Shown: positions 1 through 64,000 of the stretch, in pieces
Position numbering within the stretch: the stretch's first letter is position 1
Layout: every line of letters begins with the position of its first letter
Source of the DNA: Ruminococcus sp.
Lineage (GTDB): Bacteria; Bacillota; Clostridia; Oscillospirales; Ruminococcaceae
Assembly (NCBI GenBank): GCA_017519415.1
Contig: JAFWSI010000070.1
Span: forward strand, 62,001 to 126,000
Direction of reading: 5' to 3'
DNA: 64,000 nt
The notes under the pieces: generated by a model
The model's input: only the letters and a program-made list of their open reading frames with translations
Database searches by the model: none
Told to the model about the DNA's origin: nothing
Translations under genes and position numbers: made by a program

Positions 1-959
1 GACAGACTGTACGACAGGCGCTTATGTGCCTTGAAAACGAGAATGTCATCAGCCGCGTGAGAGGAAGCGGCGCATTTGTATCGTCGGGAGCTGTTCAGCC
101 GGCCATGACTGTTCAGAACAGAAATATAGGCGTAATATCCACATATTTCACCGATTATATTTTCCCGCAGATCGTTACGGGAATCGAGAGCGTACTAAAT
201 GACTCCGGCTTTTCCATGCAGCTTGCCATTACTCATAACAAGGTGGCCGAGGAGCAGCAGGCGCTTCAGAGCATGATCTTCGGCGGAGTGCACGGACTTA
301 TCGTCGAGCCCTCAAAGAGCGCTCTGCCAAATCCGAATATGGGGCTGTACGACGAGCTCAGGCGCAATAATATACCTGTTGTGTTCTTCAATGCCAAGTA
401 TCCGTGGTCGGATTATCCGTGTGTAGCCATTGACGATGAGGCAGCGGGCAGGATAGCTGCCGATCATATATTTGACTGCGGACATACAAGGATAGCCGGC
501 ATTTTTGCTCTTGACGATATACAGGGACATAAGAGATACAGCGGCTTTACGAAAAGTTGTATTGCCCACGGGCTGAGGAACGCGGAGGATAATGTACTGT
601 GGTTCGCGACTTCGGATAAGAATTCTGTATTTACATCAGGAGGTATCCGTTTGTTGGAGCTGCTCAGCGAGAGTACGGCTGTCGTATGTTATAATGACAA
701 CATTGCCATAAAGCTACTGCAATTCTGCAAGGAGCACAATATAAGCGTACCAGCTGATCTGTCAATAGTGGGCATAGACGACTCAAAGTATGCAACGATA
801 TGCGATGTACCGCTGACGACAGTCGCACATCCTCAGCGCAGGCTGGGCGAAGCTGTGGCGGAAAAGCTTATCGATAAGATATGCTCCGGTTCGGTTGACG
901 ATGGGGATATAATCTTTGCTCCGGAGCTCAGGATACGCGGATCGGTAAGAAAGATGTAA
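1..959 (+). CDS. araR: Arabinose-responsive repressor AraR (GntR-type DNA-binding domain plus LacI-type sensor), 5' end outside window
   Basis: The reading frame is open from base 3. The first residues (TVRQALMCLENENVISRVRGSGAFV region) are the recognition helix and wing of a GntR winged-helix domain, so the gene starts before the window and the ATG at 24 is internal. From about residue 37 of the visible part it reads as a periplasmic-binding-protein/LacI sensor domain (NIGVISTYFTDYIFPQIV, GLIVEPSKSAL, VAIDDEAAGRIAADHI, SIVGIDDSKYA). This GntR+LacI pairing, and the wording of these motifs, is that of Bacillus AraR, a repressor released by L-arabinose. The genes downstream include araA, and two AraR-like operators lie at 1723-1760, which supports the identity. 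Known family role: repression of arabinose genes. The ligand here is inferred. Confidence 0.9.
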   Translation, partial: QTVRQALMCLENENVISRVRGSGAFVSSGAVQPAMTVQNRNIGVISTYFTDYIFPQIVTGIESVLNDSGFSMQLAITHNKVAEEQQALQSMIFGGVHGLIVEPSKSALPNPNMGLYDELRRNNIPVVFFNAKYPWSDYPCVAIDDEAAGRIAADHIFDCGHTRIAGIFALDDIQGHKRYSGFTKSCIAHGLRNAEDNVLWFATSDKNSVFTSGGIRLLELLSESTAVVCYNDNIAIKLLQFCKEHNISVPADLSIVGIDDSKYATICDVPLTTVAHPQRRLGEAVAEKLIDKICSGSVDDGDIIFAPELRIRGSVRKM

Positions 960-999
960 AAACTTCACTTTCAGGAATTATGCGAACGGGGAAGTTGAA

Positions 1000-1692
1000 A
1001 TGAATGATAAAAAAGGGTATGTCCAGGATGTAAGACGTCTGGACATCAGAAAGATCGAGGAGCTTTTGCGGAGCGGAAGACTCGAAAACTGCGATGCTAT
1101 GCTTGATTCCGTGCTTGAAGAGGTAAGGTTCACAAGGATACAGTCTCTTGTGATAAGGCTTTATGTTTGTATGGACATTTACGTTGCAGCCCATACCTTT
1201 GCAGAGAATATAGGCATAGACAACGAGCACTTCTGCGAGCACTTCGGCACGGCAGACGATATGAGCGCAAGGCTTATGAGCGTTGAGGATACTGTTGATT
1301 TTCTTCGCAAGCTGGTACGCGGCTGCATAATGTGGCGCATTGAATCGGCAAAGGGCAGCGGCAACAGTATAGTTGCCAAGGCACGGGATTATATCGACAA
1401 GAACTATATGAACGACGAGCTGTCACTCCTTGATGTAGCCGACGCAGTTGGCCTCAGTCCATCATATCTGAGCACACAGTTCAAAAAGAAGTACGGACAA
1501 AATCTGTCTGAGTACCTTGTGGAGGCGAGGATAGCCCGCGCCCGTGAGCTGCTGTGCTGTACCTCAAAGATGATATATGAGGTCGCATATGACGTGGGAT
1601 TCCGCGATTACAGGTATTTCAGTCAGATATTCAAGAAATACACCGGCCAGACGCCCAGACAGTTCCAGAACAGCGCCAATATCTGTCCGTGA
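1000..1692 (+). CDS. AraC-family transcriptional regulator
   Basis: 230 residues. The C-terminal third carries two helix-turn-helix motifs of the AraC/XylS type (AKARDYIDKNYMNDELSLLD start, AVGLSPSYLSTQFKKKYG, then IYEVAYDVGFRDYRYFSQIFKKYTGQTPRQF). The N-terminal 120 residues are helical and contain no recognisable cupin or receiver motif; they resemble the linker region of YesN-like regulators without the receiver. It starts 40 nt after araR and precedes the arabinose kinase, so it probably controls sugar use together with AraR. Start chosen at the ATG behind GGGGAAG. The effector is unknown. Two regulators of different families in front of one small sugar operon is unusual but not unique. 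Confidence 0.85.
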   Translation: MNDKKGYVQDVRRLDIRKIEELLRSGRLENCDAMLDSVLEEVRFTRIQSLVIRLYVCMDIYVAAHTFAENIGIDNEHFCEHFGTADDMSARLMSVEDTVDFLRKLVRGCIMWRIESAKGSGNSIVAKARDYIDKNYMNDELSLLDVADAVGLSPSYLSTQFKKKYGQNLSEYLVEARIARARELLCCTSKMIYEVAYDVGFRDYRYFSQIFKKYTGQTPRQFQNSANICP

Positions 1693-1722
1693 TTTAAACA
1701 TTTAGTGTATAATTTTGAGTAT

Positions 1723-1760
1723 GAATGTAAGTACAAATTGATTATAATGTAAGTACAAGT
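1723..1760 (+). promoter_or_regulatory. Pair of AraR-like operators upstream of the kinase gene
   Basis: Two near-identical 16-mers, GAATGTAAGTACAAAT (1723-1738) and TAATGTAAGTACAAGT (1745-1760), lie 22 bp apart, about two helical turns. The first agrees with the Bacillus AraR consensus ATTTGTACGTACAAAT at 12 of 16 positions, best in the right half. Candidate -10 boxes TATAAT sit at 1708-1713 and 1743-1748, so bound repressor would cover the promoter. The match to the AraR box is from memory of the family consensus; binding is inferred. Confidence 0.65.
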
Positions 1761-1827
1761 AACGCTTTTATCGTAAACAGCATAATAATTATCTCGGTAT
1801 GACGGTTGAAGCAAAAGGAGTAAAAAC

Positions 1828-3426
1828 ATGAGCAGTACAGAACAGATTAAAAACGGAAAAACGGTAATAGGAATCGAGTTCGGTTCGACCCGTATCAAGG
1901 CTGTTCTTATAGGTGAGGACAGTACGCCGCTGGCTGCGGGCATATACGGCTGGCAGAACGAGCTTGCTGACGGGGTATGGACCTATTCCCTCGACAGCGT
2001 AAGAGCGGGACTTCAGGACTGCTTTGCCGATCTTATGAAGAATGTTGAGGAGAATTACGGCGTAAAGCTTGAAAAAGCCGCCGGGATCGGCATATCGGCG
2101 ATGATGCACGGCTACCTCGCCTTTGACAGGAACGACCATCAGCTGGTTCCCTTCAGGACATGGCGCAATACCATGACCGAGGAAGCGGCAGACAGGCTGA
2201 CGGAGGCCTTCGGCTTCAATATCCCTCAGCGCTGGAGCGTTGCTCATCTTTATCAGGCGGTACTGAACAACGAGCCTCATATAGGCAGACTTGATTTTAT
2301 CACTACCCTTGCAGGCTATGTACACTATCTTCTTACGGGAGAAAAGGTACTCGGAGCAGGCGATGCTTCGGGAGTTTTCCCAATAGATCAGGACACCTGC
2401 GGCTACGATAAGAAAATGCTTGAAGTGTTTGACGAGCTTGCGGCAGGTACGGAGCTGAGAAAAAGCATTACGGAGCTGCTGCCCGGTATAGTACCCGCAG
2501 GAGAGTGTGCGGGCCGTCTTACGGAGGAGGGAGCAAGGCTTCTTGATCCGACTGGCACCTTTAAATCGGGGGTTCCATTCTGTCCGCCGGAGGGCGACGC
2601 ACAGACGGGTATGGTCGCCACAAACAGCATTACGCCGAAAACAGGCAATGTATCGGCCGGAACGTCTATCTTTTCAATGATAGTCCTCGAGGAAAAGCTT
2701 TCATCGGTACACCGTGAGATAGATATAGTCAATACGCCCTGCGGAGCACCTGTGGCAATGGTACACTGCAACAGCTGCACATCTGACCTTGACGCATGGT
2801 TCGGGCTGTTCGGAGAGCTTCTGAAGGAAGCGGGAGCCGATATGCCGAAAGGCAGGCTCTATGATATGCTTTATGCGCTTGCGGCGGAGGGTGACCCCGA
2901 CTGCGGCGGAATAATCTCATATAACTATTATGCAGGAGAACCTGTTACGGGTATAAAGGAGGGCAGACCGCTGCTTATGCGCAGTCCCGATTCACCCTTC
3001 AATATCAGGAACCTTGCAAGGAGCCTTGTGTATTCCTGCGTTGCGTCTCTCAAGGCAGGCATGGACATACTCACAGAGCAGGAGCACGTAAAGCTTGAAC
3101 GCATATACGCTCACGGCGGATTTTTCAAGACGCCTGTGCCAAGTCAGAATGTACTTGCGGCAGCGCTCGGAGCTGATGTTACGCTTATGAAGACAGCGGG
3201 CGAGGGCGGTGCCTGGGGCATGGCCCTGCTGGCTTCATATATGGTGAACAGGGACAGCGGCATGAGTCTCGAGGACTTCCTCAGTCAGCGTGTATTTGCG
3301 GATATGAAGGGCAGCACCGCAGCCCCCGATAAGGAAACTGCGGAGGGCATAAATGCATATATGAAAAAATATCTTTCGGGGCTTTCAGCTGTGAGAGCAG
3401 CGGCCTCTGAGGAAAAGAAAGGATAG
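1828..3426 (+). CDS. FGGY-family carbohydrate kinase, probably ribulokinase
   Basis: 532 residues, normal length for FGGY kinases. The N-terminal phosphate-binding loop GIEFGSTRIKAVLIG and the C-terminal region (HGGFFKTPVPSQNVLAAALG, EGGAWGMALLASY) are those of the sugar-kinase/actin fold. It is followed after 7 nt by araA, so the likely reaction is ATP-dependent phosphorylation of L-ribulose to L-ribulose 5-phosphate. The sequence is not close to E. coli AraB and belongs to the kinase group that accompanies araA in many Clostridia; xylulokinase-like activity is the main alternative. Ribosome site AAAAGGAG precedes the ATG. No araD epimerase is found nearby. Confidence 0.8.
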   Translation: MSSTEQIKNGKTVIGIEFGSTRIKAVLIGEDSTPLAAGIYGWQNELADGVWTYSLDSVRAGLQDCFADLMKNVEENYGVKLEKAAGIGISAMMHGYLAFDRNDHQLVPFRTWRNTMTEEAADRLTEAFGFNIPQRWSVAHLYQAVLNNEPHIGRLDFITTLAGYVHYLLTGEKVLGAGDASGVFPIDQDTCGYDKKMLEVFDELAAGTELRKSITELLPGIVPAGECAGRLTEEGARLLDPTGTFKSGVPFCPPEGDAQTGMVATNSITPKTGNVSAGTSIFSMIVLEEKLSSVHREIDIVNTPCGAPVAMVHCNSCTSDLDAWFGLFGELLKEAGADMPKGRLYDMLYALAAEGDPDCGGIISYNYYAGEPVTGIKEGRPLLMRSPDSPFNIRNLARSLVYSCVASLKAGMDILTEQEHVKLERIYAHGGFFKTPVPSQNVLAAALGADVTLMKTAGEGGAWGMALLASYMVNRDSGMSLEDFLSQRVFADMKGSTAAPDKETAEGINAYMKKYLSGLSAVRAAASEEKKG

Positions 3427-3433
3427 ATATAGA

Positions 3434-4867
3434 ATGAAATTCTGGTTTATAACAGGCTCACAGTTCCTTTACGGCGAGGAAACCTTAAAGCAGGTCGAGG
3501 AGGACTCAAAGAAGATAGTTGACGGACTGAAGCTTCCGTTCCCTGTGGAGTATAAGCTCACCGTAAAGAAGGAGTCGGAGATCGAACGTATCGTAAGAGA
3601 AGCAAACTATGACGATGAGTGTGCGGGAATCATAACCTTCTGCCATACCTTCTCACCGTCAAAGATGTGGATAAACGGTCTTGCAATCCTACAAAAGCCT
3701 TGGCTTCACTTTCACACGCAGTTCAATGAGACTATACCCAATGAAGCAATCGATATGGATTACATGAATCTCCATCAATCGGCCCACGGCGATAGAGAGC
3801 ATGGCTTCATTGGGGCTCGTCTGCGTGTTCCGAGAGCTGTTGTGGCAGGACACTGGAAGGATCCGAAGGTACAGGAGAAGATCGCACAGTGGCAGAGAGC
3901 CGCAGTCGGAGCCATGTTCAGCAGGAGTCTGAAGATAGTCCGCTTCGGAGACAATATGCGTGAGGTTGCTGTAACAGAGGGCGACAAGATCGAAGCACAG
4001 CTCAGGCTTGGCTGGCAGGTAAATACTTTTGCGGTAGGCGATCTTGTGGAGTGCATGAACGCTGTTGCGGACGGCGAGATAGATGCTCTTATGAAGGAGT
4101 ACGCCGAGCTTTACGATTACGATAAGGCTGACGAGGAGACTATCAGGTATCAGGCCCGGGAGGAGATCGCCATCGAGAGGATACTTGTCCGGGAGGGCGC
4201 AAAGGCTTTCTCAAATACATTTGAGGATCTTCACGGTATGCGCCAGCTGCCGGGACTTGCTACACAGCATCTCATGCATAAGGGCTACGGCTTTGGAGCT
4301 GAGGGCGACTGGAAGACCGCAGGCATGACAGCAGTCGTAAAGGCGATGTATCCCGAAGGATACACCTCCTTTATGGAGGATTACACATACGATTATCAGC
4401 GTGAGCTCATACTCGGCTCGCATATGCTGGAGGTATGCCCGTCCATAGCGGAGGGCAGACCGCGTATAGAGGTACATCCCCTCGGCATAGGCGGCAAGGA
4501 GCCGCCCGCAAGGATAGTTTTCGAGGGCAGAGCAGGCGAGGCAAAGGCCTTGTCGCTCATAGATATAGGCGGCAGGATGAGACTTATCTCACAGGATGTT
4601 AAATGCGAGAAGCCCTTCCAGTCCATGCCGAATCTCCCCGTAGCAAGGACTATGTGGAGACCTGCCCCTTCATTCCTTGAGGGACTTGAATGCTGGATAA
4701 TCGCAGGCGGAGCTCATCACACGGTTCTGTCCTATGACATATCCGACGAAACAGTAAGGGATTTCGCCCGTATCATGGGCATAGAGCTTGTTGTCATAGA
4801 TAAGGATACCACAAAGGAAAAGCTGGAACGCGATCTTATGGTGGGCGATATTATATACGGACGCTGA
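3434..4867 (+). CDS. araA: L-arabinose isomerase
   Basis: 477 residues, slightly shorter than the usual 490-500. The metal and catalytic residues known from E. coli AraA are all visible: Glu in FGAEGDWKTAG, Glu in SFMEDYTYDY, His in LGSHMLEVCPS and His in GGAHHTVLS. It converts L-arabinose to L-ribulose in the cytoplasm, using Mn2+. It sits 7 nt behind the FGGY kinase in the same transcript and is closed by the terminator at 4940-4984. The third pathway enzyme, ribulose-5-phosphate 4-epimerase, is absent here. Confidence 0.97.
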   Translation: MKFWFITGSQFLYGEETLKQVEEDSKKIVDGLKLPFPVEYKLTVKKESEIERIVREANYDDECAGIITFCHTFSPSKMWINGLAILQKPWLHFHTQFNETIPNEAIDMDYMNLHQSAHGDREHGFIGARLRVPRAVVAGHWKDPKVQEKIAQWQRAAVGAMFSRSLKIVRFGDNMREVAVTEGDKIEAQLRLGWQVNTFAVGDLVECMNAVADGEIDALMKEYAELYDYDKADEETIRYQAREEIAIERILVREGAKAFSNTFEDLHGMRQLPGLATQHLMHKGYGFGAEGDWKTAGMTAVVKAMYPEGYTSFMEDYTYDYQRELILGSHMLEVCPSIAEGRPRIEVHPLGIGGKEPPARIVFEGRAGEAKALSLIDIGGRMRLISQDVKCEKPFQSMPNLPVARTMWRPAPSFLEGLECWIIAGGAHHTVLSYDISDETVRDFARIMGIELVVIDKDTTKEKLERDLMVGDIIYGR

Positions 4868-4939
4868 GTCCTTATTACAAAAGGGTCTATAGTCACTGAC
4901 CGCGGTATAATGCCGCGGAAACCACGGACTTCCAAATAT

Positions 4940-4984
4940 GAACGGGCAGATACCTTCGATGTGATGTATCTGCCCGTTCTTTTC
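4940..4984 (+). terminator. Intrinsic terminator of the arabinose operon
   Basis: Perfect 14-bp inverted repeat GAACGGGCAGATAC / GTATCTGCCCGTTC followed by TTTT. A second, U-less hairpin with CCGCGG arms lies just before it (4900-4918). Confidence 0.9.
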
Positions 4985-5117
4985 TGTAACAGCAGCACAG
5001 GATCGGCAGATTCAAACACACTGTTCCTGCTGAATATAATCAATTTGCATTTGGGGATGGAAATTTTTTCTGTAATGTGGTATAATTCAATTAACGATTA
5101 CGAAATGAGGCGATAGT

Positions 5118-7628
5118 ATGCGCGAAAGGATAATACTTGCACCGTCGGCAAACGGAACGGAGCTCCTGAGAAGTCTTGCACGCCACGGTAAGAATACTCT
5201 GTGTCTGCGTATAATGAGCAGTGCGGAGCTTGCGGAGGCGGCTCTTATGCGGAGCGGAGAAACGGTAACGGAGCAGTACATAAGGACAGTTGACGAGCCC
5301 TCTCTCATATTCAGCTTTCTTAAGGATGTGGAATTCTTTTCGGACGCTTCATATGCCGACGCTCAGAACATCGCCGCAGCACTTGATTCACTGAGAAAGC
5401 TCATAGCTTCCGATGAGAGCACGATCCTGCATGAGAAGCTGTCCCGCGGTGAGTTTGAGATAAACAGCGCCGCTCTCGGTCAGGTTTATGACAGGTATAT
5501 ATCAGAGCTGAAAAAGAGAGGCTTTATTGACAGCATACAGCTGATAAGGAGAGCGGCAGAGCTGTCCGGGCAGGTAAACGCAGAGCTCTGTACGCTGGCC
5601 GAATATCCGTTGACTCCTCTTGAAGAGGCTTTAATATCAAATCTTTCGGGAGATAATTATACGGAAATATCCCTCTGTGAGCTTTACGGAGCGGAGGAGA
5701 AGCCGGTCGATTACAGCGACATTACCGAGGCATACGGAGCTTCAAACGAAGCCGGGCATATAATCGATACAATTTTCTCAGCCGGTCTGCCACTGGACGG
5801 CTGTACTGTTGCAGCCGCCGATACGGTTAAGTATTCACGGCTTTTCTATGATATAGCGGGTCAGTATGATATACCCGTTACCTTCGGCTGCGGACTTCCC
5901 GTCAGCTATTCCACTTCAGCGGAGCTCCTGCGCAACTTTCTGGCATGGGAGACTGACGGCTGTCATGGAAAGGATTCCCTTTACGCTGTGATATTCAGCG
6001 AAAGCTTTGACCGTCAGAAGCTCATCGGAGAGCTTGCTGTAACTGACGAAAAAGTACTTCGTGAGATAGTTGCCGTGGGCGGTACCATGAGGCTTTCCTG
6101 CGACAGAGCCGAAAACCGGAGCAGGCTTGCCGCATACAGCAGGGAATTTCCCGATAATTCAGAGCTTACCGAAATGATAAGGCTCATGTTCGGCGAGTTT
6201 GAGAAAGGCTGCTCTTACATAGTGAAGAATTATGCAGTCATACGAAGCGGATTTGCGGGACGGCTTGACCGCTCCGCAGTAAATGCGGTCTGTGAGGAGA
6301 TAGACGCGTATACCATGCTTTCAGGCGGAAATGCCGCTGATATAATACCGCAGCTTCTCCGCTTGAATGTATGCTGTGAGAACAGCCGTGAGGGAGCCCT
6401 CCATATAACGGGCATAAAGCAGGCGGTATGCAGCCTGCGGGAAGAGCTGTTCATAGCGGGGCTTTCTGCGGATTATTTCCCCGGAGCTCCTGCTGAGAAC
6501 TATCTTGTACCCGACAGCGATTATCTTCTTTTTGACGATAACGCACCTACCTCCGAAAAGCGTATAGCCGACAGCAAAAAGACACTTTTTGATCTTGTAA
6601 GGACGGCTTCATCACTTGGCAGCAGAGTGCATCTTTCCTATTCCGGATACGATACTGCCGAGATAAAGGAAGCCAATGCCTCGTCCCAGCTGTTTGAGCT
6701 GTTCAGAGCACGGAACGGCGGCGGTTCCTCACTGGACGATCTCAAGGGCAGTATATCACATACGGGCTTTTTCGAGAACAGCTTTTCTGCGTCAAGACTT
6801 GTCGGCAGAGCATATAACAGCGGCAGGATCATAGAGACCGACCGTCAGGCAGACGGAAATGTCTCCGTAAGCATAAACACGGACAATGCTTTTTCACCCA
6901 GCGCCATAGAGTCATATCTCAGCTGCCCGAGAAAGTACTATTTCAGCCGTGTGCTCTGTATGGAGGAGCCCGAGACTGATGATGTGTACACGGTCATGAG
7001 CGCTCTTGATACGGGAAATCTCATTCACGGACTGATGGATGACGCATTCAGGCACTCTATGTCTGCCGGGGAGGTAAAAGCAGAGGCAGTCCGCAGATTC
7101 AACGCATTTCTCATTACCCGCCCGCCTGTTAACGAGCCCGAGGTAAACAGGGTACGTGAGGAATTTATGAGAATGGTGGAAAACGGTATCGAAAGCAGCA
7201 GCGGAAATGAAGTGATATACTCGGAGCATGAGATCAGCCCTGTGAAAACAGGCAGTATCACTCTTAAAGGACGCCTTGACCGGCTTGAGAGAACTCCTGA
7301 CGGACGCATAATCATTGTGGATTATAAGACGGGCAGGAAGATAGTGCATAAAGAGAACGATATATCCTCGTGCATACAGATACTTCTGTATTCCGAGATG
7401 CTTGAAAGGGCTGAGAACTTAAGAGCAGACGGCGGAGAGTACCGCTATCTGCGATACAATAAGAGTATTCACTGTACCTGTACCGAAGTGGTCAGAGAGA
7501 AACTCACAGAAATCACGGAGTTTTTTGCTGCGGGCGTGGCAAACGGAGAGTTCCCGCCTGCAAGAAACGATAACTGCAGGTATTGCGGATTCAGAAATGT
7601 TTGCAGGGAGGAGGAGAAGAATGATTGA
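5118..7628 (+). CDS. addB: AddB-like subunit of helicase-nuclease, PD-(D/E)XK nuclease
   Basis: 836 residues, shorter than typical AddB (about 1150). The C-terminus is a RecB-type nuclease: a first cysteine in SYLSCPRKYYFS, the catalytic core GRLDRLE...IIIVDYKTGRK, and a final cysteine triplet CRYCGFRNVC, which together make the four ligands of the AddB 4Fe-4S staple. The N-terminus has no Walker A lysine (IILAPSANGTELLRSL stands where a P-loop would be), so ATP hydrolysis is not expected. With AddA it would process double-strand breaks for RecA loading. It overlaps addA by 8 nt. A -10 box TATAAT lies at 5081-5086; no good -35 was seen. Confidence 0.85.
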   Translation: MRERIILAPSANGTELLRSLARHGKNTLCLRIMSSAELAEAALMRSGETVTEQYIRTVDEPSLIFSFLKDVEFFSDASYADAQNIAAALDSLRKLIASDESTILHEKLSRGEFEINSAALGQVYDRYISELKKRGFIDSIQLIRRAAELSGQVNAELCTLAEYPLTPLEEALISNLSGDNYTEISLCELYGAEEKPVDYSDITEAYGASNEAGHIIDTIFSAGLPLDGCTVAAADTVKYSRLFYDIAGQYDIPVTFGCGLPVSYSTSAELLRNFLAWETDGCHGKDSLYAVIFSESFDRQKLIGELAVTDEKVLREIVAVGGTMRLSCDRAENRSRLAAYSREFPDNSELTEMIRLMFGEFEKGCSYIVKNYAVIRSGFAGRLDRSAVNAVCEEIDAYTMLSGGNAADIIPQLLRLNVCCENSREGALHITGIKQAVCSLREELFIAGLSADYFPGAPAENYLVPDSDYLLFDDNAPTSEKRIADSKKTLFDLVRTASSLGSRVHLSYSGYDTAEIKEANASSQLFELFRARNGGGSSLDDLKGSISHTGFFENSFSASRLVGRAYNSGRIIETDRQADGNVSVSINTDNAFSPSAIESYLSCPRKYYFSRVLCMEEPETDDVYTVMSALDTGNLIHGLMDDAFRHSMSAGEVKAEAVRRFNAFLITRPPVNEPEVNRVREEFMRMVENGIESSSGNEVIYSEHEISPVKTGSITLKGRLDRLERTPDGRIIIVDYKTGRKIVHKENDISSCIQILLYSEMLERAENLRADGGEYRYLRYNKSIHCTCTEVVREKLTEITEFFAAGVANGEFPPARNDNCRYCGFRNVCREEEKND

Positions 7629-10600
7629 TACGGACAAGCTTGCAAGAGAACGCATTTCAACGGAGATAAATACAAGCTTCTTTGTGGAAGCGGGAGCGGG
7701 CTCCGGCAAAACCACCCAGCTCGTACAGCGGATGACTGCCATGGTTAAATCGGGTATAGATGTAAGTAAAATATCTGCCATAACCTTTACAAAAGCGGCT
7801 GCAAGGGAGTTCTATGAGCGCTTTCAGAGGGAACTCATAAAGGAAAGCGGCAACGGAGATACTGACAGTGTTCAGAGAACGAGATGTGCGGAAGCCCTGC
7901 GCAATATCGACCTGTGCTTTATGGGAACTATCGACTCCTTCTCTCACCTGATACTTCATGAACACCCATCGGAGGGACATATTCCGTCGGATTCGGAGGT
8001 AAGGAGCGAGGAGGAGATGAAGGCGGTCTACAGGCGTGAGTATTCGGAGATACTTCGCGGCGAGTACGGCAGTGAGCTCTTTGATAAGTACAGGCGGTTC
8101 AGTTCTGTGCAGGATCGACCCGAGAGTGTATTTTCAGAGTTCATACCGAGGATAACAGGCGCAAGGGACGCATATTTCATATACGATAAGGAAGAAAACA
8201 CCGACGCGGACAGCCTTTTTGCCGGGGATAAGCGCCGACTCCTGCAGGCTATTGAATGTCTTATGGACAGAAAGGAGCTGTGGGGGACTACACAGGCCTG
8301 TACTGCGCAGAACGAACTTCTTGAGCAGAGGTACGGCACCCTTACCCGCAGCTGGAACGGCAATATAGGAGATGTATATTATATACTCGGAAAGCTTGAC
8401 GGTTTCCGTCTCTATGCTGAGCCAGATAGTATAGGTGTTATCGATACTGCCCTTTTTGAGCCGTATACGTCCCGCGGCAAGATAGCGTATTATACACTTG
8501 CTGTTGCGGATACAGACCTTTACAGAGAGCTTGGTGAGCTCCAGTATTCGCTGACGATGGACTTCCTTGTATCTGCGGCGGGAGCTATCGCGGAAAAGCT
8601 TCGGAGGAAGGGTGAGCTCACATTTTTTGATTACAAGCTGTATCTCCGGGATATGCTCAAGCGTGACGCAGAGAGCGGAGGAAAGCTCATACGTCATATC
8701 TACGATCGCCACAGCTACTTCCTGATAGACGAATTTCAGGATACGGATCCAATGCAGGCGGAGATATTCTTTTACCTTACTGCCGGGGATCCTGTTCCCG
8801 ACTGGCGTAAATGCGTGCCAAGAAATGGATCGCTGTTTATAGTGGGAGACCCTAAGCAGTCCATATACCGTTTCCGCTCGGCGGACGTGGCAGCCTTCAA
8901 GGAGGTACGCAGACTCTTTGAGGAGGGTGTGGGAGAGGTAGTGCAGCTTACAAGAAATTACCGCTCAACAGTCCGCCTCAGGGAATGGTTCAACAGAGCG
9001 TTTACAGAGCTACTTCCCGAGGATACGCCTCATCAGAGCAGATTCTGCCCCATACCGATAGAGGGCAGGGACGACGGAACTCTTTTCGGCGGTATAATGA
9101 CATACAGGGTTTCGGTCAAGGGAAATTCCATTTTAGACGATGAAGCAAAGGTGTCGCAGATAATACGCAGGCTCGTGAGCGACAGTAATATGATGATAAG
9201 AAGCAGGAGCAATCTGCCTGCGAGGCCCATAAGGTACAGCGATTTCATGATAATAGTGAACAGCAAGGAGCATATACTCAAATTCCTGAGGGAGTTTGAA
9301 GGCTGCGGTATTCCCGCAATGGTGGAGGGAAAGATAAGCTTCGGCGACTGTCCCGCTCTCTGTGCCGTGATACCGGTAATCGAAGCGGTTTCGTCTCCTT
9401 ATGACAGAACGGCTGTTTACGGCGCACTGACAGGAAGTGTTTTCGGAATTACCGACAGCGAGCTCATCGCTCTGCGCAGCAGAGGTGTATTTCCCGAGCT
9501 GGGCGCTGTAAATAACGAAGCCGTCAAGGAATATCCGAATGTTCATAATGCACTGGAAACTCTCGGAGATCTTGCCGTAAGGGCAAGAACAATGTCTCCC
9601 GTGACTGTGTTCACGACGGTCTATGACGAGCTGAGAGTCCTTGAAAAAACCGGTACGGCTTATCTTGAATATCTTTACTACGCACTGGAGCTCCTCAGAG
9701 CGGCGGAGGAACAGGGCGACGTCATAAGCGTGAGCGACGGTGCAGCATTTCTGAGGGCTCTCCTTGATGAGTCGTCACAGGAGCGCTGTATAAGTCTGCT
9801 AAGGGACGATAACAGGGTGCATATTGCCAATCTCCATAAGGTCAAGGGACTTGAGGCGCCTGTCGTTATCCTTGCCGATCCGAGAGTAGGGGAGCATAAG
9901 CCGGAAATGCGGACCGAGCACACCGCCGGCGGCAGTATCTGCCGCATATTCTCCATGACGGTGAACAATCTGAAAAAGGCGGCTACAAACAAGCAGCAGG
10001 CAGCCTTTGAAGATGAAGTTCAGTCAATGGCGGCGGAGCGTCTCAGACTTCTGTATGTGGCAGCAACGAGGGCAAGGAATGTCCTTATCATTGCCGATTC
10101 ATACAACAGCAAGGGCGAGCGTGCAAACAACAATCCCTGGGCGCCTTTTCTGGACATGGCCGAGGGAGACTTTTTCGAGCTCCTTCCTCCTTTTGAAACA
10201 GAAGAAGCAGCCGTAAAGGAGCGTGTCAGAGCGTCAGAGCTTTATGAAGCTGCCGTAAAAAGTTCCGTCTTAACAAATTCGGCCGCATCTGTGCCGACCT
10301 ATTCGATCATGCGGCCGAGCCGGATAAAACTGAGATCAGTCATTGATTCCGGGGACGACTACGAGGACAGCTCCGATACGGAGATACGTAAAAAGGAGGT
10401 AAGGACGGACGCAGCACTGCTCGGAACTATGGTGCATAAGCTGATGGAAAGCATGGTTACTGCAAAAAAGCTCCCTGATGCCGAAAAGCTGGCGAAGGAG
10501 ATCATCCTGAAATTCGGTGCCGGCAGTGAATATGCCGGGTTGCTCGGCGGGGTGTATCGGCGTATTGCAGAAGGCGGCTATGAGCAGAGCAACGGTATGT

Positions 10601-10881
10601 ACAGTGATATACTGTCTGAGCTTAAAAGCGCCGATGAGGTGTACTGTGAGGTGCCGTTCTGTCACAGGACTGAGGAGGACGGTAACTTCACTATATGGAA
10701 CGGCGTTATTGACCTTCTGTACAGAAAGGGCAGCAGATGGCATATAGTTGACTACAAGACTAATGCGGAGGCGGAGGGACTTGACTACAAGTATTCGGAT
10801 CAGCTCAATGCATACAGGAATGCCTTCTTTGCCATGACAGGAGAGACTGCGGACGCTTTCATCTATCACATAGATATATAA
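7621..10881 (+). CDS. addA: AddA helicase-nuclease subunit (UvrD-like helicase with RecB nuclease domain)
   Basis: 1086 residues from the ATG at 7621, which sits behind GGAGGAGG inside the end of addB. Superfamily 1 helicase motifs are in order: Walker A GAGSGKTTQL, Ia ITFTKAAAREF, II FLIDEFQDTDPMQ, III VGDPKQSIYRFRSAD, IV LTRNYRSTVRLREWF, V HKVKGLEAPVV and VI LLYVAATRARN. The C-terminus has the nuclease signature GVIDLLYRKGSRWHIVDYKTN. It unwinds and trims broken DNA ends together with AddB. A longer in-frame start at 7525 would run through addB and was rejected. Confidence 0.95.
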   Translation: MIDTDKLARERISTEINTSFFVEAGAGSGKTTQLVQRMTAMVKSGIDVSKISAITFTKAAAREFYERFQRELIKESGNGDTDSVQRTRCAEALRNIDLCFMGTIDSFSHLILHEHPSEGHIPSDSEVRSEEEMKAVYRREYSEILRGEYGSELFDKYRRFSSVQDRPESVFSEFIPRITGARDAYFIYDKEENTDADSLFAGDKRRLLQAIECLMDRKELWGTTQACTAQNELLEQRYGTLTRSWNGNIGDVYYILGKLDGFRLYAEPDSIGVIDTALFEPYTSRGKIAYYTLAVADTDLYRELGELQYSLTMDFLVSAAGAIAEKLRRKGELTFFDYKLYLRDMLKRDAESGGKLIRHIYDRHSYFLIDEFQDTDPMQAEIFFYLTAGDPVPDWRKCVPRNGSLFIVGDPKQSIYRFRSADVAAFKEVRRLFEEGVGEVVQLTRNYRSTVRLREWFNRAFTELLPEDTPHQSRFCPIPIEGRDDGTLFGGIMTYRVSVKGNSILDDEAKVSQIIRRLVSDSNMMIRSRSNLPARPIRYSDFMIIVNSKEHILKFLREFEGCGIPAMVEGKISFGDCPALCAVIPVIEAVSSPYDRTAVYGALTGSVFGITDSELIALRSRGVFPELGAVNNEAVKEYPNVHNALETLGDLAVRARTMSPVTVFTTVYDELRVLEKTGTAYLEYLYYALELLRAAEEQGDVISVSDGAAFLRALLDESSQERCISLLRDDNRVHIANLHKVKGLEAPVVILADPRVGEHKPEMRTEHTAGGSICRIFSMTVNNLKKAATNKQQAAFEDEVQSMAAERLRLLYVAATRARNVLIIADSYNSKGERANNNPWAPFLDMAEGDFFELLPPFETEEAAVKERVRASELYEAAVKSSVLTNSAASVPTYSIMRPSRIKLRSVIDSGDDYEDSSDTEIRKKEVRTDAALLGTMVHKLMESMVTAKKLPDAEKLAKEIILKFGAGSEYAGLLGGVYRRIAEGGYEQSNGMYSDILSELKSADEVYCEVPFCHRTEEDGNFTIWNGVIDLLYRKGSRWHIVDYKTNAEAEGLDYKYSDQLNAYRNAFFAMTGETADAFIYHIDI

Positions 10882-10915
10882 AAAAGAGCTCCCTTGGAAA
10901 ATCAAGGGAGCTCTT
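10878..10915 (-). terminator. Intrinsic terminator, minus strand
   Basis: 13-bp perfect stem AAGAGCTCCCTTG / CAAGGGAGCTCTT with the U-run on the minus strand (TTTTTT read from 10886 downwards). On the plus strand the hairpin is followed by GCAGC, so it is a weak stop for addA. Confidence 0.85.
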
Positions 10916-11092
10916 GCAGCATGTAACCATACCTCCGCTGCGTCAGGTTTTTATTGCTGTTCCGTATAAATAATTTCTGTTAAGATCATCTACCCTGAAC
11001 ATAAACAGAAACCTTGGACCGGGGAACACCCCATAAATAGATAACGGACAACCGTGACACTGAACATTGCCTGTTTTAGATCAAAAAAGCGG
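10878..11092 (-). ncRNA. Candidate structured RNA or long 3' UTR, 6S-like rod, minus strand
   Basis: A 231-bp gene-free stretch. On the minus strand the two halves fold on each other: CCGCU/AGCGG (11088-11092 with 10935-10939), CAGG/CCUG, GUUGUCCGU/ACGGAACAGC with one bulge, and UUUCUGUU/AACAGAAA, plus a small GGGG-UGUU-CCCC hairpin in the largest bubble. One pair in the third stem is U-G, which works only on this strand. It ends in a strong minus-strand terminator. A long rod with a central bubble is the architecture of 6S RNA, but I could not match a 6S consensus and saw no clear promoter, so a processed 3' UTR of the gene at 11113-11622 is also possible. Confidence 0.4.
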
Positions 11093-11112
11093 AAACGGCA
11101 AAAGGAAGAGTT

Positions 11113-11622
11113 TTATATGTCAATATCCATTTCTGCTGTATTGTTTATAAGGTCCAGGGCGGTCTGAGCCCTTGCAAGCTCCTCGGAGACCGCGGTATAG
11201 TCCCTGTTCACCTGTTCTATGTCGTAATTTGCATAGCGGTAATCTATAACGGTCGAACCGCGGGAAAGACCTGCATTGTCGCGGACCTTGGGAAGAGCGT
11301 CCTTCATGACGGACAGTCTTATGCAGCGTCTGCTGAGCTGAGGAAGATATACCAGCATTTCGTCTATGGTAAAGCCGTATCCGGGGATAACTGTCGTTGC
11401 ATTGAAAAGGTTTACTGTATGCTTTATCCTGCGTATTTTCTCTTCGACAGCCTTCTGCTGTTCCTGCATGGACGTATAATCGTAAGCGGGACGGACCGAC
11501 TCGGGGTCCTCGCCGAGTGCTGCAAGGAAGCTGCTGGAGTTATCCTCGCGCAGCTGTAGAGTCCTTATCTCCTCGTTGAGCTGGCGGAGCAGCTTTGCCG
11601 CCTGTGCTGATGTCATTTTCAT
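11113..11622 (-). CDS. DIP1984/septicolysin-like coiled-coil protein, function unknown
   Basis: 169 residues from the ATG at 11622, chosen because GAGGAGGTAATACT stands directly before it; a longer frame to 11658 lacks such a site. The protein is almost entirely helical: residues 1-40 and 45-75 form heptad-rich coiled coils (KLLRQLNEEIRTLQLRED, EEKIRRIKHTVNLFNAT), and the C-terminus (IEQVNRDYTAVSEELARAQTALDLINN) is a third helix. The helix-NxxNA-helix pattern resembles the DIP1984 family, which has no established function despite the old name septicolysin. No signal peptide or membrane segment. It lies downstream of the MORN gene on the same strand, after a hairpin. Confidence 0.65.
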   Translation of the reverse strand: MKMTSAQAAKLLRQLNEEIRTLQLREDNSSSFLAALGEDPESVRPAYDYTSMQEQQKAVEEKIRRIKHTVNLFNATTVIPGYGFTIDEMLVYLPQLSRRCIRLSVMKDALPKVRDNAGLSRGSTVIDYRYANYDIEQVNRDYTAVSEELARAQTALDLINNTAEMDIDI

Positions 11623-11644
11623 AGTATTACCTCCTCTGAATAAT

Positions 11645-11672
11645 AATGAGAGCCGCAAATGCCGCTCTCATT
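11645..11672 (-). terminator. Probable terminator between MORN gene and coiled-coil gene
   Basis: Inverted repeat AATGAGAG / CTCTCATT with a 12-nt loop, followed on the minus strand by ATTATTC. The U-run is broken, so read-through into 11622 is likely. Confidence 0.5.
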
Positions 11673-11689
11673 GTTATATTTATATTCTG

Positions 11690-12814
11690 TCAGACTGTCT
11701 CTTCGCTTATGAGCTTGTCGTTTACCCAGCTCTGACGTACTTTTCTGCCGTCGGGATAGGTGAATATACCTCTGCCGTGGCGCAGGTCTCTCTGCCAGTC
11801 GCATTCAAGTATGCTTCCGTTTTTATAGTAAAAGATACCGTGACCGTTTTTCAGGCTTACGGAGAAGTTTCCGTCGTATTTTTCACCGTTGCTGTAATAG
11901 AAGATACCGTGGCCGTTTTTCAGGTTGTCCTTCCAGTAGCCCTCGTACTTGTTGCCGTTTGTGTAGAAATATGTACCGAAGCCGCTTCGGGTATCGTTCT
12001 CGAATTCGCCGTCGTATACGTTGCCGTCCGCCCAGGTAAAGACTCCGCTGCCGTGCTTGACGCCTTCTCTGAAGCAGCCCTCGTACCTGTTGCCGTTGAA
12101 ATAGGTATATACGCCCTTGCCGTGCATCCTGCCGTTGAAGTCTATCTCGCCCACATATATGCCGTCCTCGAATTTAAGAGTCATCTGTGAATCGGGAGAG
12201 GGCTTCGGAGTTCCGCTTACAAGGGCCTCACTTACGATTTCTCCCTCATTGTAGATGCGTTTGTATACACAGTCATCATGGGTTCTGAGCACAGCCTCGC
12301 CGGTGAGATTGCCGTCGTTCCATTTTCCCTCGATAACGTCGCCGTTTTCAAAGGTGAAAACTCCGCTGCCGTGGTATCTTCCTCTTTTCCACATACCTGT
12401 GTATTTAGGCTTGCCGTTTTCGTAGTATTCGGTGCCCTTTCCGCATCTCCAGCCTTCTTCCCATTCTCCGTCGTACTCGAGCTTTCCTGTCTGTCTGTAC
12501 TGCTTTCCGTTTCCGTGAAATCTGTCGTCTATGAAATCGCCTGCATATACGAGTGATCTTATTACGTCGTCATCAGTGTCCTTTCCAATATCGTAATATC
12601 CCTTGGCGTATTTCCTGCCGAAGCCGCACAGTCTGCCGTCCTGCCACTCGCCGTCATATTCTATATCCAGGGAGTTGATGAAGACTCCCTTGCCGTTGGG
12701 CAGCCTTGACGAGCCGACATGACCGGAATAGGTGCCTGTGCCGAGAACGTCGCTTGTAAAATGGATATTATTTGCGATACCGTTGCTCACTTTCAAAAAA
12801 TCCAACATACCCAT
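11690..12814 (-). CDS. MORN-repeat protein
   Basis: 374 residues consisting almost wholly of about eleven MORN repeats with the pattern YxGxWxxGxxxGxGxxxYxNG (for example YDGEWEEGWRCGKGTEYYENG, YEGYWKDNLKNGHGIFYYSNG). The repeats from about residue 205 on are most regular; residues 150-200 are degenerate. MORN repeats form extended beta-hairpin rods that bind other proteins or membrane lipids; in bacteria their partners are mostly unknown. No signal peptide. The repeat DNA is GC-rich and self-similar, which produces long spurious frames on the other strand. A sigma-A promoter lies at 12915-12943. Confidence 0.9.
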   Translation of the reverse strand: MGMLDFLKVSNGIANNIHFTSDVLGTGTYSGHVGSSRLPNGKGVFINSLDIEYDGEWQDGRLCGFGRKYAKGYYDIGKDTDDDVIRSLVYAGDFIDDRFHGNGKQYRQTGKLEYDGEWEEGWRCGKGTEYYENGKPKYTGMWKRGRYHGSGVFTFENGDVIEGKWNDGNLTGEAVLRTHDDCVYKRIYNEGEIVSEALVSGTPKPSPDSQMTLKFEDGIYVGEIDFNGRMHGKGVYTYFNGNRYEGCFREGVKHGSGVFTWADGNVYDGEFENDTRSGFGTYFYTNGNKYEGYWKDNLKNGHGIFYYSNGEKYDGNFSVSLKNGHGIFYYKNGSILECDWQRDLRHGRGIFTYPDGRKVRQSWVNDKLISEETV

Positions 12815-12914
12815 AGTATCTAAATCCTCATTTTTACTTCAGATCCTGGCGGAAAATCTGACTAACTGCATTGTAAAGTGTTTTTTTAGTGTGAAAGTAT
12901 ATTTCTTTGGCTTT

Positions 12915-12943
12915 ATTGTATCATATTCCGATAACAAAGTCAA
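12915..12943 (-). promoter_or_regulatory. Sigma-A promoter of MORN gene
   Basis: Minus strand TTGACT (12943-12938), 17-nt spacer, TACAAT (12920-12915), about 100 nt before the start codon at 12814. Confidence 0.7.
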
Positions 12944-12992
12944 TATATGAAGTTCATATACGGTCTGTGGTTTTTTCGTGCAGAGAAGAAAT

Positions 12993-13015
12993 GAGCTCTG
13001 CATAATGCGGAGCTC
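12993..13015 (-). terminator. Hairpin after the minus-strand lipid operon
   Basis: GAGCTC / GAGCTC arms extended by GCAT pairing, followed on the minus strand by ATTTCTTCTC. It sits 33 nt after the last gene of the operon. The U-run is poor. Confidence 0.45.
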
Positions 13016-13047
13016 AGAACTTTTATTCCGTATCCGCGGAGACCGGC

Positions 13048-13695
13048 TCAATGCTTTTCAGCCTGTCTGCCGCATTTCCAGAAAACAAGGCGATATGTGA
13101 GCCGCAGCAGGAGACCGGCCATACCGCGGAAGTATCTTACAGGCTCAAAGGGGGTCATATAACCGTCATCAGGCGCCTCGGTACGCTTTATGCTGCCTTC
13201 AAAAAGCAGATATTCTGGAAGCAGCCCGTCAATATCCTTTATGGAATACCGCCAGTAAGGACGGCTCAGACTGACACAGCCGCTGAGCTCTGCGCATCTT
13301 GCCGTGAAGGACATACAATTATCCGCATGAGGTATGCGGAAGCCTCCTATGAGAGGCATGGTGGCCATTGAAAAGAGATTGAACAGCATATCGCCGTCAT
13401 TCTCACAGCTGCGGATATAATCTTTAACAGCCCTGAAGCTCTCGTCTGAAACCGGCAGCCCGAATATTTTCGCCCGGAATGATCTGTGTCTGCCGAAGGC
13501 GTAGTAATGCCTGTATTCGTGAGTTATGCCTGCTTCAAAGGGAAAGTAGTGGTATTTTCTTGAAAAGCTTATGAAATCCGTCATGGACCGGTCGAGACTT
13601 ACGGCTATATGAGTATACGGATAGCCTGTGATCCTTCTTGCTGCCGATCCGAGCCCGGTATGAGCCTTTATAAGTACAATGTACAGCTTTTTCAC
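13048..13695 (-). CDS. NlpC/P60-like papain-fold protein, last gene of lipid operon
   Basis: 215 residues from a GTG that overlaps the previous stop as GTGA. The order of residues suggests a permuted NlpC/P60 (YiiX/YebB-like) fold: a histidine in the N-terminal segment GYPYTHIAVSLDRSM and a cysteine in the middle, DNCMSFTARCAELSG, where the papain-like family keeps its catalytic dyad. Such proteins include amidases, peptidases and acyltransferases such as the LRAT group. No signal peptide; the C-terminal RGMAGLLLRLTYRLVFWK is an amphipathic or membrane-contacting helix. Its position after a CDP-alcohol phosphotransferase and an acyltransferase fits lipid acyl transfer or hydrolysis, but this is inference. 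Confidence 0.6.
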   Translation of the reverse strand: MKKLYIVLIKAHTGLGSAARRITGYPYTHIAVSLDRSMTDFISFSRKYHYFPFEAGITHEYRHYYAFGRHRSFRAKIFGLPVSDESFRAVKDYIRSCENDGDMLFNLFSMATMPLIGGFRIPHADNCMSFTARCAELSGCVSLSRPYWRYSIKDIDGLLPEYLLFEGSIKRTEAPDDGYMTPFEPVRYFRGMAGLLLRLTYRLVFWKCGRQAEKH

Positions 13696-14363
13696 TTTTC
13701 ATACTCCTTGAGCCTGCGGAAAAGAGCTATTGCCATTCTTATCATTTCATAGTACATGGGTATCATGGAGAGCACCATGAATATGTCGCCTATCAGAATG
13801 TCTGTGCCGCAGAATGTGAATATTGATTTTGTGCCGAGCGTCATCGAAATGATACAGAATACCGCATAGGCAATGTGTGCTTCAATAGGTCCCAGACGCG
13901 GGAACCGGAATTCGTTGAAATAGATGATATAATTCATCATTGTAACGTTCATTACTCCGTAAAGGGGAGCCGCAAATGCTGCGGGAGCAAGGTGCGCATA
14001 GGGAGTAAGTCCGAAGGCAAGTATCAGGAAGGTGGATATGAGCACGTCGGTGATAAGGTCAAAGTACGCTCCCGCCCGCGATGACATACCTCTTGATCTT
14101 GCAACATAGCCGTCAAGCACATCAGCCGTCATATGTACCCATAGTCCTGCTATGGTGCCGATGAAGAAAAGGGGAGAGATATTTGCAAGAAATGCCGATA
14201 TTATGGCAAACAGACCGCCGAGTGCTCCCACAGCGGTGACCTGATTCGGCGTCATGCTTTTCGGGATATGCTTTCCCAGAAGTCTGTACATAAGCTGCTG
14301 GTATCCTGTTTCCAGCCTGCTTGGGATTATCTTCTTTACGGGATTTTTGTATGTATCTGCCAT
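13692..14363 (-). CDS. CDP-alcohol phosphatidyltransferase family membrane enzyme
   Basis: 223 residues. The family signature D-x2-DG-x2-AR-x8-G-x3-D-x3-D is complete in DVLDGYVARSRGM...GAYFDLITD (about residues 81-106). About six hydrophobic helices follow the usual family topology. These enzymes move a phospho-alcohol from or to a CMP-activated donor, as in phosphatidylglycerol phosphate, phosphatidylserine or ethanolaminephosphotransferase reactions. The start is 1 nt after the radical SAM stop and the end overlaps the next gene by 4 nt. Because the divergent operon makes a phosphonate with cytidylyltransferase domains, a CMP-phosphonate is an attractive donor substrate; this is inferred from context only. 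Confidence 0.9.
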   Translation of the reverse strand: MADTYKNPVKKIIPSRLETGYQQLMYRLLGKHIPKSMTPNQVTAVGALGGLFAIISAFLANISPLFFIGTIAGLWVHMTADVLDGYVARSRGMSSRAGAYFDLITDVLISTFLILAFGLTPYAHLAPAAFAAPLYGVMNVTMMNYIIYFNEFRFPRLGPIEAHIAYAVFCIISMTLGTKSIFTFCGTDILIGDIFMVLSMIPMYYEMIRMAIALFRRLKEYEK

Positions 14364-14364
14364 T

Positions 14365-15702
14365 TTATCCTCCGAATCCGAACATATTCTTTATCATGGA
14401 TCCGATAAAGAACCTGTAATCTATAAAGTCGTATATGCCTTGCCTCCATGCGCGGAGAAAGAGCCTGATAAGCAATACATGATAGTGGAAGTAATATCTC
14501 CTTACCGAGAGTTTTGCCGGCTTTGCAACTACGTGCAGGTAGTCCCAGTGTGACGGGTCGCGGGTTATAAGTCTGCTTCGGTATTTCTTTATAAGCTCCG
14601 TATTCATCTCGGGCGTGAAAATAGATACCGCTGCATGCCTGAGGTCGTTCTTTACCACCCATTTCCAGATATTGCGGAAATCTGCTGCGGTAAAGTCAAG
14701 ATCAACTATAAACATTCCCATTGTATTTACACCCAGCGAACCGAGGAGCTTCACTGCTTTAACATTGACCGAATTATCCGAGAGCTTGCCGTATGATCTG
14801 AGGTGGCTGTCGTCAGCGGACTCGATGCCCACCAGTACATAGTAAAGACCTATTTCAGCCAGTCTGCCCATGAGCTTCGGATGAGCCGCAATGAAATCGG
14901 CTCTGCCGTAGCATACATAGCGCTTATGTATCCCTCTCTGACGTATCAGCGTGACGAATTGTTCAAGACGCTCTTCACCGAAAAGGAAATCATCGTCTAT
15001 TATATAGATGTTTTCACATTCTATCTGCGCTATCTCATCTACCACATCTTCTATGTCTCTCTGCGAATATACTCCGCAGTTGAGTCTGTTCCTGATACAG
15101 AAGCTGCATCTGTAGGGACAGCTGTAGGCAGTACGTACATGAGCTGCGGGCAGCAGCTCAAGGTAACGGTATCTGTCGGCGTGCTGATAGAAGTATGAAC
15201 GGTCGGGGCGTATAAGAGTACGTATGTCATGGGGAACAGCCTTGTTCACTACCCAGTGACCGTCCTTTTTCCAGCACAGTGAGCTGATTGTTTCGGGAGA
15301 CTTCCCGCCCAGCACGTCGGTCACAGCTGAGGGATCAAAGCCTGTGAATATATAGTCGGCGGCGCTTCTGAAAAAGCGGTTGTAGCAGCGCTGTGCGTGG
15401 AGGCCGCCGATCATTGCAACGGCTCCCGCCTTTTTGGCTTCAAGAGCGTATTCCTTCATAAAGCCTTCCTGCCTTGTCCTTCCGCATATGTATACCGCAG
15501 CGGGGCGGAGCTCATGCAGCCTTTCCCTGAAGGGGATCTTTTCCACCTGTCCGTCCCATATATAGGGGCGGTAGCCCTCTCTGGCAAGCATAGCCCATAT
15601 ATATTCCAGCTCAAGGGGTTCATTGTCGATTATTCCTGCAAAATTATATTTTGTACGTGATATTTCGGGGTGTACAAGCAGGATTATGTCGTTTTCCGTC
15701 AT
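14365..15702 (-). CDS. B12-binding domain radical SAM protein
   Basis: 445 residues from the ATG at 15702 (AGGAG ten bases upstream; a TTG at 15711 is possible). Residues 1-130 are a cobalamin-binding Rossmann domain of the type found in BchE/HpnJ-like proteins, without the His-on DxHxxG motif. The radical SAM core starts near residue 195 with the CxxxCxxC cluster in YSCPYRCSFC, followed by the family's IYIIDDDFLFGEERL strand. Many members methylate unreactive carbon or phosphorus centres; others act on lipids (hopanoids) or pigments. It is translationally coupled to an acyl-adenylating ligase and a CDP-alcohol phosphotransferase, so lipid or phosphonate modification is likely. Substrate unknown. 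Confidence 0.85.
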   Translation of the reverse strand: MTENDIILLVHPEISRTKYNFAGIIDNEPLELEYIWAMLAREGYRPYIWDGQVEKIPFRERLHELRPAAVYICGRTRQEGFMKEYALEAKKAGAVAMIGGLHAQRCYNRFFRSAADYIFTGFDPSAVTDVLGGKSPETISSLCWKKDGHWVVNKAVPHDIRTLIRPDRSYFYQHADRYRYLELLPAAHVRTAYSCPYRCSFCIRNRLNCGVYSQRDIEDVVDEIAQIECENIYIIDDDFLFGEERLEQFVTLIRQRGIHKRYVCYGRADFIAAHPKLMGRLAEIGLYYVLVGIESADDSHLRSYGKLSDNSVNVKAVKLLGSLGVNTMGMFIVDLDFTAADFRNIWKWVVKNDLRHAAVSIFTPEMNTELIKKYRSRLITRDPSHWDYLHVVAKPAKLSVRRYYFHYHVLLIRLFLRAWRQGIYDFIDYRFFIGSMIKNMFGFGG

Positions 15703-15707
15703 ATCTG

Positions 15708-17336
15708 TCAAACTCCTGTTTTCAGTTCATTGTAGGCGATCTTGCCTACGAGGGTCTTGGGAAGCGAATCATAGAACAGTATCTCACGCGGCAGGGCGTA
15801 TGCTGCAATGTCCTTTTTCAGCATTTCCGTAAGCTCTCCGCGTAGCTTGTCACGGTCTGCGCCTTCTGTAGGAACGATACACGCTCTGACCTTTTCTCCC
15901 CTCAGCTGATCCGGAACGCCTACGACAGCGCACATTACCACATCTTTGTGGGAGCTTATTACCTCCTCGATATTCTGAGGATAGATATTGTAGCCGTTTG
16001 ATACTATCATTCGTTTCAGCCGCTGGCGGAAATAGACGTATCTGTTTTCGCCTATGCAGCCTATGTCGCCCGTATGGAGCCATATATATCCGTCGTTCCG
16101 CTTTTTCAGAGCGGCGGCTGTTTCCTCCGGCTCTTTGTAATATCCCTTCATCACCGTGGGTCCCCGAAGGATGATCTCTCCTTCCTCACCGAAGGGCAGC
16201 TCGTTTCCGTTCTTGTCAATTACTTTATAGAAGGTGTCGGGGTAGGGCAGCCCAACGCTCAGCAGATCCTCGCAGCCGTCAGGCATGAGACAGCTTCCCG
16301 TTACGCATTCAGTAAGACCGTAGCCCTCCCTGACCTTTGTCAGGCAGCCGTGTTCCGCCAGCATATCATTGAGCTTCTTCTTTGTCGACGGAGCAAGGGA
16401 ATCACCGCCCGAGACTATGCATTTCAGAAAGTCCAGCTTTTTTCCGCCGAAGCTCCTGTTGACTATCATCGCTTCGTATATGGCGGGCACTCCCGCGATA
16501 ATATCTGGACGGTAGCGGAAAAGCAGCCTGTGGAATTCAGCGGCGGAGAATTTAGGCTGAAGTATGGCCGTTCCGTTGAGCACCATCATGGTATGTATGC
16601 AGACGCCGAGACCGAATCCGTGGAATACCGGCATTATCGAGAGCATTTTCATACCTGCCTCAAGTCCTCCGCAGGCTTCTATGCTTTGCAGGGCAAGGGC
16701 GTTGAAGTTCATATTTGTCAGCATTATACCCTTGGGACGTCCCGTAGTGCCGCCGCTGTACAGTATTGCAGCCGTATCGTCGGGAGCTCCGTGGTGAACG
16801 GAGGCGTTTTCTCCGCTTCCGTCAGCGATAAAGTTTTTCCAGTCGCGGATACTGCTTTTGGGCGCTTTTTTCCTGCTTGTCACATTATAACCTATTTTTA
16901 TATGCAGGGGCATACTGTTGTCTACGCTGATCTTCACAGCGCACAGTCCGTCGCATTGAGCAGTTACCCGTTCGATCTTGTCACTTATGAGGTCGACTGC
17001 AAATATTATCCTGCTTTCGGTGAGCTTTACGAAACGTATTATCTCGTTTTCGGCAGACATGGGGTGTATCATGTTTGCCACCGCACCTATCATATTGATG
17101 GCGTAGAAGAGATAAACTGCTTCGGGAGTATTGGGCATACAGACAGATACAGCGTCTCCGCATTTAACTCCCGCGGCAGTGAGTGCGTCGGCACATTTCC
17201 GTATCTCGGATACGAGCCTGCGGTATGTGACGGTTCTGCCGAAATAATCGAGCGCACAGTATTCGGGGTATCTGTCTGCTTTCTCGGCTATGAGCTCATA
17301 GATCGTACATTCAGGATATTCAAGATGTCTTTTCAT
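15708..17336 (-). CDS. Acyl-CoA synthetase / AMP-dependent ligase
   Basis: 542 residues. ANL-superfamily motifs are clear: AILYSGGTTGRPKGIMLTN (P-loop), VREGYGLTEC, HTGDIGCIGENRYVYF and the C-terminal lysine segment in LPKTLVGKIAYNEL. It activates a carboxylic acid as acyl-AMP and then as a thioester. Length and the absence of signal or membrane segments fit medium or long-chain fatty acyl-CoA synthetases. Its ATG overlaps the stop of the upstream acyltransferase (ATGA, 17333-17336), so the acyl product is probably handed to that enzyme. The acyl group and the final acceptor (CoA or other) are not evident from sequence. Confidence 0.9.
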   Translation of the reverse strand: MKRHLEYPECTIYELIAEKADRYPEYCALDYFGRTVTYRRLVSEIRKCADALTAAGVKCGDAVSVCMPNTPEAVYLFYAINMIGAVANMIHPMSAENEIIRFVKLTESRIIFAVDLISDKIERVTAQCDGLCAVKISVDNSMPLHIKIGYNVTSRKKAPKSSIRDWKNFIADGSGENASVHHGAPDDTAAILYSGGTTGRPKGIMLTNMNFNALALQSIEACGGLEAGMKMLSIMPVFHGFGLGVCIHTMMVLNGTAILQPKFSAAEFHRLLFRYRPDIIAGVPAIYEAMIVNRSFGGKKLDFLKCIVSGGDSLAPSTKKKLNDMLAEHGCLTKVREGYGLTECVTGSCLMPDGCEDLLSVGLPYPDTFYKVIDKNGNELPFGEEGEIILRGPTVMKGYYKEPEETAAALKKRNDGYIWLHTGDIGCIGENRYVYFRQRLKRMIVSNGYNIYPQNIEEVISSHKDVVMCAVVGVPDQLRGEKVRACIVPTEGADRDKLRGELTEMLKKDIAAYALPREILFYDSLPKTLVGKIAYNELKTGV

Positions 17337-17965
17337 TGTTTTTCCCGGCTTTCATATGGGGTAAAGTGTTTTTTCTCCAGTTCATCGGGAGACATGGTCT
17401 CTTTCAGCAGTCCTGCGACCGCGCCGTATAGCTCCCTGTTTGTATCTTCGGGAGAAGAGACTGGTTTTATCGGTTCTCCGAAAACCACGGTCAGTTTATG
17501 ACGCTGGAACAGTGAGTAGTCTCCCGTTATTGAGTAGGGAACGATTACGGAGCCCGTTCTGACCGACATCACCGCTGCGCCGAATTTGAACGGAAGGAGC
17601 AGTTCGTCGGTATAGTTCCGTTTTGCCTCGGGGGATACGTTTACCAGCTCTCCCTGCCTCAGCGCTTCTATTGCCGCTTCAAGAGCAGCGGGATTTTTCT
17701 TTGCATGAAGATCAACGGGGATTGTTCCGGCGCTCCTGAACAGAAAACCGAACGCAGAGTCGTGAAGATCTTTCTTGGCGAGAGTTCTTACTACCCGCTT
17801 TGTGGAAATATCGATAAGCAGCGGATCGAATGCGTGCTTATGGTTGCCTGCTATAACAGCGGGACCGCTGAGCGGGATATTCTCTTTTCCTATTATCCTT
17901 GGTCTGTATATGATCCGGAACAGCGTTCCGAAAGCCAGACGTGCCGCTTTATAGAAAGTATACAT
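17333..17965 (-). CDS. 1-acyl-glycerol-3-phosphate acyltransferase-like (PlsC family)
   Basis: 210 residues, first gene of the operon. Motif I NHxxxxD is present as GNHKHAFD near residue 41; motif III is altered from PEGTR to VSPEAKRN; motif IV is VPYSITG. One N-terminal hydrophobic segment (YKAARLAFGTLFRIIYRP) would anchor it to the inner face of the membrane. PlsC enzymes acylate lysophosphatidate; paralogues acylate other lysolipids. The altered motif III and the operon partners suggest a specialised substrate rather than the housekeeping one. Ribosome site AAGGAGG, promoter at 18002-18030. Confidence 0.88.
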   Translation of the reverse strand: MYTFYKAARLAFGTLFRIIYRPRIIGKENIPLSGPAVIAGNHKHAFDPLLIDISTKRVVRTLAKKDLHDSAFGFLFRSAGTIPVDLHAKKNPAALEAAIEALRQGELVNVSPEAKRNYTDELLLPFKFGAAVMSVRTGSVIVPYSITGDYSLFQRHKLTVVFGEPIKPVSSPEDTNRELYGAVAGLLKETMSPDELEKKHFTPYESREKQ

Positions 17966-18001
17966 TTTTTCCTCCTTGCCCCGGTAAAAAGTCCAATAAA
18001 C

Positions 18002-18030
18002 ATTATAGTACGCTTTCAGGGCTTTGTCAA
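18002..18030 (-). promoter_or_regulatory. Consensus sigma-A promoter of the five-gene minus operon
   Basis: Minus strand TTGACA (18030-18025), exactly 17 nt, TATAAT (18007-18002); perfect consensus. It lies in the 232-bp divergent region shared with the phosphonate operon. Confidence 0.85.
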
Positions 18031-18136
18031 TAAAACGGAGCTCCCATATATGTATGATACATCAATATCATGGAAAAGAGAAGATGACAGATGTATTTTC
18101 TTCGGTGACATTTGTAATTAATCGGTATATCTGCGA

Positions 18137-18165
18137 TTGATTTGCACGGAGCAGTGTGATATAAT
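18137..18165 (+). promoter_or_regulatory. Sigma-A promoter of the phosphonate operon
   Basis: TTGATT, 17-nt spacer, TATAAT at 18160-18165, 32 nt before the ATG at 18198. The imperfect -35 contrasts with the perfect divergent promoter. Confidence 0.7.
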
Positions 18166-18197
18166 GGAAATATGATACACAGAGAGGAGAAAAAGCT

Positions 18198-20213
18198 ATG
18201 ACAGCACTTATTCTTGCTTCGGGAGTCGGTTCGAGAATGGGAGAACTCACGGCGGACCGTCCGAAATGCATGACCCCGCTCCCTGACGGAGAGACTATAC
18301 TGAGCCGTCAGCTGCGGCAGCTCCAATCCGCAGGGACAGAAAAAATAGTGATAACCACGGGGGCTTTTGCCGGACTGCTGAGAGAATACGTGCACTCTCT
18401 CGGCATAGCTTCGGAGGTAGTATTCGTGCATAACCCGGATTTCGGGACTACAAATTACATATATTCCATGTATCTTGCAGAAAAGGAGCTCAGCGGTGAT
18501 ATTCTGCTGTTACACGGCGATCTGGTCTTTGAGGACGCGGTGCTTGATATGGTTTTAAAGAGCAAGGACAGCGCAATGGCGGTAAGCACACTTCTTCCTC
18601 TGCCCGAGAAGGATTTCAAGGCAGTTATCAGGAACGGCCTTATAACGTCTGTGGGAACAGAATTCTTTGAGAATGCCGCTGCGGCTCAGCCCCTGTACAA
18701 GCTCACCGAAGCTGACCGCAGGACATGGTTTGCGCAGATAGAGAAATACTGCGGCAGCGGCGAAACAGCAGACAGGTGCTGTTATGCAGAGAAGGCCTTC
18801 AACGATATATCGGGAAAATGCTGCGTCCGTCCCGCCGACTTCACGGGACTGCTGTGCGCTGAGGTAGACGATAAAAGCGATCTTGAGGCTGTATCCTCGG
18901 AGCTCGGAAAGCTTGCCGGGCGCGGGGTATATATCTGTTTTTCGGCAGATGTGATACACAGCGGTCATATAAATATGATACGCAGGGCGGCTTCGCTGGG
19001 GGTTCTGACCGTAGGGATAATGACCGACGAGGCTGTTACGGAATACAAGCATTTTCCGCTTGTCCCTTATGATGACAGGGTAGAGCTTTTCAGCAATATC
19101 ACAGGTGTGGCGGAGGTAGTGCCTCAGCGCTCCCTAAGCTACAGGGAAAACCTTCTGGAGCTGAGACCCGATATTGTAGTTCACGGCGATGACTGGCGCA
19201 CAGGCTTTCAGCAGCCTGTCCGTGACGAAGTAATATCCGTGCTGTCAGGCTACGGCGGAAAGCTTGTGGAATTCCCGTACTCTGACGATAAGCAAACTTT
19301 CGCAGCGGAGCGGGATATGAGAGCAAGGCTTGCTCTTCCCGATTATCGCCGCGGGATACTCAGAAAGCTGCTTGATATAAAGGGACGGGTTACCGCAATA
19401 GAAGCCCACAGCGGACTGACGGGGCTCATTGCGGAGAATACCCGCGTTTACGAAAACGGCAACGTAAGACAGTTCGACGCGATGTGGATCTCCTCGCTCT
19501 GCGACTCTGCCTCCCGCGGCAAGCCTGACATAGAGCTTGTGGATATGACTGCACGTCTGCGTACAGTCAACGAGATAATGGAAGTGACCACCAAGCCTAT
19601 CATATTCGACGGTGACACAGGCGGACTTACGGAGCATTTCGTATATACGGTGCGAACTCTTGAAAGAACAGGCGTTTCCATGATAATAATAGAGGACAAG
19701 ACCGGCCTTAAGAAGAACTCCCTGTTCGGAACGGAGACCGAGCAGACGCAGGCTGATACGGAGGAGTTCTGCCGCAAGCTCACAGCGGGAAAGAACGCTC
19801 TTAAAACAGATGAGCTTATGATATGCGCCCGTATAGAGAGCCTCATACTTGAAAAGGGTATGGATGACGCTGTAATGCGAGCGGAAGCATATACTGCCGC
19901 CGGAGCGGACGCGATAATGATACACAGCAGGAGCAGCTCTCCTGAGGAAGTACTGACCTTTGCCCGGAGATTCCGTAAAAGGGACAGATTTACACCGATA
20001 GTATGCGTTCCCACGACCTACAGCAGCGTCAGTGAGGAGGAGCTCTACTCTGCGGGGGTAAATATAGTGATTTACGCAAATCAGCTTATGCGTTCTGCCT
20101 TCCCGGCAATGCAGCATACGGCGGAATCGATACTGCGCACCCATTCCGCAAAGGAATGTGAAAGTATGTGTATGCCCTTCGGGGAGTTCATAAGGCTTAT
20201 TCCCGAGGAATAA
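18198..20213 (+). CDS. Three-domain phosphonate enzyme: nucleotidyltransferase + cytidylyltransferase + phosphoenolpyruvate mutase
   Basis: 671 residues. Residues 1-235: MobA/PntC-like nucleotidyltransferase (LILASGVGSRMGELTADRPKC, LLLHGDLVFED). Residues 240-370: HxGH-type cytidylyltransferase (GVYICFSADVIHSGHINMIRRA, His254 and His257; MTDEAV; DDWRTG). Residues 375-671: isocitrate-lyase-fold PEP mutase with the diagnostic EDKxxxxxNS at 499-508 (EDKTGLKKNS) and GDTGG loop. PEP mutase makes the C-P bond, phosphonopyruvate. PntC-type domains activate aminoethylphosphonate as CMP ester, and the Fom1 cytidylyltransferase does so for hydroxyethylphosphonate; having both fold types on one chain is unusual. 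It is followed 54 nt later by the decarboxylase that pulls the mutase equilibrium forward. Confidence 0.92.
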   Translation: MTALILASGVGSRMGELTADRPKCMTPLPDGETILSRQLRQLQSAGTEKIVITTGAFAGLLREYVHSLGIASEVVFVHNPDFGTTNYIYSMYLAEKELSGDILLLHGDLVFEDAVLDMVLKSKDSAMAVSTLLPLPEKDFKAVIRNGLITSVGTEFFENAAAAQPLYKLTEADRRTWFAQIEKYCGSGETADRCCYAEKAFNDISGKCCVRPADFTGLLCAEVDDKSDLEAVSSELGKLAGRGVYICFSADVIHSGHINMIRRAASLGVLTVGIMTDEAVTEYKHFPLVPYDDRVELFSNITGVAEVVPQRSLSYRENLLELRPDIVVHGDDWRTGFQQPVRDEVISVLSGYGGKLVEFPYSDDKQTFAAERDMRARLALPDYRRGILRKLLDIKGRVTAIEAHSGLTGLIAENTRVYENGNVRQFDAMWISSLCDSASRGKPDIELVDMTARLRTVNEIMEVTTKPIIFDGDTGGLTEHFVYTVRTLERTGVSMIIIEDKTGLKKNSLFGTETEQTQADTEEFCRKLTAGKNALKTDELMICARIESLILEKGMDDAVMRAEAYTAAGADAIMIHSRSSSPEEVLTFARRFRKRDRFTPIVCVPTTYSSVSEEELYSAGVNIVIYANQLMRSAFPAMQHTAESILRTHSAKECESMCMPFGEFIRLIPEE

Positions 20214-20267
20214 AGCGCGTGAAAACAATCGGACTTAAAGTTGCACAGATACGGAAGGAGAGCAAAC

Positions 20268-21407
20268 ATGCTTGCAGAAAGATTTATCGACATTATCGGT
20301 GCGGACTTCTTCACGGGAGTTCCCGACAGCGCATTGAAAGGGCTCTGCGACTGTCTTTATGAACGCTATGGCACCGAAGGCGGAAAGCATATCATCGCTG
20401 CCAATGAGGGGAACTGTGCCGCTTTGTCGGCGGGATACCACCTTGCTACGGGAAGGGTGCCCGTTGTATATATGCAGAATTCGGGTGAGGGCAACATAAT
20501 AAATCCCTCGGCAAGTCTGCTTAACAAGGAGGTATACGGCATTCCCGTGCTGTTTGTCATCGGCTGGCGGGGAGAGCCGGGAGTCCGTGATGAGCCGCAG
20601 CATATATTTCAGGGCAGGGTGACTCTTGAACTCCTCGAGGTTATGAATATCCCCTATGCAGTTATCAACGCAGATACAAGTGAGGAGGAGCTTCACGGTA
20701 TAATGGAGAGTTTCAGGCAAGTTTTTGCAGAGGGGAAACAGGCGGCTCTCGCAGTCCGCAGCGGTGCACTCGAATACAGCGGCAAAGTTAGCTACAGAAA
20801 TAATTACACGATCAGGCGTGAGGAGGCTATAAAGCATATTACCGCCGTATCAGGTGATGATCCCCTGATAGTCACCACGGGAAAAGCAGGGCGGGAGCTT
20901 TATGAGATACGCTGCTCGCTTATGCAGGACCACGGCCGTGATTTCCTTACAGTTGGTTCAATGGGGCACTGTTCCTCTGTTGCACTCGGTATCGCCATGA
21001 ATACCAAAGCAAAGGTATGGTGTATCGACGGGGACGGAGCGGCTGTCATGCATATGGGAGCAATGTCGGTCATAGGAGCTCAGTCGCCCGATAATCTGGT
21101 ACATATCGTGATAAACAACACGGCTCATGAATCCGTTGGCGGACTGCCCACATCTGCGGGGCATACAGACCTTGCGGCTGTTGCGGCAGCCTGTGGATAT
21201 AAGGAGACATACAGGGTGAAGACTATGGACGAGCTTGATAATGTCCTCGGAAAAGCAAGGGGCGGCAGGGTACTGACCTTTATCGAGGTAATGACTGCCA
21301 TTGGTGCAAGAAAGGATCTCGGACGTCCCGTTACTTCCTCCGAAGAGAACAAGCTCCTGTTCATGGAGCACCTGAAAAAGCTCGGTGATAGGAGCCTGAA
21401 CGGATAA
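20268..21407 (+). CDS. aepY: Phosphonopyruvate decarboxylase
   Basis: 379 residues from the ATG at 20268 behind GGAAGGAGAG. Thiamine-diphosphate enzyme: N-terminal PYR domain (FFTGVPDSALKGLCD, ANEGNCAALSAGYHLATG, YMQNSGEGN), C-terminal PP domain with the TPP-binding GDGAAVMHMGAMSVIG...HIVINNTAHESVGG. These are typical of phosphonopyruvate/sulfopyruvate decarboxylases; the adjacent PEP mutase decides for phosphonopyruvate. It yields phosphonoacetaldehyde irreversibly. No aminoethylphosphonate transaminase or reductase follows, so the next step must be encoded elsewhere. The operon stops at the terminator 21548-21598. Confidence 0.93.
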   Translation: MLAERFIDIIGADFFTGVPDSALKGLCDCLYERYGTEGGKHIIAANEGNCAALSAGYHLATGRVPVVYMQNSGEGNIINPSASLLNKEVYGIPVLFVIGWRGEPGVRDEPQHIFQGRVTLELLEVMNIPYAVINADTSEEELHGIMESFRQVFAEGKQAALAVRSGALEYSGKVSYRNNYTIRREEAIKHITAVSGDDPLIVTTGKAGRELYEIRCSLMQDHGRDFLTVGSMGHCSSVALGIAMNTKAKVWCIDGDGAAVMHMGAMSVIGAQSPDNLVHIVINNTAHESVGGLPTSAGHTDLAAVAAACGYKETYRVKTMDELDNVLGKARGGRVLTFIEVMTAIGARKDLGRPVTSSEENKLLFMEHLKKLGDRSLNG

Positions 21408-21547
21408 CCTATACACTTATTATAGTAGTGACCGCTGCGGTGACTTGGTGGGCGGCTGCGCTTCCACTCGGGCTTGTTGCAGACCGTATATTTACTGAAA
21501 ATAACTTCAGGAAGAGCTCATAACGGAACGAGCAGTCTCCTGAGAGG
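21408..21547. other. Gene-free stretch after aepY
   Basis: 140 nt with no supported gene. A hydrophobic 31-codon frame from a GTG at 21428 (VTAAVTWWAAALPLGL start) could encode a small membrane peptide, but it has no ribosome site. The rest of the 410-bp interval holds the terminator, a promoter and a leader peptide listed separately. Confidence 0.5.
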
Positions 21548-21598
21548 AAAACCGTCTGAATATCGGGGAATACCCGTTATTCAGGCGGTTTATTTATC
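21548..21598 (+). terminator. Intrinsic terminator of phosphonate operon
   Basis: AAACCGtCTGAATA / TATTCAGgCGGTTT stem with a 15-nt top containing a small GGG/CCC stem, followed by TTTATTTAT. Confidence 0.85.
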
Positions 21599-21621
21599 AG
21601 TCCGGGAACATATAGACATTA

Positions 21622-21678
21622 CCTATAGGAAACAATAAGCCATTCGTATTGGACAAAAACCTATAGGTATGGTATGAT
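21622..21678 (+). promoter_or_regulatory. LysR-type dyad and promoter of the sulfonate-type transporter operon
   Basis: CCTAT-N8-ATAAG (21622-21639), 10 nt, TGGACA (21650-21655), 17 nt, TATGAT (21673-21678). The palindrome CCTATAGG occurs twice, at 21622-21629 and 21660-21667. The same layout is found at 25204, 29553 and 32523, which points to one regulator, most simply the LysR protein at 28618. Confidence 0.75.
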
Positions 21679-21710
21679 TAGTTCAACAAAGAAAAACAGG
21701 AGTGATAAAC

Positions 21711-21770
21711 ATGAAAAATTACAGATATATCATTAATTCTGAGCGAATGCGATGTCTGCGCTGCGCTTGA
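21711..21770 (+). CDS. 19-residue leader peptide ending in Arg-Cys-Leu-Arg-Cys-Ala
   Basis: ATG behind AGGAG with 8-nt spacing; reads MKNYRYIINSERMRCLRCA and stops 47 nt before the transporter lipoprotein. Two Cys codons (21753-21755, 21762-21764) lie within the last five codons. The block GCGATGTC, read in frame as Arg-Cys, also occurs near the end of the leader at 25311. No terminator hairpin lies between this stop and the next gene, so control, if any, would be by stalling and initiation rather than transcription attenuation. Confidence 0.65.
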   Translation: MKNYRYIINSERMRCLRCA

Positions 21771-21817
21771 AGCTTAAAGGATAAGAAAGAATAAATATGA
21801 TGAAAGGTTAGATAAAT

Positions 21818-23011
21818 ATGAAGAATAAACTGATAACGATCGCTGCTGTTGCAGCTTTATCACTGCTCACGGGCTGCGGAGCACTTAACAATAACTCTCA
21901 GGGAAACGAAGTGAGTTCAGAAGCAAAAAACGAAACGACCGCGGCAGACGGAACAAAAGACTGCTGCGAGGACAAGGATAAGGATTGCTGCTCGGAGCCT
22001 GCCGACTGCTGCGGTGACAGCGCCGAGGCGGTTATCGGCAAGCCTGAAAAAACCGATATAAACATCGGCTACCTGAATTCAACGGCTCATCTGCTTGCAT
22101 TCGTTGCAGCTGAGGAGGGCTACTTCAAGGAAGAGGGACTCAACGTTACTCTCACACAGTTCTCCAGCGCAGCAGAGCTGGTAAACGGTCTTGAATCCGA
22201 CAAGCTTGACGTTGCGTTCATCGGCTCGGTACCGACTCTCACATTCCTCAGTCAGGGACATGATATCTCGGTCATCGGCGGAGCAATGACAAACGGTCAC
22301 GGCTACGTTATCAAGTCCGAATTTGCAGACAAGGACGAAGAAGGCGTTGAGATACTCAAGGGCAGGAACGTTGCTTCCGTAAAGAACAGCGTTCAGGACG
22401 CAGAGCTCCAGATACTTCTCAAAAATGCAAACATCGAGATAGGCGAGGGTGATGACAAGGTAAATATCGTTTACTTCGACAGCCAGAAGGACGCTTATGC
22501 AGCTCTTCTCAACAAGAATATCGACGCAGCTTCGGCATATTCGCCATACACATCACTTGCAAAGTCACAGGGCTATAAGGTAGTTTACTACTGCGCACAC
22601 GAAAAGGCACTGGAGAACCAGCCCTGCTGCCGTCAGGTCGCAAAGACATCTGCTGTAAATGATAATCCGAACACATTCACAGCTCTCGAAAGAGCATTTA
22701 TCAAGGCTTACCACCTTACACAGAGCGACCACGCAAAAACAATAAAGGACGTTAAGAAATACATCGACATAGAGGAAGATTTCATCAAAACAGAGGTTTA
22801 CGGCGGCTTCAGCGTATCAAGCCCCGACCCTGATAAGCAGGGTACTCTGACTCTTAAAGATACTATCGTAGAGCTTGGCTACACCGAGGACTTCGACATC
22901 GAGCCTCACTACAATACAGAGATCTACAGCAAAGCTCTTGACAGCATGTTAGCTGAGAGTAAAGATGACATCTACTCATCATTAAAGGAGCATTTTGATG
23001 ACTACGAATAA
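21818..23011 (+). CDS. Substrate-binding lipoprotein of sulfonate/taurine-type ABC transporter, with cysteine-rich linker
   Basis: 397 residues. Signal peptide with lipobox LLTG-C at Cys20, so membrane-anchored on the outside. Residues 30-75 form an acidic linker with three Cys pairs (Cys49/50, 57/58, 64/65 in DCCEDKDKDCC...DCC). From about 78 on it is a SsuA/TauA/ThiY-like binding domain (INIGYLNSTAHLLAFVAAEEGYF, KLDVAFIGSVPTLTFL, YAALLNKNIDAASAYSPYTS) with another Cys pair at ENQPCCRQ. Substrate is probably an organic sulfur compound, judged from the family and the neighbouring cysteine genes. A cysteine-rich linker in a sulfur-scavenging protein is unexpected and may bind metal or thiols. 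Confidence 0.85.
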   Translation: MKNKLITIAAVAALSLLTGCGALNNNSQGNEVSSEAKNETTAADGTKDCCEDKDKDCCSEPADCCGDSAEAVIGKPEKTDINIGYLNSTAHLLAFVAAEEGYFKEEGLNVTLTQFSSAAELVNGLESDKLDVAFIGSVPTLTFLSQGHDISVIGGAMTNGHGYVIKSEFADKDEEGVEILKGRNVASVKNSVQDAELQILLKNANIEIGEGDDKVNIVYFDSQKDAYAALLNKNIDAASAYSPYTSLAKSQGYKVVYYCAHEKALENQPCCRQVAKTSAVNDNPNTFTALERAFIKAYHLTQSDHAKTIKDVKKYIDIEEDFIKTEVYGGFSVSSPDPDKQGTLTLKDTIVELGYTEDFDIEPHYNTEIYSKALDSMLAESKDDIYSSLKEHFDDYE

Positions 23012-23816
23012 AATTGAGATAAAAGACCTTACTGTCAATTATATTGAAAACAAGCGAAGCTTCAACGCCCTCCATGACGTATCATTCGGAGTGGGCAGGG
23101 GAGAGTTCGTCAGCGTTATCGGAGCCAGCGGCTGCGGAAAGTCCACGCTTCTCAGCGTGCTTGAGGGACTTTATACTCCCGCAGGGGGCTCGGTGCAGAT
23201 AGACGGCAAGGAGCTTCACGGCACAGGTACAGAGCGCGGAGTGGTGTTTCAGCACTACTCCCTGTTCCCGTGGATGACTACAAGAAAGAACATCGAGTTC
23301 GGCATAAAGCAGTCACGCCACGACGTAAAGCGCAGCGAACGCGCTAAGATAGCAGACGAATTCCTCACAAAGGTGGGCCTTTCAGGTTTCGGCAGCAAGT
23401 ATCCCTCACAGCTCTCGGGCGGTATGCAGCAGAGAGCGGCTATTGCAAGAGCCCTTGCAATGAATACGGAGATACTTCTCATGGACGAACCCTTCAGCGC
23501 TATCGACGCAAAGAACCGCGTTGTATTGCAGGAGCTGCTCCTTAAATTATGGGAGGGGGACGGCACTGAGGAGCGCAAGACGGTGGTTTTTGTAACTCAC
23601 GACATTGACGAAGCTATACTTCTTTCCGATAAGATCGTAGTTCTCACAGCTCACCCGGGTACTGTAAACGAGGTAGTGAACGTTCCTTTTGAGCGCCCCC
23701 GCAGACGCGAGGACTTAGTAAAGACAGACGAGTACGGAAAGTTCCGCAACAGGCTCCTGTCATTGCTCTACAGCGATATTGCCGAGCGTATCGGCGGAGA
23801 TGAGGTGGTACTATGA
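22998..23816 (+). CDS. ABC transporter ATP-binding protein, sulfonate/nitrate/taurine type
   Basis: 272 residues from the ATG at 22998 behind AAAGGAG, overlapping the lipoprotein gene by 14 nt. Walker A GASGCGKSTLL, Q-loop VFQHYSLFPWM, signature LSGGMQQR, Walker B ILLMDEPFSAID and H-loop VFVTHDIDEA are all intact. The SsuB/TauB-like length and the downstream FPWM wording fit the family. It energises uptake with the permease whose ATG overlaps its stop (ATGA). Confidence 0.93.
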   Translation: MTTNKIEIKDLTVNYIENKRSFNALHDVSFGVGRGEFVSVIGASGCGKSTLLSVLEGLYTPAGGSVQIDGKELHGTGTERGVVFQHYSLFPWMTTRKNIEFGIKQSRHDVKRSERAKIADEFLTKVGLSGFGSKYPSQLSGGMQQRAAIARALAMNTEILLMDEPFSAIDAKNRVVLQELLLKLWEGDGTEERKTVVFVTHDIDEAILLSDKIVVLTAHPGTVNEVVNVPFERPRRREDLVKTDEYGKFRNRLLSLLYSDIAERIGGDEVVL

Positions 23817-24733
23817 CACTCAGAAAACGCTACCTCCGTGTGACACATCTGCTGTTCATAGCGCTGCTGCTGATACAGCTCCTTCCCGACAAGTCCACAA
23901 AGGAAGTATTCACGGGTTCTCTCATAGCCTTTGCAGTTGGACTTGAGATCATTGTGCTCGGGGCTTCATCATTTATAAAAAAGGAAGAGGGAGTTTCCCT
24001 GCTGCTCGATATTGCAGGCTTTGTATATGTTCTCCTTGGAGTATGGTCACTGGCAACGGCAAAGTTCAACGTGCTCAACGATCTGCTTTTCCCGGCACCG
24101 GGCAAGGTGATACATCAGTTTACCGAGGACAGGTCGGCTATCCTCACCAATATAGTCAGCTCTCTCGGAACTACTGTCAAGGGCTTTATCCTTGCAGCCG
24201 TAGTTGCTATCCCACTGGGACTTTTCATAGGCTGGAGCGCAAGAGTAGGCGGAGCTGCCACATACATCACAAAGTTTTTCAGCTCGATACCGCCCATAGT
24301 CTACATTCCCTACGGAATAGCACTTCTCCCCACATTCAAGTCTGTATCCGTATTCGTTATCTTCCTCGCCACATTCTGGCCTGTATTCGCAGGAACAATG
24401 AGCGGAGTTCTCGGCGTTGACAAGAAGATAATCGACTCGGCAAAGGTGCTAAACGTAAGCAAGCCCGAAATGCTGTTCAGAGTTATACTTCCTGCTTCAT
24501 TGCAGCAGATATTCCTCGGCTGCAATCAGGGACTGAGCGTGTCATTCATACTTCTCACATCTGCGGAGATGATAGGCGCAAGGGACGGAATGGGCTACTA
24601 CGTAAAGTATTATTCGGACTTCGGCGACTATACACGTACTATCACAGGACTTCTCGTTATCGGTTTTGTAGTAATAGGAGTTACTTTCCTGTTCAACAAG
24701 CTCCAGAACCGGCTTTTAAGGTGGAAACGATGA
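23813..24733 (+). CDS. ABC transporter permease, sulfonate/nitrate/taurine type
   Basis: 306 residues. Two extra N-terminal hydrophobic segments precede the usual BPD_transp_1 core (SLGTTVKGFILAAVVAIPLGLFIGW onward) with the EAA-like loop IIDSAKVLNVSKPEMLFRVILPASLQQIF that docks the ATPase. SsuC/TauC-like. It is the last gene of the operon; a hairpin with GCGCAG arms covers its stop region and the main terminator is at 24787-24830. Confidence 0.92.
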   Translation: MTLRKRYLRVTHLLFIALLLIQLLPDKSTKEVFTGSLIAFAVGLEIIVLGASSFIKKEEGVSLLLDIAGFVYVLLGVWSLATAKFNVLNDLLFPAPGKVIHQFTEDRSAILTNIVSSLGTTVKGFILAAVVAIPLGLFIGWSARVGGAATYITKFFSSIPPIVYIPYGIALLPTFKSVSVFVIFLATFWPVFAGTMSGVLGVDKKIIDSAKVLNVSKPEMLFRVILPASLQQIFLGCNQGLSVSFILLTSAEMIGARDGMGYYVKYYSDFGDYTRTITGLLVIGFVVIGVTFLFNKLQNRLLRWKR

Positions 24734-24786
24734 GCGCAGAACCTGCGCCTCTTTAAGGTGGAAAAAATGAAAAAATATAAGATGAT

Positions 24787-24830
24787 AAAGCCGAAGAGCG
24801 ATGATTGTTCGTTCTTTGGCTTTCTTTATT
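24787..24830 (+). terminator. Intrinsic terminator of transporter operon
   Basis: AAAGCCGAAGAGCGA paired with TCGTTCTTTGGCTTT (two G-U pairs) followed by CTTTATTT. The stretch just before it repeats the end of the permease gene (TTTAAGGTGGAAA at both places). Confidence 0.8.
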
Positions 24831-24855
24831 TCAGTTGGGAGTTGAGAGCTAAGCT

Positions 24856-25143
24856 TGTAGGGGCGCCCTTTGGGCGTCCGTTATTCCCGTTGCAAATTGA
24901 TTCAAAGCATTGTAGGGGAGGGCGCCCTCGCCCTCCCATGCCTTACGAATCATGTAACATTGTTTTTCGTGTATATGGTTCATGTTCATTTAAATAAAGC
25001 GGCTTTGATGATACGTATATTACGGGAGCCCGAGGGCGGGCTCCCCTACAGCTTTTTTCGTGATAATTAATGTAGGGGCGGCGTTTCGCCGCCCGTTTGG
25101 ATACGCAATGTTGCCTGACGGGCGACGGGACGTCGCCCCTACA
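24856..25143. repeat. Cluster of five GC-rich palindromic units bounded by TGTAGGGG or CCCCTACA
   Basis: Units at 24856-24880, 24911-24938, 25023-25050, 25071-25095 and 25120-25143. Each has TGTAGGGG (or CCCCTACA in the inverted ones) next to a self-complementary core such as GGCGGCG-TTT-CGCCGCC or GAGGGCGCCCTC. Cores differ while edges are kept. They resemble dispersed non-coding palindromes of gut Clostridia, possibly non-autonomous mobile elements. The rest of the 577-bp gap between permease and leader (25144-25200) is AT-rich with nothing recognisable. Confidence 0.75.
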
Positions 25144-25203
25144 ATCTTAGTTCTGAATCAACAAAATCTATAAAACCTACAGGAATAATAGAATAATTCT
25201 ATA

Positions 25204-25259
25204 ACTATCGCCGAATATAGTCTAAACCTATTGACACGGTATGCAAACCATGCTATAAT
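25204..25259 (+). promoter_or_regulatory. LysR-type dyad and promoter of cysteine operon
   Basis: ACTAT-N8-ATAGT (25204-25221), 9 nt, TTGACA (25231-25236), 17 nt, TATAAT (25254-25259). This copy has a perfect -35, whereas the three others have TGGACA. Transcription would start near 25266. Confidence 0.75.
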
Positions 25260-25310
25260 ACATATAGATCCGATAGGAATACAAGAGATTAACATAAAGG
25301 AGTGCTGAAC

Positions 25311-25415
25311 ATGAGAACTAATATGATGTGTTGTATGCAGTGTTGTTGTATGAATATATCAACCGAAGTCCGTATTCTGCATACCTATGCTCAGCGATGT
25401 CGCGTTGACTCCTGA
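25311..25415 (+). CDS. 34-residue cysteine-rich leader peptide of cysteine operon
   Basis: ATG behind AAAGGAG with 8-nt spacing. It starts MRTNMMCCMQCCCMNIST and ends ...QRCRVDS. Cys codons cluster at 25329-25334 and 25341-25349 (all TGT), with one more at 25398-25400. The stop is 19 nt before an intrinsic terminator. Cys density, position and the alternative RNA pairings show it to be the sensing peptide of an attenuator. It is not expected to have a function as a protein. Confidence 0.85.
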   Translation: MRTNMMCCMQCCCMNISTEVRILHTYAQRCRVDS

Positions 25416-25470
25416 CTTTAAGCGAGTAAATGTTATGCGCAGAATGCGAATGTCATTCTGCGCATTTTTA
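25334..25470 (+). promoter_or_regulatory. Cysteine transcription attenuator (alternative stems 1:2, 2:3, 3:4)
   Basis: Segment 1 TATGCAG (25334-25340, on the Cys codons) pairs with CTGCATA (25377-25383). Segment 2 CGTATTCTGC (25371-25380) pairs over 10 bp with GCAGAATGCG (25439-25448). Segment 3 ATGCGCAGAATG (25435-25446) pairs over 12 bp with CATTCTGCGCAT (25454-25465), followed by TTTTTA, an intrinsic terminator. Pairings 1:2 and 3:4 exclude 2:3. A ribosome held at the Cys codons masks segment 1 and favours antitermination; free translation favours the terminator. Confidence 0.85.
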
Positions 25471-25486
25471 TGTTTCGGAGGAAATC

Positions 25487-26383
25487 ATGGTAAATGAAAG
25501 AGAAAGCGTTACCGCTAAGATATGCGCCTTTGTGAGAGCATGGCACTCAAACAGGGCGCGTCAGAAGATATACGACGACTACCTTGCCTACGATATGCTC
25601 GGCAAGGAGGAATATGACAGCATATACGAGCTAATAAGCAGCGGGCTTGACGGCTCCCAGCAGCTCTCACGGGAGGACACGGAGCAGGTAATAAGTGAAT
25701 ATTTCGCACCAATACCTTTATCAAGGATACACTTCAATGAGAGCAGACTTGCGGACTTCGCAGCTGAAAACGGAAGTATACAGTATGTCATCTGCGGAGC
25801 AGGCTCTGATACCTTTGCCTTCCGCAGCGGCAATGAGAATATAGAGATATTCGAGATAGACCACCCCGACACTCAGCGATACAAGCTAGAGAAGATACGG
25901 GAGCTTGAATGGAAAATCCGCGATAATGTGCATTATGTTCCCGTTGATTTTGAAAAGGAACGAATGTGCGACAAGTTACTTGCGGCAGGCTTTGATCCTG
26001 AAAAAAAGACCTTTTTCAGTATTCTCGGTGTAACTTATTATCTTACGCTTGATGTGTTTACGGACACCCTAAGGCAAATGGCAGGGCTTTCGGCTCTCGG
26101 CAGTGCGGTAGTATTTGATTATCCTATAAAAACAGGGGAGTTCCCGCGGAGAGTCGCAAGACTTGAACAGATAACCGAGGGCATGGGCGAGGTCATGCGC
26201 GGCGGCTATGATTACAATGAAGTATCAAGAGCGCTGTACTCTCTCGGCTTTCAGATAGACACATATATGCCGCCTGAAAAGGTGCAGCGGGAGTACTTTG
26301 ACGGCAGAGAGGACGGCCTCAGGGCATTTGAAAACGTGAGCCTGATCTCGGCGACCTATACCGCAGACTATGATTACGAATAA
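25487..26383 (+). CDS. SAM-dependent methyltransferase, LCM/YktD-like family
   Basis: 298 residues from the ATG at 25487 behind CGGAGG; an in-frame ATG at 25430 lies inside the terminator and was rejected. Motif I is YVICGAGSDTFAFR, followed by an acidic strand end IEIFEIDHPDTQRYKLE typical of leucine-carboxyl-methyltransferase-like enzymes (TIGR00027 group). No membrane segment. First enzyme gene after the cysteine attenuator and just before mccB and mccA; Bacillus has an unrelated SAM methyltransferase (yrrT) in the same place of its mcc operon. It may drain SAM to SAH as the source of homocysteine. The methyl acceptor is unknown. Confidence 0.8.
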   Translation: MVNERESVTAKICAFVRAWHSNRARQKIYDDYLAYDMLGKEEYDSIYELISSGLDGSQQLSREDTEQVISEYFAPIPLSRIHFNESRLADFAAENGSIQYVICGAGSDTFAFRSGNENIEIFEIDHPDTQRYKLEKIRELEWKIRDNVHYVPVDFEKERMCDKLLAAGFDPEKKTFFSILGVTYYLTLDVFTDTLRQMAGLSALGSAVVFDYPIKTGEFPRRVARLEQITEGMGEVMRGGYDYNEVSRALYSLGFQIDTYMPPEKVQREYFDGREDGLRAFENVSLISATYTADYDYE

Positions 26384-26386
26384 TAC

Positions 26387-26462
26387 TGTAGGTGAGCCCG
26401 CCCTCGGACTTCCGTTATGATAACAAATAAACCTCGGGAGGGCGAGGACGCCCTCCCATACA
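26387..26462. repeat. TGTAGG-bounded palindromic repeat pair between methyltransferase and mccB
   Basis: Two units: TGTAGGTGAGCCCGCCCTCG (from 26387) and GGGAGGGCGAGGACGCCCTCCC ending in ATACA, of the same kind as 24856-25143. They lie within the operon, so they are transcribed and form a strong hairpin in the mRNA. Confidence 0.65.
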
Positions 26463-26483
26463 AGATTGAAAAGGAGAATTATT

Positions 26484-27644
26484 ATGAGCAGTTATAAAAA
26501 TACAGAGACTACACTTATCCACGGAGGTATCTCCATTGATGAGCGCACAGGCGCCGTAAATATCCCCATATACCAGACCTCCACCTACAAGCAGGACGGC
26601 CTCGGTAAAATGCGCGGCTATGAGTACTCCCGTACAGGCAACCCCACCCGTGAAGCTCTTGAAGCTATCATTGCTGACCTTGAGGGCGGAGTAGCAGGCT
26701 TTGCATTCGGCTCGGGAATGGCTGCGCTTACGGCAGTTCTCAGTCTGCTTCACAGCGGCGACAGAGTTCTAATTTCCAGCAACGTATACGGCGGTACATT
26801 CCGCCTGCTGAGCAAGGTGTTCGATCACTTTAACATCACATATACGATCGCTGATACTACAGACCTTGCAGTTTACGAGAGCCAGATAAGCTCCGACGTA
26901 AAGGCAGTCATTATCGAGAGCCCTGCAAATCCGCTTATGACAGTCACCGATATAAAGGCAGTTGCAGAGGTATCCCACAGGCACGGACTTCTCGTCATCG
27001 TGGACAATACGTTCATGACGCCTTATTTGCAGAAGCCCCTTGAGCTCGGCGCAGATATCGTAGTCCACAGCGCTACGAAGTACCTCGGCGGTCACAGCGA
27101 CGTAGTATCTGGACTTGCAGTTGTAAACTCAAAGGAGCTTGCTGAGAGGATAGCTTTTATCCAGAATTCCACAGGCGGAGTCCTCGGACCTTTCGATTCA
27201 TTCCTGCTTATCCGCGGCATAAAGACTCTTGCAGTCCGCATGGACAGACACGTTGAGAATGCTGAAAAGATAGCAAAGCTCCTTGAAGATCATAAGGCGG
27301 TTAAGAATGTTTACTACCCGGGGCTGAAAAGCAGTCAGGGCTATGAGATAAATCGCAGACAGGCTAAAAACGGCGGAGCTATGATATCATTCGAGCTTCA
27401 CGAAAACTACGACATAAACACATTCTTTGAGAGCCTGGAGCTTGTCTCACTGGCTGAGAGTCTCGGCGGCGTGGAGTCTCTTGTATGCCACCCCTCATCA
27501 ATGACTCATGCTTCCATTCCTGCCGATATTCGTAAAAAAGTCGGCATAACCGACGGACTTATACGTTTATCAGTCGGAATAGAAAATATTGAGGATATTA
27601 TCGCAGATATCGAACAGGCTATTGCAAAATCAGAGAGAAAGTGA
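26484..27644 (+). CDS. mccB: Cystathionine gamma-lyase / trans-sulfuration PLP enzyme
   Basis: 386 residues from the ATG at 26484 behind AAAAGGAG. Cys/Met-metabolism PLP fold: ETTLIHGGISIDERTGAVNIPIYQTSTY at the N-terminus, PLP lysine in VVHSATKYLGGHSDVVSG, and SLGGVESLVCHPSSMTHA at the C-terminus. Gene order with mccA and a SAM methyltransferase matches reverse trans-sulfuration (cystathionine to cysteine, 2-oxobutyrate and ammonia). Cystathionine gamma-synthase, beta-lyase or methionine gamma-lyase cannot be excluded by sequence alone. Confidence 0.85.
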   Translation: MSSYKNTETTLIHGGISIDERTGAVNIPIYQTSTYKQDGLGKMRGYEYSRTGNPTREALEAIIADLEGGVAGFAFGSGMAALTAVLSLLHSGDRVLISSNVYGGTFRLLSKVFDHFNITYTIADTTDLAVYESQISSDVKAVIIESPANPLMTVTDIKAVAEVSHRHGLLVIVDNTFMTPYLQKPLELGADIVVHSATKYLGGHSDVVSGLAVVNSKELAERIAFIQNSTGGVLGPFDSFLLIRGIKTLAVRMDRHVENAEKIAKLLEDHKAVKNVYYPGLKSSQGYEINRRQAKNGGAMISFELHENYDINTFFESLELVSLAESLGGVESLVCHPSSMTHASIPADIRKKVGITDGLIRLSVGIENIEDIIADIEQAIAKSERK

Positions 27645-27654
27645 GATAATATAT

Positions 27655-28566
27655 ATGAGATACTATGATTCAATGCAGGCTCTCATCGGAGACACCCCTC
27701 TGGTAAGGCTTGGAAATCTTGTTCAGAATGAGGGCGTGAACGTCTTTGCAAAGCTGGAACTTTACAATCCCTCAGGCAGCGTCAAGGACAGGACGGGTCT
27801 TTACATGATAAACGACGCCGAGAAGAAAGGACTTCTTAAAAAAGGCGGCACTATCGTTGAAGCTACCGCAGGCAATACAGGGCTTGGCATAGCATTTGCA
27901 GCGCTGAACCGCGGCTACAAAATAATCTTTGTAGTTCCCACGAAATTCTCAGCCGAGAAGCAGTCTCTCCTCCGCGCACTGGGTGCAGAGGTGGTGAATA
28001 CTCCCCGTGAGGAGGGAATGCTGGGAGCCGTAAGAAAAGCTGAGGAGATAAAGGCTCAGATACCCGGCTCTATTTCGCTGGAGCAGTTCAAAAATCAGAG
28101 CAATCCCCTTGCACATTACGAAACTACAGGCAGAGAGATATTTGAAGCTCTCGACGGCAGGATAGACTATGTAGTTGCAGGCGCAGGAAGCGGCGGTACT
28201 TATACAGGTATACTCCGATATATCAAGGAGCGGGTACCGGATGCAAAGGGCATACTTGCAGATCCTGTGGGCTCTACTATGGGCGGAGGAGAGCATTCCG
28301 ACTATAACATTGAAGGTATCGGAAACGATTTCATTGCTGAGACAATGGATATGTCCCTTGTGGACGACGTTATAAAGGTAAATGATGAAGAGGCGTTCAA
28401 TACTGCCCGTCTGCTGGCAAAGACCGAGGGCGTTATTGCAGGCTCCTCATCGGGAGCGGCTATGGCGGCGGTCATTAAGCTCATCGAAAGCGGCGCAAAG
28501 GGCAATATCGTGACGGTATTCCCCGACCGCGGAGACCGTTATTTCAGCACGGGACTTTATGATTAA
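27655..28566 (+). CDS. mccA: Cystathionine beta-synthase / cysteine synthase family protein (MccA-like)
   Basis: 303 residues from the ATG at 27655. Fold-type II PLP enzyme with Lys in NPSGSVKDRTG. The asparagine loop reads EATAGNTGLG, as in cystathionine beta-synthases and MccA, rather than the EPTSGNTG of CysK. The glycine loop is AGAGSGGTYTG. No CBS regulatory domain. Likely reaction: O-acetylserine (or serine) with homocysteine to cystathionine, feeding MccB. The start is 10 nt after mccB. A plain cysteine synthase activity remains possible. Confidence 0.85.
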   Translation: MRYYDSMQALIGDTPLVRLGNLVQNEGVNVFAKLELYNPSGSVKDRTGLYMINDAEKKGLLKKGGTIVEATAGNTGLGIAFAALNRGYKIIFVVPTKFSAEKQSLLRALGAEVVNTPREEGMLGAVRKAEEIKAQIPGSISLEQFKNQSNPLAHYETTGREIFEALDGRIDYVVAGAGSGGTYTGILRYIKERVPDAKGILADPVGSTMGGGEHSDYNIEGIGNDFIAETMDMSLVDDVIKVNDEEAFNTARLLAKTEGVIAGSSSGAAMAAVIKLIESGAKGNIVTVFPDRGDRYFSTGLYD

Positions 28567-28617
28567 GTCTGTATCGGCGGATATTATCCGCCCGTAAAAA
28601 AAGAATGGAGAATTTTT

Positions 28618-29529
28618 ATGACTTTACAGCAGCTTAAATACATACTTGCAATATCTGCAACAGGCTCAATGAACAAGGCGGCTGAGCAGCTATACGTTTC
28701 TCAGCCCTCTCTGACTTCTTCTGTTCAGGAGCTTGAAAAGGAGATAGGCATAAAGATTTTCAACCGCAGCGGCAGGGGAGTTACCCTTACCAATGACGGT
28801 GCAGAATTCATACAGTATGCCCGTCAGGTGGTAGGACAGTTCGATGTACTTGCCGAAAAATACATCAGCAGGGGTAATGTGAAAAAGAAGTTCGGCGTGT
28901 CCACTCAGCATTACTCCTTTGCGGTAAAGGCTTTCGTGGAAATGGTCAAGGAGTTCGACACCGCGGAATACGAATTTGCAGTCCGTGAGACAAAGACTGC
29001 CGAGGTCATAAGCGACGTTGCGACTATGAGGAGCGAGATAGGCATTATCTACCTCAACGACTTCAACCGCAAGTCCATAACCAAGCTGCTGCACTCAAAC
29101 GGTCTGGAGTTCCATACACTGACAAAGTGCAGTCCTTTCGTTTACCTGTGGAAAGGACACCCCCTTGCAAAGGAAAAGAAGATAACCTTTGAGCAGCTTG
29201 CGGATTATCCCTGCCTTTCCTTTGAGCAGGGCGACAACAGTACCTTCTATCTTGCCGAGGAGCTGCTCAGTACAGCCGACTATCAGCGTACTATAAAGGC
29301 AAACGACCGTGCCACAATGCTGAACCTTATGATAGGTCTGAACGGTTATACACTGTGCTCCGGAATCATCTGCGAGGAGCTCAACGGCAGCGATTATATC
29401 GCCGTTCCCTTTGAGGACAACTCCGACGAGATAATGGAGATAGGCTACATCACGCTGAAAAACGTGATACTCAGCGAAATGGCTGAGATATACATTGACG
29501 AGATAAAGACATACCTTAATATCAGCTAA
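28618..29529 (+). CDS. LysR-family regulator of sulfur genes (CmbR/CysB-like)
   Basis: 303 residues. N-terminal LysR winged helix (LQQLKYILAISATGSMNKAAEQLYVSQPSLTSSVQELEKEIG), then a two-lobed effector domain from about residue 92. The effector domain resembles the lactococcal CmbR group, which senses O-acetylserine and controls cysteine and methionine genes. It is the last gene of the cysteine operon, 51 nt after mccA, so it is probably autoregulated. It is the best candidate to bind the TAT-N8-ATA dyads at 21622, 25204, 29553 and 32523. Effector and targets are inferred. Confidence 0.85.
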   Translation: MTLQQLKYILAISATGSMNKAAEQLYVSQPSLTSSVQELEKEIGIKIFNRSGRGVTLTNDGAEFIQYARQVVGQFDVLAEKYISRGNVKKKFGVSTQHYSFAVKAFVEMVKEFDTAEYEFAVRETKTAEVISDVATMRSEIGIIYLNDFNRKSITKLLHSNGLEFHTLTKCSPFVYLWKGHPLAKEKKITFEQLADYPCLSFEQGDNSTFYLAEELLSTADYQRTIKANDRATMLNLMIGLNGYTLCSGIICEELNGSDYIAVPFEDNSDEIMEIGYITLKNVILSEMAEIYIDEIKTYLNIS

Positions 29530-29552
29530 AGGCTGAAAAGATATAGACTAAT

Positions 29553-29609
29553 CCTATTGCTCCGCATAGGCGTCCTGTATTGGACAGAAAATGCGGACGG
29601 GTGTATAAT
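29553..29609 (+). promoter_or_regulatory. LysR-type dyad and promoter of the oxoacid oxidoreductase operon
   Basis: CCTAT-N8-ATAGG (29553-29570, perfect 5-bp arms), 10 nt, TGGACA (29581-29586), 17 nt, TATAAT (29604-29609). It lies directly behind the LysR gene. Confidence 0.75.
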
Positions 29610-29640
29610 TAAAACATACTAAAATGATAGGAGAACTTTT

Positions 29641-30174
29641 ATGGCAGGTTTCAGCAAAATAAAGGAGATAATCTGGCTCGGACGGGGCGGACAGGGTGCA
29701 TTTACCGCCGCTAAGCTCCTCGGAGCGGCCTATACGATAAACGATGACGGCAGGTATGCCCTTGCATTCCCGTCCTTCGGACCCGAGCGCCGCGGAGCTC
29801 CCGTAAGAGCATTCACCAAGCTCGATACAAGACCTGTTGCGGACAGGAGCCAGACCGAAAAGGCGGATTATATCGTTATCCTTGACGATACATTGTACAG
29901 CCCTCAGCTTCGTGAACTCCTGAAAGAGGACGGCATTATGATCGTAAACTCCAAAAAGGATATTGACGGAGCTCTCACATTTGACGCTGAGAGAACAGCT
30001 TCTGAATTCAGGCTTCCCACTGTCAATTCTGTAATGCTGGGACTTCTGACAGGACTTTCGGGAATTGTCACCGCTGAAAACGCGGTGGAGGCTATAAAGG
30101 GATATATGCCGCAGAAAATACAGGAGAGGAACATAAACGCCCTTCTCAGAGCAGTGCAGGAGGTGGCAAAGTGA
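29641..30174 (+). CDS. 2-oxoacid:ferredoxin oxidoreductase, gamma subunit
   Basis: 177 residues. Opens with EIIWLGRGGQGAFTAAKLLG, the gamma-domain CoA-binding loop, followed by ALAFPSFGPERRGAPVRAFTKLD, both hallmarks of pyruvate/2-oxoisovalerate oxidoreductase gamma chains. First of four overlapping subunit genes. The complex exchanges 2-oxoacid + CoA + oxidised ferredoxin with acyl-CoA + CO2 + reduced ferredoxin. The regulatory site upstream ties it to sulfur metabolism. Confidence 0.92.
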   Translation: MAGFSKIKEIIWLGRGGQGAFTAAKLLGAAYTINDDGRYALAFPSFGPERRGAPVRAFTKLDTRPVADRSQTEKADYIVILDDTLYSPQLRELLKEDGIMIVNSKKDIDGALTFDAERTASEFRLPTVNSVMLGLLTGLSGIVTAENAVEAIKGYMPQKIQERNINALLRAVQEVAK

Positions 30175-30464
30175 AACCTTATATCAGAGAAAAAAAGAGC
30201 TTCACATTTGATGAAGTTCCCGAAAATACATCCTTTGAAGCAGGCTACCTCACCACAGTCAACAGCGGCTGGCGAAGCATAAGACCTGTTATAAACAGCG
30301 TAAAATGTGTGGGCTGCGAGCAGTGCTATCTCTACTGTCCCGACGGAGTTATCTCTGTAAATGACGGAAAAGCAGTAATTGATTACGACTTCTGCAAGGG
30401 CTGCGGCATATGTGCGAAAATATGCAGGATAGGCGCAATAGAAATGGAGGCGGAGCGCAAATGA
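30171..30464 (+). CDS. 2-oxoacid:ferredoxin oxidoreductase, delta (ferredoxin) subunit
   Basis: 97 residues. Two 4Fe-4S motifs: CVGCEQCYLYCP (about residues 44-55) and CKGCGICAKICR (about 75-86). It passes electrons from the active site to external ferredoxin. Overlaps gamma and alpha genes by 4 nt each, so translation is coupled. Confidence 0.93.
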   Translation: MKPYIREKKSFTFDEVPENTSFEAGYLTTVNSGWRSIRPVINSVKCVGCEQCYLYCPDGVISVNDGKAVIDYDFCKGCGICAKICRIGAIEMEAERK

Positions 30465-31633
30465 GCAAAAAGTTTTTATCAGGCAACGAAGCCTTTGCCG
30501 AGGGCATACGCCTTGCACGTCCCCAGGTCATTTCGGCTTATCCTATAACTCCACAGACCATAGTTGTTGAGCGTCTTTCGGAAATGGTGGAGGACGGCAG
30601 TCTCAAGGCTGAATACGTACACGTTGAGTCCGAGCATTCGGCCATGTCATGCGCTATCGGAGCAAGCGCCGCAGGAGCGAGAGCCTTTACGGCTACTTCT
30701 TCGCAGGGACTTCTCTACATGGCGGAATGTCTCTATTATGCGTCGGGCGGACGTTTCCCCATAGTTATGATGAACGCTGACCGCTCCACAGCACTCCCGT
30801 GGAATATCTACGGCGACCAGCGTGACAGCCTTTCACAGCTTGACAGCGGCTGGATACAGGCGTATGCCGAGAACGCTCAGGAGGCTCTCGACCTTGCGCT
30901 CATGAGCTACAGGATAGCAGAGGATAAGCGTGTTTCCACGCCCTATATGGCTAATCTGGACGGCTTTGTGCTAACTCATACATATGAAACAGTGGATATC
31001 CCCGACCGTGAGCAGGCAGACAGGTTCCTGCCGCCCTATGAGACCGACAACCGCATAGACTTTGAGTCTCCGAAGAATATGGCGTTCTCCGCGGGTCCGG
31101 ATACCAACTACATCTTCAAGTACAAGGAGCATGAGGGCGTACTTGCGGCACGTCAGGTCATAACCGAGACCGAAAAGGCTTTTGCCGGGATATTCGGCAG
31201 GAAATATACAGGGCTTACCGAAAACTACCGCACCGATGATGCCGATTACATTATCGTTACTCTGGGCAGTATAGCAGGACTATGCCGCGAAACTGCTGAT
31301 AAGCTCCGCGAAAAAGGCGTAAAGGCAGGCGTTGTACGCATTCGCTACATGAGACCTTTCCCGAATGCTGAAATAGCTGAGGTACTGCGCAATGCTAAGG
31401 CATATGCAGTCCTTGAAAAGGACATCAGCTTCGGCAACGAGGGCACAGTCTTCACCAATGTCAATTCCGCCCTGAAAAAGGCAGGAGCGGACGTAAAGGG
31501 CTATAACTTCATTGGAGGACTTGGCGGACGCAATATCTCCGCTTCTGACATTGAAAAGATATACAATGACATCGCAAATGGCACGGAAAGTGTCAGTTTT
31601 ATAGGAATAGGAGGCGGGAGCAATGGCAAATAA
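30461..31633 (+). CDS. 2-oxoacid:ferredoxin oxidoreductase, alpha subunit
   Basis: 390 residues from the ATG at 30461 (ATGA overlap). N-terminal PYR domain: GNEAFAEGIRLARPQVISAYPITPQTIVVERLSEMV, AEYVHVESEHSAMSCAIGAS; the C-terminal domain includes VRIRYMRPFP and DISFGNEGTVFTNV. Normal length. The substrate cannot be read from sequence; pyruvate, 2-oxobutyrate and branched-chain or aryl 2-oxoacids are possible. The link to mccB favours 2-oxobutyrate; the nearby CoA ligase favours aryl or branched acids. Confidence 0.92.
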   Translation: MSKKFLSGNEAFAEGIRLARPQVISAYPITPQTIVVERLSEMVEDGSLKAEYVHVESEHSAMSCAIGASAAGARAFTATSSQGLLYMAECLYYASGGRFPIVMMNADRSTALPWNIYGDQRDSLSQLDSGWIQAYAENAQEALDLALMSYRIAEDKRVSTPYMANLDGFVLTHTYETVDIPDREQADRFLPPYETDNRIDFESPKNMAFSAGPDTNYIFKYKEHEGVLAARQVITETEKAFAGIFGRKYTGLTENYRTDDADYIIVTLGSIAGLCRETADKLREKGVKAGVVRIRYMRPFPNAEIAEVLRNAKAYAVLEKDISFGNEGTVFTNVNSALKKAGADVKGYNFIGGLGGRNISASDIEKIYNDIANGTESVSFIGIGGGSNGK

Positions 31634-32516
31634 GGTTGCAGACAGCATATCACGCGAGGAGTTTTTCTACGGACACAAGGCCTGTGCAGGCTGCGGCGGC
31701 AGTCTTGCAGTAAGAGCGGCTCTGAAAGTTCTCGGGCAGAATGCGGTATCTGTGCTTCCGGCGGGCTGTATGTCGGCAGTAGGATTTAACTTTCCGCAGC
31801 TCTGCTTCTCCAACAACTCGATTATCTCCACATTTGCAGGCACGGCTTCCATGCTCACAGGCGTTGAGGCAGGTCTCCGCGCAAGGGGAATAAGGGACTT
31901 CACCGCAGTAGGCTTTGCCGGCGACGGCGGCACGGCAGATATAGGAATACAGGCTCTTTCGGGAGCGATCGACCGCAATGACAATATCATCTATATCTGC
32001 TACGACAACGAAGCCTACATGAATACGGGCATTCAGAAAAGCGGTCTCACGCCTTTCGGTGCAAAGACCACGACTACTCCCGCGGGAGCGAATATACACG
32101 GAAATATCCGTCCCAAAAAGAATATGTTTGAAATAGCAGCAGCACATGATATACCCTATGCAGCAACTGCAAGTGTGGGGTATCTCTACGACTTCATACA
32201 GAAGGTGCAGAAGGCTTCAAAGATACAGGGAACAAAGTATATCCACGTTATAGCCCCATGTCCCACCGGCTGGGGAGTTGCTCCCGACGAGACCGTTGAC
32301 ATAGCCAAGGAGGTCGTTGACTGCGGACTGTGGTATCTTGCTGAGTATGAAAACGGTGAATTCAGGCTCAATCACAAGCCGAAGGAGTTCACAAGCGTTG
32401 AAGCATACCTTAAAAAGCAGGGACGCTTCAGACATCTCACAGACGAGGATATACAGGTGATAGAGGTTTCCCGCGATAAGAAGTGGGACTATATTGACAG
32501 GAATTTTCAGTTATAA
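31623..32516 (+). CDS. 2-oxoacid:ferredoxin oxidoreductase, beta (TPP-binding) subunit
   Basis: 297 residues, overlapping alpha by 11 nt. Proximal cluster Cys in HKACAGCGGSLAVRAALKVLG, the TPP-Mg motif GFAGDGGTADIGIQALSGAIDRNDNIIYICYDNEAYMNTG with GDGG, and a further Cys late in the chain. It completes the four-subunit enzyme. No terminator was found before the next promoter at 32523. Confidence 0.93.
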   Translation: MANKVADSISREEFFYGHKACAGCGGSLAVRAALKVLGQNAVSVLPAGCMSAVGFNFPQLCFSNNSIISTFAGTASMLTGVEAGLRARGIRDFTAVGFAGDGGTADIGIQALSGAIDRNDNIIYICYDNEAYMNTGIQKSGLTPFGAKTTTTPAGANIHGNIRPKKNMFEIAAAHDIPYAATASVGYLYDFIQKVQKASKIQGTKYIHVIAPCPTGWGVAPDETVDIAKEVVDCGLWYLAEYENGEFRLNHKPKEFTSVEAYLKKQGRFRHLTDEDIQVIEVSRDKKWDYIDRNFQL

Positions 32517-32522
32517 GCGCGG

Positions 32523-32579
32523 CTTATAACCTATCATAAAATCATGGTATTGGACAAATACAGAGATTGGCTGTATAAT
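32523..32579 (+). promoter_or_regulatory. LysR-type dyad and promoter of CoA ligase gene
   Basis: CTTAT-N8-ATAAA (32523-32540), 10 nt, TGGACA (32551-32556), 17 nt, TATAAT (32574-32579). It has the weakest dyad of the four, but spacing and -35 are the same as at 29553. Confidence 0.65.
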
Positions 32580-32629
32580 ATAAACATACCAAACAGATAT
32601 GCAAAATATGATTATGGAGGATAAATATT

Positions 32630-33970
32630 ATGAGCAGAGATGTAAACAGTAAATTCTGGGACGAGGAGCTTGAAACTCTCCCCCGTGAGGAACTTGAAAA
32701 GAGACAGCTTGAAGACCTTAAAGAGATCGTAAAATTTGCTTACGATAATGCACCGTATTACAAGCGTTCCTTCGACGAGGCAGGCGTTAAGCCCGAGGAT
32801 ATAAAGACTCTGAAGGACATTCAGAAGTTCCCGTTCATCAACAAGAAAACACAGCGCGATACCCAGGGCGTCGGTTCCTTCCTTGGTGAGCTTGCAGCAG
32901 TTCCAGAGGAGGACGTGGTATTCATCTCCACATCGTCGGGCTCCACAGGAGTGCCTACAATGAGCCCCTTTACAAAGAAGGACTTTGATGAGTTCCAGGA
33001 GACAGAGAGCCGTTGGTTCTGGCAGGTAGGAATGAGACCGAATGACCGTTATGTGCATGCCCTCAACTTCTCACTCTACGTTGGCGGACCCGATGTAATC
33101 GGCGCACAGAACCTCGGTGCATTATGTATCTGGGGCGGTACTCTTCCCAGCGAGAGACTTCTCTTCATACTTAAAACATATAAGCCCACAGTCATCTGGA
33201 CTTCGCCCTCATATGCATGGCAGCTGGGTGAAAAGGCGCTCAAGGCAGGCTACGATCCCAAAAAGGACTTCAACATCAAGAAGATAATCGTTGCAGGCGA
33301 GCTTGGCGGCTCAATCGATGCTACAAGAAAGGCTATCGAGGACATCTGGGGAGCTGAGGTGTTCGACTTCTACGGACTGTCAGACATTTTCGGCGCCTGC
33401 GCCGCACAGTGCGAATACCACGACGGACTCCACATCGCCGAAAACCATATCCTTGTCGAAACAGTTGATATACACACAGGGGAGATACTTGAACCCGGAC
33501 AGACAGGCGAGCTTGTATTTACAACTCTCCGCAAGCATGCACGTCCCCTTATCCGCTTCAAGACAGGCGACATCGGACGTATCGACACTACAAAATGCCG
33601 CTGCGGACGTACTCACGGCAGGATCAGTATCCTCGGCAGAAAGGACGATATGTTCATCGTTTCAGCCGTTAACGTATTCCCCAGTGATATTGAGGCTGTT
33701 ATCAGGGAGCAGAGCGACCTGACAGGTGAGTACCTTATACGTATTTTTGAGAAGGACTTCACAAGCAAGTATGCAGTTGAGGTGGAGAAGGCAACAGGCG
33801 TTGCCAAGGACGACGAGACAGTTGCAGCGGAGGTAAGCGCAGCACTCAAGGCTCGTATCGGAGTCAAGCCTTCAAAGGTGATAGTTCATCCCGACGGCGG
33901 ACTGAATACACGTTCCGAGCACAAGTCAAGACGTGTTATCGACGAGAGAAATATTGACTACAACATTTGA
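32630..33970 (+). CDS. Phenylacetate-CoA ligase-like AMP-forming enzyme
   Basis: 446 residues, PaaK length. P-loop STSSGSTGVPTMSPFT, YGLSDIFGACAAQC, FKTGDIGRI, CRCGRTHGRISILGRKDDM and VIVHPDGGLNTRSEHKSRRVIDE lysine region are all PaaK-like. It converts an aryl or short acyl acid + ATP + CoA to acyl-CoA. Next to a ferredoxin-linked 2-oxoacid oxidoreductase and an aminotransferase it would allow reductive carboxylation of phenylacetate or branched acids to amino acids, a route known in Ruminococcus. Substrate not visible in sequence. Confidence 0.88.
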   Translation: MSRDVNSKFWDEELETLPREELEKRQLEDLKEIVKFAYDNAPYYKRSFDEAGVKPEDIKTLKDIQKFPFINKKTQRDTQGVGSFLGELAAVPEEDVVFISTSSGSTGVPTMSPFTKKDFDEFQETESRWFWQVGMRPNDRYVHALNFSLYVGGPDVIGAQNLGALCIWGGTLPSERLLFILKTYKPTVIWTSPSYAWQLGEKALKAGYDPKKDFNIKKIIVAGELGGSIDATRKAIEDIWGAEVFDFYGLSDIFGACAAQCEYHDGLHIAENHILVETVDIHTGEILEPGQTGELVFTTLRKHARPLIRFKTGDIGRIDTTKCRCGRTHGRISILGRKDDMFIVSAVNVFPSDIEAVIREQSDLTGEYLIRIFEKDFTSKYAVEVEKATGVAKDDETVAAEVSAALKARIGVKPSKVIVHPDGGLNTRSEHKSRRVIDERNIDYNI

Positions 33971-33982
33971 TGATGTTATAAT
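33954..33982 (+). promoter_or_regulatory. Sigma-A promoter of aminotransferase-luxS operon
   Basis: TTGACT inside the end of the ligase gene, 17 nt, TATAAT at 33977-33982. No TAT-N8-ATA dyad at the expected place. Confidence 0.65.
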
Positions 33983-33994
33983 ATAAGAGATGAT

Positions 33995-34064
33995 TGTAGG
34001 GGACGGCGTCCCCGACGTCCCATTGATAAGTTTATGTGGGCTGTCGAGGACGCCAGCCCCTACA
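33995..34064. repeat. TGTAGGGG...CCCCTACA inverted pair
   Basis: TGTAGGGGACGGCGTCCCCGACGTCCC-type unit facing an inverted CCCCTACA unit with 20-odd bases between, of the same family as 24856-25143. It lies in the 5' leader of the aminotransferase gene. Confidence 0.7.
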
Positions 34065-34089
34065 TTTTATATGATTCAGGAGGAAAAAT

Positions 34090-35256
34090 ATGCCAGAACT
34101 TTCAAACCGCACAGCAAGCTTTACCGATTCCGTCATCAGACGTATGACGAGAATCTCAAATAAATACGGCGCTGTCAATTTATCGCAGGGCTTTCCCGAC
34201 TTCGAGCCCCCTAAGGAGATACTTGACCGCCTTGCGGAGGTCACTCGTGAGGACTTCCACCAGTACTCCATAACATGGGGAGCTCAGAATTTCCGCGAGG
34301 CTCTTGCCGAGAAGCAGTCCCGCCTTATGGGACGTCAGATAGACCCCAACGGTGAAATAGTAGTCACCTGCGGAAGTACCGAGGCTATGATGGCGGCAAT
34401 GATGTCCGTTACCAATCTCGGGGACAAGGTCATCGTTTTCTCGCCGTTTTATGAGAACTACGGTGCTGACACCATTCTTTCGGGAGCTGAGCCTATTTAC
34501 GTTCCGCTTATCCCGCCTGCATTCAGCTTTGACCCGGATGTGCTTGAAGCTGCTTTCAGGCAGCATCCGAAGGCTCTGATACTCTGCAATCCCTCAAATC
34601 CCTGCGGAAAGGTGTTCACCTTTGAAGAATTGCAGATAATAGCAGACCTTGCCAAGAAGTACGATACCTTCGTAATCACCGACGAGGTGTATGAGCATAT
34701 CGTCTATGCTCCGCATAAGCACATATATTTTGCAAGCCTTCCGGATATGTGGGAGAGAACTATCTCCTGCTCATCACTTTCAAAGACATACTCAATAACA
34801 GGCTGGAGACTGGGCTATGTTATAGCTCCGCCGAATATTATTGATACTGTAAAAAAGGTACACGACTTCCTCACTGTGGGAGCTGCCGCGCCGTTGCAGG
34901 AGGCAGCTGTTACGGGACTTCGCTTCGGCGATGACTACTATAAATGGCTTCAGGACAAGTACACCGAAAAGAGAGACATCTTCCTCAAAGGACTGGACGG
35001 TATCGGCATACAGCATACAGTTCCCGAGGGAGCTTACTACATTCTTCTTGATATTTCGGAGTTCGGATACAATAGCGACCTTGTATTCTGCGAAAAGCTT
35101 GCGGAGTATGTGGGAGTAGGTGCAGTTCCGGGTTCAAGCTTCTTCAAGGAGCCCGAGAACCGTTACATAAGGCTTCATTTTGCCAAGAAGAACGAGACCC
35201 TTGAAAATGCCCTTGAACGTCTTAACGATATAAGGAAGAAAATGCCAAAGGAGTGA
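34090..35256 (+). CDS. Class I/II pyridoxal-phosphate aminotransferase
   Basis: 388 residues. NLSQGFPDFEPPKEIL, ILCNPSNPCGKVFTFEEL, VITDEVYEHIVY and the PLP lysine in SCSSLSKTYSITGWRLGYV place it among the aspartate/aromatic/methionine-type fold I aminotransferases (KAT/MtnE-like). Start at the ATG behind CAGGAGG. It is cotranscribed with luxS (4 nt gap) and near the oxoacid oxidoreductase, so likely substrates are methionine or its oxoacid, or aromatic amino acids; these cannot be separated by sequence. Confidence 0.9.
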   Translation: MPELSNRTASFTDSVIRRMTRISNKYGAVNLSQGFPDFEPPKEILDRLAEVTREDFHQYSITWGAQNFREALAEKQSRLMGRQIDPNGEIVVTCGSTEAMMAAMMSVTNLGDKVIVFSPFYENYGADTILSGAEPIYVPLIPPAFSFDPDVLEAAFRQHPKALILCNPSNPCGKVFTFEELQIIADLAKKYDTFVITDEVYEHIVYAPHKHIYFASLPDMWERTISCSSLSKTYSITGWRLGYVIAPPNIIDTVKKVHDFLTVGAAAPLQEAAVTGLRFGDDYYKWLQDKYTEKRDIFLKGLDGIGIQHTVPEGAYYILLDISEFGYNSDLVFCEKLAEYVGVGAVPGSSFFKEPENRYIRLHFAKKNETLENALERLNDIRKKMPKE

Positions 35257-35260
35257 TAAT

Positions 35261-35716
35261 TTGAAAACGATAGCCAGCTTTACAGTCGATCACGACAAGC
35301 TTGAGAAGGGAATGTACATATCCCGTATCGACGGCGATGCCGTGACCTATGATATACGAATGAAGAAGCCAAACGGCGGAGATTACCTAGGCAACGGAGC
35401 ACTCCACACCTTCGAGCACCTGTTTGCTACCTATGCACGCAACAGCGAATACTCCGACAGCGTCATATATGTCGGGCCCATGGGCTGCCGCACAGGGTTC
35501 TATCTTATCCTTAGGGACGGTGTTTCCGGTGAAAATGCCATAAGGCTCGTACAGGACAGTTTCAGGTACGTTGCCGGCTTCAGCGGTAAGATACCGGGCT
35601 CTGAGCGCAAGGAGTGCGGAAATTATCTGGAGCATGATCTTGACGGCGCAAAGGCCGTTGCAGAGGATATGCTCAGAGTTCTTGACGGCTATACAACCGG
35701 CAGACTTCAATACTGA
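35261..35716 (+). CDS. luxS: S-ribosylhomocysteine lyase LuxS
   Basis: 151 residues from a TTG start behind AAAGGAG. The metal ligands are in place: HxxEH in GNGALHTFEHLFATYAR and Cys in RKECGNYLEHDL; the catalytic Cys is in GPMGCRTGFY. It splits S-ribosylhomocysteine into homocysteine and the AI-2 precursor DPD. Homocysteine is the substrate of MccA, so luxS links SAM recycling to the cysteine operon 7 kb upstream. No mtnN (Pfs) gene is in the window. Confidence 0.96.
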   Translation: MKTIASFTVDHDKLEKGMYISRIDGDAVTYDIRMKKPNGGDYLGNGALHTFEHLFATYARNSEYSDSVIYVGPMGCRTGFYLILRDGVSGENAIRLVQDSFRYVAGFSGKIPGSERKECGNYLEHDLDGAKAVAEDMLRVLDGYTTGRLQY

Positions 35717-35740
35717 TACCTACAACTCCATAATCCATAT

Positions 35741-35775
35741 AAAAGAGCCGCAGATAATTGATCTGCGGCTCTTTT
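35741..35775. terminator. Bidirectional terminator between luxS and glnN
   Basis: Perfect 15-bp stem AAAAGAGCCGCAGAT / ATCTGCGGCTCTTTT with a 5-nt loop. A-run on one side and T-run on the other serve both convergent genes. Confidence 0.92.
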
Positions 35776-35802
35776 GTGATTTATACCGATCTGTTTTTCG
35801 GA

Positions 35803-37890
35803 TCAAACTCCGAAAAGAAGCTTGTCATAGGTGGGGAATGGGTAGTAATCCTCGGCTGTTATGGTTTCAGCCTTGTCAGCTGCGCTGCGGAGCTTCTCCA
35901 TAGCAGGGAGCATAGTATCACGAACGAACTCTGAAGCCTTGATTATCTCTGTTATACCCTTGAACTTTGCAGCAGCCGCTTCAAGCTTTGTTGTTGCAGA
36001 GTCCATTTCATCGATAAGCTCTGACAGTTCGGTGACGAGCTTGGTCTCGTACTTGCAGGCTGCCTTGGAAACGCTCTTTTTCACGGAAACTGCGCTTGCT
36101 GTATCAGCCGCAAATTTTGCAACAGCAGGGATTATCTCCTTGCGGGCCATATCGATCATTGTCACCGCCTCTATGTTGACGGTCTTGACGTAGTTTTCAA
36201 GCATTATATCGCGGCGGGAGTATATCTCGGCCTCGGTGAAGATACCGTGAGATGTGAGCATAGCCACGTTCTTCTTGTCACAGATGTGGGGCATAGCATC
36301 TGCGGTAGTCTTCAGATTCATCAGGCCGCGCTTCTCTGCCTCGGCGATCCACTTGTCATCGTAGCCGTTGCCGTTGAAGATGATACGCTTGTGATCCTTT
36401 ATAGTCTTCTTGATAAGGTCGTGGAGAGCCTTGTTGAAGTCCTTGGACTTTTCGAGCTTGTCGGCAAACTGCTTCAGCTCCTCCGCAACAGCAGCGTTGA
36501 GGTGAATGTTAGCGCATGAAATACTGTTGGAAGAACCAAGCATACGGAACTCAAACTTATTACCTGTAAATGCAAACGGGGAAGTTCTGTTACGGTCAGT
36601 GGAATCCTTGCTGAACTTAGGCAGAACATCAACGCCAAGCTGCATTTTTTCTTTCTTAGTGCCGCCGTAGGGCTTATCAGCCTCGATAGCGTCCAGAACT
36701 GCTGTGAGTTCGTCGCCGAGGAATATGGAGATAACAGCGGGAGGAGCTTCGTTAGCGCCAAGTCTGTGGTCGTTGCCTGCAGTTGCAACCGAAAGTCTCA
36801 GTAAGTCCTGATAATCGTCAACAGCCTTGATAACAGCTGCAAGGAACAGCAGGAACTGTGCGTTTTCGGCAGGTGTCTCACCGGGTGAGAGGAGGTTCTC
36901 GCCCTGGTCTGTGGAGATGGACCAGTTGTTGTGCTTACCGGAGCCGTTTACGCCTGCGAAGGGCTTTTCGTGAAGCAGACAAACCAGGTTATGGCGGAGA
37001 GCTACCTTCTGCATTACTTCCATTGTGAGCTGGTTGTGATCGGCAGCGATATTTGTTGTATCATAAATAGGAGCAAGCTCGTGCTGTGCGGGAGCAACTT
37101 CGTTGTGCTTTGTCTTTGCGAGGATACCCAGCTTCCACAGCTCCTTGTCAAGGTCAGCCATGTACTCGGCAACTCTCGGCTTGATAGAGCCGAAGTAGTG
37201 ATCGTCCATTTCCTGTCCCTTAGGAGGCATAGCACCGAACAGGGTACGGCCTGTCATGATAAGATCTTTTCTCTTCTTCCACATATCACGGTCAACGAGA
37301 AAGTATTCCTGCTCTGGACCAACGGAAGTCTTTACGCTCTTTACGCTTGTGTTTCCGAAGAGCTTTAAGATACGCAGAGCCTGTTTGTTGAGTGCTTCCA
37401 TTGAACGCAGGAGAGGTACTTTCTTATCAAGCGCTTCGCCGGTGTAGGAGCAGAATGCTGTAGGAATGTACAGTGTACCGTCCTTGATGAAAGCGTACGA
37501 AGTAGGATCCCAGGCCGTGTAGCCTCTTGCCTCGAATGTTGCACGGAGTCCGCCCGAGGGGAATGATGAAGCATCAGGCTCACCCTTTACGAGCTCCTTG
37601 CCTGAGAATTCCATGATAACTCTGCCGTCGGGAGCAGGGGAGATGAAGCTGTCGTGCTTCTCGGCTGTAACGCCTGTCATTGGCTGGAACCAATGTGTGT
37701 AATGGGTTGCACCTTTTTCAACTGCCCATTCCTTCATTGCAGCAGCAACTGCATTAGCAACTGAAATATCAAGGGGAGTACCCTTGTCTATAGTTCTTTT
37801 CAGTGACTTGTACACCTTTTCTGAAAGTGTAGCTTTCATGATTCTGTCGTCGAATACCATTGAGCCAAAATAATCGGTTATCTTTTCCAT
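35803..37890 (-). CDS. glnN: Glutamine synthetase type III
   Basis: 695 residues, the length of GSIII enzymes (about 700), far above GSI. Recognisable parts: SSFPSGGLRATFEARGYTAWDP at the N-terminus, VGPEQEYFLVDRDMW metal-binding glutamates, HNEVAPAQHELAPIYDTTN and VNGSGKHNNWSISTDQGENLL. It makes glutamine from glutamate, ammonia and ATP. Its start is 13 nt after pyrG, so it is read from the amtB/pyrG side. Control probably comes from the hexaloop-terminator element before pyrG. Confidence 0.96.
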   Translation of the reverse strand: MEKITDYFGSMVFDDRIMKATLSEKVYKSLKRTIDKGTPLDISVANAVAAAMKEWAVEKGATHYTHWFQPMTGVTAEKHDSFISPAPDGRVIMEFSGKELVKGEPDASSFPSGGLRATFEARGYTAWDPTSYAFIKDGTLYIPTAFCSYTGEALDKKVPLLRSMEALNKQALRILKLFGNTSVKSVKTSVGPEQEYFLVDRDMWKKRKDLIMTGRTLFGAMPPKGQEMDDHYFGSIKPRVAEYMADLDKELWKLGILAKTKHNEVAPAQHELAPIYDTTNIAADHNQLTMEVMQKVALRHNLVCLLHEKPFAGVNGSGKHNNWSISTDQGENLLSPGETPAENAQFLLFLAAVIKAVDDYQDLLRLSVATAGNDHRLGANEAPPAVISIFLGDELTAVLDAIEADKPYGGTKKEKMQLGVDVLPKFSKDSTDRNRTSPFAFTGNKFEFRMLGSSNSISCANIHLNAAVAEELKQFADKLEKSKDFNKALHDLIKKTIKDHKRIIFNGNGYDDKWIAEAEKRGLMNLKTTADAMPHICDKKNVAMLTSHGIFTEAEIYSRRDIMLENYVKTVNIEAVTMIDMARKEIIPAVAKFAADTASAVSVKKSVSKAACKYETKLVTELSELIDEMDSATTKLEAAAAKFKGITEIIKASEFVRDTMLPAMEKLRSAADKAETITAEDYYPFPTYDKLLFGV

Positions 37891-37903
37891 AATAAAATCC
37901 TCC

Positions 37904-39523
<1,620 letters not shown>

Positions 39524-39530
39524 TTATGAT

Positions 39531-39600
39531 AAAGGCAGTCTGCGGAGGTTTGGAGATTAATAGATATATATTTTTGATCCGCAGACGCCTTTGTCAGCTT
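39531..39600 (-). promoter_or_regulatory. ANTAR-type hexaloop hairpin overlapping a terminator-like stem, before pyrG-glnN
   Basis: Right after the amtB-PII stop the minus strand reads GCTGAC-AAAGGC-GTCTGC: GAC/GTC stem (extended past a U-U mismatch) with loop AAAGGC, A at 1 and G at 4 (39581-39598). The loop and 3' arm overlap AAAGGCGTCTGCGG (39592-39579), which pairs with CCGCAGACTGCCTTT (39545-39531), followed by ATCAT. The U-run is short, so the second stem may attenuate only partly. Reading as an ANTAR target is inference. Confidence 0.6.
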
Positions 39601-41407
39601 ATGCTTTTTCCCACTCCGCAGAGTCGTGAAGTGCATTGTAGCCCTCTTCACCTGTTCTGATCTTGATAACGTTCCTGATGTCGTAGATGAACATCTTGCC
39701 GTCACCGTAATTGCCTGTGTAAAGAGCGGCCTTAGCTGCTGCAACTACCTTGTCCACAGGTACTGCACATACTGCAATTTCTGCTTTTACCTTAGGCAGC
39801 AGATTCATTTCTACTGTAGTACCACGATAGTAGTTGAGCTGTCCGTTCTGCATTCCGCAGCCGAGGACGTTTGTAACTGTGATACCCTTTACGTCGATAG
39901 CCTCCATAGCTTCAATGAACTGCTGGAGCTTCTGCTGCTTGAATATTACAACTATATTTGTGAGCTTTGTTGCACCGTCAGGTGAAGGAACCGAGTAGTT
40001 CTCAACTTCAACTGCCTTGTCAACAGGAACAGCAGGTGTTCCGGGAGTACCGACCTTCTTTACGCTCTTTGCGTCGTCCTTTGTGTAGCCCTTCATGCCG
40101 ATATCTGTAAGTGCGGGAGCGAAGTCTGCATAAGAGGAAATAAGTCCGTGTTCTGTAACATCGAGACCAAGTATCTCCTCCTGCTCTGATGCACGGAGAC
40201 CGATGGTCTTTTTGATCAGTGTGAATACCAACGTCATTGAGATAGCTGTGAATACTGCGATAGCTGCGAAGCCTGTGAGCTGTCTGCCCAGGAGTCCGAA
40301 GCCGCCGCCGTAGAAGAGACCTGCAAGCTGGTCGCCGTTCTGGTCAACCAGTGAATAACCCGGAACTTCAGGATTTGCAAGGAGTCCAACTGCGATAGTA
40401 CCCCAGATACCGTTCATCATGTGAACTGCAACTGCACCGACAGGATCGTCGATGTGGAGCTTGTAATCGAGGAACCATACGCCGAAGCATACGAGAAGTC
40501 CTGAAACGATACCAACTACTGTAGCGCCAAAGCAATCTGTTACATCACATGGAGCTGTGATACCAACAAGTCCTGCCAGTGAAGCGTTGAGACACATTGA
40601 AACATCGGGCTTGCCGTATTTGATCCATGTAAATATCATACAGGTAACTGTTGCGATTGCAGGAGCCACTGTTGTTGTAAGGAATACAGAGCCAAGCTGG
40701 TCGATAGAAGTACAAGCTGCGCCGTTGAAGCCGTACCAGCCGAACCAGAGGATGAAACATCCGAGAGCACCTATTGTAAGGTTATGACCGGGGATAGCGT
40801 TTACCTTGATCTCGCCGTCCTTAGTCTTGTGGAACTTACCGATTCTCGGTCCGAGGATAGCTGCACCTACGAGAGCTGCGATACCGCCGACCATATGGAT
40901 ATGTGCTGAACCTGCGAAATCGTGGAATCCCCACTGGCTGAGCCAGCCGCCGCCCCAGCCCCAGTGAGCTTCGATAGGATATACGATAGCGCTGATTATA
41001 GCTGAGTATACACAGTAGGATAAGAATTTAGTACGTTCAGCCATTGCACCAGAAACGATAGTTGCTGTTGTTGCGCAAAATACAAGGTTGAATACGAAGT
41101 TGGACCAGTCGAATGAGCCGTAGGAAGTGAAAATGTCAAAACCGGGCTGTCCGATTATTCCGACTAAATCTTCACCAAAGAGAAGTCCGAAGCCTATAAG
41201 AATGAAAACTACTGTACCGATACAGAAGTCCATTAAATTCTTCATAATGATATTGCCTGCATTCTTTGCACGTGTGAAGCCTGTCTCCACCATTGCAAAT
41301 CCTGCCTGCATAAAGAATACGAGAGCAGCGCCGATAAGGAACCATACGCCAAAGACTAAGCCGTTTGTCCCGTCCATGGCCTGTTGTAAAATTGTCTGAG
41401 AGTCCAT
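39599..41407 (-). CDS. amtB: Ammonium channel Amt fused to a PII signalling domain
   Basis: 602 residues from the ATG at 41407 behind GGAGGTATTTCT. Residues 1-430: Amt/Rh channel with eleven membrane segments (FGVWFLIGAALVFFMQAGFAMVETGFTRAKN; AHWGWGGGWLSQWGFHDFAG; HMVGGIAALVGA). Residues 430-485: linker. Residues about 490-602: PII/GlnK fold with T-loop GMQNGQLNYYRGTTVEM and YTGNYGDGKMFIYDI. It imports ammonium, and the tethered PII domain probably plugs the pore according to ATP/ADP and 2-oxoglutarate. Separate glnK is the usual arrangement; fusions are known in Clostridia and others. Confidence 0.95.
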   Translation of the reverse strand: MDSQTILQQAMDGTNGLVFGVWFLIGAALVFFMQAGFAMVETGFTRAKNAGNIIMKNLMDFCIGTVVFILIGFGLLFGEDLVGIIGQPGFDIFTSYGSFDWSNFVFNLVFCATTATIVSGAMAERTKFLSYCVYSAIISAIVYPIEAHWGWGGGWLSQWGFHDFAGSAHIHMVGGIAALVGAAILGPRIGKFHKTKDGEIKVNAIPGHNLTIGALGCFILWFGWYGFNGAACTSIDQLGSVFLTTTVAPAIATVTCMIFTWIKYGKPDVSMCLNASLAGLVGITAPCDVTDCFGATVVGIVSGLLVCFGVWFLDYKLHIDDPVGAVAVHMMNGIWGTIAVGLLANPEVPGYSLVDQNGDQLAGLFYGGGFGLLGRQLTGFAAIAVFTAISMTLVFTLIKKTIGLRASEQEEILGLDVTEHGLISSYADFAPALTDIGMKGYTKDDAKSVKKVGTPGTPAVPVDKAVEVENYSVPSPDGATKLTNIVVIFKQQKLQQFIEAMEAIDVKGITVTNVLGCGMQNGQLNYYRGTTVEMNLLPKVKAEIAVCAVPVDKVVAAAKAALYTGNYGDGKMFIYDIRNVIKIRTGEEGYNALHDSAEWEKA

Positions 41408-41437
41408 AGAAATACCTCCTTGAATAATTACAGCATA

Positions 41438-41559
41438 AAAATCAAAAGGGTGTACGAGGCACTGATAGTTCAGTACATCATACACCCCTTTGTGTATGGA
41501 ATTAGCGCTATAAACCAAAAAAGAGAGCTACGGATTACTTATCCGCAGCTCCCTTGCTG
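41438..41559 (-). promoter_or_regulatory. Double hexaloop/terminator leader of amtB
   Basis: Minus strand, in order: hairpin CAGC-AAGGGA-GCTG (41559-41546) overlapping terminator 1, a 13-bp stem GGGAGCTGCGGAT/ATCCGTAGCTCTC with TTTTTT (41553-41517); then hairpin CATACAC-AAAGGG-GTGTATG (41498-41479) overlapping terminator 2, AAAGGGGTGTA/TACACCCTTTT (41491-41444) with an inner ACTGA/TCAGT stem and TTTTGATTTTT. Both loops have A at 1 and G at 4, the rule for ANTAR-protein RNA targets. Each hexaloop hairpin excludes its terminator. Confidence 0.75.
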
Positions 41560-41570
41560 TTTACAATGCC

Positions 41571-41599
41571 ATTATAGCCTTTCACGGAGCATTTGTCAA
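41571..41599 (-). promoter_or_regulatory. Sigma-A promoter of amtB-PII
   Basis: Minus strand TTGACA (41599-41594), 17 nt, TATAAT (41576-41571); perfect consensus. Such a strong promoter fits control after initiation. Confidence 0.85.
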
Positions 41600-41720
41600 T
41601 AGCTTTTTTGAACTTTGTTAGAAATCAATATATTTTTGACGCTTTAAACGCAAAAAGTGCTTGCATTTTTACAAAAGTGATAAAATTTGCCTGAATATGC
41701 GTATTTTTTGAAAAATGCTC

Positions 41721-41749
41721 TTGACAACACTGGTTTAAAGTGCTAAGAT
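41721..41749 (+). promoter_or_regulatory. Sigma-A promoter of gltB operon
   Basis: TTGACA, 17 nt, TAAGAT (41744-41749). Divergent from the amtB promoter 120 bp away. The AT-rich stretch 41600-41720 shows nothing else I can name. Confidence 0.8.
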
Positions 41750-41758
41750 AGTAGACAA

Positions 41759-41806
41759 GAACAATGACGTTTGAGCAGGCTATTTGTCTGTTTGAACGTC
41801 TTTTTT
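41759..41806 (+). promoter_or_regulatory. Hexaloop hairpin and terminator in gltB leader
   Basis: GAAC-AATGAC-GTTT (41759-41772): loop AATGAC has A at 1 and G at 4. It overlaps the 13-bp terminator stem GACGTTTGAGCAG (41766-41778) / CTGTTTGAACGTC (41788-41800) followed by TTTTTT. The sequence CAATGACG recurs at 41821-41828 just before gltB. The expected start site near 41756 leaves no room for an upstream partner hairpin. Confidence 0.7.
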
Positions 41807-41857
41807 ATTTAAGCTCCGATCAATGACGCTCAGAGCTTGGAAAGGCAAGTGAATGAT

Positions 41858-44800
41858 ATGGATAACTTTAGAGTTGAAGCTCCATACGAGCAGCAGGGAC
41901 TTTACAATCCCAGATTTGAACATGACAACTGCGGCATTGGCGCTGTAGTGAATATCAAGGGCGAGCAGTCCAGATATGTAGTGGACAACGCTCTTACTAT
42001 CGTTGAAAAGCTTGAGCACCGTGCCGGTAAGGATGCTGAGGGCAAGACAGGCGACGGTGTGGGAATACTTGTGCAGATGCCCTACAGCTTCTTTATAAAT
42101 GAAGCGGATAGGCTCGGCCACGATATAGGCGGAGAAGGCGATTTCGGTGTGGGAATGTTCTTCTTCCCTCAGAACGAGATGAAGCGCGGTCAGGCAATGA
42201 AGCTCTTTGAACTCATTATAAAGAAGAACGGCATGGAATTCATCTGCTGGAGAGAGGTTCCGGTATCTGCCGGTATACTTGGTCACAAGGCTCTCAGCAG
42301 CATGCCCCATATTATGCAGGCTTTTGTAAAACGCCCCGAGGAATGTCCGAAGGGACTTGACTTCGACAGAAAGCTCTTTATAGCAAGACGTGAGTTTGAA
42401 CACTCCAATGAGAATACCTACGTCTGCTCACTTTCTTCACGTACTATTGTATACAAGGGTATGTTCCTCGTGGACGAGCTGAGAAAGTTCTACACAGATC
42501 TGCAGAGCGAGGACTTCAAGTCTGCTATTGCTACGGTACATTCCCGTTTTTCAACAAATACAAATCCAAGCTGGCAGAAGTCTCACCCCAATCGCTTTAT
42601 CGTCCACAACGGCGAGATAAATACAATCACAGGCAATGCCGATAAAATGCTTGCCCGTGAAGAGAGCATGGCTTGTGAGGCGCTGAAAAGCGATATGTAC
42701 AAGATACTCCCTGCTATAAATGTAAACGGTTCGGACTCGGCAAGACTGGACAACGCTCTCGAATTCATGGTAATGTCTGGTATGCCTCTTCCTCTTGCAG
42801 TCATGATAACTATTCCCGAGCCCTGGAAGAACGACAAGACCATTTCCAAGTCAAAGTATGATCTGTATCAGTACTACGCCACAATGATGGAGCCATGGGA
42901 CGGTCCTGCTTCTATTCTCTTTTCCGACGGCGAGGTAATGGGAGCCGTTCTCGACAGAAACGGTCTCCGTCCGTCGAGATACTGCGTAACAAGCGACGGC
43001 TTCCTCATTCTTTCCTCGGAGACAGGTTGTATTGATATAGCTCCCGAAAAGATAATCAAAAAGGACAGACTCCGTCCGGGTAAGATGCTCCTTGCTGACA
43101 CAAAGCAGGGACGGATCATCGAGGACGATGAGATAAAGAGCACTTACGCTTCACGCCAGCCCTACGGCGAGTGGCTTGACGCAAATCTTGTCCGTCTCCA
43201 CGATCTCCATATCCCGAACAAGGGCGTTGAGACCTACTCGGCAGAGGAGCTTGCAAAGCTCCAGAAGGCATTCGGCTACTCCTACGAGGATATACGCACA
43301 AGCATACTTCCGATGGCTGAAAAAGGCGGTGAGCCTATTGCTTCTATGGGCAGCGATATTCCTCTCCCGCCTCTTGACAAGCAGTCGCCTCCGCTGTTCA
43401 ACTACTTCCGCCAGCTCTTTGCGCAGGTAACGAACCCTCCATTTGACGCTATCCGTGAGGAAGTTGTAACAGATACAAGCGTTTACATCGGCAAGGACGG
43501 CAATATCCTTGAAGAGCGCCCCGAGAACTGCCATGTTCTCAAGATAGAGAATCCTATCCTTACAGAGACCGATATGCTCAAGATAAAGGCTCTGAACAGA
43601 GACGGTCTGAAAAGTGCAGTTATTCCTATCACATATTATATAGGAACATCACTGGAAAAGGCTGTAGAGCGCCTGTTTATCGAGGCTGACAAGGCTTACC
43701 GCGACGGAGCTTCGATACTCATACTCTCAGACCGCGGCGTTGACGAGTTCCATTGTCCGATACCGTCCCTCCTTGCAGTTGCGGCACTCCAGCAGCACCT
43801 TGTTTCCACTAAAAAGCGCACAGCAGTTGCAATGATACTTGAATCCGCAGAGCCACGCGAGGTACATCATTTTGCAGCACTTCTCGGCTACGGTGCCTGC
43901 GCGGTCAATCCTTACCTTGCACACGAGACTATCCGCTCTCTCATTGAGGACGGTACACTTGACAAGGACTTCTATGCAGCTGAGGACGACTATAACAGCG
44001 CTGTTCTCCACGGTATCGTCAAGATAGCTTCAAAAATGGGTATCTCCACTATCCAGTCCTATCAGGGCAGCAAGCTCTTTGAAGCAGTCGGCATTTCAAA
44101 GGAGCTTATCGACGACTATTTTGCAGGAACAGTCAGCCGAATCGGCGGCATAGGTCTCAGCGATATAAGCAAGCGCACAGAGAAGCTCCATACAGCAGCA
44201 TTCGATCCGCTCGGACTTACTGTGAATGCAAATATCGGCAGCGCAGGCAGTCACAAGCTCCGCAGCGGCAAGTCCGATCACCTTTACACTCCCGAGACCA
44301 TACATCTGCTCCAGCAGGCTGCATGGACGGGGAATTACGATACATTCAGGGCATACACCGCAGCTATCACACGTGAGGACAACGAGCTCACCCTCAGAAG
44401 TCTCCTTGACTTCAACTATCCCGAGGACGGCGGTATCTCCATTGACGAGGTAGAGTCCGTTGAGAGTATCTGCAAGCGCTTCAAGACAGGCGCTATGTCC
44501 TACGGTTCGATCTCGCAGGAAGCTCACGAGTGCATGGCTATGGCTATGAACAGCATCGGCGGCAAGTCCAACAGCGGTGAGGGCGGTGAAAGTCCGGAGA
44601 GACTGAAATCCGACCGCTGCTCAGCTATCAAGCAGGTAGCTTCGGGACGTTTCGGTGTAACAAGCGAATACCTCGTTTCCGCACAGGAGATACAGATAAA
44701 AATGGCACAGGGCGCAAAGCCCGGCGAGGGCGGACATCTGCCGTCAGGCAAGGTATATCCTTGGATAGCAAAGACCCGTCACTCCACAGCAGGTGTGGGA

Positions 44801-46393
44801 CTTATCTCACCTCCGCCTCACCACGATATATACTCTATCGAGGATCTTGCACAGCTCATCTACGACCTGAAAAATGCCAATGACAAGGCTCGTATCTCAG
44901 TAAAGCTTGTTTCGGAAGCAGGCGTCGGAACAGTTGCGGCAGGCGTTGCAAAGGCTGGCGCACAGGTAATCCTCATTTCCGGCTATGACGGCGGTACAGG
45001 AGCAGCTCCAAAGAGCTCTATCTACAACGCAGGACTCCCATGGGAGCTGGGACTTGCAGAGGCACATCAGACCCTTATGCTCAACGGTCTCCGTTCAAGA
45101 GTCCGCATAGAGACTGACGGTAAGCTTATGACAGGACGGGACGTTCTTGTAGCAGCACTTCTCGGCGCTGAGGAATTCGGCTTCGCAACAGCTCCGCTGG
45201 TAACAATAGGCTGCGTAATGATGAGAGTCTGCAACCTTGATACCTGTCCGATGGGCATAGCAACTCAGAACCCCGAGCTCCGCAAGCGTTTCCGCGGCAA
45301 GCCCGAGTACATCGTGAACTTCATGCACTTTATCGCACAGGAACTCCGCGAGTACATGGCAAAGCTTGGAATACGCACAGTTGACGAGCTTGTGGGACGT
45401 ACAGACCTTCTGAAAACAAAGGCAAGCGCAGCTGAAAACAACATAGATTTTGCAAATATCCTTGCAAATAATCAGACAACCGAAAAAACTCACTTCGATC
45501 CTGCAGATATTTTTGATTTTGAGCTTGACAGCACCATAGACAGACGTGTTATAATAAAGAAGCTGGGAGCTGCACTTAAAAACGGCACTTCCAAGAGCAT
45601 TTCCATTGACGTTGTGAATACAGACCGCTCTGTAGGAACACTTACAGGTGCTGAGATAACCCGTATCCACGGCGAAAACGTTCTTGCTGACGACACATTC
45701 ACAGTAAAATGTACAGGCAGCGGCGGACAGTCCTTCGGCGCATTCATTCCTAAGGGACTTACACTGGAGCTCTGCGGCGACAGCAACGACTACTTCGGCA
45801 AGGGACTTTCAGGCGGAAAGCTTGTGCTTTCACCTCCGAAAAACTCAGCATTCAAGGCTGACGAGAATATCATCGTCGGAAATGTTGCACTCTACGGTGC
45901 GACCTCGGGCAAGGCGTTCATCAGCGGTATTGCAGGCGAGCGCTTCTGCGTAAGGAATTCGGGAGCAATCGCTGTCTGTGAGGGCGTGGGAGACCACGGC
46001 TGCGAGTACATGACAGGCGGACGTGCTGTTATCCTCGGCGGCACAGGCAAGAACTTCGCCGCAGGTATGTCGGGCGGAATCGCATATGTTCTTGACGAGA
46101 ACCACGACCTCTATACCCGTCTCAACAAGGCTCTGGTATCCCTTGAGTCGGTTGAAAACGAAGTCGATATCGCAGAGCTTAAATCAATGATAACCGAGCA
46201 CGCAGAGGCTACAGGCTCCGAAAAGGCAAAGGCTATACTTGCCGAATTTGAGCGCTATCTGCCATGCTTCAAGAAGATAATCCCGCATGATTATGCAAAG
46301 ATACAGAAAACAGTCAGGTCTCTTGAGCTGTCAGGAGTACCGCATGACAAGGCTGAGATTGAAGCCTTTGAGCTTATCAGAAAGGAGGCGTGA
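41858..46393 (+). CDS. gltB: Glutamate synthase large subunit
   Basis: 1511 residues from the ATG at 41858. Class II glutaminase with catalytic Cys after a 24-residue propeptide (PRFEHDNCGIGAVVN); central domain; FMN domain (SAGVGTVAAGVAKAGAQVILISGYDGGTGAAP) and the 3Fe-4S cysteines CVMMRVCNLDTCPMG; C-terminal beta-helix with GXGXG repeats. It transfers glutamine amide nitrogen to 2-oxoglutarate. A TTG at 41837 or GTG at 41849 could extend it slightly. First gene of a nitrogen operon controlled by the terminator at 41766. Confidence 0.97.
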   Translation: MDNFRVEAPYEQQGLYNPRFEHDNCGIGAVVNIKGEQSRYVVDNALTIVEKLEHRAGKDAEGKTGDGVGILVQMPYSFFINEADRLGHDIGGEGDFGVGMFFFPQNEMKRGQAMKLFELIIKKNGMEFICWREVPVSAGILGHKALSSMPHIMQAFVKRPEECPKGLDFDRKLFIARREFEHSNENTYVCSLSSRTIVYKGMFLVDELRKFYTDLQSEDFKSAIATVHSRFSTNTNPSWQKSHPNRFIVHNGEINTITGNADKMLAREESMACEALKSDMYKILPAINVNGSDSARLDNALEFMVMSGMPLPLAVMITIPEPWKNDKTISKSKYDLYQYYATMMEPWDGPASILFSDGEVMGAVLDRNGLRPSRYCVTSDGFLILSSETGCIDIAPEKIIKKDRLRPGKMLLADTKQGRIIEDDEIKSTYASRQPYGEWLDANLVRLHDLHIPNKGVETYSAEELAKLQKAFGYSYEDIRTSILPMAEKGGEPIASMGSDIPLPPLDKQSPPLFNYFRQLFAQVTNPPFDAIREEVVTDTSVYIGKDGNILEERPENCHVLKIENPILTETDMLKIKALNRDGLKSAVIPITYYIGTSLEKAVERLFIEADKAYRDGASILILSDRGVDEFHCPIPSLLAVAALQQHLVSTKKRTAVAMILESAEPREVHHFAALLGYGACAVNPYLAHETIRSLIEDGTLDKDFYAAEDDYNSAVLHGIVKIASKMGISTIQSYQGSKLFEAVGISKELIDDYFAGTVSRIGGIGLSDISKRTEKLHTAAFDPLGLTVNANIGSAGSHKLRSGKSDHLYTPETIHLLQQAAWTGNYDTFRAYTAAITREDNELTLRSLLDFNYPEDGGISIDEVESVESICKRFKTGAMSYGSISQEAHECMAMAMNSIGGKSNSGEGGESPERLKSDRCSAIKQVASGRFGVTSEYLVSAQEIQIKMAQGAKPGEGGHLPSGKVYPWIAKTRHSTAGVGLISPPPHHDIYSIEDLAQLIYDLKNANDKARISVKLVSEAGVGTVAAGVAKAGAQVILISGYDGGTGAAPKSSIYNAGLPWELGLAEAHQTLMLNGLRSRVRIETDGKLMTGRDVLVAALLGAEEFGFATAPLVTIGCVMMRVCNLDTCPMGIATQNPELRKRFRGKPEYIVNFMHFIAQELREYMAKLGIRTVDELVGRTDLLKTKASAAENNIDFANILANNQTTEKTHFDPADIFDFELDSTIDRRVIIKKLGAALKNGTSKSISIDVVNTDRSVGTLTGAEITRIHGENVLADDTFTVKCTGSGGQSFGAFIPKGLTLELCGDSNDYFGKGLSGGKLVLSPPKNSAFKADENIIVGNVALYGATSGKAFISGIAGERFCVRNSGAIAVCEGVGDHGCEYMTGGRAVILGGTGKNFAAGMSGGIAYVLDENHDLYTRLNKALVSLESVENEVDIAELKSMITEHAEATGSEKAKAILAEFERYLPCFKKIIPHDYAKIQKTVRSLELSGVPHDKAEIEAFELIRKEA

Positions 46394-46396
46394 GCC

Positions 46397-47884
46397 ATGG
46401 GAAAAGCAACAGGATTTCTTGAATTTACAAGAACAGAGACTACTGCAAAGGAGCCGCTTGAGCGTATCAAGGACTTCAACGAGTTCCATGTGCCTCTCAG
46501 CGACGAAAAGCGCAGGGAACAGGCTTCACGCTGTATGGACTGCGGAGTGCCGTTCTGTCAGAACGGAAAAATGCTCTGCGGAATGGTGTCCGGCTGTCCG
46601 CTGAACAATCTCATTCCCGAGTGGAACGACCTCATCTATCACGGACAGAAGGAGCAGGCGCTGAGCCGTCTGCTCATGACCAATAACTTCCCCGAGTTCA
46701 CGTCGAGGGTATGTCCCGCACTCTGCGAAAAAGCTTGTATCTGCGGAGTTTACGACAGTCCCGTTACTGTTAAGGAGAATGAGAATTCTATAATCGAGTA
46801 CGGGTTCAATAGCGGACTTATCAAGCCTCAGACTCCCGCTGTCAGAAGCGGCAAGCGCGTTGCGGTTATCGGCTCGGGTCCGTCGGGACTTGCCGCCGCT
46901 GATACGCTGAACAGGCGCGGTCACAGTGTTACCGTATTCGAGCGCTCGGACAGAATAGGCGGTCTGCTTATGTACGGAATCCCCAACATGAAGCTTGAAA
47001 AGCATATCATCGAGCGCCGCACAGAGCTTATGAGAGCTGAGGGCGTTGAGTTTGCGGTAAATTCCAATGTAGGTGAGAATATCTCCGCTGAGGAGATAAT
47101 GAGCGGCTTTGATGCTGTTGTGCTTGCCTGCGGTTCGTCAAATCCCCGTGATATAAAGGCAGAGGGACGCGATGCGGAGGGCATTTACTTCGCTGTGGAC
47201 TTCCTCAGGGCTACCACAAAGAGCCTGCTTGACTCGCAGCTTACTGATGGCAAATATATCTACGCAAAGGATAAGAACGTTGTTATCATCGGCGGCGGTG
47301 ATACAGGAAATGATTGCGTCGGAACTTCTGTCCGTCACGGCTGCAAGTCCGTTACACAGCTTGAAATGATGCCTAAGCTTCCCGACGAGAGAGCCGAGAA
47401 CAACCCGTTCCCGCAGTGGCCGAGGGTATGCAAGACCGATTACGGTCAGGAGGAGGCTATCGCGGTATTCGGTCACGATCCGCGAATCTACTGCACCACT
47501 GTAAAGGAGTTCATCAAGGACGAAAAGGGTGCGTTGTCGGCAGTAAAGACGGTAAAGCTTGAATTTGTCACCGACCCTTCAAGCGGCAGAAAAGTACCGA
47601 AGGAAATAGAGGGCAGCGAGGAACTGCTTCCCTGCGAGCTCTGTCTTATCGCTGCGGGCTTCCTCGGCTGTCAGAGCTATGTTGCCGAGGCCTTCGGAGT
47701 TGAGCTCGACCAGCGTACAAATGTAAAAACAGCTCAGAACATCCATAAGACAAACGTTGAAAAGGTATTCACCGCAGGTGATATGCACATAGGACAGTCG
47801 CTGGTAGTCCGCGCGATACGCGAGGGAAGGGACGCTGCCGCTGAGGTGGACGAATACCTTATGGGCTACACGAATCTGAAATAA
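46397..47884 (+). CDS. gltD: Glutamate synthase small subunit
   Basis: 495 residues. N-terminal 4Fe-4S cysteines CMDCGVPFCQNGKMLCGMVSGCP; FAD loop RVAVIGSGPSGLAAADTLNRRG; NAD(P) loop NVVIIGGGDTGNDCVGTSVRHG; C-terminal FTAGDMHIGQSLVVRAIREG. It delivers electrons from NAD(P)H to GltB. The gap after gltB is 3 nt. Confidence 0.97.
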   Translation: MGKATGFLEFTRTETTAKEPLERIKDFNEFHVPLSDEKRREQASRCMDCGVPFCQNGKMLCGMVSGCPLNNLIPEWNDLIYHGQKEQALSRLLMTNNFPEFTSRVCPALCEKACICGVYDSPVTVKENENSIIEYGFNSGLIKPQTPAVRSGKRVAVIGSGPSGLAAADTLNRRGHSVTVFERSDRIGGLLMYGIPNMKLEKHIIERRTELMRAEGVEFAVNSNVGENISAEEIMSGFDAVVLACGSSNPRDIKAEGRDAEGIYFAVDFLRATTKSLLDSQLTDGKYIYAKDKNVVIIGGGDTGNDCVGTSVRHGCKSVTQLEMMPKLPDERAENNPFPQWPRVCKTDYGQEEAIAVFGHDPRIYCTTVKEFIKDEKGALSAVKTVKLEFVTDPSSGRKVPKEIEGSEELLPCELCLIAAGFLGCQSYVAEAFGVELDQRTNVKTAQNIHKTNVEKVFTAGDMHIGQSLVVRAIREGRDAAAEVDEYLMGYTNLK

Positions 47885-47895
47885 CGGAGGATAAA

Positions 47896-49173
47896 ATGGT
47901 TTATACAGAAAATGAGATCTTGCAGTATATTGAGGAAAATGACGTTAAGTTCGTCAAACTGACGTTCTGCGACCTTCGCGGCAGACTGAAGAACATATCC
48001 ATTCTTTCGTCGGAGCTGGCGGTCACATTTGAGCGCGGAGTCCGTATTGCCGCAAAGAAGATAGATGGCTTTGAAGCTGCGAACGGTAAGGATCTGTTTC
48101 TCTTCCCCGATGCTCAGACAATGACTGTTCTGCCGTGGAGACCTCAGCAGGGCAGGGTCATCCGTATGTTCTGCTATATACGCTACAAGGACGGCACTCC
48201 CTTTGAGGGCGACAGCCGTTATTTCCTCAAAAAGGCCATGAAATCGGCAGTCGCGGCAGGCTACTGCTTCCGTTTCGGGACCTCCTGTGAGTTCACGCTG
48301 TTTAGGCTCGGTGATAACGGGCTGCCGACGAAGGAGCCTCACGACTTTGCCGGCTACTGCGATACAGCTCCGGACGACAAGGGCGAGAATATCCGCCGCG
48401 ATGTATGTCTGACTCTTGAACAAATGGGCATTCAGCCTGTTTCCTCACGTCATGAGTGCGGCTGCGGTCAGCATGAGATAGACTTCAACTCTTCTTCTGC
48501 GCTGAAAGCTGCCGACACCTTTCTAAGCTTCAAATCCGCTGTAAAATCCGTAGCCGAAACTCACGGTGTACATGCAAGCTTCATGCCGAAGCCCCTGAGA
48601 AATGACTGCGGAAACGGTATGCATATCAGCTTTACTGTTTTCCCTGACAGCGACTTTTTAGAGGAGCACGGCTCCGAATGCGGTGATATAGTAAAAAGTG
48701 CTGCCGCAGGTGTAATGGAGCATATCCGCGAGTTCGCCCTGTTTACCAATTCCACTGTAAATTCCTATGCCCGCCTCGGAGAGTTTACGGCTCCCCGCGA
48801 CATCATATGGTCGGACGAGGAGGGGGCGCAGCTCATACGTATGTCACCGGACAGTGACGATACCTCGGTTGAGCTCAGGGCTGCGGACTGCATATGTGAC
48901 CCGTATCTTGTCCTCGGACTTATGATATATTCTGCACTTGAGGGCATATCCTCAGGAGCTGCTCTTCCTGAAAAAAACAGCGGTTCTGAGCGCCTGCCGG
49001 AGACACTTGAAGCTGCGGCTGACATTGCCGAAAAGTCGGAGTTCCTGAAAAAATATATCCCTGCCAATATCCTTGAAGTCCTCATATCCTACAGCCGGGA
49101 GGAGTGGCGTGAGTACAGCACAGCCTACGACAAGGAAGCATTTGAGGATCAGAAGTATTTCAACTCGCTGTAA
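47896..49173 (+). CDS. Divergent type I glutamine synthetase paralogue
   Basis: 425 residues, GSI fold. Kept positions: glutamate in ECGCGQHEIDF, His in GNGMHIS, NSYARLG, and E/R in TSVELRAADC. Changed positions compared with GSI enzymes: the first metal glutamate of the EPEFF motif is Ser (GTSCEFTLF), the NRSA arginine loop is EEGAQ, GMHxH lacks its second His, and NPYL is DPYL. It sits between gltD and the ANTAR regulator. It may ligate another amine, work poorly, or serve as a regulatory partner; the true glutamine synthetase of this locus is glnN. Ribosome site CGGAGG. Confidence 0.8.
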   Translation: MVYTENEILQYIEENDVKFVKLTFCDLRGRLKNISILSSELAVTFERGVRIAAKKIDGFEAANGKDLFLFPDAQTMTVLPWRPQQGRVIRMFCYIRYKDGTPFEGDSRYFLKKAMKSAVAAGYCFRFGTSCEFTLFRLGDNGLPTKEPHDFAGYCDTAPDDKGENIRRDVCLTLEQMGIQPVSSRHECGCGQHEIDFNSSSALKAADTFLSFKSAVKSVAETHGVHASFMPKPLRNDCGNGMHISFTVFPDSDFLEEHGSECGDIVKSAAAGVMEHIREFALFTNSTVNSYARLGEFTAPRDIIWSDEEGAQLIRMSPDSDDTSVELRAADCICDPYLVLGLMIYSALEGISSGAALPEKNSGSERLPETLEAAADIAEKSEFLKKYIPANILEVLISYSREEWREYSTAYDKEAFEDQKYFNSL

Positions 49174-49185
49174 CGGAGGTTAATT

Positions 49186-49767
49186 TTGGAAAAGATCCTT
49201 GTAGTTTCAAGTAATAAGAATGCCTCTGAAACTCTTCTTGATTTTCTCCGCGGATCGTTCAAATGCACTCCCAAGATCGTCGAATCGGCATATCAGGCAA
49301 AAACGCTTCTCGACTCCGATATAATGACCGAGCTGGTGATGATAAACTCGCCGCTTATGGACGAATCGGGAGTCGAATTTGCCGAATACGTCACTGAAAA
49401 CACATCGGCAAACTGTATACTGCTTATCAAGGCCGAGGCAGTGGAAAAGCTTGGTGAACGCGCCGAAAAAGCTGGTGTGATTATCATAGGCAAGCCGTTC
49501 AGTAAGACTGTACTTTATCAGATAGTCAGGACGGTGGATATAGCGGTGAGTCGTTCCGCCGAGCTCTATCTCAGAAACGCCCGTCTTGAGGAAAGGATAA
49601 GCGAGATACAGACTATCGACAAGGCAAAGTTCATGCTTATGGAGTACAAGGGAATGACCGAGAGCGAGGCTCACGCCTACATCGAGCAGTACGCCATGAA
49701 TAAGCGGAAAAAGAAGAGCATCGCCGCTCTTGCCATAATCGACAAGCTCAGCGAGCAGTATCTGTAG
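49186..49767 (+). CDS. Response-regulator-like ANTAR antiterminator
   Basis: 193 residues from a TTG behind GGAGG. Residues 1-120: receiver fold that lacks the phosphorylation site; the acidic pair is Ser-Ser/Asn (VVSSNK) and the acceptor Asp is Asn54 (MINSPLMDESG), while the conserved Lys remains (IIGKPFS). Residues 130-190: ANTAR domain (ERISEIQTIDKAKFMLMEYKG, MTESEAHAYIEQYAMNKRKKKSIAALA), an RNA-binding three-helix unit. ANTAR proteins bind hexaloop hairpins and block terminators. The hexaloop elements at 39531, 41438 and 41759 are likely targets. The input signal cannot be phosphorylation in the usual way. Confidence 0.9.
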   Translation: MEKILVVSSNKNASETLLDFLRGSFKCTPKIVESAYQAKTLLDSDIMTELVMINSPLMDESGVEFAEYVTENTSANCILLIKAEAVEKLGERAEKAGVIIIGKPFSKTVLYQIVRTVDIAVSRSAELYLRNARLEERISEIQTIDKAKFMLMEYKGMTESEAHAYIEQYAMNKRKKKSIAALAIIDKLSEQYL

Positions 49768-49776
49768 AGGTGCGAA

Positions 49777-51198
49777 ATGTTTGACACGATACACGAAGAA
49801 TGCGGAGTTTTCGGCATTTTTGAAAACAGGACAGCGAATGTGGCTGCTTCTGTATATTTCGGGTTGTACGCTCTTCAGCACAGAGGGCAGGAGAGCTGCG
49901 GCATAACGGTCTGTGATGACGGTATTTTCCGCCATAAGCGTGCAGACGGACTGGTCTCCGAGGTGTTCACCCGTGAGGAGCTTGACAAGCTTGGCAGCGG
50001 AAATATAGCTGTGGGACACGTCCGTTACTCAACGACGGGCGGTCATAATCACAACAATATCCAGCCCCTTGTTATCCGGCATATAAAGGGTAATATGGCG
50101 CTTGTACACAATGGCAACCTCGTTAACGCGGCGGAGCTCCGCCGTTCCTTTGAGATGTCGGGAGCCATATTCCACGGCACCTCCGACACTGAGGCAATAG
50201 CCTATTCCATAGTCCGTGAGCGCCTGACAAGCAGCTCCACCGAACAGGCTGTGGAGCGGGCAATGCCATTTATCATGGGAGCTTACTCATGTATACTTAT
50301 GACGGCGACTAAGCTGGTGGCATTCCGCGACCCGAACGGCTTCCGTCCGCTGTGTATAGGCATAACTCATGACGGCGCATACGTTTTGGCTTCGGAATCC
50401 TGCGCACTGGAAACTGTGGGAGCCGAGTTTATACGCGACGTGGAAGCGGGGGAGATAGTGGTCATAGATAAGGACGGACTGCGCTCAATAACTACAAACT
50501 GCGGTGAAAAGAAACATATCTGCATTTTCGAGTACATCTACTTTGCCCGTCCCGACTCCGTTATCGAAGGAATATCTGTACATCATGCACGTCAGAGAGC
50601 GGGGGAGCTTCTTGCAAAGCACAGTCCCGTGGAGGCTGATATAGTCATCGGAGTTCCGGATTCTGGACTTGATGCGGCTTTAGGTTACGCAAATGCCAGC
50701 GGTATACCATACGGTATCGGCTTCATCAAGAACAAGTACATAGGACGTAGCTTCATACAGCCGCAGCAGGATCAGCGCGAGAACGCCGTGAAGATAAAGC
50801 TAAACGCTGTCCGTGAGAGCGTTCAGGGCAAGCGCGTTATAATGATAGACGACTCAATAGTCCGCGGCACTACCAGTGCCCGTATTGTGCGGCTTCTGCG
50901 GGAGGCGGGCGCAAAGGAGGTCCATGTGCGCATCTCTTCGCCGCCGTTTCTGCATTCCTGCTACTTCGGCACGGATATAGATTCCGAGGAAAATCTCATC
51001 GCAGGCAGGTGTCATTCCACTGAGGAGATAGCAAGATATATCGGAGCTGACAGCCTCGGGTATCTGCCAGTGGACTGCCTCGGCGAGCTTGTGGATAATC
51101 GTTTCGGCTGCTGCAAGGGCTGTTTTACTGGGGATTATCCCGTTGACGTTTCGGGCGCTGGCTGCAAGAACAAATTTGACGAGAAAATTCACAGGTGA
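49777..51198 (+). CDS. purF: Amidophosphoribosyltransferase
   Basis: 473 residues. Catalytic Cys9 after an 8-residue propeptide (MFDTIHEECGVFGIF); class II glutaminase; PRPP loop VIMIDDSIVRGTTSARIVRLL; late cysteines CYFGTD and FGCCKGC that match the Fe-S cluster of Bacillus-type PurF. It makes phosphoribosylamine from PRPP and glutamine, the first step of purine synthesis. It is separated from other pur genes and sits in the glutamine operon instead. Confidence 0.97.
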   Translation: MFDTIHEECGVFGIFENRTANVAASVYFGLYALQHRGQESCGITVCDDGIFRHKRADGLVSEVFTREELDKLGSGNIAVGHVRYSTTGGHNHNNIQPLVIRHIKGNMALVHNGNLVNAAELRRSFEMSGAIFHGTSDTEAIAYSIVRERLTSSSTEQAVERAMPFIMGAYSCILMTATKLVAFRDPNGFRPLCIGITHDGAYVLASESCALETVGAEFIRDVEAGEIVVIDKDGLRSITTNCGEKKHICIFEYIYFARPDSVIEGISVHHARQRAGELLAKHSPVEADIVIGVPDSGLDAALGYANASGIPYGIGFIKNKYIGRSFIQPQQDQRENAVKIKLNAVRESVQGKRVIMIDDSIVRGTTSARIVRLLREAGAKEVHVRISSPPFLHSCYFGTDIDSEENLIAGRCHSTEEIARYIGADSLGYLPVDCLGELVDNRFGCCKGCFTGDYPVDVSGAGCKNKFDEKIHR

Positions 51199-51203
51199 CG
51201 TAC

Positions 51204-51671
51204 ATGGATCAGGTCACATATAAATGGACAGACGCAGATAATGCTGATTTTAAGCGGTTTTATCTCATAACAGAGGAATACTACGATAATCTTGTAGGCG
51301 GAAATCGGAACAGGAGCGGATTTGCTCCTTACAATCTGTCCGACAGCATACAATACGTGCTTATAGCTTGTGCTAATGGTACGGCTGTCGCCTGTGCGGG
51401 GCTCAAAAGGTATTCGGAAACAGATGCGGAGATAAAGCGCGTCTGGGTAGAGCCTGAATACCGCGGAAGGCATATCGCTTGTGCAATGATGGACTTGATA
51501 GAAGAAAAAGCCGTTCATTGCGGCTTTGAAAGAACCGTCCTGCAAACAAGAGAAAAAATGACGGCAGCAGTAAGCTTATATAAAAACCGCGGATATTACC
51601 TGATAGATAATTATCCGCCTTATGATATGCTCGACGGAGCAATTTGCTTTGCAAAGGATCTTATACGATGA
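51204..51671 (+). CDS. GNAT-family N-acetyltransferase
   Basis: 155 residues from the ATG at 51204; a GTG at 51195 overlapping the purF stop is an alternative. Acetyl-CoA motif A IKRVWVEPEYRGRHIACAMMDLIEEKA and motif B-like SLYKNRGYYLIDNYPPY are visible. It acetylates an amino group of an unknown substrate. The gene is placed at the end of the gltB-purF transcript. Confidence 0.85.
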   Translation: MDQVTYKWTDADNADFKRFYLITEEYYDNLVGGNRNRSGFAPYNLSDSIQYVLIACANGTAVACAGLKRYSETDAEIKRVWVEPEYRGRHIACAMMDLIEEKAVHCGFERTVLQTREKMTAAVSLYKNRGYYLIDNYPPYDMLDGAICFAKDLIR

Positions 51672-51738
51672 TCTTAGGTTATAATCGTGCATCAATGGCG
51701 CTGTACGGTTAAAATACATCAATAATTCGAGCCTGAAC

Positions 51739-51773
51739 GGCTGATGGCTTTTGGCTTGTGGCTAAAGGCTGAA
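51739..51773 (+). repeat. Five tandem GGCTNNN heptamers
   Basis: GGCTGAT, GGCTTTT, GGCTTGT, GGCTAAA, GGCTGAA in unbroken 7-nt register, ending 15 nt before the asnB start codon. An AGCC at 51730-51733 could pair with any unit. Confidence 0.7.
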
Positions 51774-51788
51774 CTGGAGGAATAGAAA

Positions 51789-53369
51789 ATGTGTACGATA
51801 ATGGCATACTGCGGCGTAAGCGGCGGTACAGGAAAAGTTATGGAAGGACTGAATGCAACGGTGTCACGCGGTCCCGACGACCAGAGGATAGTAAGGGTGC
51901 CTGACGGTATACTCGGCTTTCAGAGGCTTTCCATAATGGGACTTACTCCCGAGGGAATGCAGCCCTTTGAGCTTGACGGAGACTTTGCAGTCTGCAACGG
52001 AGAACTGTACGGCTTCCGTAAAATGCGTGATGAGCTGATAAAAACAGGATATGTTTTCAGGAGCGACAGCGACTGCGAGATAATACTGCCTTTATACCGG
52101 GAATATGGTACGGATATGTTCGCAATGCTTGACGCGGAGTTTGCCTGCGTTATATACGACAGCACGGAGCGGCAGTTTGTTGCTGCCCGCGATCCTATCG
52201 GAATACGTCCGCTTTATTACGGCAAGTCCGAGGACGGCACTATGGTATTTGCAAGCGAGCCCAAGAACCTTGTTAAGATATGTGACAAGATAATGCCGTT
52301 CCCGCCCGGACACTATTACAAGGACGGAAAATTCCACTGTTACTGCGATATTACAGCTGTTGAAGATGTTATTCATGATGATATTGACACAGTATGCCAA
52401 AATATACACGATAAACTTGTTGAGGGCGTTAAAAAGAGGCTTGACGCTGATGCCAAGGTGGGCTTTCTTCTTTCCGGCGGTCTGGACTCCTCACTTGTCT
52501 GCTCTATTGCGCAGCGTGAGAGCGACAAGCCGATCCGCACCTTTGCAATCGGCATGAACACCGACGCTATCGACCTCAAATACGCAAAGCAGGTGGCGGA
52601 CTACATCGGCAGCGATCACACCGAGATAATCATGACCAGCGACGATGTTATAAATGCCCTTGATGATGTTGTACACCTCCTCGGGACATACGACATCACC
52701 ACTATCCGCGCAAGTATGGGAATGTATCTGCTGTGCAAGGGTATCTATGAGCAGACTGATATTAGAGTGCTGCTGACAGGTGAAATATCCGACGAGCTTT
52801 TCGGCTATAAGTATACCGACTTTGCTCCCTCTGCCGAGGCATTCCAGGCGGAGTCGGTAAAGCGCGTCCGCGAGCTGCATATGTATGACGTACTTCGTGC
52901 AGATCGCTGTATATCGGTTAATTCTCTTGAAGCGAGAGTGCCCTTCGGCGATCTTGACTTTGTGAGATACGTCATGGCGATTGATCCCGAGATGAAGCTG
53001 AACAAGTACAACAAGGGAAAGTATCTGCTCCGTCACGCCTTTGAGGGGGACTATCTGCCTCATGATATTCTTTACCGCGAAAAGGCGGCATTCTCTGACG
53101 CTGTCGGACATTCCATGGTGGACTATCTGAAGGAATATGCCGAGCAGTATTACTCCGACGAGGAGTTCGAGCTCCGTTGTAAAAAATATACTCACGCAAA
53201 GCCGTTCACCAAGGAGTCGCTGCTTTACCGCGAGATTTTTGAGAAGTATTATCCGAACAACAGCGAGATGGTAGTGGACTTCTGGATGCCCAACAAGGAC
53301 TGGGAGGGCTGCAACGTCAACGATCCCTCTGCCCGTGTGCTTTCGAATTACGGTGAGAGCGGCAAGTGA
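51789..53369 (+). CDS. asnB: Asparagine synthase, glutamine-hydrolysing
   Basis: 526 residues. N-terminal nucleophile Cys2 (MCTIMAYCGV) with glutaminase motifs RGPDDQRI and CNGELYGFRKMRD; ATP-pyrophosphatase loop GFLLSGGLDSSLVCS; LLTGEISDELFGYKYTDFAP. It transfers glutamine nitrogen to aspartate. Start behind TGGAGGAATAG. A weak promoter (TATAAT at 51682) may serve it separately from the purF operon. Confidence 0.97.
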   Translation: MCTIMAYCGVSGGTGKVMEGLNATVSRGPDDQRIVRVPDGILGFQRLSIMGLTPEGMQPFELDGDFAVCNGELYGFRKMRDELIKTGYVFRSDSDCEIILPLYREYGTDMFAMLDAEFACVIYDSTERQFVAARDPIGIRPLYYGKSEDGTMVFASEPKNLVKICDKIMPFPPGHYYKDGKFHCYCDITAVEDVIHDDIDTVCQNIHDKLVEGVKKRLDADAKVGFLLSGGLDSSLVCSIAQRESDKPIRTFAIGMNTDAIDLKYAKQVADYIGSDHTEIIMTSDDVINALDDVVHLLGTYDITTIRASMGMYLLCKGIYEQTDIRVLLTGEISDELFGYKYTDFAPSAEAFQAESVKRVRELHMYDVLRADRCISVNSLEARVPFGDLDFVRYVMAIDPEMKLNKYNKGKYLLRHAFEGDYLPHDILYREKAAFSDAVGHSMVDYLKEYAEQYYSDEEFELRCKKYTHAKPFTKESLLYREIFEKYYPNNSEMVVDFWMPNKDWEGCNVNDPSARVLSNYGESGK

Positions 53370-53396
53370 GGACTTGTTACAATAAATGATAACAGC

Positions 53397-53412
53397 CGCA
53401 GGGAGACCTGCG
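53397..53412 (+). terminator. Short hairpin after asnB
   Basis: CGCAGG-GAGA-CCTGCG followed by ACTTTCTATTT. GNRA tetraloop stem; short U-run. Confidence 0.6.
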
Positions 53413-53497
53413 ACTTTCTATTTATCGGCATACTCACGAACTACACCTTCTGCGTGCCATTACCTGGTATCAAAGTAAGAATAGAAGAAATCAAAAG

Positions 53498-53521
53498 AAA
53501 AAAGCCCGAATAATCGGACTT
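53498..53521 (-). terminator. Terminator of tRNA-Leu transcript
   Basis: Minus strand AAGTCCGA-TTA-TTCGGGCTT followed by TTTTTTC, directly downstream of the tRNA. Confidence 0.8.
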
Positions 53522-53527
53522 TGTCGT

Positions 53528-53612
53528 TGGTGCGGGTGACAGGACTTGAACCTGCACACCTTACGGCATCAGAACCTAAATCTGACGTGTCTGCCAATTT
53601 CACCACACCCGC
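53528..53612 (-). tRNA. tRNA-Leu, anticodon UAG
   Basis: 85 nt including encoded CCA (minus strand). Acceptor arms GCGGGTG / CACCCGC; anticodon stem TCAGA/TCTGA with loop TTTAGGT, anticodon TAG; long variable arm (class II) and T-arm AGGTTCAAGTCCT. All arms pair. Confidence 0.95.
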
Positions 53613-53621
53613 ATATTTAAT

Positions 53622-53724
53622 TTTGACTGTCGATTTGAACTGCCGACAGGGAGCAGTTTTATAAACCAATGACGTAGCGCGAACGAAATCTGACGTGTCT
53701 GCCAATTTCACCACACCCGCATAT
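53622..53724 (-). pseudogene. Broken tandem copy of tRNA-Leu (5' half intact, 3' half replaced)
   Basis: The 39 bases at 53686-53724 are identical to 53578-53616 of the intact tRNA (acceptor 5' strand, D-arm, half of the anticodon stem). Beyond that the sequence diverges: no anticodon stem partner and no CACCCGC acceptor strand, although a T-arm-like GTTCAAATC remains near 53630. It lies upstream of the functional gene in the same transcript. Confidence 0.75.
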
Positions 53725-53752
53725 GACCGGACAAAAGTAAAGCCGGTATTTA

Positions 53753-54262
53753 TTATATTTCATCCATGTGTCCGGAATTGTTGTCCTTTTTTCTAAGCTC
53801 CTCAAGCTTCTGAGTATAAGGATCCATTATGCCGAACTGAACCTGATCGAACTTCTGATTGGTAAACCTTACATTAAAGTACGGGAAGCCCTCTTGTTTC
53901 TCAAGCCACTTGTATTTTTTATTGGCAAGGACGGTCCCCAAAGCAAGACCAACCGTCAGCGGGACACCAAAATACCCCAGATTAGGGGATATAGGGGCGT
54001 TAATAGCAGCTATAACAGGAGCACCGATTGCGAATAAGTCGCTTTTCAGGTAGGCACCCATAAATCCGGCTGCAAGGATAGCTGCGAGAAAAAGGGCATT
54101 CAGAATCTGTAAAAGGCTTGAAAGCATAAGTATACAGCTGTACAGTGAACCAAAAAGACTGCCTCCGTATACAAAAATGTATGTGAGAGCAACAAGGTTA
54201 TACACTCTTTGGCAATTCTTCAGTGAAATACGGTTTTTGCCGTAGATTTCTTCGAGCTCCAT
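53753..54262 (-). CDS. Small membrane protein, function unknown
   Basis: 169 residues from the ATG at 54262 behind GAGGAAAAG. Four hydrophobic segments between residues 22 and 115 (LVALTYIFVYGGSLFGSLY, LMLSSLLQILNALFLAAILAAGFMGAYL, LFAIGAPVIAAINAPIS, GVPLTVGLALGTVLA), then a charged cytoplasmic tail. I do not recognise the family. It is upstream of the tRNA-Leu copies on the same strand. Confidence 0.75.
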   Translation of the reverse strand: MELEEIYGKNRISLKNCQRVYNLVALTYIFVYGGSLFGSLYSCILMLSSLLQILNALFLAAILAAGFMGAYLKSDLFAIGAPVIAAINAPISPNLGYFGVPLTVGLALGTVLANKKYKWLEKQEGFPYFNVRFTNQKFDQVQFGIMDPYTQKLEELRKKDNNSGHMDEI

Positions 54263-54378
54263 GATCTTTTCCTCGTTTCGCAGGCAGTGGACTAAGCTGA
54301 TGAACATATAACAATAAATATTATACTCTATACCGACTGATTTGTCAAGCAGGATAACAGGGGAGCAGCAGACAATAA

Positions 54379-54405
54379 AAAAGCTCCCTTAAAAAGAGAG
54401 CTTTT
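54379..54405 (-). terminator. Terminator after the Cys-motif gene
   Basis: Minus strand AAAAGCTCTCTT...AAGGGAGCTTTTTTATT; 8-bp perfect outer stem with one mismatch inside. Confidence 0.8.
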
Positions 54406-54425
54406 GATCTAAGATAATAACAGAT

Positions 54426-54890
54426 TTATTCAGTTTCGGCAGAGTCCGGATCTGCTTCTTCCTCATTTTGTTCTGCCTCAGGAGCAGCTTCGCTTTTCTC
54501 CTCCTCAGCAGCTTCAGCCTGAGCGGCAGTCTCTTCCTTGGCTTCTTCAGCTGCGGGAGCAGGTTCAGGCTTTGCGGATTCCTTTTCGTTTGTTTTTTTA
54601 TCCGTGGTTTCTTTTCCCTTCTCCTTTTCGGTACGATCGCCCTTTGACTCTATGTAGAGGTCATCATCGGCGATACTGCCCACGAACCTGAGTTGTTTTA
54701 CGGGTATCCTCTTCAGGGGAGAATAGATAAATGCCTTACATGAATAGTTCTGCTCAACGAGGCCTCTTTTTTCGCAGAGAACTCTGTTTCCGTCCTTTGT
54801 ACGTTTGCCGTAGGTACAGTAATCGCATTTAGGATCGATTTTTTTATCGAAATATTTAGCTCCGCTCTGAAATAAAGACAAAAAGCCCAT
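54426..54890 (-). CDS. Small protein with four-Cys N-terminus and acidic low-complexity tail
   Basis: 154 residues. N-terminal 60 residues hold CDYC...VLCEKRG...YSC, a CxxC-C-C set able to bind zinc or an Fe-S cluster. Residues 85-154 are Glu/Ala/Lys-rich and probably disordered. The compact Cys part is of a kind often found as conserved hypothetical in Clostridia; no function is known to me. Promoter TGGACA-17-TATACT at 54923-54951. Confidence 0.75.
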   Translation of the reverse strand: MGFLSLFQSGAKYFDKKIDPKCDYCTYGKRTKDGNRVLCEKRGLVEQNYSCKAFIYSPLKRIPVKQLRFVGSIADDDLYIESKGDRTEKEKGKETTDKKTNEKESAKPEPAPAAEEAKEETAAQAEAAEEEKSEAAPEAEQNEEEADPDSAETE

Positions 54891-54922
54891 AAGTAATCAC
54901 CTCAAAAATAAATCTATAAATT

Positions 54923-54951
54923 AGTATAGCACAAAAAAATTTTTTTGTCCA
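54923..54951 (-). promoter_or_regulatory. Sigma-A promoter of Cys-motif gene
   Basis: Minus strand TGGACA (54951-54946), 17 nt, TATACT (54928-54923). Confidence 0.65.
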
Positions 54952-55058
54952 GTGATTTTTGAAAAATTATATATTTATTTGAAAAAGCCTTTCTGCGATT
55001 GTTATAAATGCACAAATGAGGAGAAGATACGTTTGTTTATAAGCTTTATTAGCATTCT

Positions 55059-55101
55059 CTAACGCATAAAGATTGACAATATTGTATCAATGTGTTAGAA
55101 T
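55059..55101 (+). promoter_or_regulatory. Promoter embedded in a 40-bp inverted repeat, hydrogenase-maturation operon
   Basis: TTGACA (55073-55078), 17 nt, TAGAAT (55096-55101). CTAAC-x-CAT at 55059-55067 mirrors ATG-x-GTTAG at 55090-55098, and TTGACAATATTGTATCAA between them is itself nearly palindromic. A repressor bound here would cover both boxes. It is not a Rex or Fnr box as far as I can see. Confidence 0.65.
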
Positions 55102-55107
55102 TATTAT

Positions 55108-55250
55108 AGCGGGAAGCGGGATTTATTCCGTTTTTGGCTTTACAATTAATTATTGTTTTCGGGCAGCAGGGTGATAACTCTGTTATCGGATGGCAGTTGA
55201 GTATATTTACGCAGATACTATCCGTCCGCTCAGGGGCGGATTTTTTGTTA
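55108..55250 (+). promoter_or_regulatory. Structured leader with antiterminator/terminator choice before the hydrogenase-maturation operon
   Basis: The leader from about 55108 holds hairpins CGGGA-TTTA-TTCCG and GATAAC-TCT-GTTATC, then GGAT (55188-55191) and GTAT (55201-55204) facing ATAC (55215-55218) and ATCC (55220-55223). The same ATCC starts the terminator ATCCGTCC (55220-55227) / GGGCGGAT (55234-55241) followed by TTTTTT. The two folds exclude each other, the layout of a riboswitch or protein-controlled attenuator. I recognise no known riboswitch class. 54952-55058 shows only AT-rich sequence. Confidence 0.6.
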
Positions 55251-55280
55251 GCTGCCGTTTTTCTGCCGAAGGGAGGAGAA

Positions 55281-55529
55281 ATGGAAAACAAACGCATAGC
55301 AGTTGCGGCTATCGTGATCGACGAGCAGTCCGCGGCGGTGGAAGTAAACAACGTGCTCCACGAATACAGCGATATTATTATCGGTCGTATGGGACTTCCG
55401 TATAAGGAGAGAGGGATCTCGATAATATCGGTGGCTCTTGACGCGGAGCCTGACGTCATAAGCTGCCTTACCGGAAGACTGGGACAGATAACGGGAGTCT
55501 CAGTAAAGGCTGCTATCTCAAAGAAATGA
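55281..55529 (+). CDS. TM1266-family putative regulator of iron-only hydrogenase system
   Basis: 82 residues from the ATG at 55281 behind GGGAGGAG; an in-frame ATG at 55134 would run through the terminator and was rejected. ACT-like ferredoxin fold (RIAVAAIVIDEQSAAVEVNNVLHEYSDIIIGRMG, ISIISVALDAEPDVISCLTGRLGQITGVSVKA), the form found next to hydE/hydG genes. Proposed to sense a small molecule and regulate H-cluster assembly; mechanism unknown. Confidence 0.85.
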   Translation: MENKRIAVAAIVIDEQSAAVEVNNVLHEYSDIIIGRMGLPYKERGISIISVALDAEPDVISCLTGRLGQITGVSVKAAISKK

Positions 55530-55541
55530 CAGAGGTGCTTT

Positions 55542-56009
55542 ATGAGAAGAAACGACCGCGAGATAACCGATAGTGAGCAGATAAATAGCTTTATTTCGGA
55601 GGAAAAGATAATGCGCATAGGCTTCATTGATAACGGTGAGGTCTACATTGTGCCTGTAAATTACGGATATTCTGTTGATGACGACAAATACACGTTTTAT
55701 TTTCACGGTGCCATGGCAGGCAGAAAGTACGAGCTTGCAAAGAGCAGACCGTCAGTTGGATTTGAGATAGACGGGAAGTATATTCTTTTGGAAGCAGATA
55801 CGGCCTGCGGTCATTCCGCGAAATATCAGAGCATTATCGGTACGGGAACTCTTTCGCTGATAGAGGGCTCCGAAGAAAAGAAAGCCGCCTTTGAATATGT
55901 AATGAAGCAGGCGGCAGGCAGGACCGGACTGGAATACGATGAAACTGTGCTCTCACGGACTGCGGTATTTAAACTTGAAGTTAAAGCAATGTCCTGCAAG
56001 GCAAAATAA
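55542..56009 (+). CDS. NimA-like pyridoxamine 5'-phosphate oxidase family flavoprotein
   Basis: 155 residues. Split-barrel flavin fold: RRNDREITDSEQINSFISEEKIMRIGFIDNGEVYIVPVNYGY and YTFYFHGAMAGRKYELAKSRPSVGFEID, followed by SIIGTGTLSLIEG. The His/Gly loop in FHGAMAGRK binds FMN or heme. Enzymes of this group include nitroimidazole reductases. The gene is 12 nt after the TM1266-like gene and 12 nt before hydG, so a redox or oxygen-protection role in hydrogenase maturation is possible but unproven. Confidence 0.85.
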   Translation: MRRNDREITDSEQINSFISEEKIMRIGFIDNGEVYIVPVNYGYSVDDDKYTFYFHGAMAGRKYELAKSRPSVGFEIDGKYILLEADTACGHSAKYQSIIGTGTLSLIEGSEEKKAAFEYVMKQAAGRTGLEYDETVLSRTAVFKLEVKAMSCKAK

Positions 56010-56021
56010 TAAAGGAGAAAG

Positions 56022-57479
56022 ATGAATATGTATGATGTTAAATCTATGAATGCTGATGATTTTATAAATGACGAGGAGATAATGGCTACTTTAGAGTATG
56101 CCGATCAGAATAAAAACAATATCTCGCTCATTAAGCAGATACTCGAAAAGGCAAGGCCTAAGAAAACGGGCAGGGGAGTAGAGTGCGCAGGACTTACTCA
56201 CCGTGAGGCCAGCGTTCTTCTTGCCTGCGATATTCCCGAGATGACAGAGAAGATGTACGAGCTTGCCAAGGAGATAAAGCAGGCTTTCTACGGCAACAGA
56301 ATAGTTATGTTTGCTCCTCTTTATCTTTCAAACTACTGCGTAAATAAGTGCGTATACTGTCCTTATCATATACAGAACAAGGAAATTCCCCGTAAGAAGC
56401 TGACACAGGAGGAGGTGCGTCAGGAGGTCATTGCCCTTCAGGACATGGGACACAAGCGCCTTGCTATCGAATCAGGCGAAGACCCCGTAAACAATCCTAT
56501 CGAATATATCCTCGAATGTATCAACACTATCTACTCAATAAAGCACAAAAACGGTGCTATACGCCGTGTAAACGTAAATATTGCGGCAACTACGGTTGAA
56601 AACTACCGCAAGCTCAAGGAAGCGGGCATAGGCACCTATATCCTGTTTCAGGAGACATACCACAGGGCGAGCTATGAGGTGCTCCACCCGGCAGGACCCA
56701 AGCATAACTACGCATACCACACAGAGGCTATGGACAGAGCTATGGAGGGCGGCATAGACGACGTAGGCCTGGGCGTTCTCTTCGGACTTGACAAGTACAG
56801 ATACGAGTTTGCGGGACTTCTCATGCACGCAGAGCACCTTGAAGCCGTTCACGGCGTAGGTCCCCATACCATCAGCGTTCCCCGTATAAGGAGAGCCGCA
56901 GACATTGATCCTTCCGTATTTGACAACGGTATCGACGATGATACTTTCGCAAAGCTCGTAGCTTGTATCAGAATAGCAGTTCCTTACACGGGCATGATAA
57001 TATCCACCCGTGAGAGCGAAGCCTGTCGTGAAAAGGTGCTTGGCCTCGGCGTTTCACAGATCTCGGGCGGCTCAAGAACGTCTGTGGGCGGCTATGCCGG
57101 CTACACTCCCGAGGAGCGCCCTCACGATACGGAGCAGTTTGACGTATCAGACCAGCGCAGTCTCGATGAAGTAGTAAAGTGGCTCATGGACGGAGGCTAT
57201 ATCCCGTCATTCTGTACAGCCTGCTACCGTGAGGGACGTACAGGCGACCGCTTCATGGCACTTTGCAAGGTCGGACAGATACAGAACTGCTGTCACCCCA
57301 ACGCTCTTATGACGCTTCAGGAGTACCTTTCGGACTATGCTTCACCCGAAACAAAGGCAGTAGGCGAGGCGCTTATCGCCCGCGAGATACAGAATGTTCC
57401 CGACGAAAAGCGCCGTCAGCGTGCGATTGAGTACCTTGACAGCATAAAGAACGGCGGTCAGCGCGATTTCAGATTCTGA
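56022..57479 (+). CDS. hydG: [FeFe]-hydrogenase H-cluster radical SAM maturase HydG
   Basis: 485 residues. Radical SAM cluster C106-x3-C110-x2-C113 (CVNKCVYC) and the second, C-terminal cluster motif C-x2-C-x22-C (CTACYREGRTGDRF...NC) that is specific for HydG and absent from ThiH. HydG splits tyrosine into p-cresol, CO and cyanide and builds the Fe(CO)2CN synthon. The start could also be the ATG at 56028. hydE, hydF and the hydrogenase are not in the window. Confidence 0.95.
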   Translation: MNMYDVKSMNADDFINDEEIMATLEYADQNKNNISLIKQILEKARPKKTGRGVECAGLTHREASVLLACDIPEMTEKMYELAKEIKQAFYGNRIVMFAPLYLSNYCVNKCVYCPYHIQNKEIPRKKLTQEEVRQEVIALQDMGHKRLAIESGEDPVNNPIEYILECINTIYSIKHKNGAIRRVNVNIAATTVENYRKLKEAGIGTYILFQETYHRASYEVLHPAGPKHNYAYHTEAMDRAMEGGIDDVGLGVLFGLDKYRYEFAGLLMHAEHLEAVHGVGPHTISVPRIRRAADIDPSVFDNGIDDDTFAKLVACIRIAVPYTGMIISTRESEACREKVLGLGVSQISGGSRTSVGGYAGYTPEERPHDTEQFDVSDQRSLDEVVKWLMDGGYIPSFCTACYREGRTGDRFMALCKVGQIQNCCHPNALMTLQEYLSDYASPETKAVGEALIAREIQNVPDEKRRQRAIEYLDSIKNGGQRDFRF

Positions 57480-57580
57480 TGCATGTTCCGTAATAAAAGC
57501 TCAAATATTCATATAATATATCTTGCCTGCTTCTGCTCAGGTAGCAGGTATCAAGTATCTCAGTGAAAGGAGTTTCTGCA

Positions 57581-59926
57581 ATGGATAAGAGGGTATTTAT
57601 TGAAAAATTCACCGGAAAGCTTCCGAAGGACATAAAGTCTGCGTCCTCCGTGCAGCTTCACGACGCTCTCGGCAAGACAGTAATGGAGATGTTCGCTGAC
57701 CGCTGGGGCAATGCCCGTCAGGAGCACCTCTCAAAACGCCGTGCGGCATATCTTTCAATGGAGTTCCTTGTGGGACGTGCGGTATACAATAATCTGCTGG
57801 TTCTCGGCATATACGATGAGGTGGAAGAGGCTTTCAAGGAGCTCGGACTTGATCTTGCAGAACTTGAAGAAATAGAGGACGCAGCTCTCGGAAACGGCGG
57901 ACTCGGCAGACTTGCAGCCTGCTTCCTTGACAGTGCTGCTGCTCTCGGACTTCCTCTTGACGGCTACGGTATACGCTACAAGTACGGACTTTTCAGGCAG
58001 TCCATTGTTGACGGCTTCCAGCGTGAGGACATCGACGACTGGACAAAATACGGCGATCCCTGGTCTGTGCGCTGCGACGAGGACACTGTCCTCATCGAGT
58101 ACAGCGGTCAGACCGTAAAGGCTGTACCATACGATATGCCGATATTCGGATGTCGCACGGAGAACGTGGGAACTCTCAGACTGTGGCAGGCTGAGCCTGT
58201 AAAGGAGTTCGACTTTGATGTGTTCAACAAGCAGGACTACCTTGAAGCTTCAAAGGAGAAGATATACGCCGAGGACATTTCCCGCGTGCTCTATCCTAAC
58301 GACGACACCGACGAGGGAAAGAAGCTCCGTCTTAAACAGCAGTACTTTTTCAGCTGCGCTTCGCTGACGGATATAATCAGAAAGCACAAGGTTCGCTTTG
58401 GCACTCTCGATAATCTTGCGGACTATATTTCGGTTCAGCTCAATGATACTCACCCTGTTATCTCTATCCCCGAGCTTATCAGACAGCTTGTGGACAACGA
58501 GGGATACACCTTCGGGACTGCCCTTGAAATGGCTAAGAGGATATTCAACTACACCAACCACACCGTTATGCAGGAGGCGCTGGAGAAGTGGCGTACAGAT
58601 CTTGTTGAGGAGCTTCTGCCCCGTATCTACGATATAATTATCCAGATTAACGAGGCTCTTATGGCGGAGATGTACGCAAACGGCGTTGAAAGAGCTAAGA
58701 TAGACCGTATCAAAATAATAAAGGGCGACCTTATCCATATGGCGGACATGGCTTGCTATGCTTCAAGCCATATCAACGGCGTTGCGGAGATACACACCCA
58801 GATACTCAGGGACACCGTTCTTGCGGACTGGTTCAGTCTCTACCCCGAGCGCTTCCGCAACGAGACAAACGGAATCACTCAGCGACGCTGGATAGCACTG
58901 TGCAACAGGGAGCTTTCGGCACTTATAACCGAGCTTCTCGGCGACGATGACTGGATAAATGACCTTGACAGGCTGAAAGAGCTTGCTAAATATGCCGACG
59001 ATGAGAACGTGCTTCGCCGCTTCATCGACATCAAGCAGGGCAAGAAAAAACAGCTTGCGGCTTTCATAAAGACTCACGACGACATTGATATCGACGAAAA
59101 TTCTGTTTTCGATATCCAGATAAAGCGTCTCCACGAGTACAAGAGACAGCTGCTCAACGCTTTCTCCATACTTTGGATATACTACGGTATAAAGGACGGC
59201 AGTATACAGGATTTCAAGCCTACAACGTTCATTTTCGGAGCTAAATCTGCTCCCGGATACCGCCGTGCAAAGGCAATAATCAAGTTCATCAACGAGGTGG
59301 GCGGAATCGTTTCCTCCGATCCCGATACCCGCGGCCTTATCAAGGTTGTGTTCGTGCAGAATTATAATGTATCCTACGCCGAGAAGCTGGTTGCGGCGGC
59401 TGATGTCTCCGAGCAGATCTCAACAGCAGGCACTGAGGCCAGCGGCACCGGCAATATGAAGCTCATGCTCAACGGTGCGGTGACTCTCGGAACCTACGAC
59501 GGCGCTAATATTGAAATAGTGCAGGAAGCAGGGGAGGAAAACAACTATATCTTCGGTGCCCGTGTTGAGGAACTGGAGAAGATCGTTCCCGGATATGACA
59601 GCCGCAGTATCTTCTCGTCAGACAGCATGATACGCAGGGTGGTATCCTCCCTTATCGACGGAACCGTTTCCGACGGCGGCAGTGGTGACTTCCGCGAGCT
59701 TTACACGGCTCTTCTTGACGGAGCGAGCTGGCATGCTCCCGACCATTATTATCTTCTTGGCGACATAAGGGACTACGTGGAGACAAAGCTCCGCTGCATA
59801 AACGACTACAGCAGCGACAGACTTGCCTTTGCCCGTAAGCAGTGGCTAAATATGTGCAATGCAGGCAAGTTCAGCTCGGACAGGACTATCGCCGACTATG
59901 CAGAGAATATATGGCATATCCACTGA
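57581..59926 (+). CDS. glgP: Glycogen/starch phosphorylase
   Basis: 781 residues from the ATG at 57581 behind AAAGGAG. GT35 signatures: AAYLSMEFLVGRAVYNNLL, AALGNGGLGRLAACFLDS, NDTHPVISIPELIR and the PLP lysine in SGTGNMKLMLNGAVTLGTYDGANIEI. It releases glucose 1-phosphate from stored glycogen. The leader 57520-57560 has a hairpin with CCTGCT/AGCAGG arms; -10-like TATAAT at 57514. Confidence 0.97.
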   Translation: MDKRVFIEKFTGKLPKDIKSASSVQLHDALGKTVMEMFADRWGNARQEHLSKRRAAYLSMEFLVGRAVYNNLLVLGIYDEVEEAFKELGLDLAELEEIEDAALGNGGLGRLAACFLDSAAALGLPLDGYGIRYKYGLFRQSIVDGFQREDIDDWTKYGDPWSVRCDEDTVLIEYSGQTVKAVPYDMPIFGCRTENVGTLRLWQAEPVKEFDFDVFNKQDYLEASKEKIYAEDISRVLYPNDDTDEGKKLRLKQQYFFSCASLTDIIRKHKVRFGTLDNLADYISVQLNDTHPVISIPELIRQLVDNEGYTFGTALEMAKRIFNYTNHTVMQEALEKWRTDLVEELLPRIYDIIIQINEALMAEMYANGVERAKIDRIKIIKGDLIHMADMACYASSHINGVAEIHTQILRDTVLADWFSLYPERFRNETNGITQRRWIALCNRELSALITELLGDDDWINDLDRLKELAKYADDENVLRRFIDIKQGKKKQLAAFIKTHDDIDIDENSVFDIQIKRLHEYKRQLLNAFSILWIYYGIKDGSIQDFKPTTFIFGAKSAPGYRRAKAIIKFINEVGGIVSSDPDTRGLIKVVFVQNYNVSYAEKLVAAADVSEQISTAGTEASGTGNMKLMLNGAVTLGTYDGANIEIVQEAGEENNYIFGARVEELEKIVPGYDSRSIFSSDSMIRRVVSSLIDGTVSDGGSGDFRELYTALLDGASWHAPDHYYLLGDIRDYVETKLRCINDYSSDRLAFARKQWLNMCNAGKFSSDRTIADYAENIWHIH

Positions 59927-59927
59927 T

Positions 59928-59956
59928 TTGACAAATGAATTGTATTATGTTAAAAT
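59928..59956 (+). promoter_or_regulatory. Sigma-A promoter of the PQTGD microprotein
   Basis: TTGACA overlapping the glgP stop, 17 nt, TAAAAT (59951-59956), 37 nt before the ATG. Confidence 0.7.
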
Positions 59957-59992
59957 AAAGTTTAATATAAATATAATAAGGAGGATAACAAA

Positions 59993-60154
59993 ATGCTCGG
60001 AGCTCTACTGACATTAGCCGCAGCTGTACCGCAGACGGGAGATAATTTTCCAAAGGGCGTTATACTGATAATTCTGCTGGCCGCCGTTCTTCTTGCAGTC
60101 GGAACAGCTGTCTTTGCCAAGAAAAAAGGCGGAGATGACGACGACGAGGAATAA
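59993..60154 (+). CDS. 53-residue membrane microprotein with PQTGD motif
   Basis: ATG behind AAGGAGGATAACAAA, one of the best ribosome sites in the window. Reads MLGALLTLAAAVPQTGDNF, then a 20-residue membrane helix (VILIILLAAVLLAVGTAVF), then AKKKGG and an acidic end DDDDEE. PQTGD + helix + lysines is the layout of LPxTG-type sorting signals, yet there is no surface domain and the tail is acidic beyond the lysines. It may be a sortase substrate, a decoy or a small membrane factor. Confidence 0.7.
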   Translation: MLGALLTLAAAVPQTGDNFPKGVILIILLAAVLLAVGTAVFAKKKGGDDDDEE

Positions 60155-60212
60155 GCCTCAAAGCGAAATAAACAGATGACCGGTCGCATATAATTATGCA
60201 GGGGTGCTGTTT

Positions 60213-60512
60213 ATGCTTCTTTGCTTTGAAGAACTGTGCAGGAAGGAAGTTATAGAGATTGATACCGGGGAACGGCTCGGCTTCATAGATGACATAGAGC
60301 TTGACATCGGAAGCGGCAGGGTCAGTTCCCTTGTTATTTACGGCGGAACAAGGCTTTTCGGACTTCTTGGCAGGGAAGAGGATCTTGTCATATCCTGCGG
60401 TGACATAAGAGTCGTGGGCGGAGACGTCGTTCTTGTAAAGCGGCCGGATACGGGTATCAAGTCGAATTTTACAAAAAATAGCAGAAAAGGCTTTTTAAGT
60501 TTGTGGAAATAG
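60213..60512 (+). CDS. YlmC/YmxH-like PRC-barrel protein
   Basis: 99 residues from the ATG at 60213. CFEELCRKEVIEIDTGERLGFIDDIELDIGSGRVSSLVIYGG followed by FGREEDL-like and ISCGDIRVVGGDVVLVK is the PRC-barrel pattern of the YlmC/YmxH sporulation family. The C-terminal 20 residues are basic. Function in the family is not firmly known. It follows the microprotein gene by 58 nt and precedes the rpsB promoter. Confidence 0.85.
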   Translation: MLLCFEELCRKEVIEIDTGERLGFIDDIELDIGSGRVSSLVIYGGTRLFGLLGREEDLVISCGDIRVVGGDVVLVKRPDTGIKSNFTKNSRKGFLSLWK

Positions 60513-60527
60513 ACTTTCCCAAAACAC

Positions 60528-60556
60528 TTGAAAAAGAAAGCCTGAAATGTTATAAT
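60528..60556 (+). promoter_or_regulatory. Sigma-A promoter of rpsB-tsf
   Basis: TTGAAA, 17 nt, TATAAT (60551-60556). Confidence 0.8.
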
Positions 60557-60561
60557 ATTAA

Positions 60562-60618
60562 GGCAATTCACACGCCTGTACTTTCGGCGGTTGGTGCGCA
60601 GATACCTGTGTTGCTGCC
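60562..60618 (+). promoter_or_regulatory. Structured rpsB leader, candidate S2 autoregulatory site
   Basis: Three-way junction: GGCA (60562-60565) with TGCC (60615-60618), CACA (60569-60572) with TGTG (60607-60610), inner hairpins CGCC/GGCG (60573-60589) and GGT/ACC (60593-60606). Leaders bound by S2 are known in other bacterial groups; I cannot assign this one to a named family. Confidence 0.5.
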
Positions 60619-60670
60619 GAGCTAAGTGGGGCGGAGGATTAATAATAACCAATTTAAGGAGGACTACACC

Positions 60671-61438
60671 ATGGGAGTAGTATCAATGAAGCAGCTTCTT
60701 GAAGCAGGCGTTCACTTCGGACACCAGACAAGAAGATGGAACCCGAAAATGGCACCGTACATTTTCACCGAGAGAAACGGAATCTACATCATCGACCTTC
60801 AGAAGACAGTTAAGAAGCTCGAGGACGCTTATATGTTCGTCCGCGACATCGCTTCACAGGGCGGCGAGGTACTTTTCGTTGGTACAAAGAAGCAGGCCGG
60901 CGATTCTGTTAAGGAAGAGGCTACAAGAGCCGGTGCACACTATGTAAACGCAAGATGGCTGGGCGGTATGCTCACAAACTTCAAGACCATCCAGACAAGA
61001 ATAAAGAGACTTGAGCAGCTCCACACAATGGAAGAGGACGGCACATTTGCTCTTCTCCCCAAGAAGGAAGTTGTTAAGCTCAACCTCGAGATCGAAAAGC
61101 TCGAGAAGTTCCTCGGCGGTATCAAGACAATGAAGAAGCTCCCCGCAGCTCTCTTTATCGTAGACCCCCGCAAGGAAAAGATCGCTGTTGCTGAGGCAAA
61201 GAAACTTAATATCCCGATCGTCGCTATTGTTGATACAAACTGCGATCCTGATGAAGTTGATTACGTTATCCCCGGCAATGACGACGCTATCAGAGCAGTA
61301 AAGCTCATTGCAGGCACTATAGCTAACGCAGTTATCGAAGGCAGACAGGGCGACGACACAGCTGCTGTTGCTGCTGACGAAGCTCAGGAGGCTCCCGCTG
61401 AGGAAGCTGCCGAGCCAGCAGAGGCTGACGCTGAATAA
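60671..61438 (+). CDS. rpsB: Small ribosomal subunit protein S2
   Basis: 255 residues from the ATG at 60671 behind [49 protein letters not shown] and [52 protein letters not shown] are S2 hallmarks. The C-terminus adds an Ala/Glu-rich tail of about 25 residues. Part of the 30S subunit; usual partner tsf follows. Confidence 0.98.
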
Positions 61439-61458
61439 TCCTAAACAATGGAACAATC

Positions 61459-61487
61459 AAAAACCCGAACTAACACTTCGGGTTTTT
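61459..61487 (+). terminator. Terminator between rpsB and tsf
   Basis: AAAACCCGAA / TTCGGGTTTT with a 7-nt loop and a T-run. tsf has its own AT-rich start region (TATAATAATAAA). Confidence 0.85.
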
Positions 61488-61519
61488 GCGGATATAATAA
61501 TAAATAGGAGGTAATAACA

Positions 61520-62437
61520 ATGGGAAAGGTTTCCGTTGCAGAAATTAAAGAACTCATGAAGTCCACAGGCGTTGGCATGATGGACTGCAAGAAGGCTCTC
61601 GAAGAGAACGATGGAGATATGGACAAGGCTATCGAGTTCCTCAGAGAAAAAGGACTTGCCACACAGGCAAAGAAGAGCGGCAGAGCTGCTGCCGAGGGTG
61701 TCGTTACAGCTGTTGTAAAGGGTGAAGTAGGCGTTCTTCTCGAAGTTAACACAGAGACAGACTTCGCTGCTAACACAGACGACATCAGAAACTTTGTTGC
61801 AAATGTTGCAAATACTATCATTGAAAAGAACCCCGCTGACGTTGAGGCTCTCAAGGAGATGCAGATCAGCGGCGGCAGCAATACAGTAGGTGAAGTTCTT
61901 ACAGAGCTTGCAGGCATGAAGATTCGTGAGAACATCGTTATCCGCCGTTTCGTAAGACTTGAGGGCAAGCTCGCTTCCTATATCCACAATGGCGGAAGCA
62001 TCGGCGTTCTTGTGAAGATGGATACAGATCTTTCAGCTGATCAGGTCGCTGTTATAGGTAAGGACGTAGCAATGCAGTCTGCTGCTCTTAATGCTGCGTA
62101 CCTCTGCCGCGAGCAGGTTCCCGCTGAGGTGCTTGAGAAGGAGAAGGAGATCATGATGGCTCAGATGGCCGAGGATCCCAAGATGGCTTCCAAGCCCGAG
62201 CAGGTACGCGCCAAGATCGTTGAGGGCAAGGTAGGCAAGTACTATACAGAGAACTGCCTCCTCGAGCAGGCATTCGTAAAGGACGACAAGCTCTCTGTTC
62301 AGGGCTATGTTGATGCTGAGGCCAAGAAGCTCGGTGGTTCTGTCAAGATAACAGATGTTGTCCGCTATGAGCGCGGCGAGGGTGTTGAGAAAAAGGAAGA
62401 CAACCTTGCTGACGAGATCGCAAAGATGATAAAGTAA
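61520..62437 (+). CDS. tsf: Translation elongation factor Ts
   Basis: 305 residues. N-terminal VAEIKELMKSTGVGMMDCKKALEENDGDMDKAIEFLREKG, then TDFAANTDDIRNF (EF-Tu contact TDF) and the C-terminal VDAEAKKLGGSVKITDVVRYERGEG. Exchanges GDP for GTP on EF-Tu. Ribosome site TAGGAGG. Confidence 0.98.
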   Translation: MGKVSVAEIKELMKSTGVGMMDCKKALEENDGDMDKAIEFLREKGLATQAKKSGRAAAEGVVTAVVKGEVGVLLEVNTETDFAANTDDIRNFVANVANTIIEKNPADVEALKEMQISGGSNTVGEVLTELAGMKIRENIVIRRFVRLEGKLASYIHNGGSIGVLVKMDTDLSADQVAVIGKDVAMQSAALNAAYLCREQVPAEVLEKEKEIMMAQMAEDPKMASKPEQVRAKIVEGKVGKYYTENCLLEQAFVKDDKLSVQGYVDAEAKKLGGSVKITDVVRYERGEGVEKKEDNLADEIAKMIK

Positions 62438-62449
62438 ATAATAAACTAT

Positions 62450-62479
62450 AAGGCAGCGGCTTTAAAGCTGCTGCCTTTT
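62450..62479 (+). terminator. Terminator of tsf
   Basis: AAGGCAGCgGCTTT / AAAGCtGCTGCCTT (one G-U pair) followed by TTCTTAATTTT. Confidence 0.88.
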
Positions 62480-62502
62480 CTTAATTTTAGGGGGGGCTTA
62501 AT

Positions 62503-63201
62503 ATGAAAATAAGTAAAGGTCTGAGAATTGCATTTGTACTGATACTTATGGGCGTGCTCGTTGCTGTTGCAAGCGCAAAGGACGTCATGATGTTCCTTAA
62601 GGGCGATACCCTTGATTTCAATCGTTCTTCCATCACCGATTATGATAAGGAGAAAATGATAAAGGGCGAGATAAGCAGTTTTTACGGACAGTTTGCGATA
62701 ATGACCGAGACCGAGAAGAGGTTTGGTGTTACTACCAGCAAGTCTGAGACAAAGTTCTATCTTGTGGGAATAAACGATACTGCAACAAATAAGAAGGTAT
62801 TCGAGGATTATGACGATAACGAGGCTTACGATGAGAAATTCGTCGTTGTAATAGCAGCTCACTCGGCAGATCTTCAGGCAAAGCTTGACAAGAATATCGA
62901 AGGATGGCAGGCGCTTCTCAACGGCGAGACCGAGACAATACCTGCGGGAGTTCCCTTTGAAGGAAAGCTCTGGAAGCAGCCCAAGGATTCAAAGTATATC
63001 ACATACAGGGATGATTTCCTCAAGGACGCCGGCTTTGCGGCAAATGAGGTCGCGAAGCTCAGGATAGTTGATAACAAGGTAACGTTAAGCTCGGTAATCG
63101 TTGCAGGTATCGGAGCGTTAACTGCTGTTATCGGCATACTGGTGCTTGTTATCGGTTTCCTTTCGACCCGTAAAAAGAATGACAGCGTTGATTTTTATTG
63201 A
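62503..63201 (+). CDS. Membrane protein with external domain, function unknown
   Basis: 232 residues. One N-terminal membrane helix (GLRIAFVLILMGVLVAVASA), a 170-residue domain rich in charged residues (ITDYDKEKMIKGEISSFYGQFAI, TKFYLVGINDTATN), and a C-terminal helix (VIVAGIGALTAVIGILVLVIGFLS) with a positive RKK tail. Two-helix hairpin topology places the middle domain outside. I do not recognise the family beyond similar unnamed Clostridia proteins. Single gene between two terminators. Confidence 0.8.
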   Translation: MKISKGLRIAFVLILMGVLVAVASAKDVMMFLKGDTLDFNRSSITDYDKEKMIKGEISSFYGQFAIMTETEKRFGVTTSKSETKFYLVGINDTATNKKVFEDYDDNEAYDEKFVVVIAAHSADLQAKLDKNIEGWQALLNGETETIPAGVPFEGKLWKQPKDSKYITYRDDFLKDAGFAANEVAKLRIVDNKVTLSSVIVAGIGALTAVIGILVLVIGFLSTRKKNDSVDFY

Positions 63202-63272
63202 TGCTCTCAAATATTGACGAGGGCTGCCGAAAAGTGCCGGAAATAAAATAAATATACAATTTTTCCACATTG

Positions 63273-63319
63273 ATACGCCTGTATTATTGTCAGATGTTAC
63301 AATAATACAGGCGTATTTT
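63273..63319 (+). terminator. Strong terminator
   Basis: 18-bp perfect stem starting ATACGCCTGTATTATTGT with an 8-nt loop and TTTT. Confidence 0.93.
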
Positions 63320-63333
63320 CGTAAGGTTTTCCC

Positions 63334-63362
63334 TTGCAGTTGCTGACGAAATATGTTATAAT
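63334..63362 (+). promoter_or_regulatory. Sigma-A promoter of moxR gene
   Basis: TTGCAG, 17 nt, TATAAT (63357-63362), 42 nt before the ATG. Confidence 0.75.
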
Positions 63363-63404
63363 GATTTTAACTGGATATTATGATCTGAAAATGAGGTATA
63401 TTAA

Positions 63405-64000
63405 ATGAACAGTAATATAAATCGCCTTGCCGATTCGGTGGGCAGGGTAATAGTAGGGAAGAAGGATACGGTTATCCGTCTTATAGCTGCTATGCTCTGC
63501 GAGGGACACGTTCTGCTTGAGGACGTTCCCGGAGTCGGAAAAACCCAGCTTATAACGGCGCTTTCCCGCTCTATAGGCGGTAAATTCAACAGAATACAGC
63601 TTACACCTGACGTTATGCCGTCGGATATAGCAGGCTTTACCATGATGGATTCAAAGGCAAATGAATTTGTGTACCGCGACGGTGCGGTAATGTGTAATTT
63701 TCTTCTTGCAGATGAGATAAACCGTGCTTCTCCGAAGGTGCAGTCGGCTCTCCTTGAAGCTATGGAGGAACGTCAGATAAGCCTTGACGGCGTTACTCAC
63801 AGGCTTCCGAGGCCGTTTCTTGTACTGGCAACGCAGAATCCCGTTGAGACCTATGGTACCTTTCATCTTCCCGAGGCTCAGATGGACAGATTCTTTATGA
63901 AGCTGTCAATGGGCTATCCTTCGCTGGAGGAGGAAATGAGCATTCTTGACAGGACTGAAAGGCATAATCCCATCAACAACATAACAGAGCCTGTTATGAG
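63405..64000 (+). CDS. MoxR-family AAA+ ATPase, 3' end outside window
   Basis: 198 residues are visible and the frame is open to the right edge. Walker A EDVPGVGKTQL, Walker B CNFLLADEINRASPKVQSALLEAMEE, sensor 1 LATQNPVETYGTFHLPEAQMDRF. MoxR ATPases act as chaperones, often with a DUF58 and a von Willebrand A domain protein encoded next, and these genes are expected just beyond the window. Start at the ATG preceded by ATGAGG. Confidence 0.92.
   Translation, partial: MNSNINRLADSVGRVIVGKKDTVIRLIAAMLCEGHVLLEDVPGVGKTQLITALSRSIGGKFNRIQLTPDVMPSDIAGFTMMDSKANEFVYRDGAVMCNFLLADEINRASPKVQSALLEAMEERQISLDGVTHRLPRPFLVLATQNPVETYGTFHLPEAQMDRFFMKLSMGYPSLEEEMSILDRTERHNPINNITEPVM

Follow-up and report, generated by a model that had tools for sequence, protein, structure and literature searches.

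A candidate ribosome-mediated cysteine attenuator in front of a methyltransferase-CGL-CBS operon of Ruminococcus

What controls a Ruminococcus operon for a methyltransferase and two enzymes of the cystathionine gamma-lyase/synthase (CGL) and CysK/cystathionine beta-synthase (CBS) families, which is preceded by a terminator and by a short reading frame crowded with Cys codons? The original prediction, drawn from the window (the whole 64,000-nucleotide stretch of DNA analyzed here), answered this question with the logic of trp attenuation applied to cysteine. On our comparative analyses the leader very probably acts as a ribosome-mediated transcription attenuator and responds to charged tRNA-Cys; the logic is supported by the presence of the leader in 38/38 testable genus genomes and by covariation in both the antiterminator (2:3) and the terminator (3:4) stems.

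The leader frame, its promoter and its operon

A coordinate check on the window placed every element that had been named (Table 1). The strong ribosome site and the 34-codon frame are present, as are the TGT codons at 25329-25334 and 25341-25349 and the 12-bp terminator, which starts 19 nt past the leader stop codon (25413-25415) and is followed by a U-run; the description as a five-Cys leader holds for these five TGT codons, to which a sixth Cys codon at 25398-25400 is to be added. Given the base composition of the region, at least five Cys among the 12 codons past the start would arise by chance with P = 3e-5, a figure obtained post hoc. The window contains three Shine-Dalgarno-preceded frames of 10-60 codons with at least four Cys codons, and the leader frame is the only one of the three with adjacent Cys. 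The leader RNA is predicted to fold stably (z -3.1), with none of 200 shuffles equally stable.

Table 1. Features of the leader, its surroundings and the second leader (window coordinates)
Feature	Position	Strand	Basis or remark
Second leader, MKNYRYIINSERMRCLRCA and stop, SER-MRC(C) ending	21711-21770	+	before sulfonate-type ABC transporter
Sulfonate-type binding protein gene	21818-23011		downstream of second leader
Second LysR-type box before operon	25188-25202		
LysR-type box ATAG-N7-CTAT, overlaps -35	25217-25231	.	CTATTGACA kept in genus alignment
Sigma-70 promoter TTGACA-17-TATAAT, TG before -10	25231-25259	+	12/12 match; kept in genus alignment
Conserved element TCCGATAGGAATACA, directly past presumed transcription start	25269-25283	+	genus alignment
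Shine-Dalgarno of leader frame, AAAGGAG	25296-25302	+	
P1 5' arm GCTGAACATGAG, contains leader start codon	25304-25315	+	proposed long-range helix
Leader peptide frame, 34 codons, 6 Cys codons, MRTNMMCCMQCCCMNISTEVRILHTYAQRCRVDS and stop	25311-25415	+	sequence, alignment
First Cys cluster CC-MQ-CCC, all TGT	25329-25349	+	presumed main stall site
Region 1, GTATGCAG	25333-25340	+	pairs with 25377-25384 (subclade, 9/38)
Region 2, CGTATTCTGC, antiterminator 5' arm	25371-25380	+	covariation
P1 3' arm CCTATGCTCAGC	25384-25395	+	predicted fold
Near-invariant block TATGCTCAGCGATGTYGC, encodes YAQRCC (YAQRCR in window)	25386-25403	+	alignment
Arg-Cys codon pair CGA-TGT	25395-25400	+	second presumed stall site
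Hairpin M 3' arm	25414-25430	+	alternative partner of block, weak support
Intrinsic terminator stem-loop (3:4), then U-run	25435-25465	+	sequence, covariation
Terminator arms ATGCGCAGAATG and CATTCTGCGCAT	25435-25446, 25454-25465		12 bp
Region 3, GCAGAATGCG, common to antiterminator and terminator	25439-25448	+	covariation
LCM-family SAM-dependent methyltransferase	25487-26383	+	PF04072, TIGR00027 above cut-off
CGL/synthase family enzyme (MccB-like)	26484-27644	+	
CysK/CBS family enzyme (MccA-like)	27655-28566	+	
LysR-type regulator	28618-29529	+	

The element around CCGATAGGAATACA at 25269-25283 is kept within the genus, its core CCGATAGG is found outside the genus too, and one locus (L060) repeats a similar copy of it. 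By eye, the intergenic DNA before the promoter contains GC-rich sequences resembling inverted repeats (about 24860-25140, of the type gtaggggcg...cgcccctac). The LysR-type box occurs six times in the window (at 11233, 14839, 21612, 25188, 25217, and 29543), compared with 0.94 expected (0/100 shuffles). Four of these boxes precede the transporter, the methyltransferase operon (two boxes), and a 2-oxoacid:ferredoxin oxidoreductase operon, which suggests a LysR regulon; the LysR regulator probably acts on the leader promoter as well. The oxidoreductase genes (gamma, alpha, and beta; 29641-32513) adjoin the methyltransferase operon and carry the same box; their product could oxidize the 2-oxobutyrate released by a cystathionine gamma-lyase.

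The assignment of the operon to reverse trans-sulfuration, part of the original prediction, is likely from gene order, because methyltransferase-mccB-mccA is also the order described for Clostridium perfringens (PMC2940859), and it is unproved at the level of the enzymes, whose families are ambiguous. The top NCBIfam model of the CGL scores 569.4 bits, under its cut-off of 594, and the nearest solved chains are a bifunctional CGL/homocysteine desulfhydrase followed by a cystathionine gamma-synthase; the CBS-like enzyme matches CysK and CBS models at 339-331 bits, all under their cut-offs, and its nearest solved chain is an O-acetylserine lyase. Among the named records found, those closest to the window methyltransferase are from Ruminococcus flavefaciens YL228 (94% identity) and MA2007 (93%). 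The genome that contains the window comprises 2.48 Mb and is 75% complete.

Conservation of the leader and of its RNA pairings

Similarity over the whole peptide makes a poor probe; relatives were therefore gathered via the downstream genes. With the leader peptide as query, a search of the family gave a match at E <=1 in 56/297 genomes, and the match in G295 lies just upstream of the methyltransferase of that genome. Sixteen of the loci with an MCCCM codon pattern were inspected; four are known leaders and 12 are unlike leaders by eye. A search of 100 genus genomes with the CGL protein identified a close homolog (87-98%) in 42. Four of these end at contig borders (L043, L061, L088, and L091) and were left out of the alignment; in one of the four genomes (G365) the leader is on another contig. 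The original prediction was to fall if neither peptide nor 2:3 stem proved conserved in relatives. The 2:3 stem is kept within the genus (see below), and a Cys-rich leader precedes the operon in each of the 38 genomes with upstream DNA, followed in every row by a terminator with at least 8/10 pairs. In the first part of these leaders, from codon 2 to region 2, Cys accounts for 165/627 codons (26%; three to six per leader), compared with 1.7% in the window's 37 frames of at least 200 codons; 143/165 are TGT, and the Cys codons are kept while neighboring codons change.

We also assembled 80 named loci with the methyltransferase, some of them shared with the genus set, and dropped L159, which has 147 nt of upstream DNA. 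A scripted test identified a Cys-rich, Shine-Dalgarno-preceded frame upstream of the methyltransferase in 65/79 and no leader in 14/79. Two of the 14 (L173 and L176) have a Cys-rich frame that falls outside the script criteria; the other 12 have none by eye, nor in a wider scan of the locus DNA, which indicates that the device is not universal for the operon. The methyltransferase sits behind other genes in at least four of the 12 (L172, L190, L194, and L200), and in L172, with the order CGL-CBS-methyltransferase, no leader was found before the first gene either. Leaders of the form ..NNxLCCCCMLK.. in records titled Lachnospiraceae (L181 and L186) and Eubacterium (L184) have only the Cys runs in common with the window leader; in L181 the next gene is, judging by its start, a transporter-like lipoprotein and not a CGL.

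Covariation within the genus, proposed with the original prediction as a check, is seen in two of the three mutually exclusive pairings. In the 38-sequence alignment the 2:3 stem is paired in 89.7% of cells with two-sided changes in 6/12 pairs, a result reached by 0/500 shuffles, and the 3:4 stem is paired in 98.9% with two-sided changes in 7/10 pairs. Given that region 2 is coding and that region 3 is shared with the terminator, the covariation of 2:3 is good evidence, at the level of sequence, for an antiterminator exclusive with the terminator in the genus. The exact 1:2 stem is of narrower occurrence: it extends to 8 bp in the window (25333-25340 with 25377-25384) and is confined to 9/38 leaders, and the median duplex z over all 38 is -1.0. 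When the RNA that a ribosome would cover at the final Cys codon of this cluster at 25329-25349 was masked, 2:3 formed with at least eight pairs in 32/38 folds and with fewer in six; with neither ribosome nor region 4 it did so in 12/38, and in the full naked transcript the terminator formed in 33/38. One genus leader (L081) has next to no 2:3 complementarity, and in 14 leaders outside the genus set, mostly of the MKTMCC type, an antiterminator was not apparent, with z from -0.2 to -2.4 and two below -2.

RNAalifold proposed a further long-range helix, P1, between the leader start site and the conserved block. P1 is 94.5% paired in the 38 leaders, with a median duplex z of -3.7, and is better conserved than the 1:2 stem, although without covariation: both arms hardly vary, no two-sided change was found, and no measure beats shuffles. 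At least six P1 pairs appear in 5/38 naked-RNA folds without region 4 and in 10/38 with it. Hairpin M is 80.4% paired with no clear covariation. An Rfam scan at gathering scores returned no family for the leader region and no T-box in the window; elsewhere in the same genome there are 10 T-box matches, five of them above the cut-off.

Comparison among the genomes establishes, as features of the sequence, the leader, its Cys runs, the 2:3 and 3:4 stems, the invariant block, and its CGA codon. From these we infer that the ribosome stalls, that the signal is cysteine, when each step takes place, and what P1 and the second site do. RNA polymerase would transcribe the leader, and a ribosome would initiate on the 34-codon frame. 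If Cys-tRNA is plentiful, the ribosome would reach the stop codon, the 3:4 hairpin would form, and transcription would terminate near 25470. If it is short, the ribosome would stall within the first Cys cluster, leaving region 2 free to pair with the emerging region 3, so that the terminator is blocked and the methyltransferase-CGL-CBS operon is transcribed. Late in the frame, CGA-TGT(-TGC) would offer another place to stall, which probably heightens sensitivity: a ribosome there would also leave region 2 free and would cover the block, which could otherwise pair with the start site.

The CGA-TGT codon pair, a second leader and competing readings

The block near the end of the frame, TAT GCT CAG CGA TGT TGC, is almost invariant, including third codon positions: among 36 distinct leaders GCT occurs in 35, CAG in 34, CGA in 35, and TGT in 35. 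CGA is an uncommon Arg codon (17/927 Arg codons, 1.8%, in 37 long window frames; 156/2772, 5.6%, when 185 frames from 36 named loci are pooled), and CGA-TGT accounts for 0/7 Arg-Cys pairs in those 185 frames. An Arg-Cys pair after residue 10 is present in 56/65 named-locus leaders and is CGA-TGT in 55/56; the other nine, all distant, have no such pair and keep their Cys runs. The exact block pattern is found in 34/100 genus genomes. A wider role of the block as a repeated element was rejected: of four hits inspected away from the aligned leaders, three lie in ordinary frames and the fourth is the G365 leader on its broken contig (one more hit each was found in G368 and G300). Pausing of RNA polymerase at the block was also considered, and was dropped because the base after the block varies.

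Part of the conservation of CGA-TGT reflects shared descent, and P1 could require it in the genus; that it recurs in another leader speaks for codon identity. This second leader carries CGA-ATG-CGA-TGT before the sulfonate-type transporter and has GCGATGT in common with the main leader. The binding protein has 58 matches in the genus, and we examined the upstream regions of the best 30 (L233-L262), dropping L253 (53 nt upstream) to give 29 second leaders and also L250 for a 28-row alignment. Among these best 30 of 58 matches, E-R-M is encoded in 29/29 testable loci; the first Arg codon is CGA in 29/29 and the second in 26/29, with CGT in one, and third positions differ among the Ser and Glu codons but not in the first CGA. 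In two of the 29 (L240 and L262) TGA replaces the CGA before Cys, and the frame ends before Cys. The nucleotide pattern of the second leader occurs in 40/100 genus genomes, at least one of them a chance hit (G362), and the reversed control gave none; it occurs in 5/297 family genomes, two of which (G190 and G124) look like chance. No terminator was seen by eye after the second leader, and RNAalifold gave no consensus structure for the 28 aligned. Pairing of its frame with the transporter Shine-Dalgarno has z below -2 in 11/28, and translational attenuation there is a guess. In G391 and G331 (L270 and L276) a further copy lies ahead of a second binding-protein gene, and the binding proteins of L264, L265, and L283 have CC-rich linkers after the signal region (e.g., DCCEDKDKDCCSE).

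CGA is presumably decoded here by an inosine-adenine wobble in the P site. We tentatively suggest that CGA, with UGU next to it in the A site, may be a reusable codon-pair sensor, unusually sensitive to Cys-tRNA, and that this module ends two unrelated leaders and could couple cysteine synthesis to sulfonate-type uptake. A rival reading, somewhat unlikely in our judgment, would make the C-terminal CGA-TGT-TGC the decisive stall, with the N-terminal Cys run a booster and the block an arrest or codon-pair element of both leaders. Within the genus CGA-TGT is the better conserved of the two sites, its near-exclusive use for late Arg-Cys pairs in the named-locus leaders points the same way, and it is the only such site in the second leader. 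However, every genus leader has an N-terminal run of three to six Cys, the nine distant leaders keep Cys runs without an Arg-Cys pair, and the second leader, lacking a predicted consensus structure, may work by a different mechanism.

The attenuator reading with its main stall in the first Cys cluster has to contend with Met, which accounts for 135/627 codons (21.5%, start codon excluded) from the start to region 2 of the 38 leaders, compared with 2.6% in the window genes, and which often flanks the Cys runs on both sides. A pure Cys sensor leaves this richness unexplained, and it counts against the attenuator reading; leaders of the MKTMCCMLCC type are likewise Met-rich. A dual sulfur sensor, with Met and Cys both as control codons and an operon that answers to both, would account for it, but Met-poor leaders exist (MRFVICPCCCCRNN and NNILCCCCMLK) and opening a Met-to-Cys pathway under Met shortage makes little sense, so that we regard this reading as quite doubtful.

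Near-invariance at third positions in 36 distinct leaders goes beyond the needs of a peptide, as would be expected if the block and start-site helix formed an RNA element that binds a protein or a small-molecule ligand, with translation of secondary importance. This is very unlikely given that Cys codons persist amid changing neighbors, that CGA-TGT is again in frame in the unrelated second leader, whose Ser and Glu third positions vary, and that no Rfam family matches at gathering score. That the frame encodes a functional peptide, a metal binder or a RiPP precursor modified by the methyltransferase, is hardly credible: the frame is short and Cys-rich and adjoins a SAM methyltransferase, but it drifts freely outside the Cys runs and RNA block, the terminator separates it from the enzyme, its neighbors are cysteine-metabolism genes, and eight leader peptides searched against Pfam and NCBIfam gave no match except one chance hit (E 0.67).

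Relation to known attenuators and significance

The comparisons below draw on the accessible parts of the cited papers. Leader attenuators are known in Firmicutes from Listeria Rli60, which serves ilv-leu (PMC5864092), and from the his leaders of bacilli, which are ribosome-mediated (PMC2965389). As in trp-type attenuators, the leader described here combines a short frame with control codons and a mutually exclusive antiterminator and terminator; unlike them, it is directed at cysteine, has a second presumed control site (CGA-TGT) near the stop codon, and contains a block complementary to its own start site. In Rhodobacterales, the uORFC-8-2 motif that precedes cysS (PMC8632094) likewise combines a leader frame containing Cys codons in tandem with an intrinsic terminator. 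It differs in taxon (alphaproteobacteria), in gene context, and in codon use, with UGC dominant there and TGT here, and the part of that paper available describes no CGA pair of the kind present in the Ruminococcus leader (PMC8632094).

The statement that Cys-rich leader frames are known in actinobacteria is borne out by candidates in Mycobacterium and before Propionibacterium acnes cys and Bifidobacterium longum cbs genes (PMC1262725) and by the mycobacterial polycysteine leaders (Canestrari 2020, as described in citing papers). Those frames likewise precede cys or cbs genes and have a Cys run near the stop codon; the accounts available describe no conserved terminator hairpins, and the mycobacterial frames are leaderless, whereas here both a Shine-Dalgarno and a terminator are present. 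The remark that no clostridial case of this form is known to have been described agrees with the literature matches listed, none of which, in a collection with few subscription journals, reports such an attenuator from clostridia.

A functional parallel is the ubiG-mccBA-luxS operon of C. perfringens, which has a cysteine T-box upstream (PMC2940859). Both systems comprise a SAM methyltransferase, MccB, and MccA, with tRNA-Cys charging as the presumed signal and premature termination as the outcome. The first gene is of the LCM family here and UbiG in C. perfringens, which also has luxS where the Ruminococcus operon has none; the T-box reads the tRNA directly, and in Ruminococcus the sensing seems to fall to a translated leader. 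According to the same source several clostridial cysteine operons have T-boxes and others are without known control (PMC2940859). The Ruminococcus operon thus seems to have swapped the sensor for one signal, with a translated leader in place of the clostridial T-box. The host organisms are rumen fiber degraders, and the conservation of CGA-TGT in two separate leaders makes it feasible to test whether codon-pair decoding is used for regulation.
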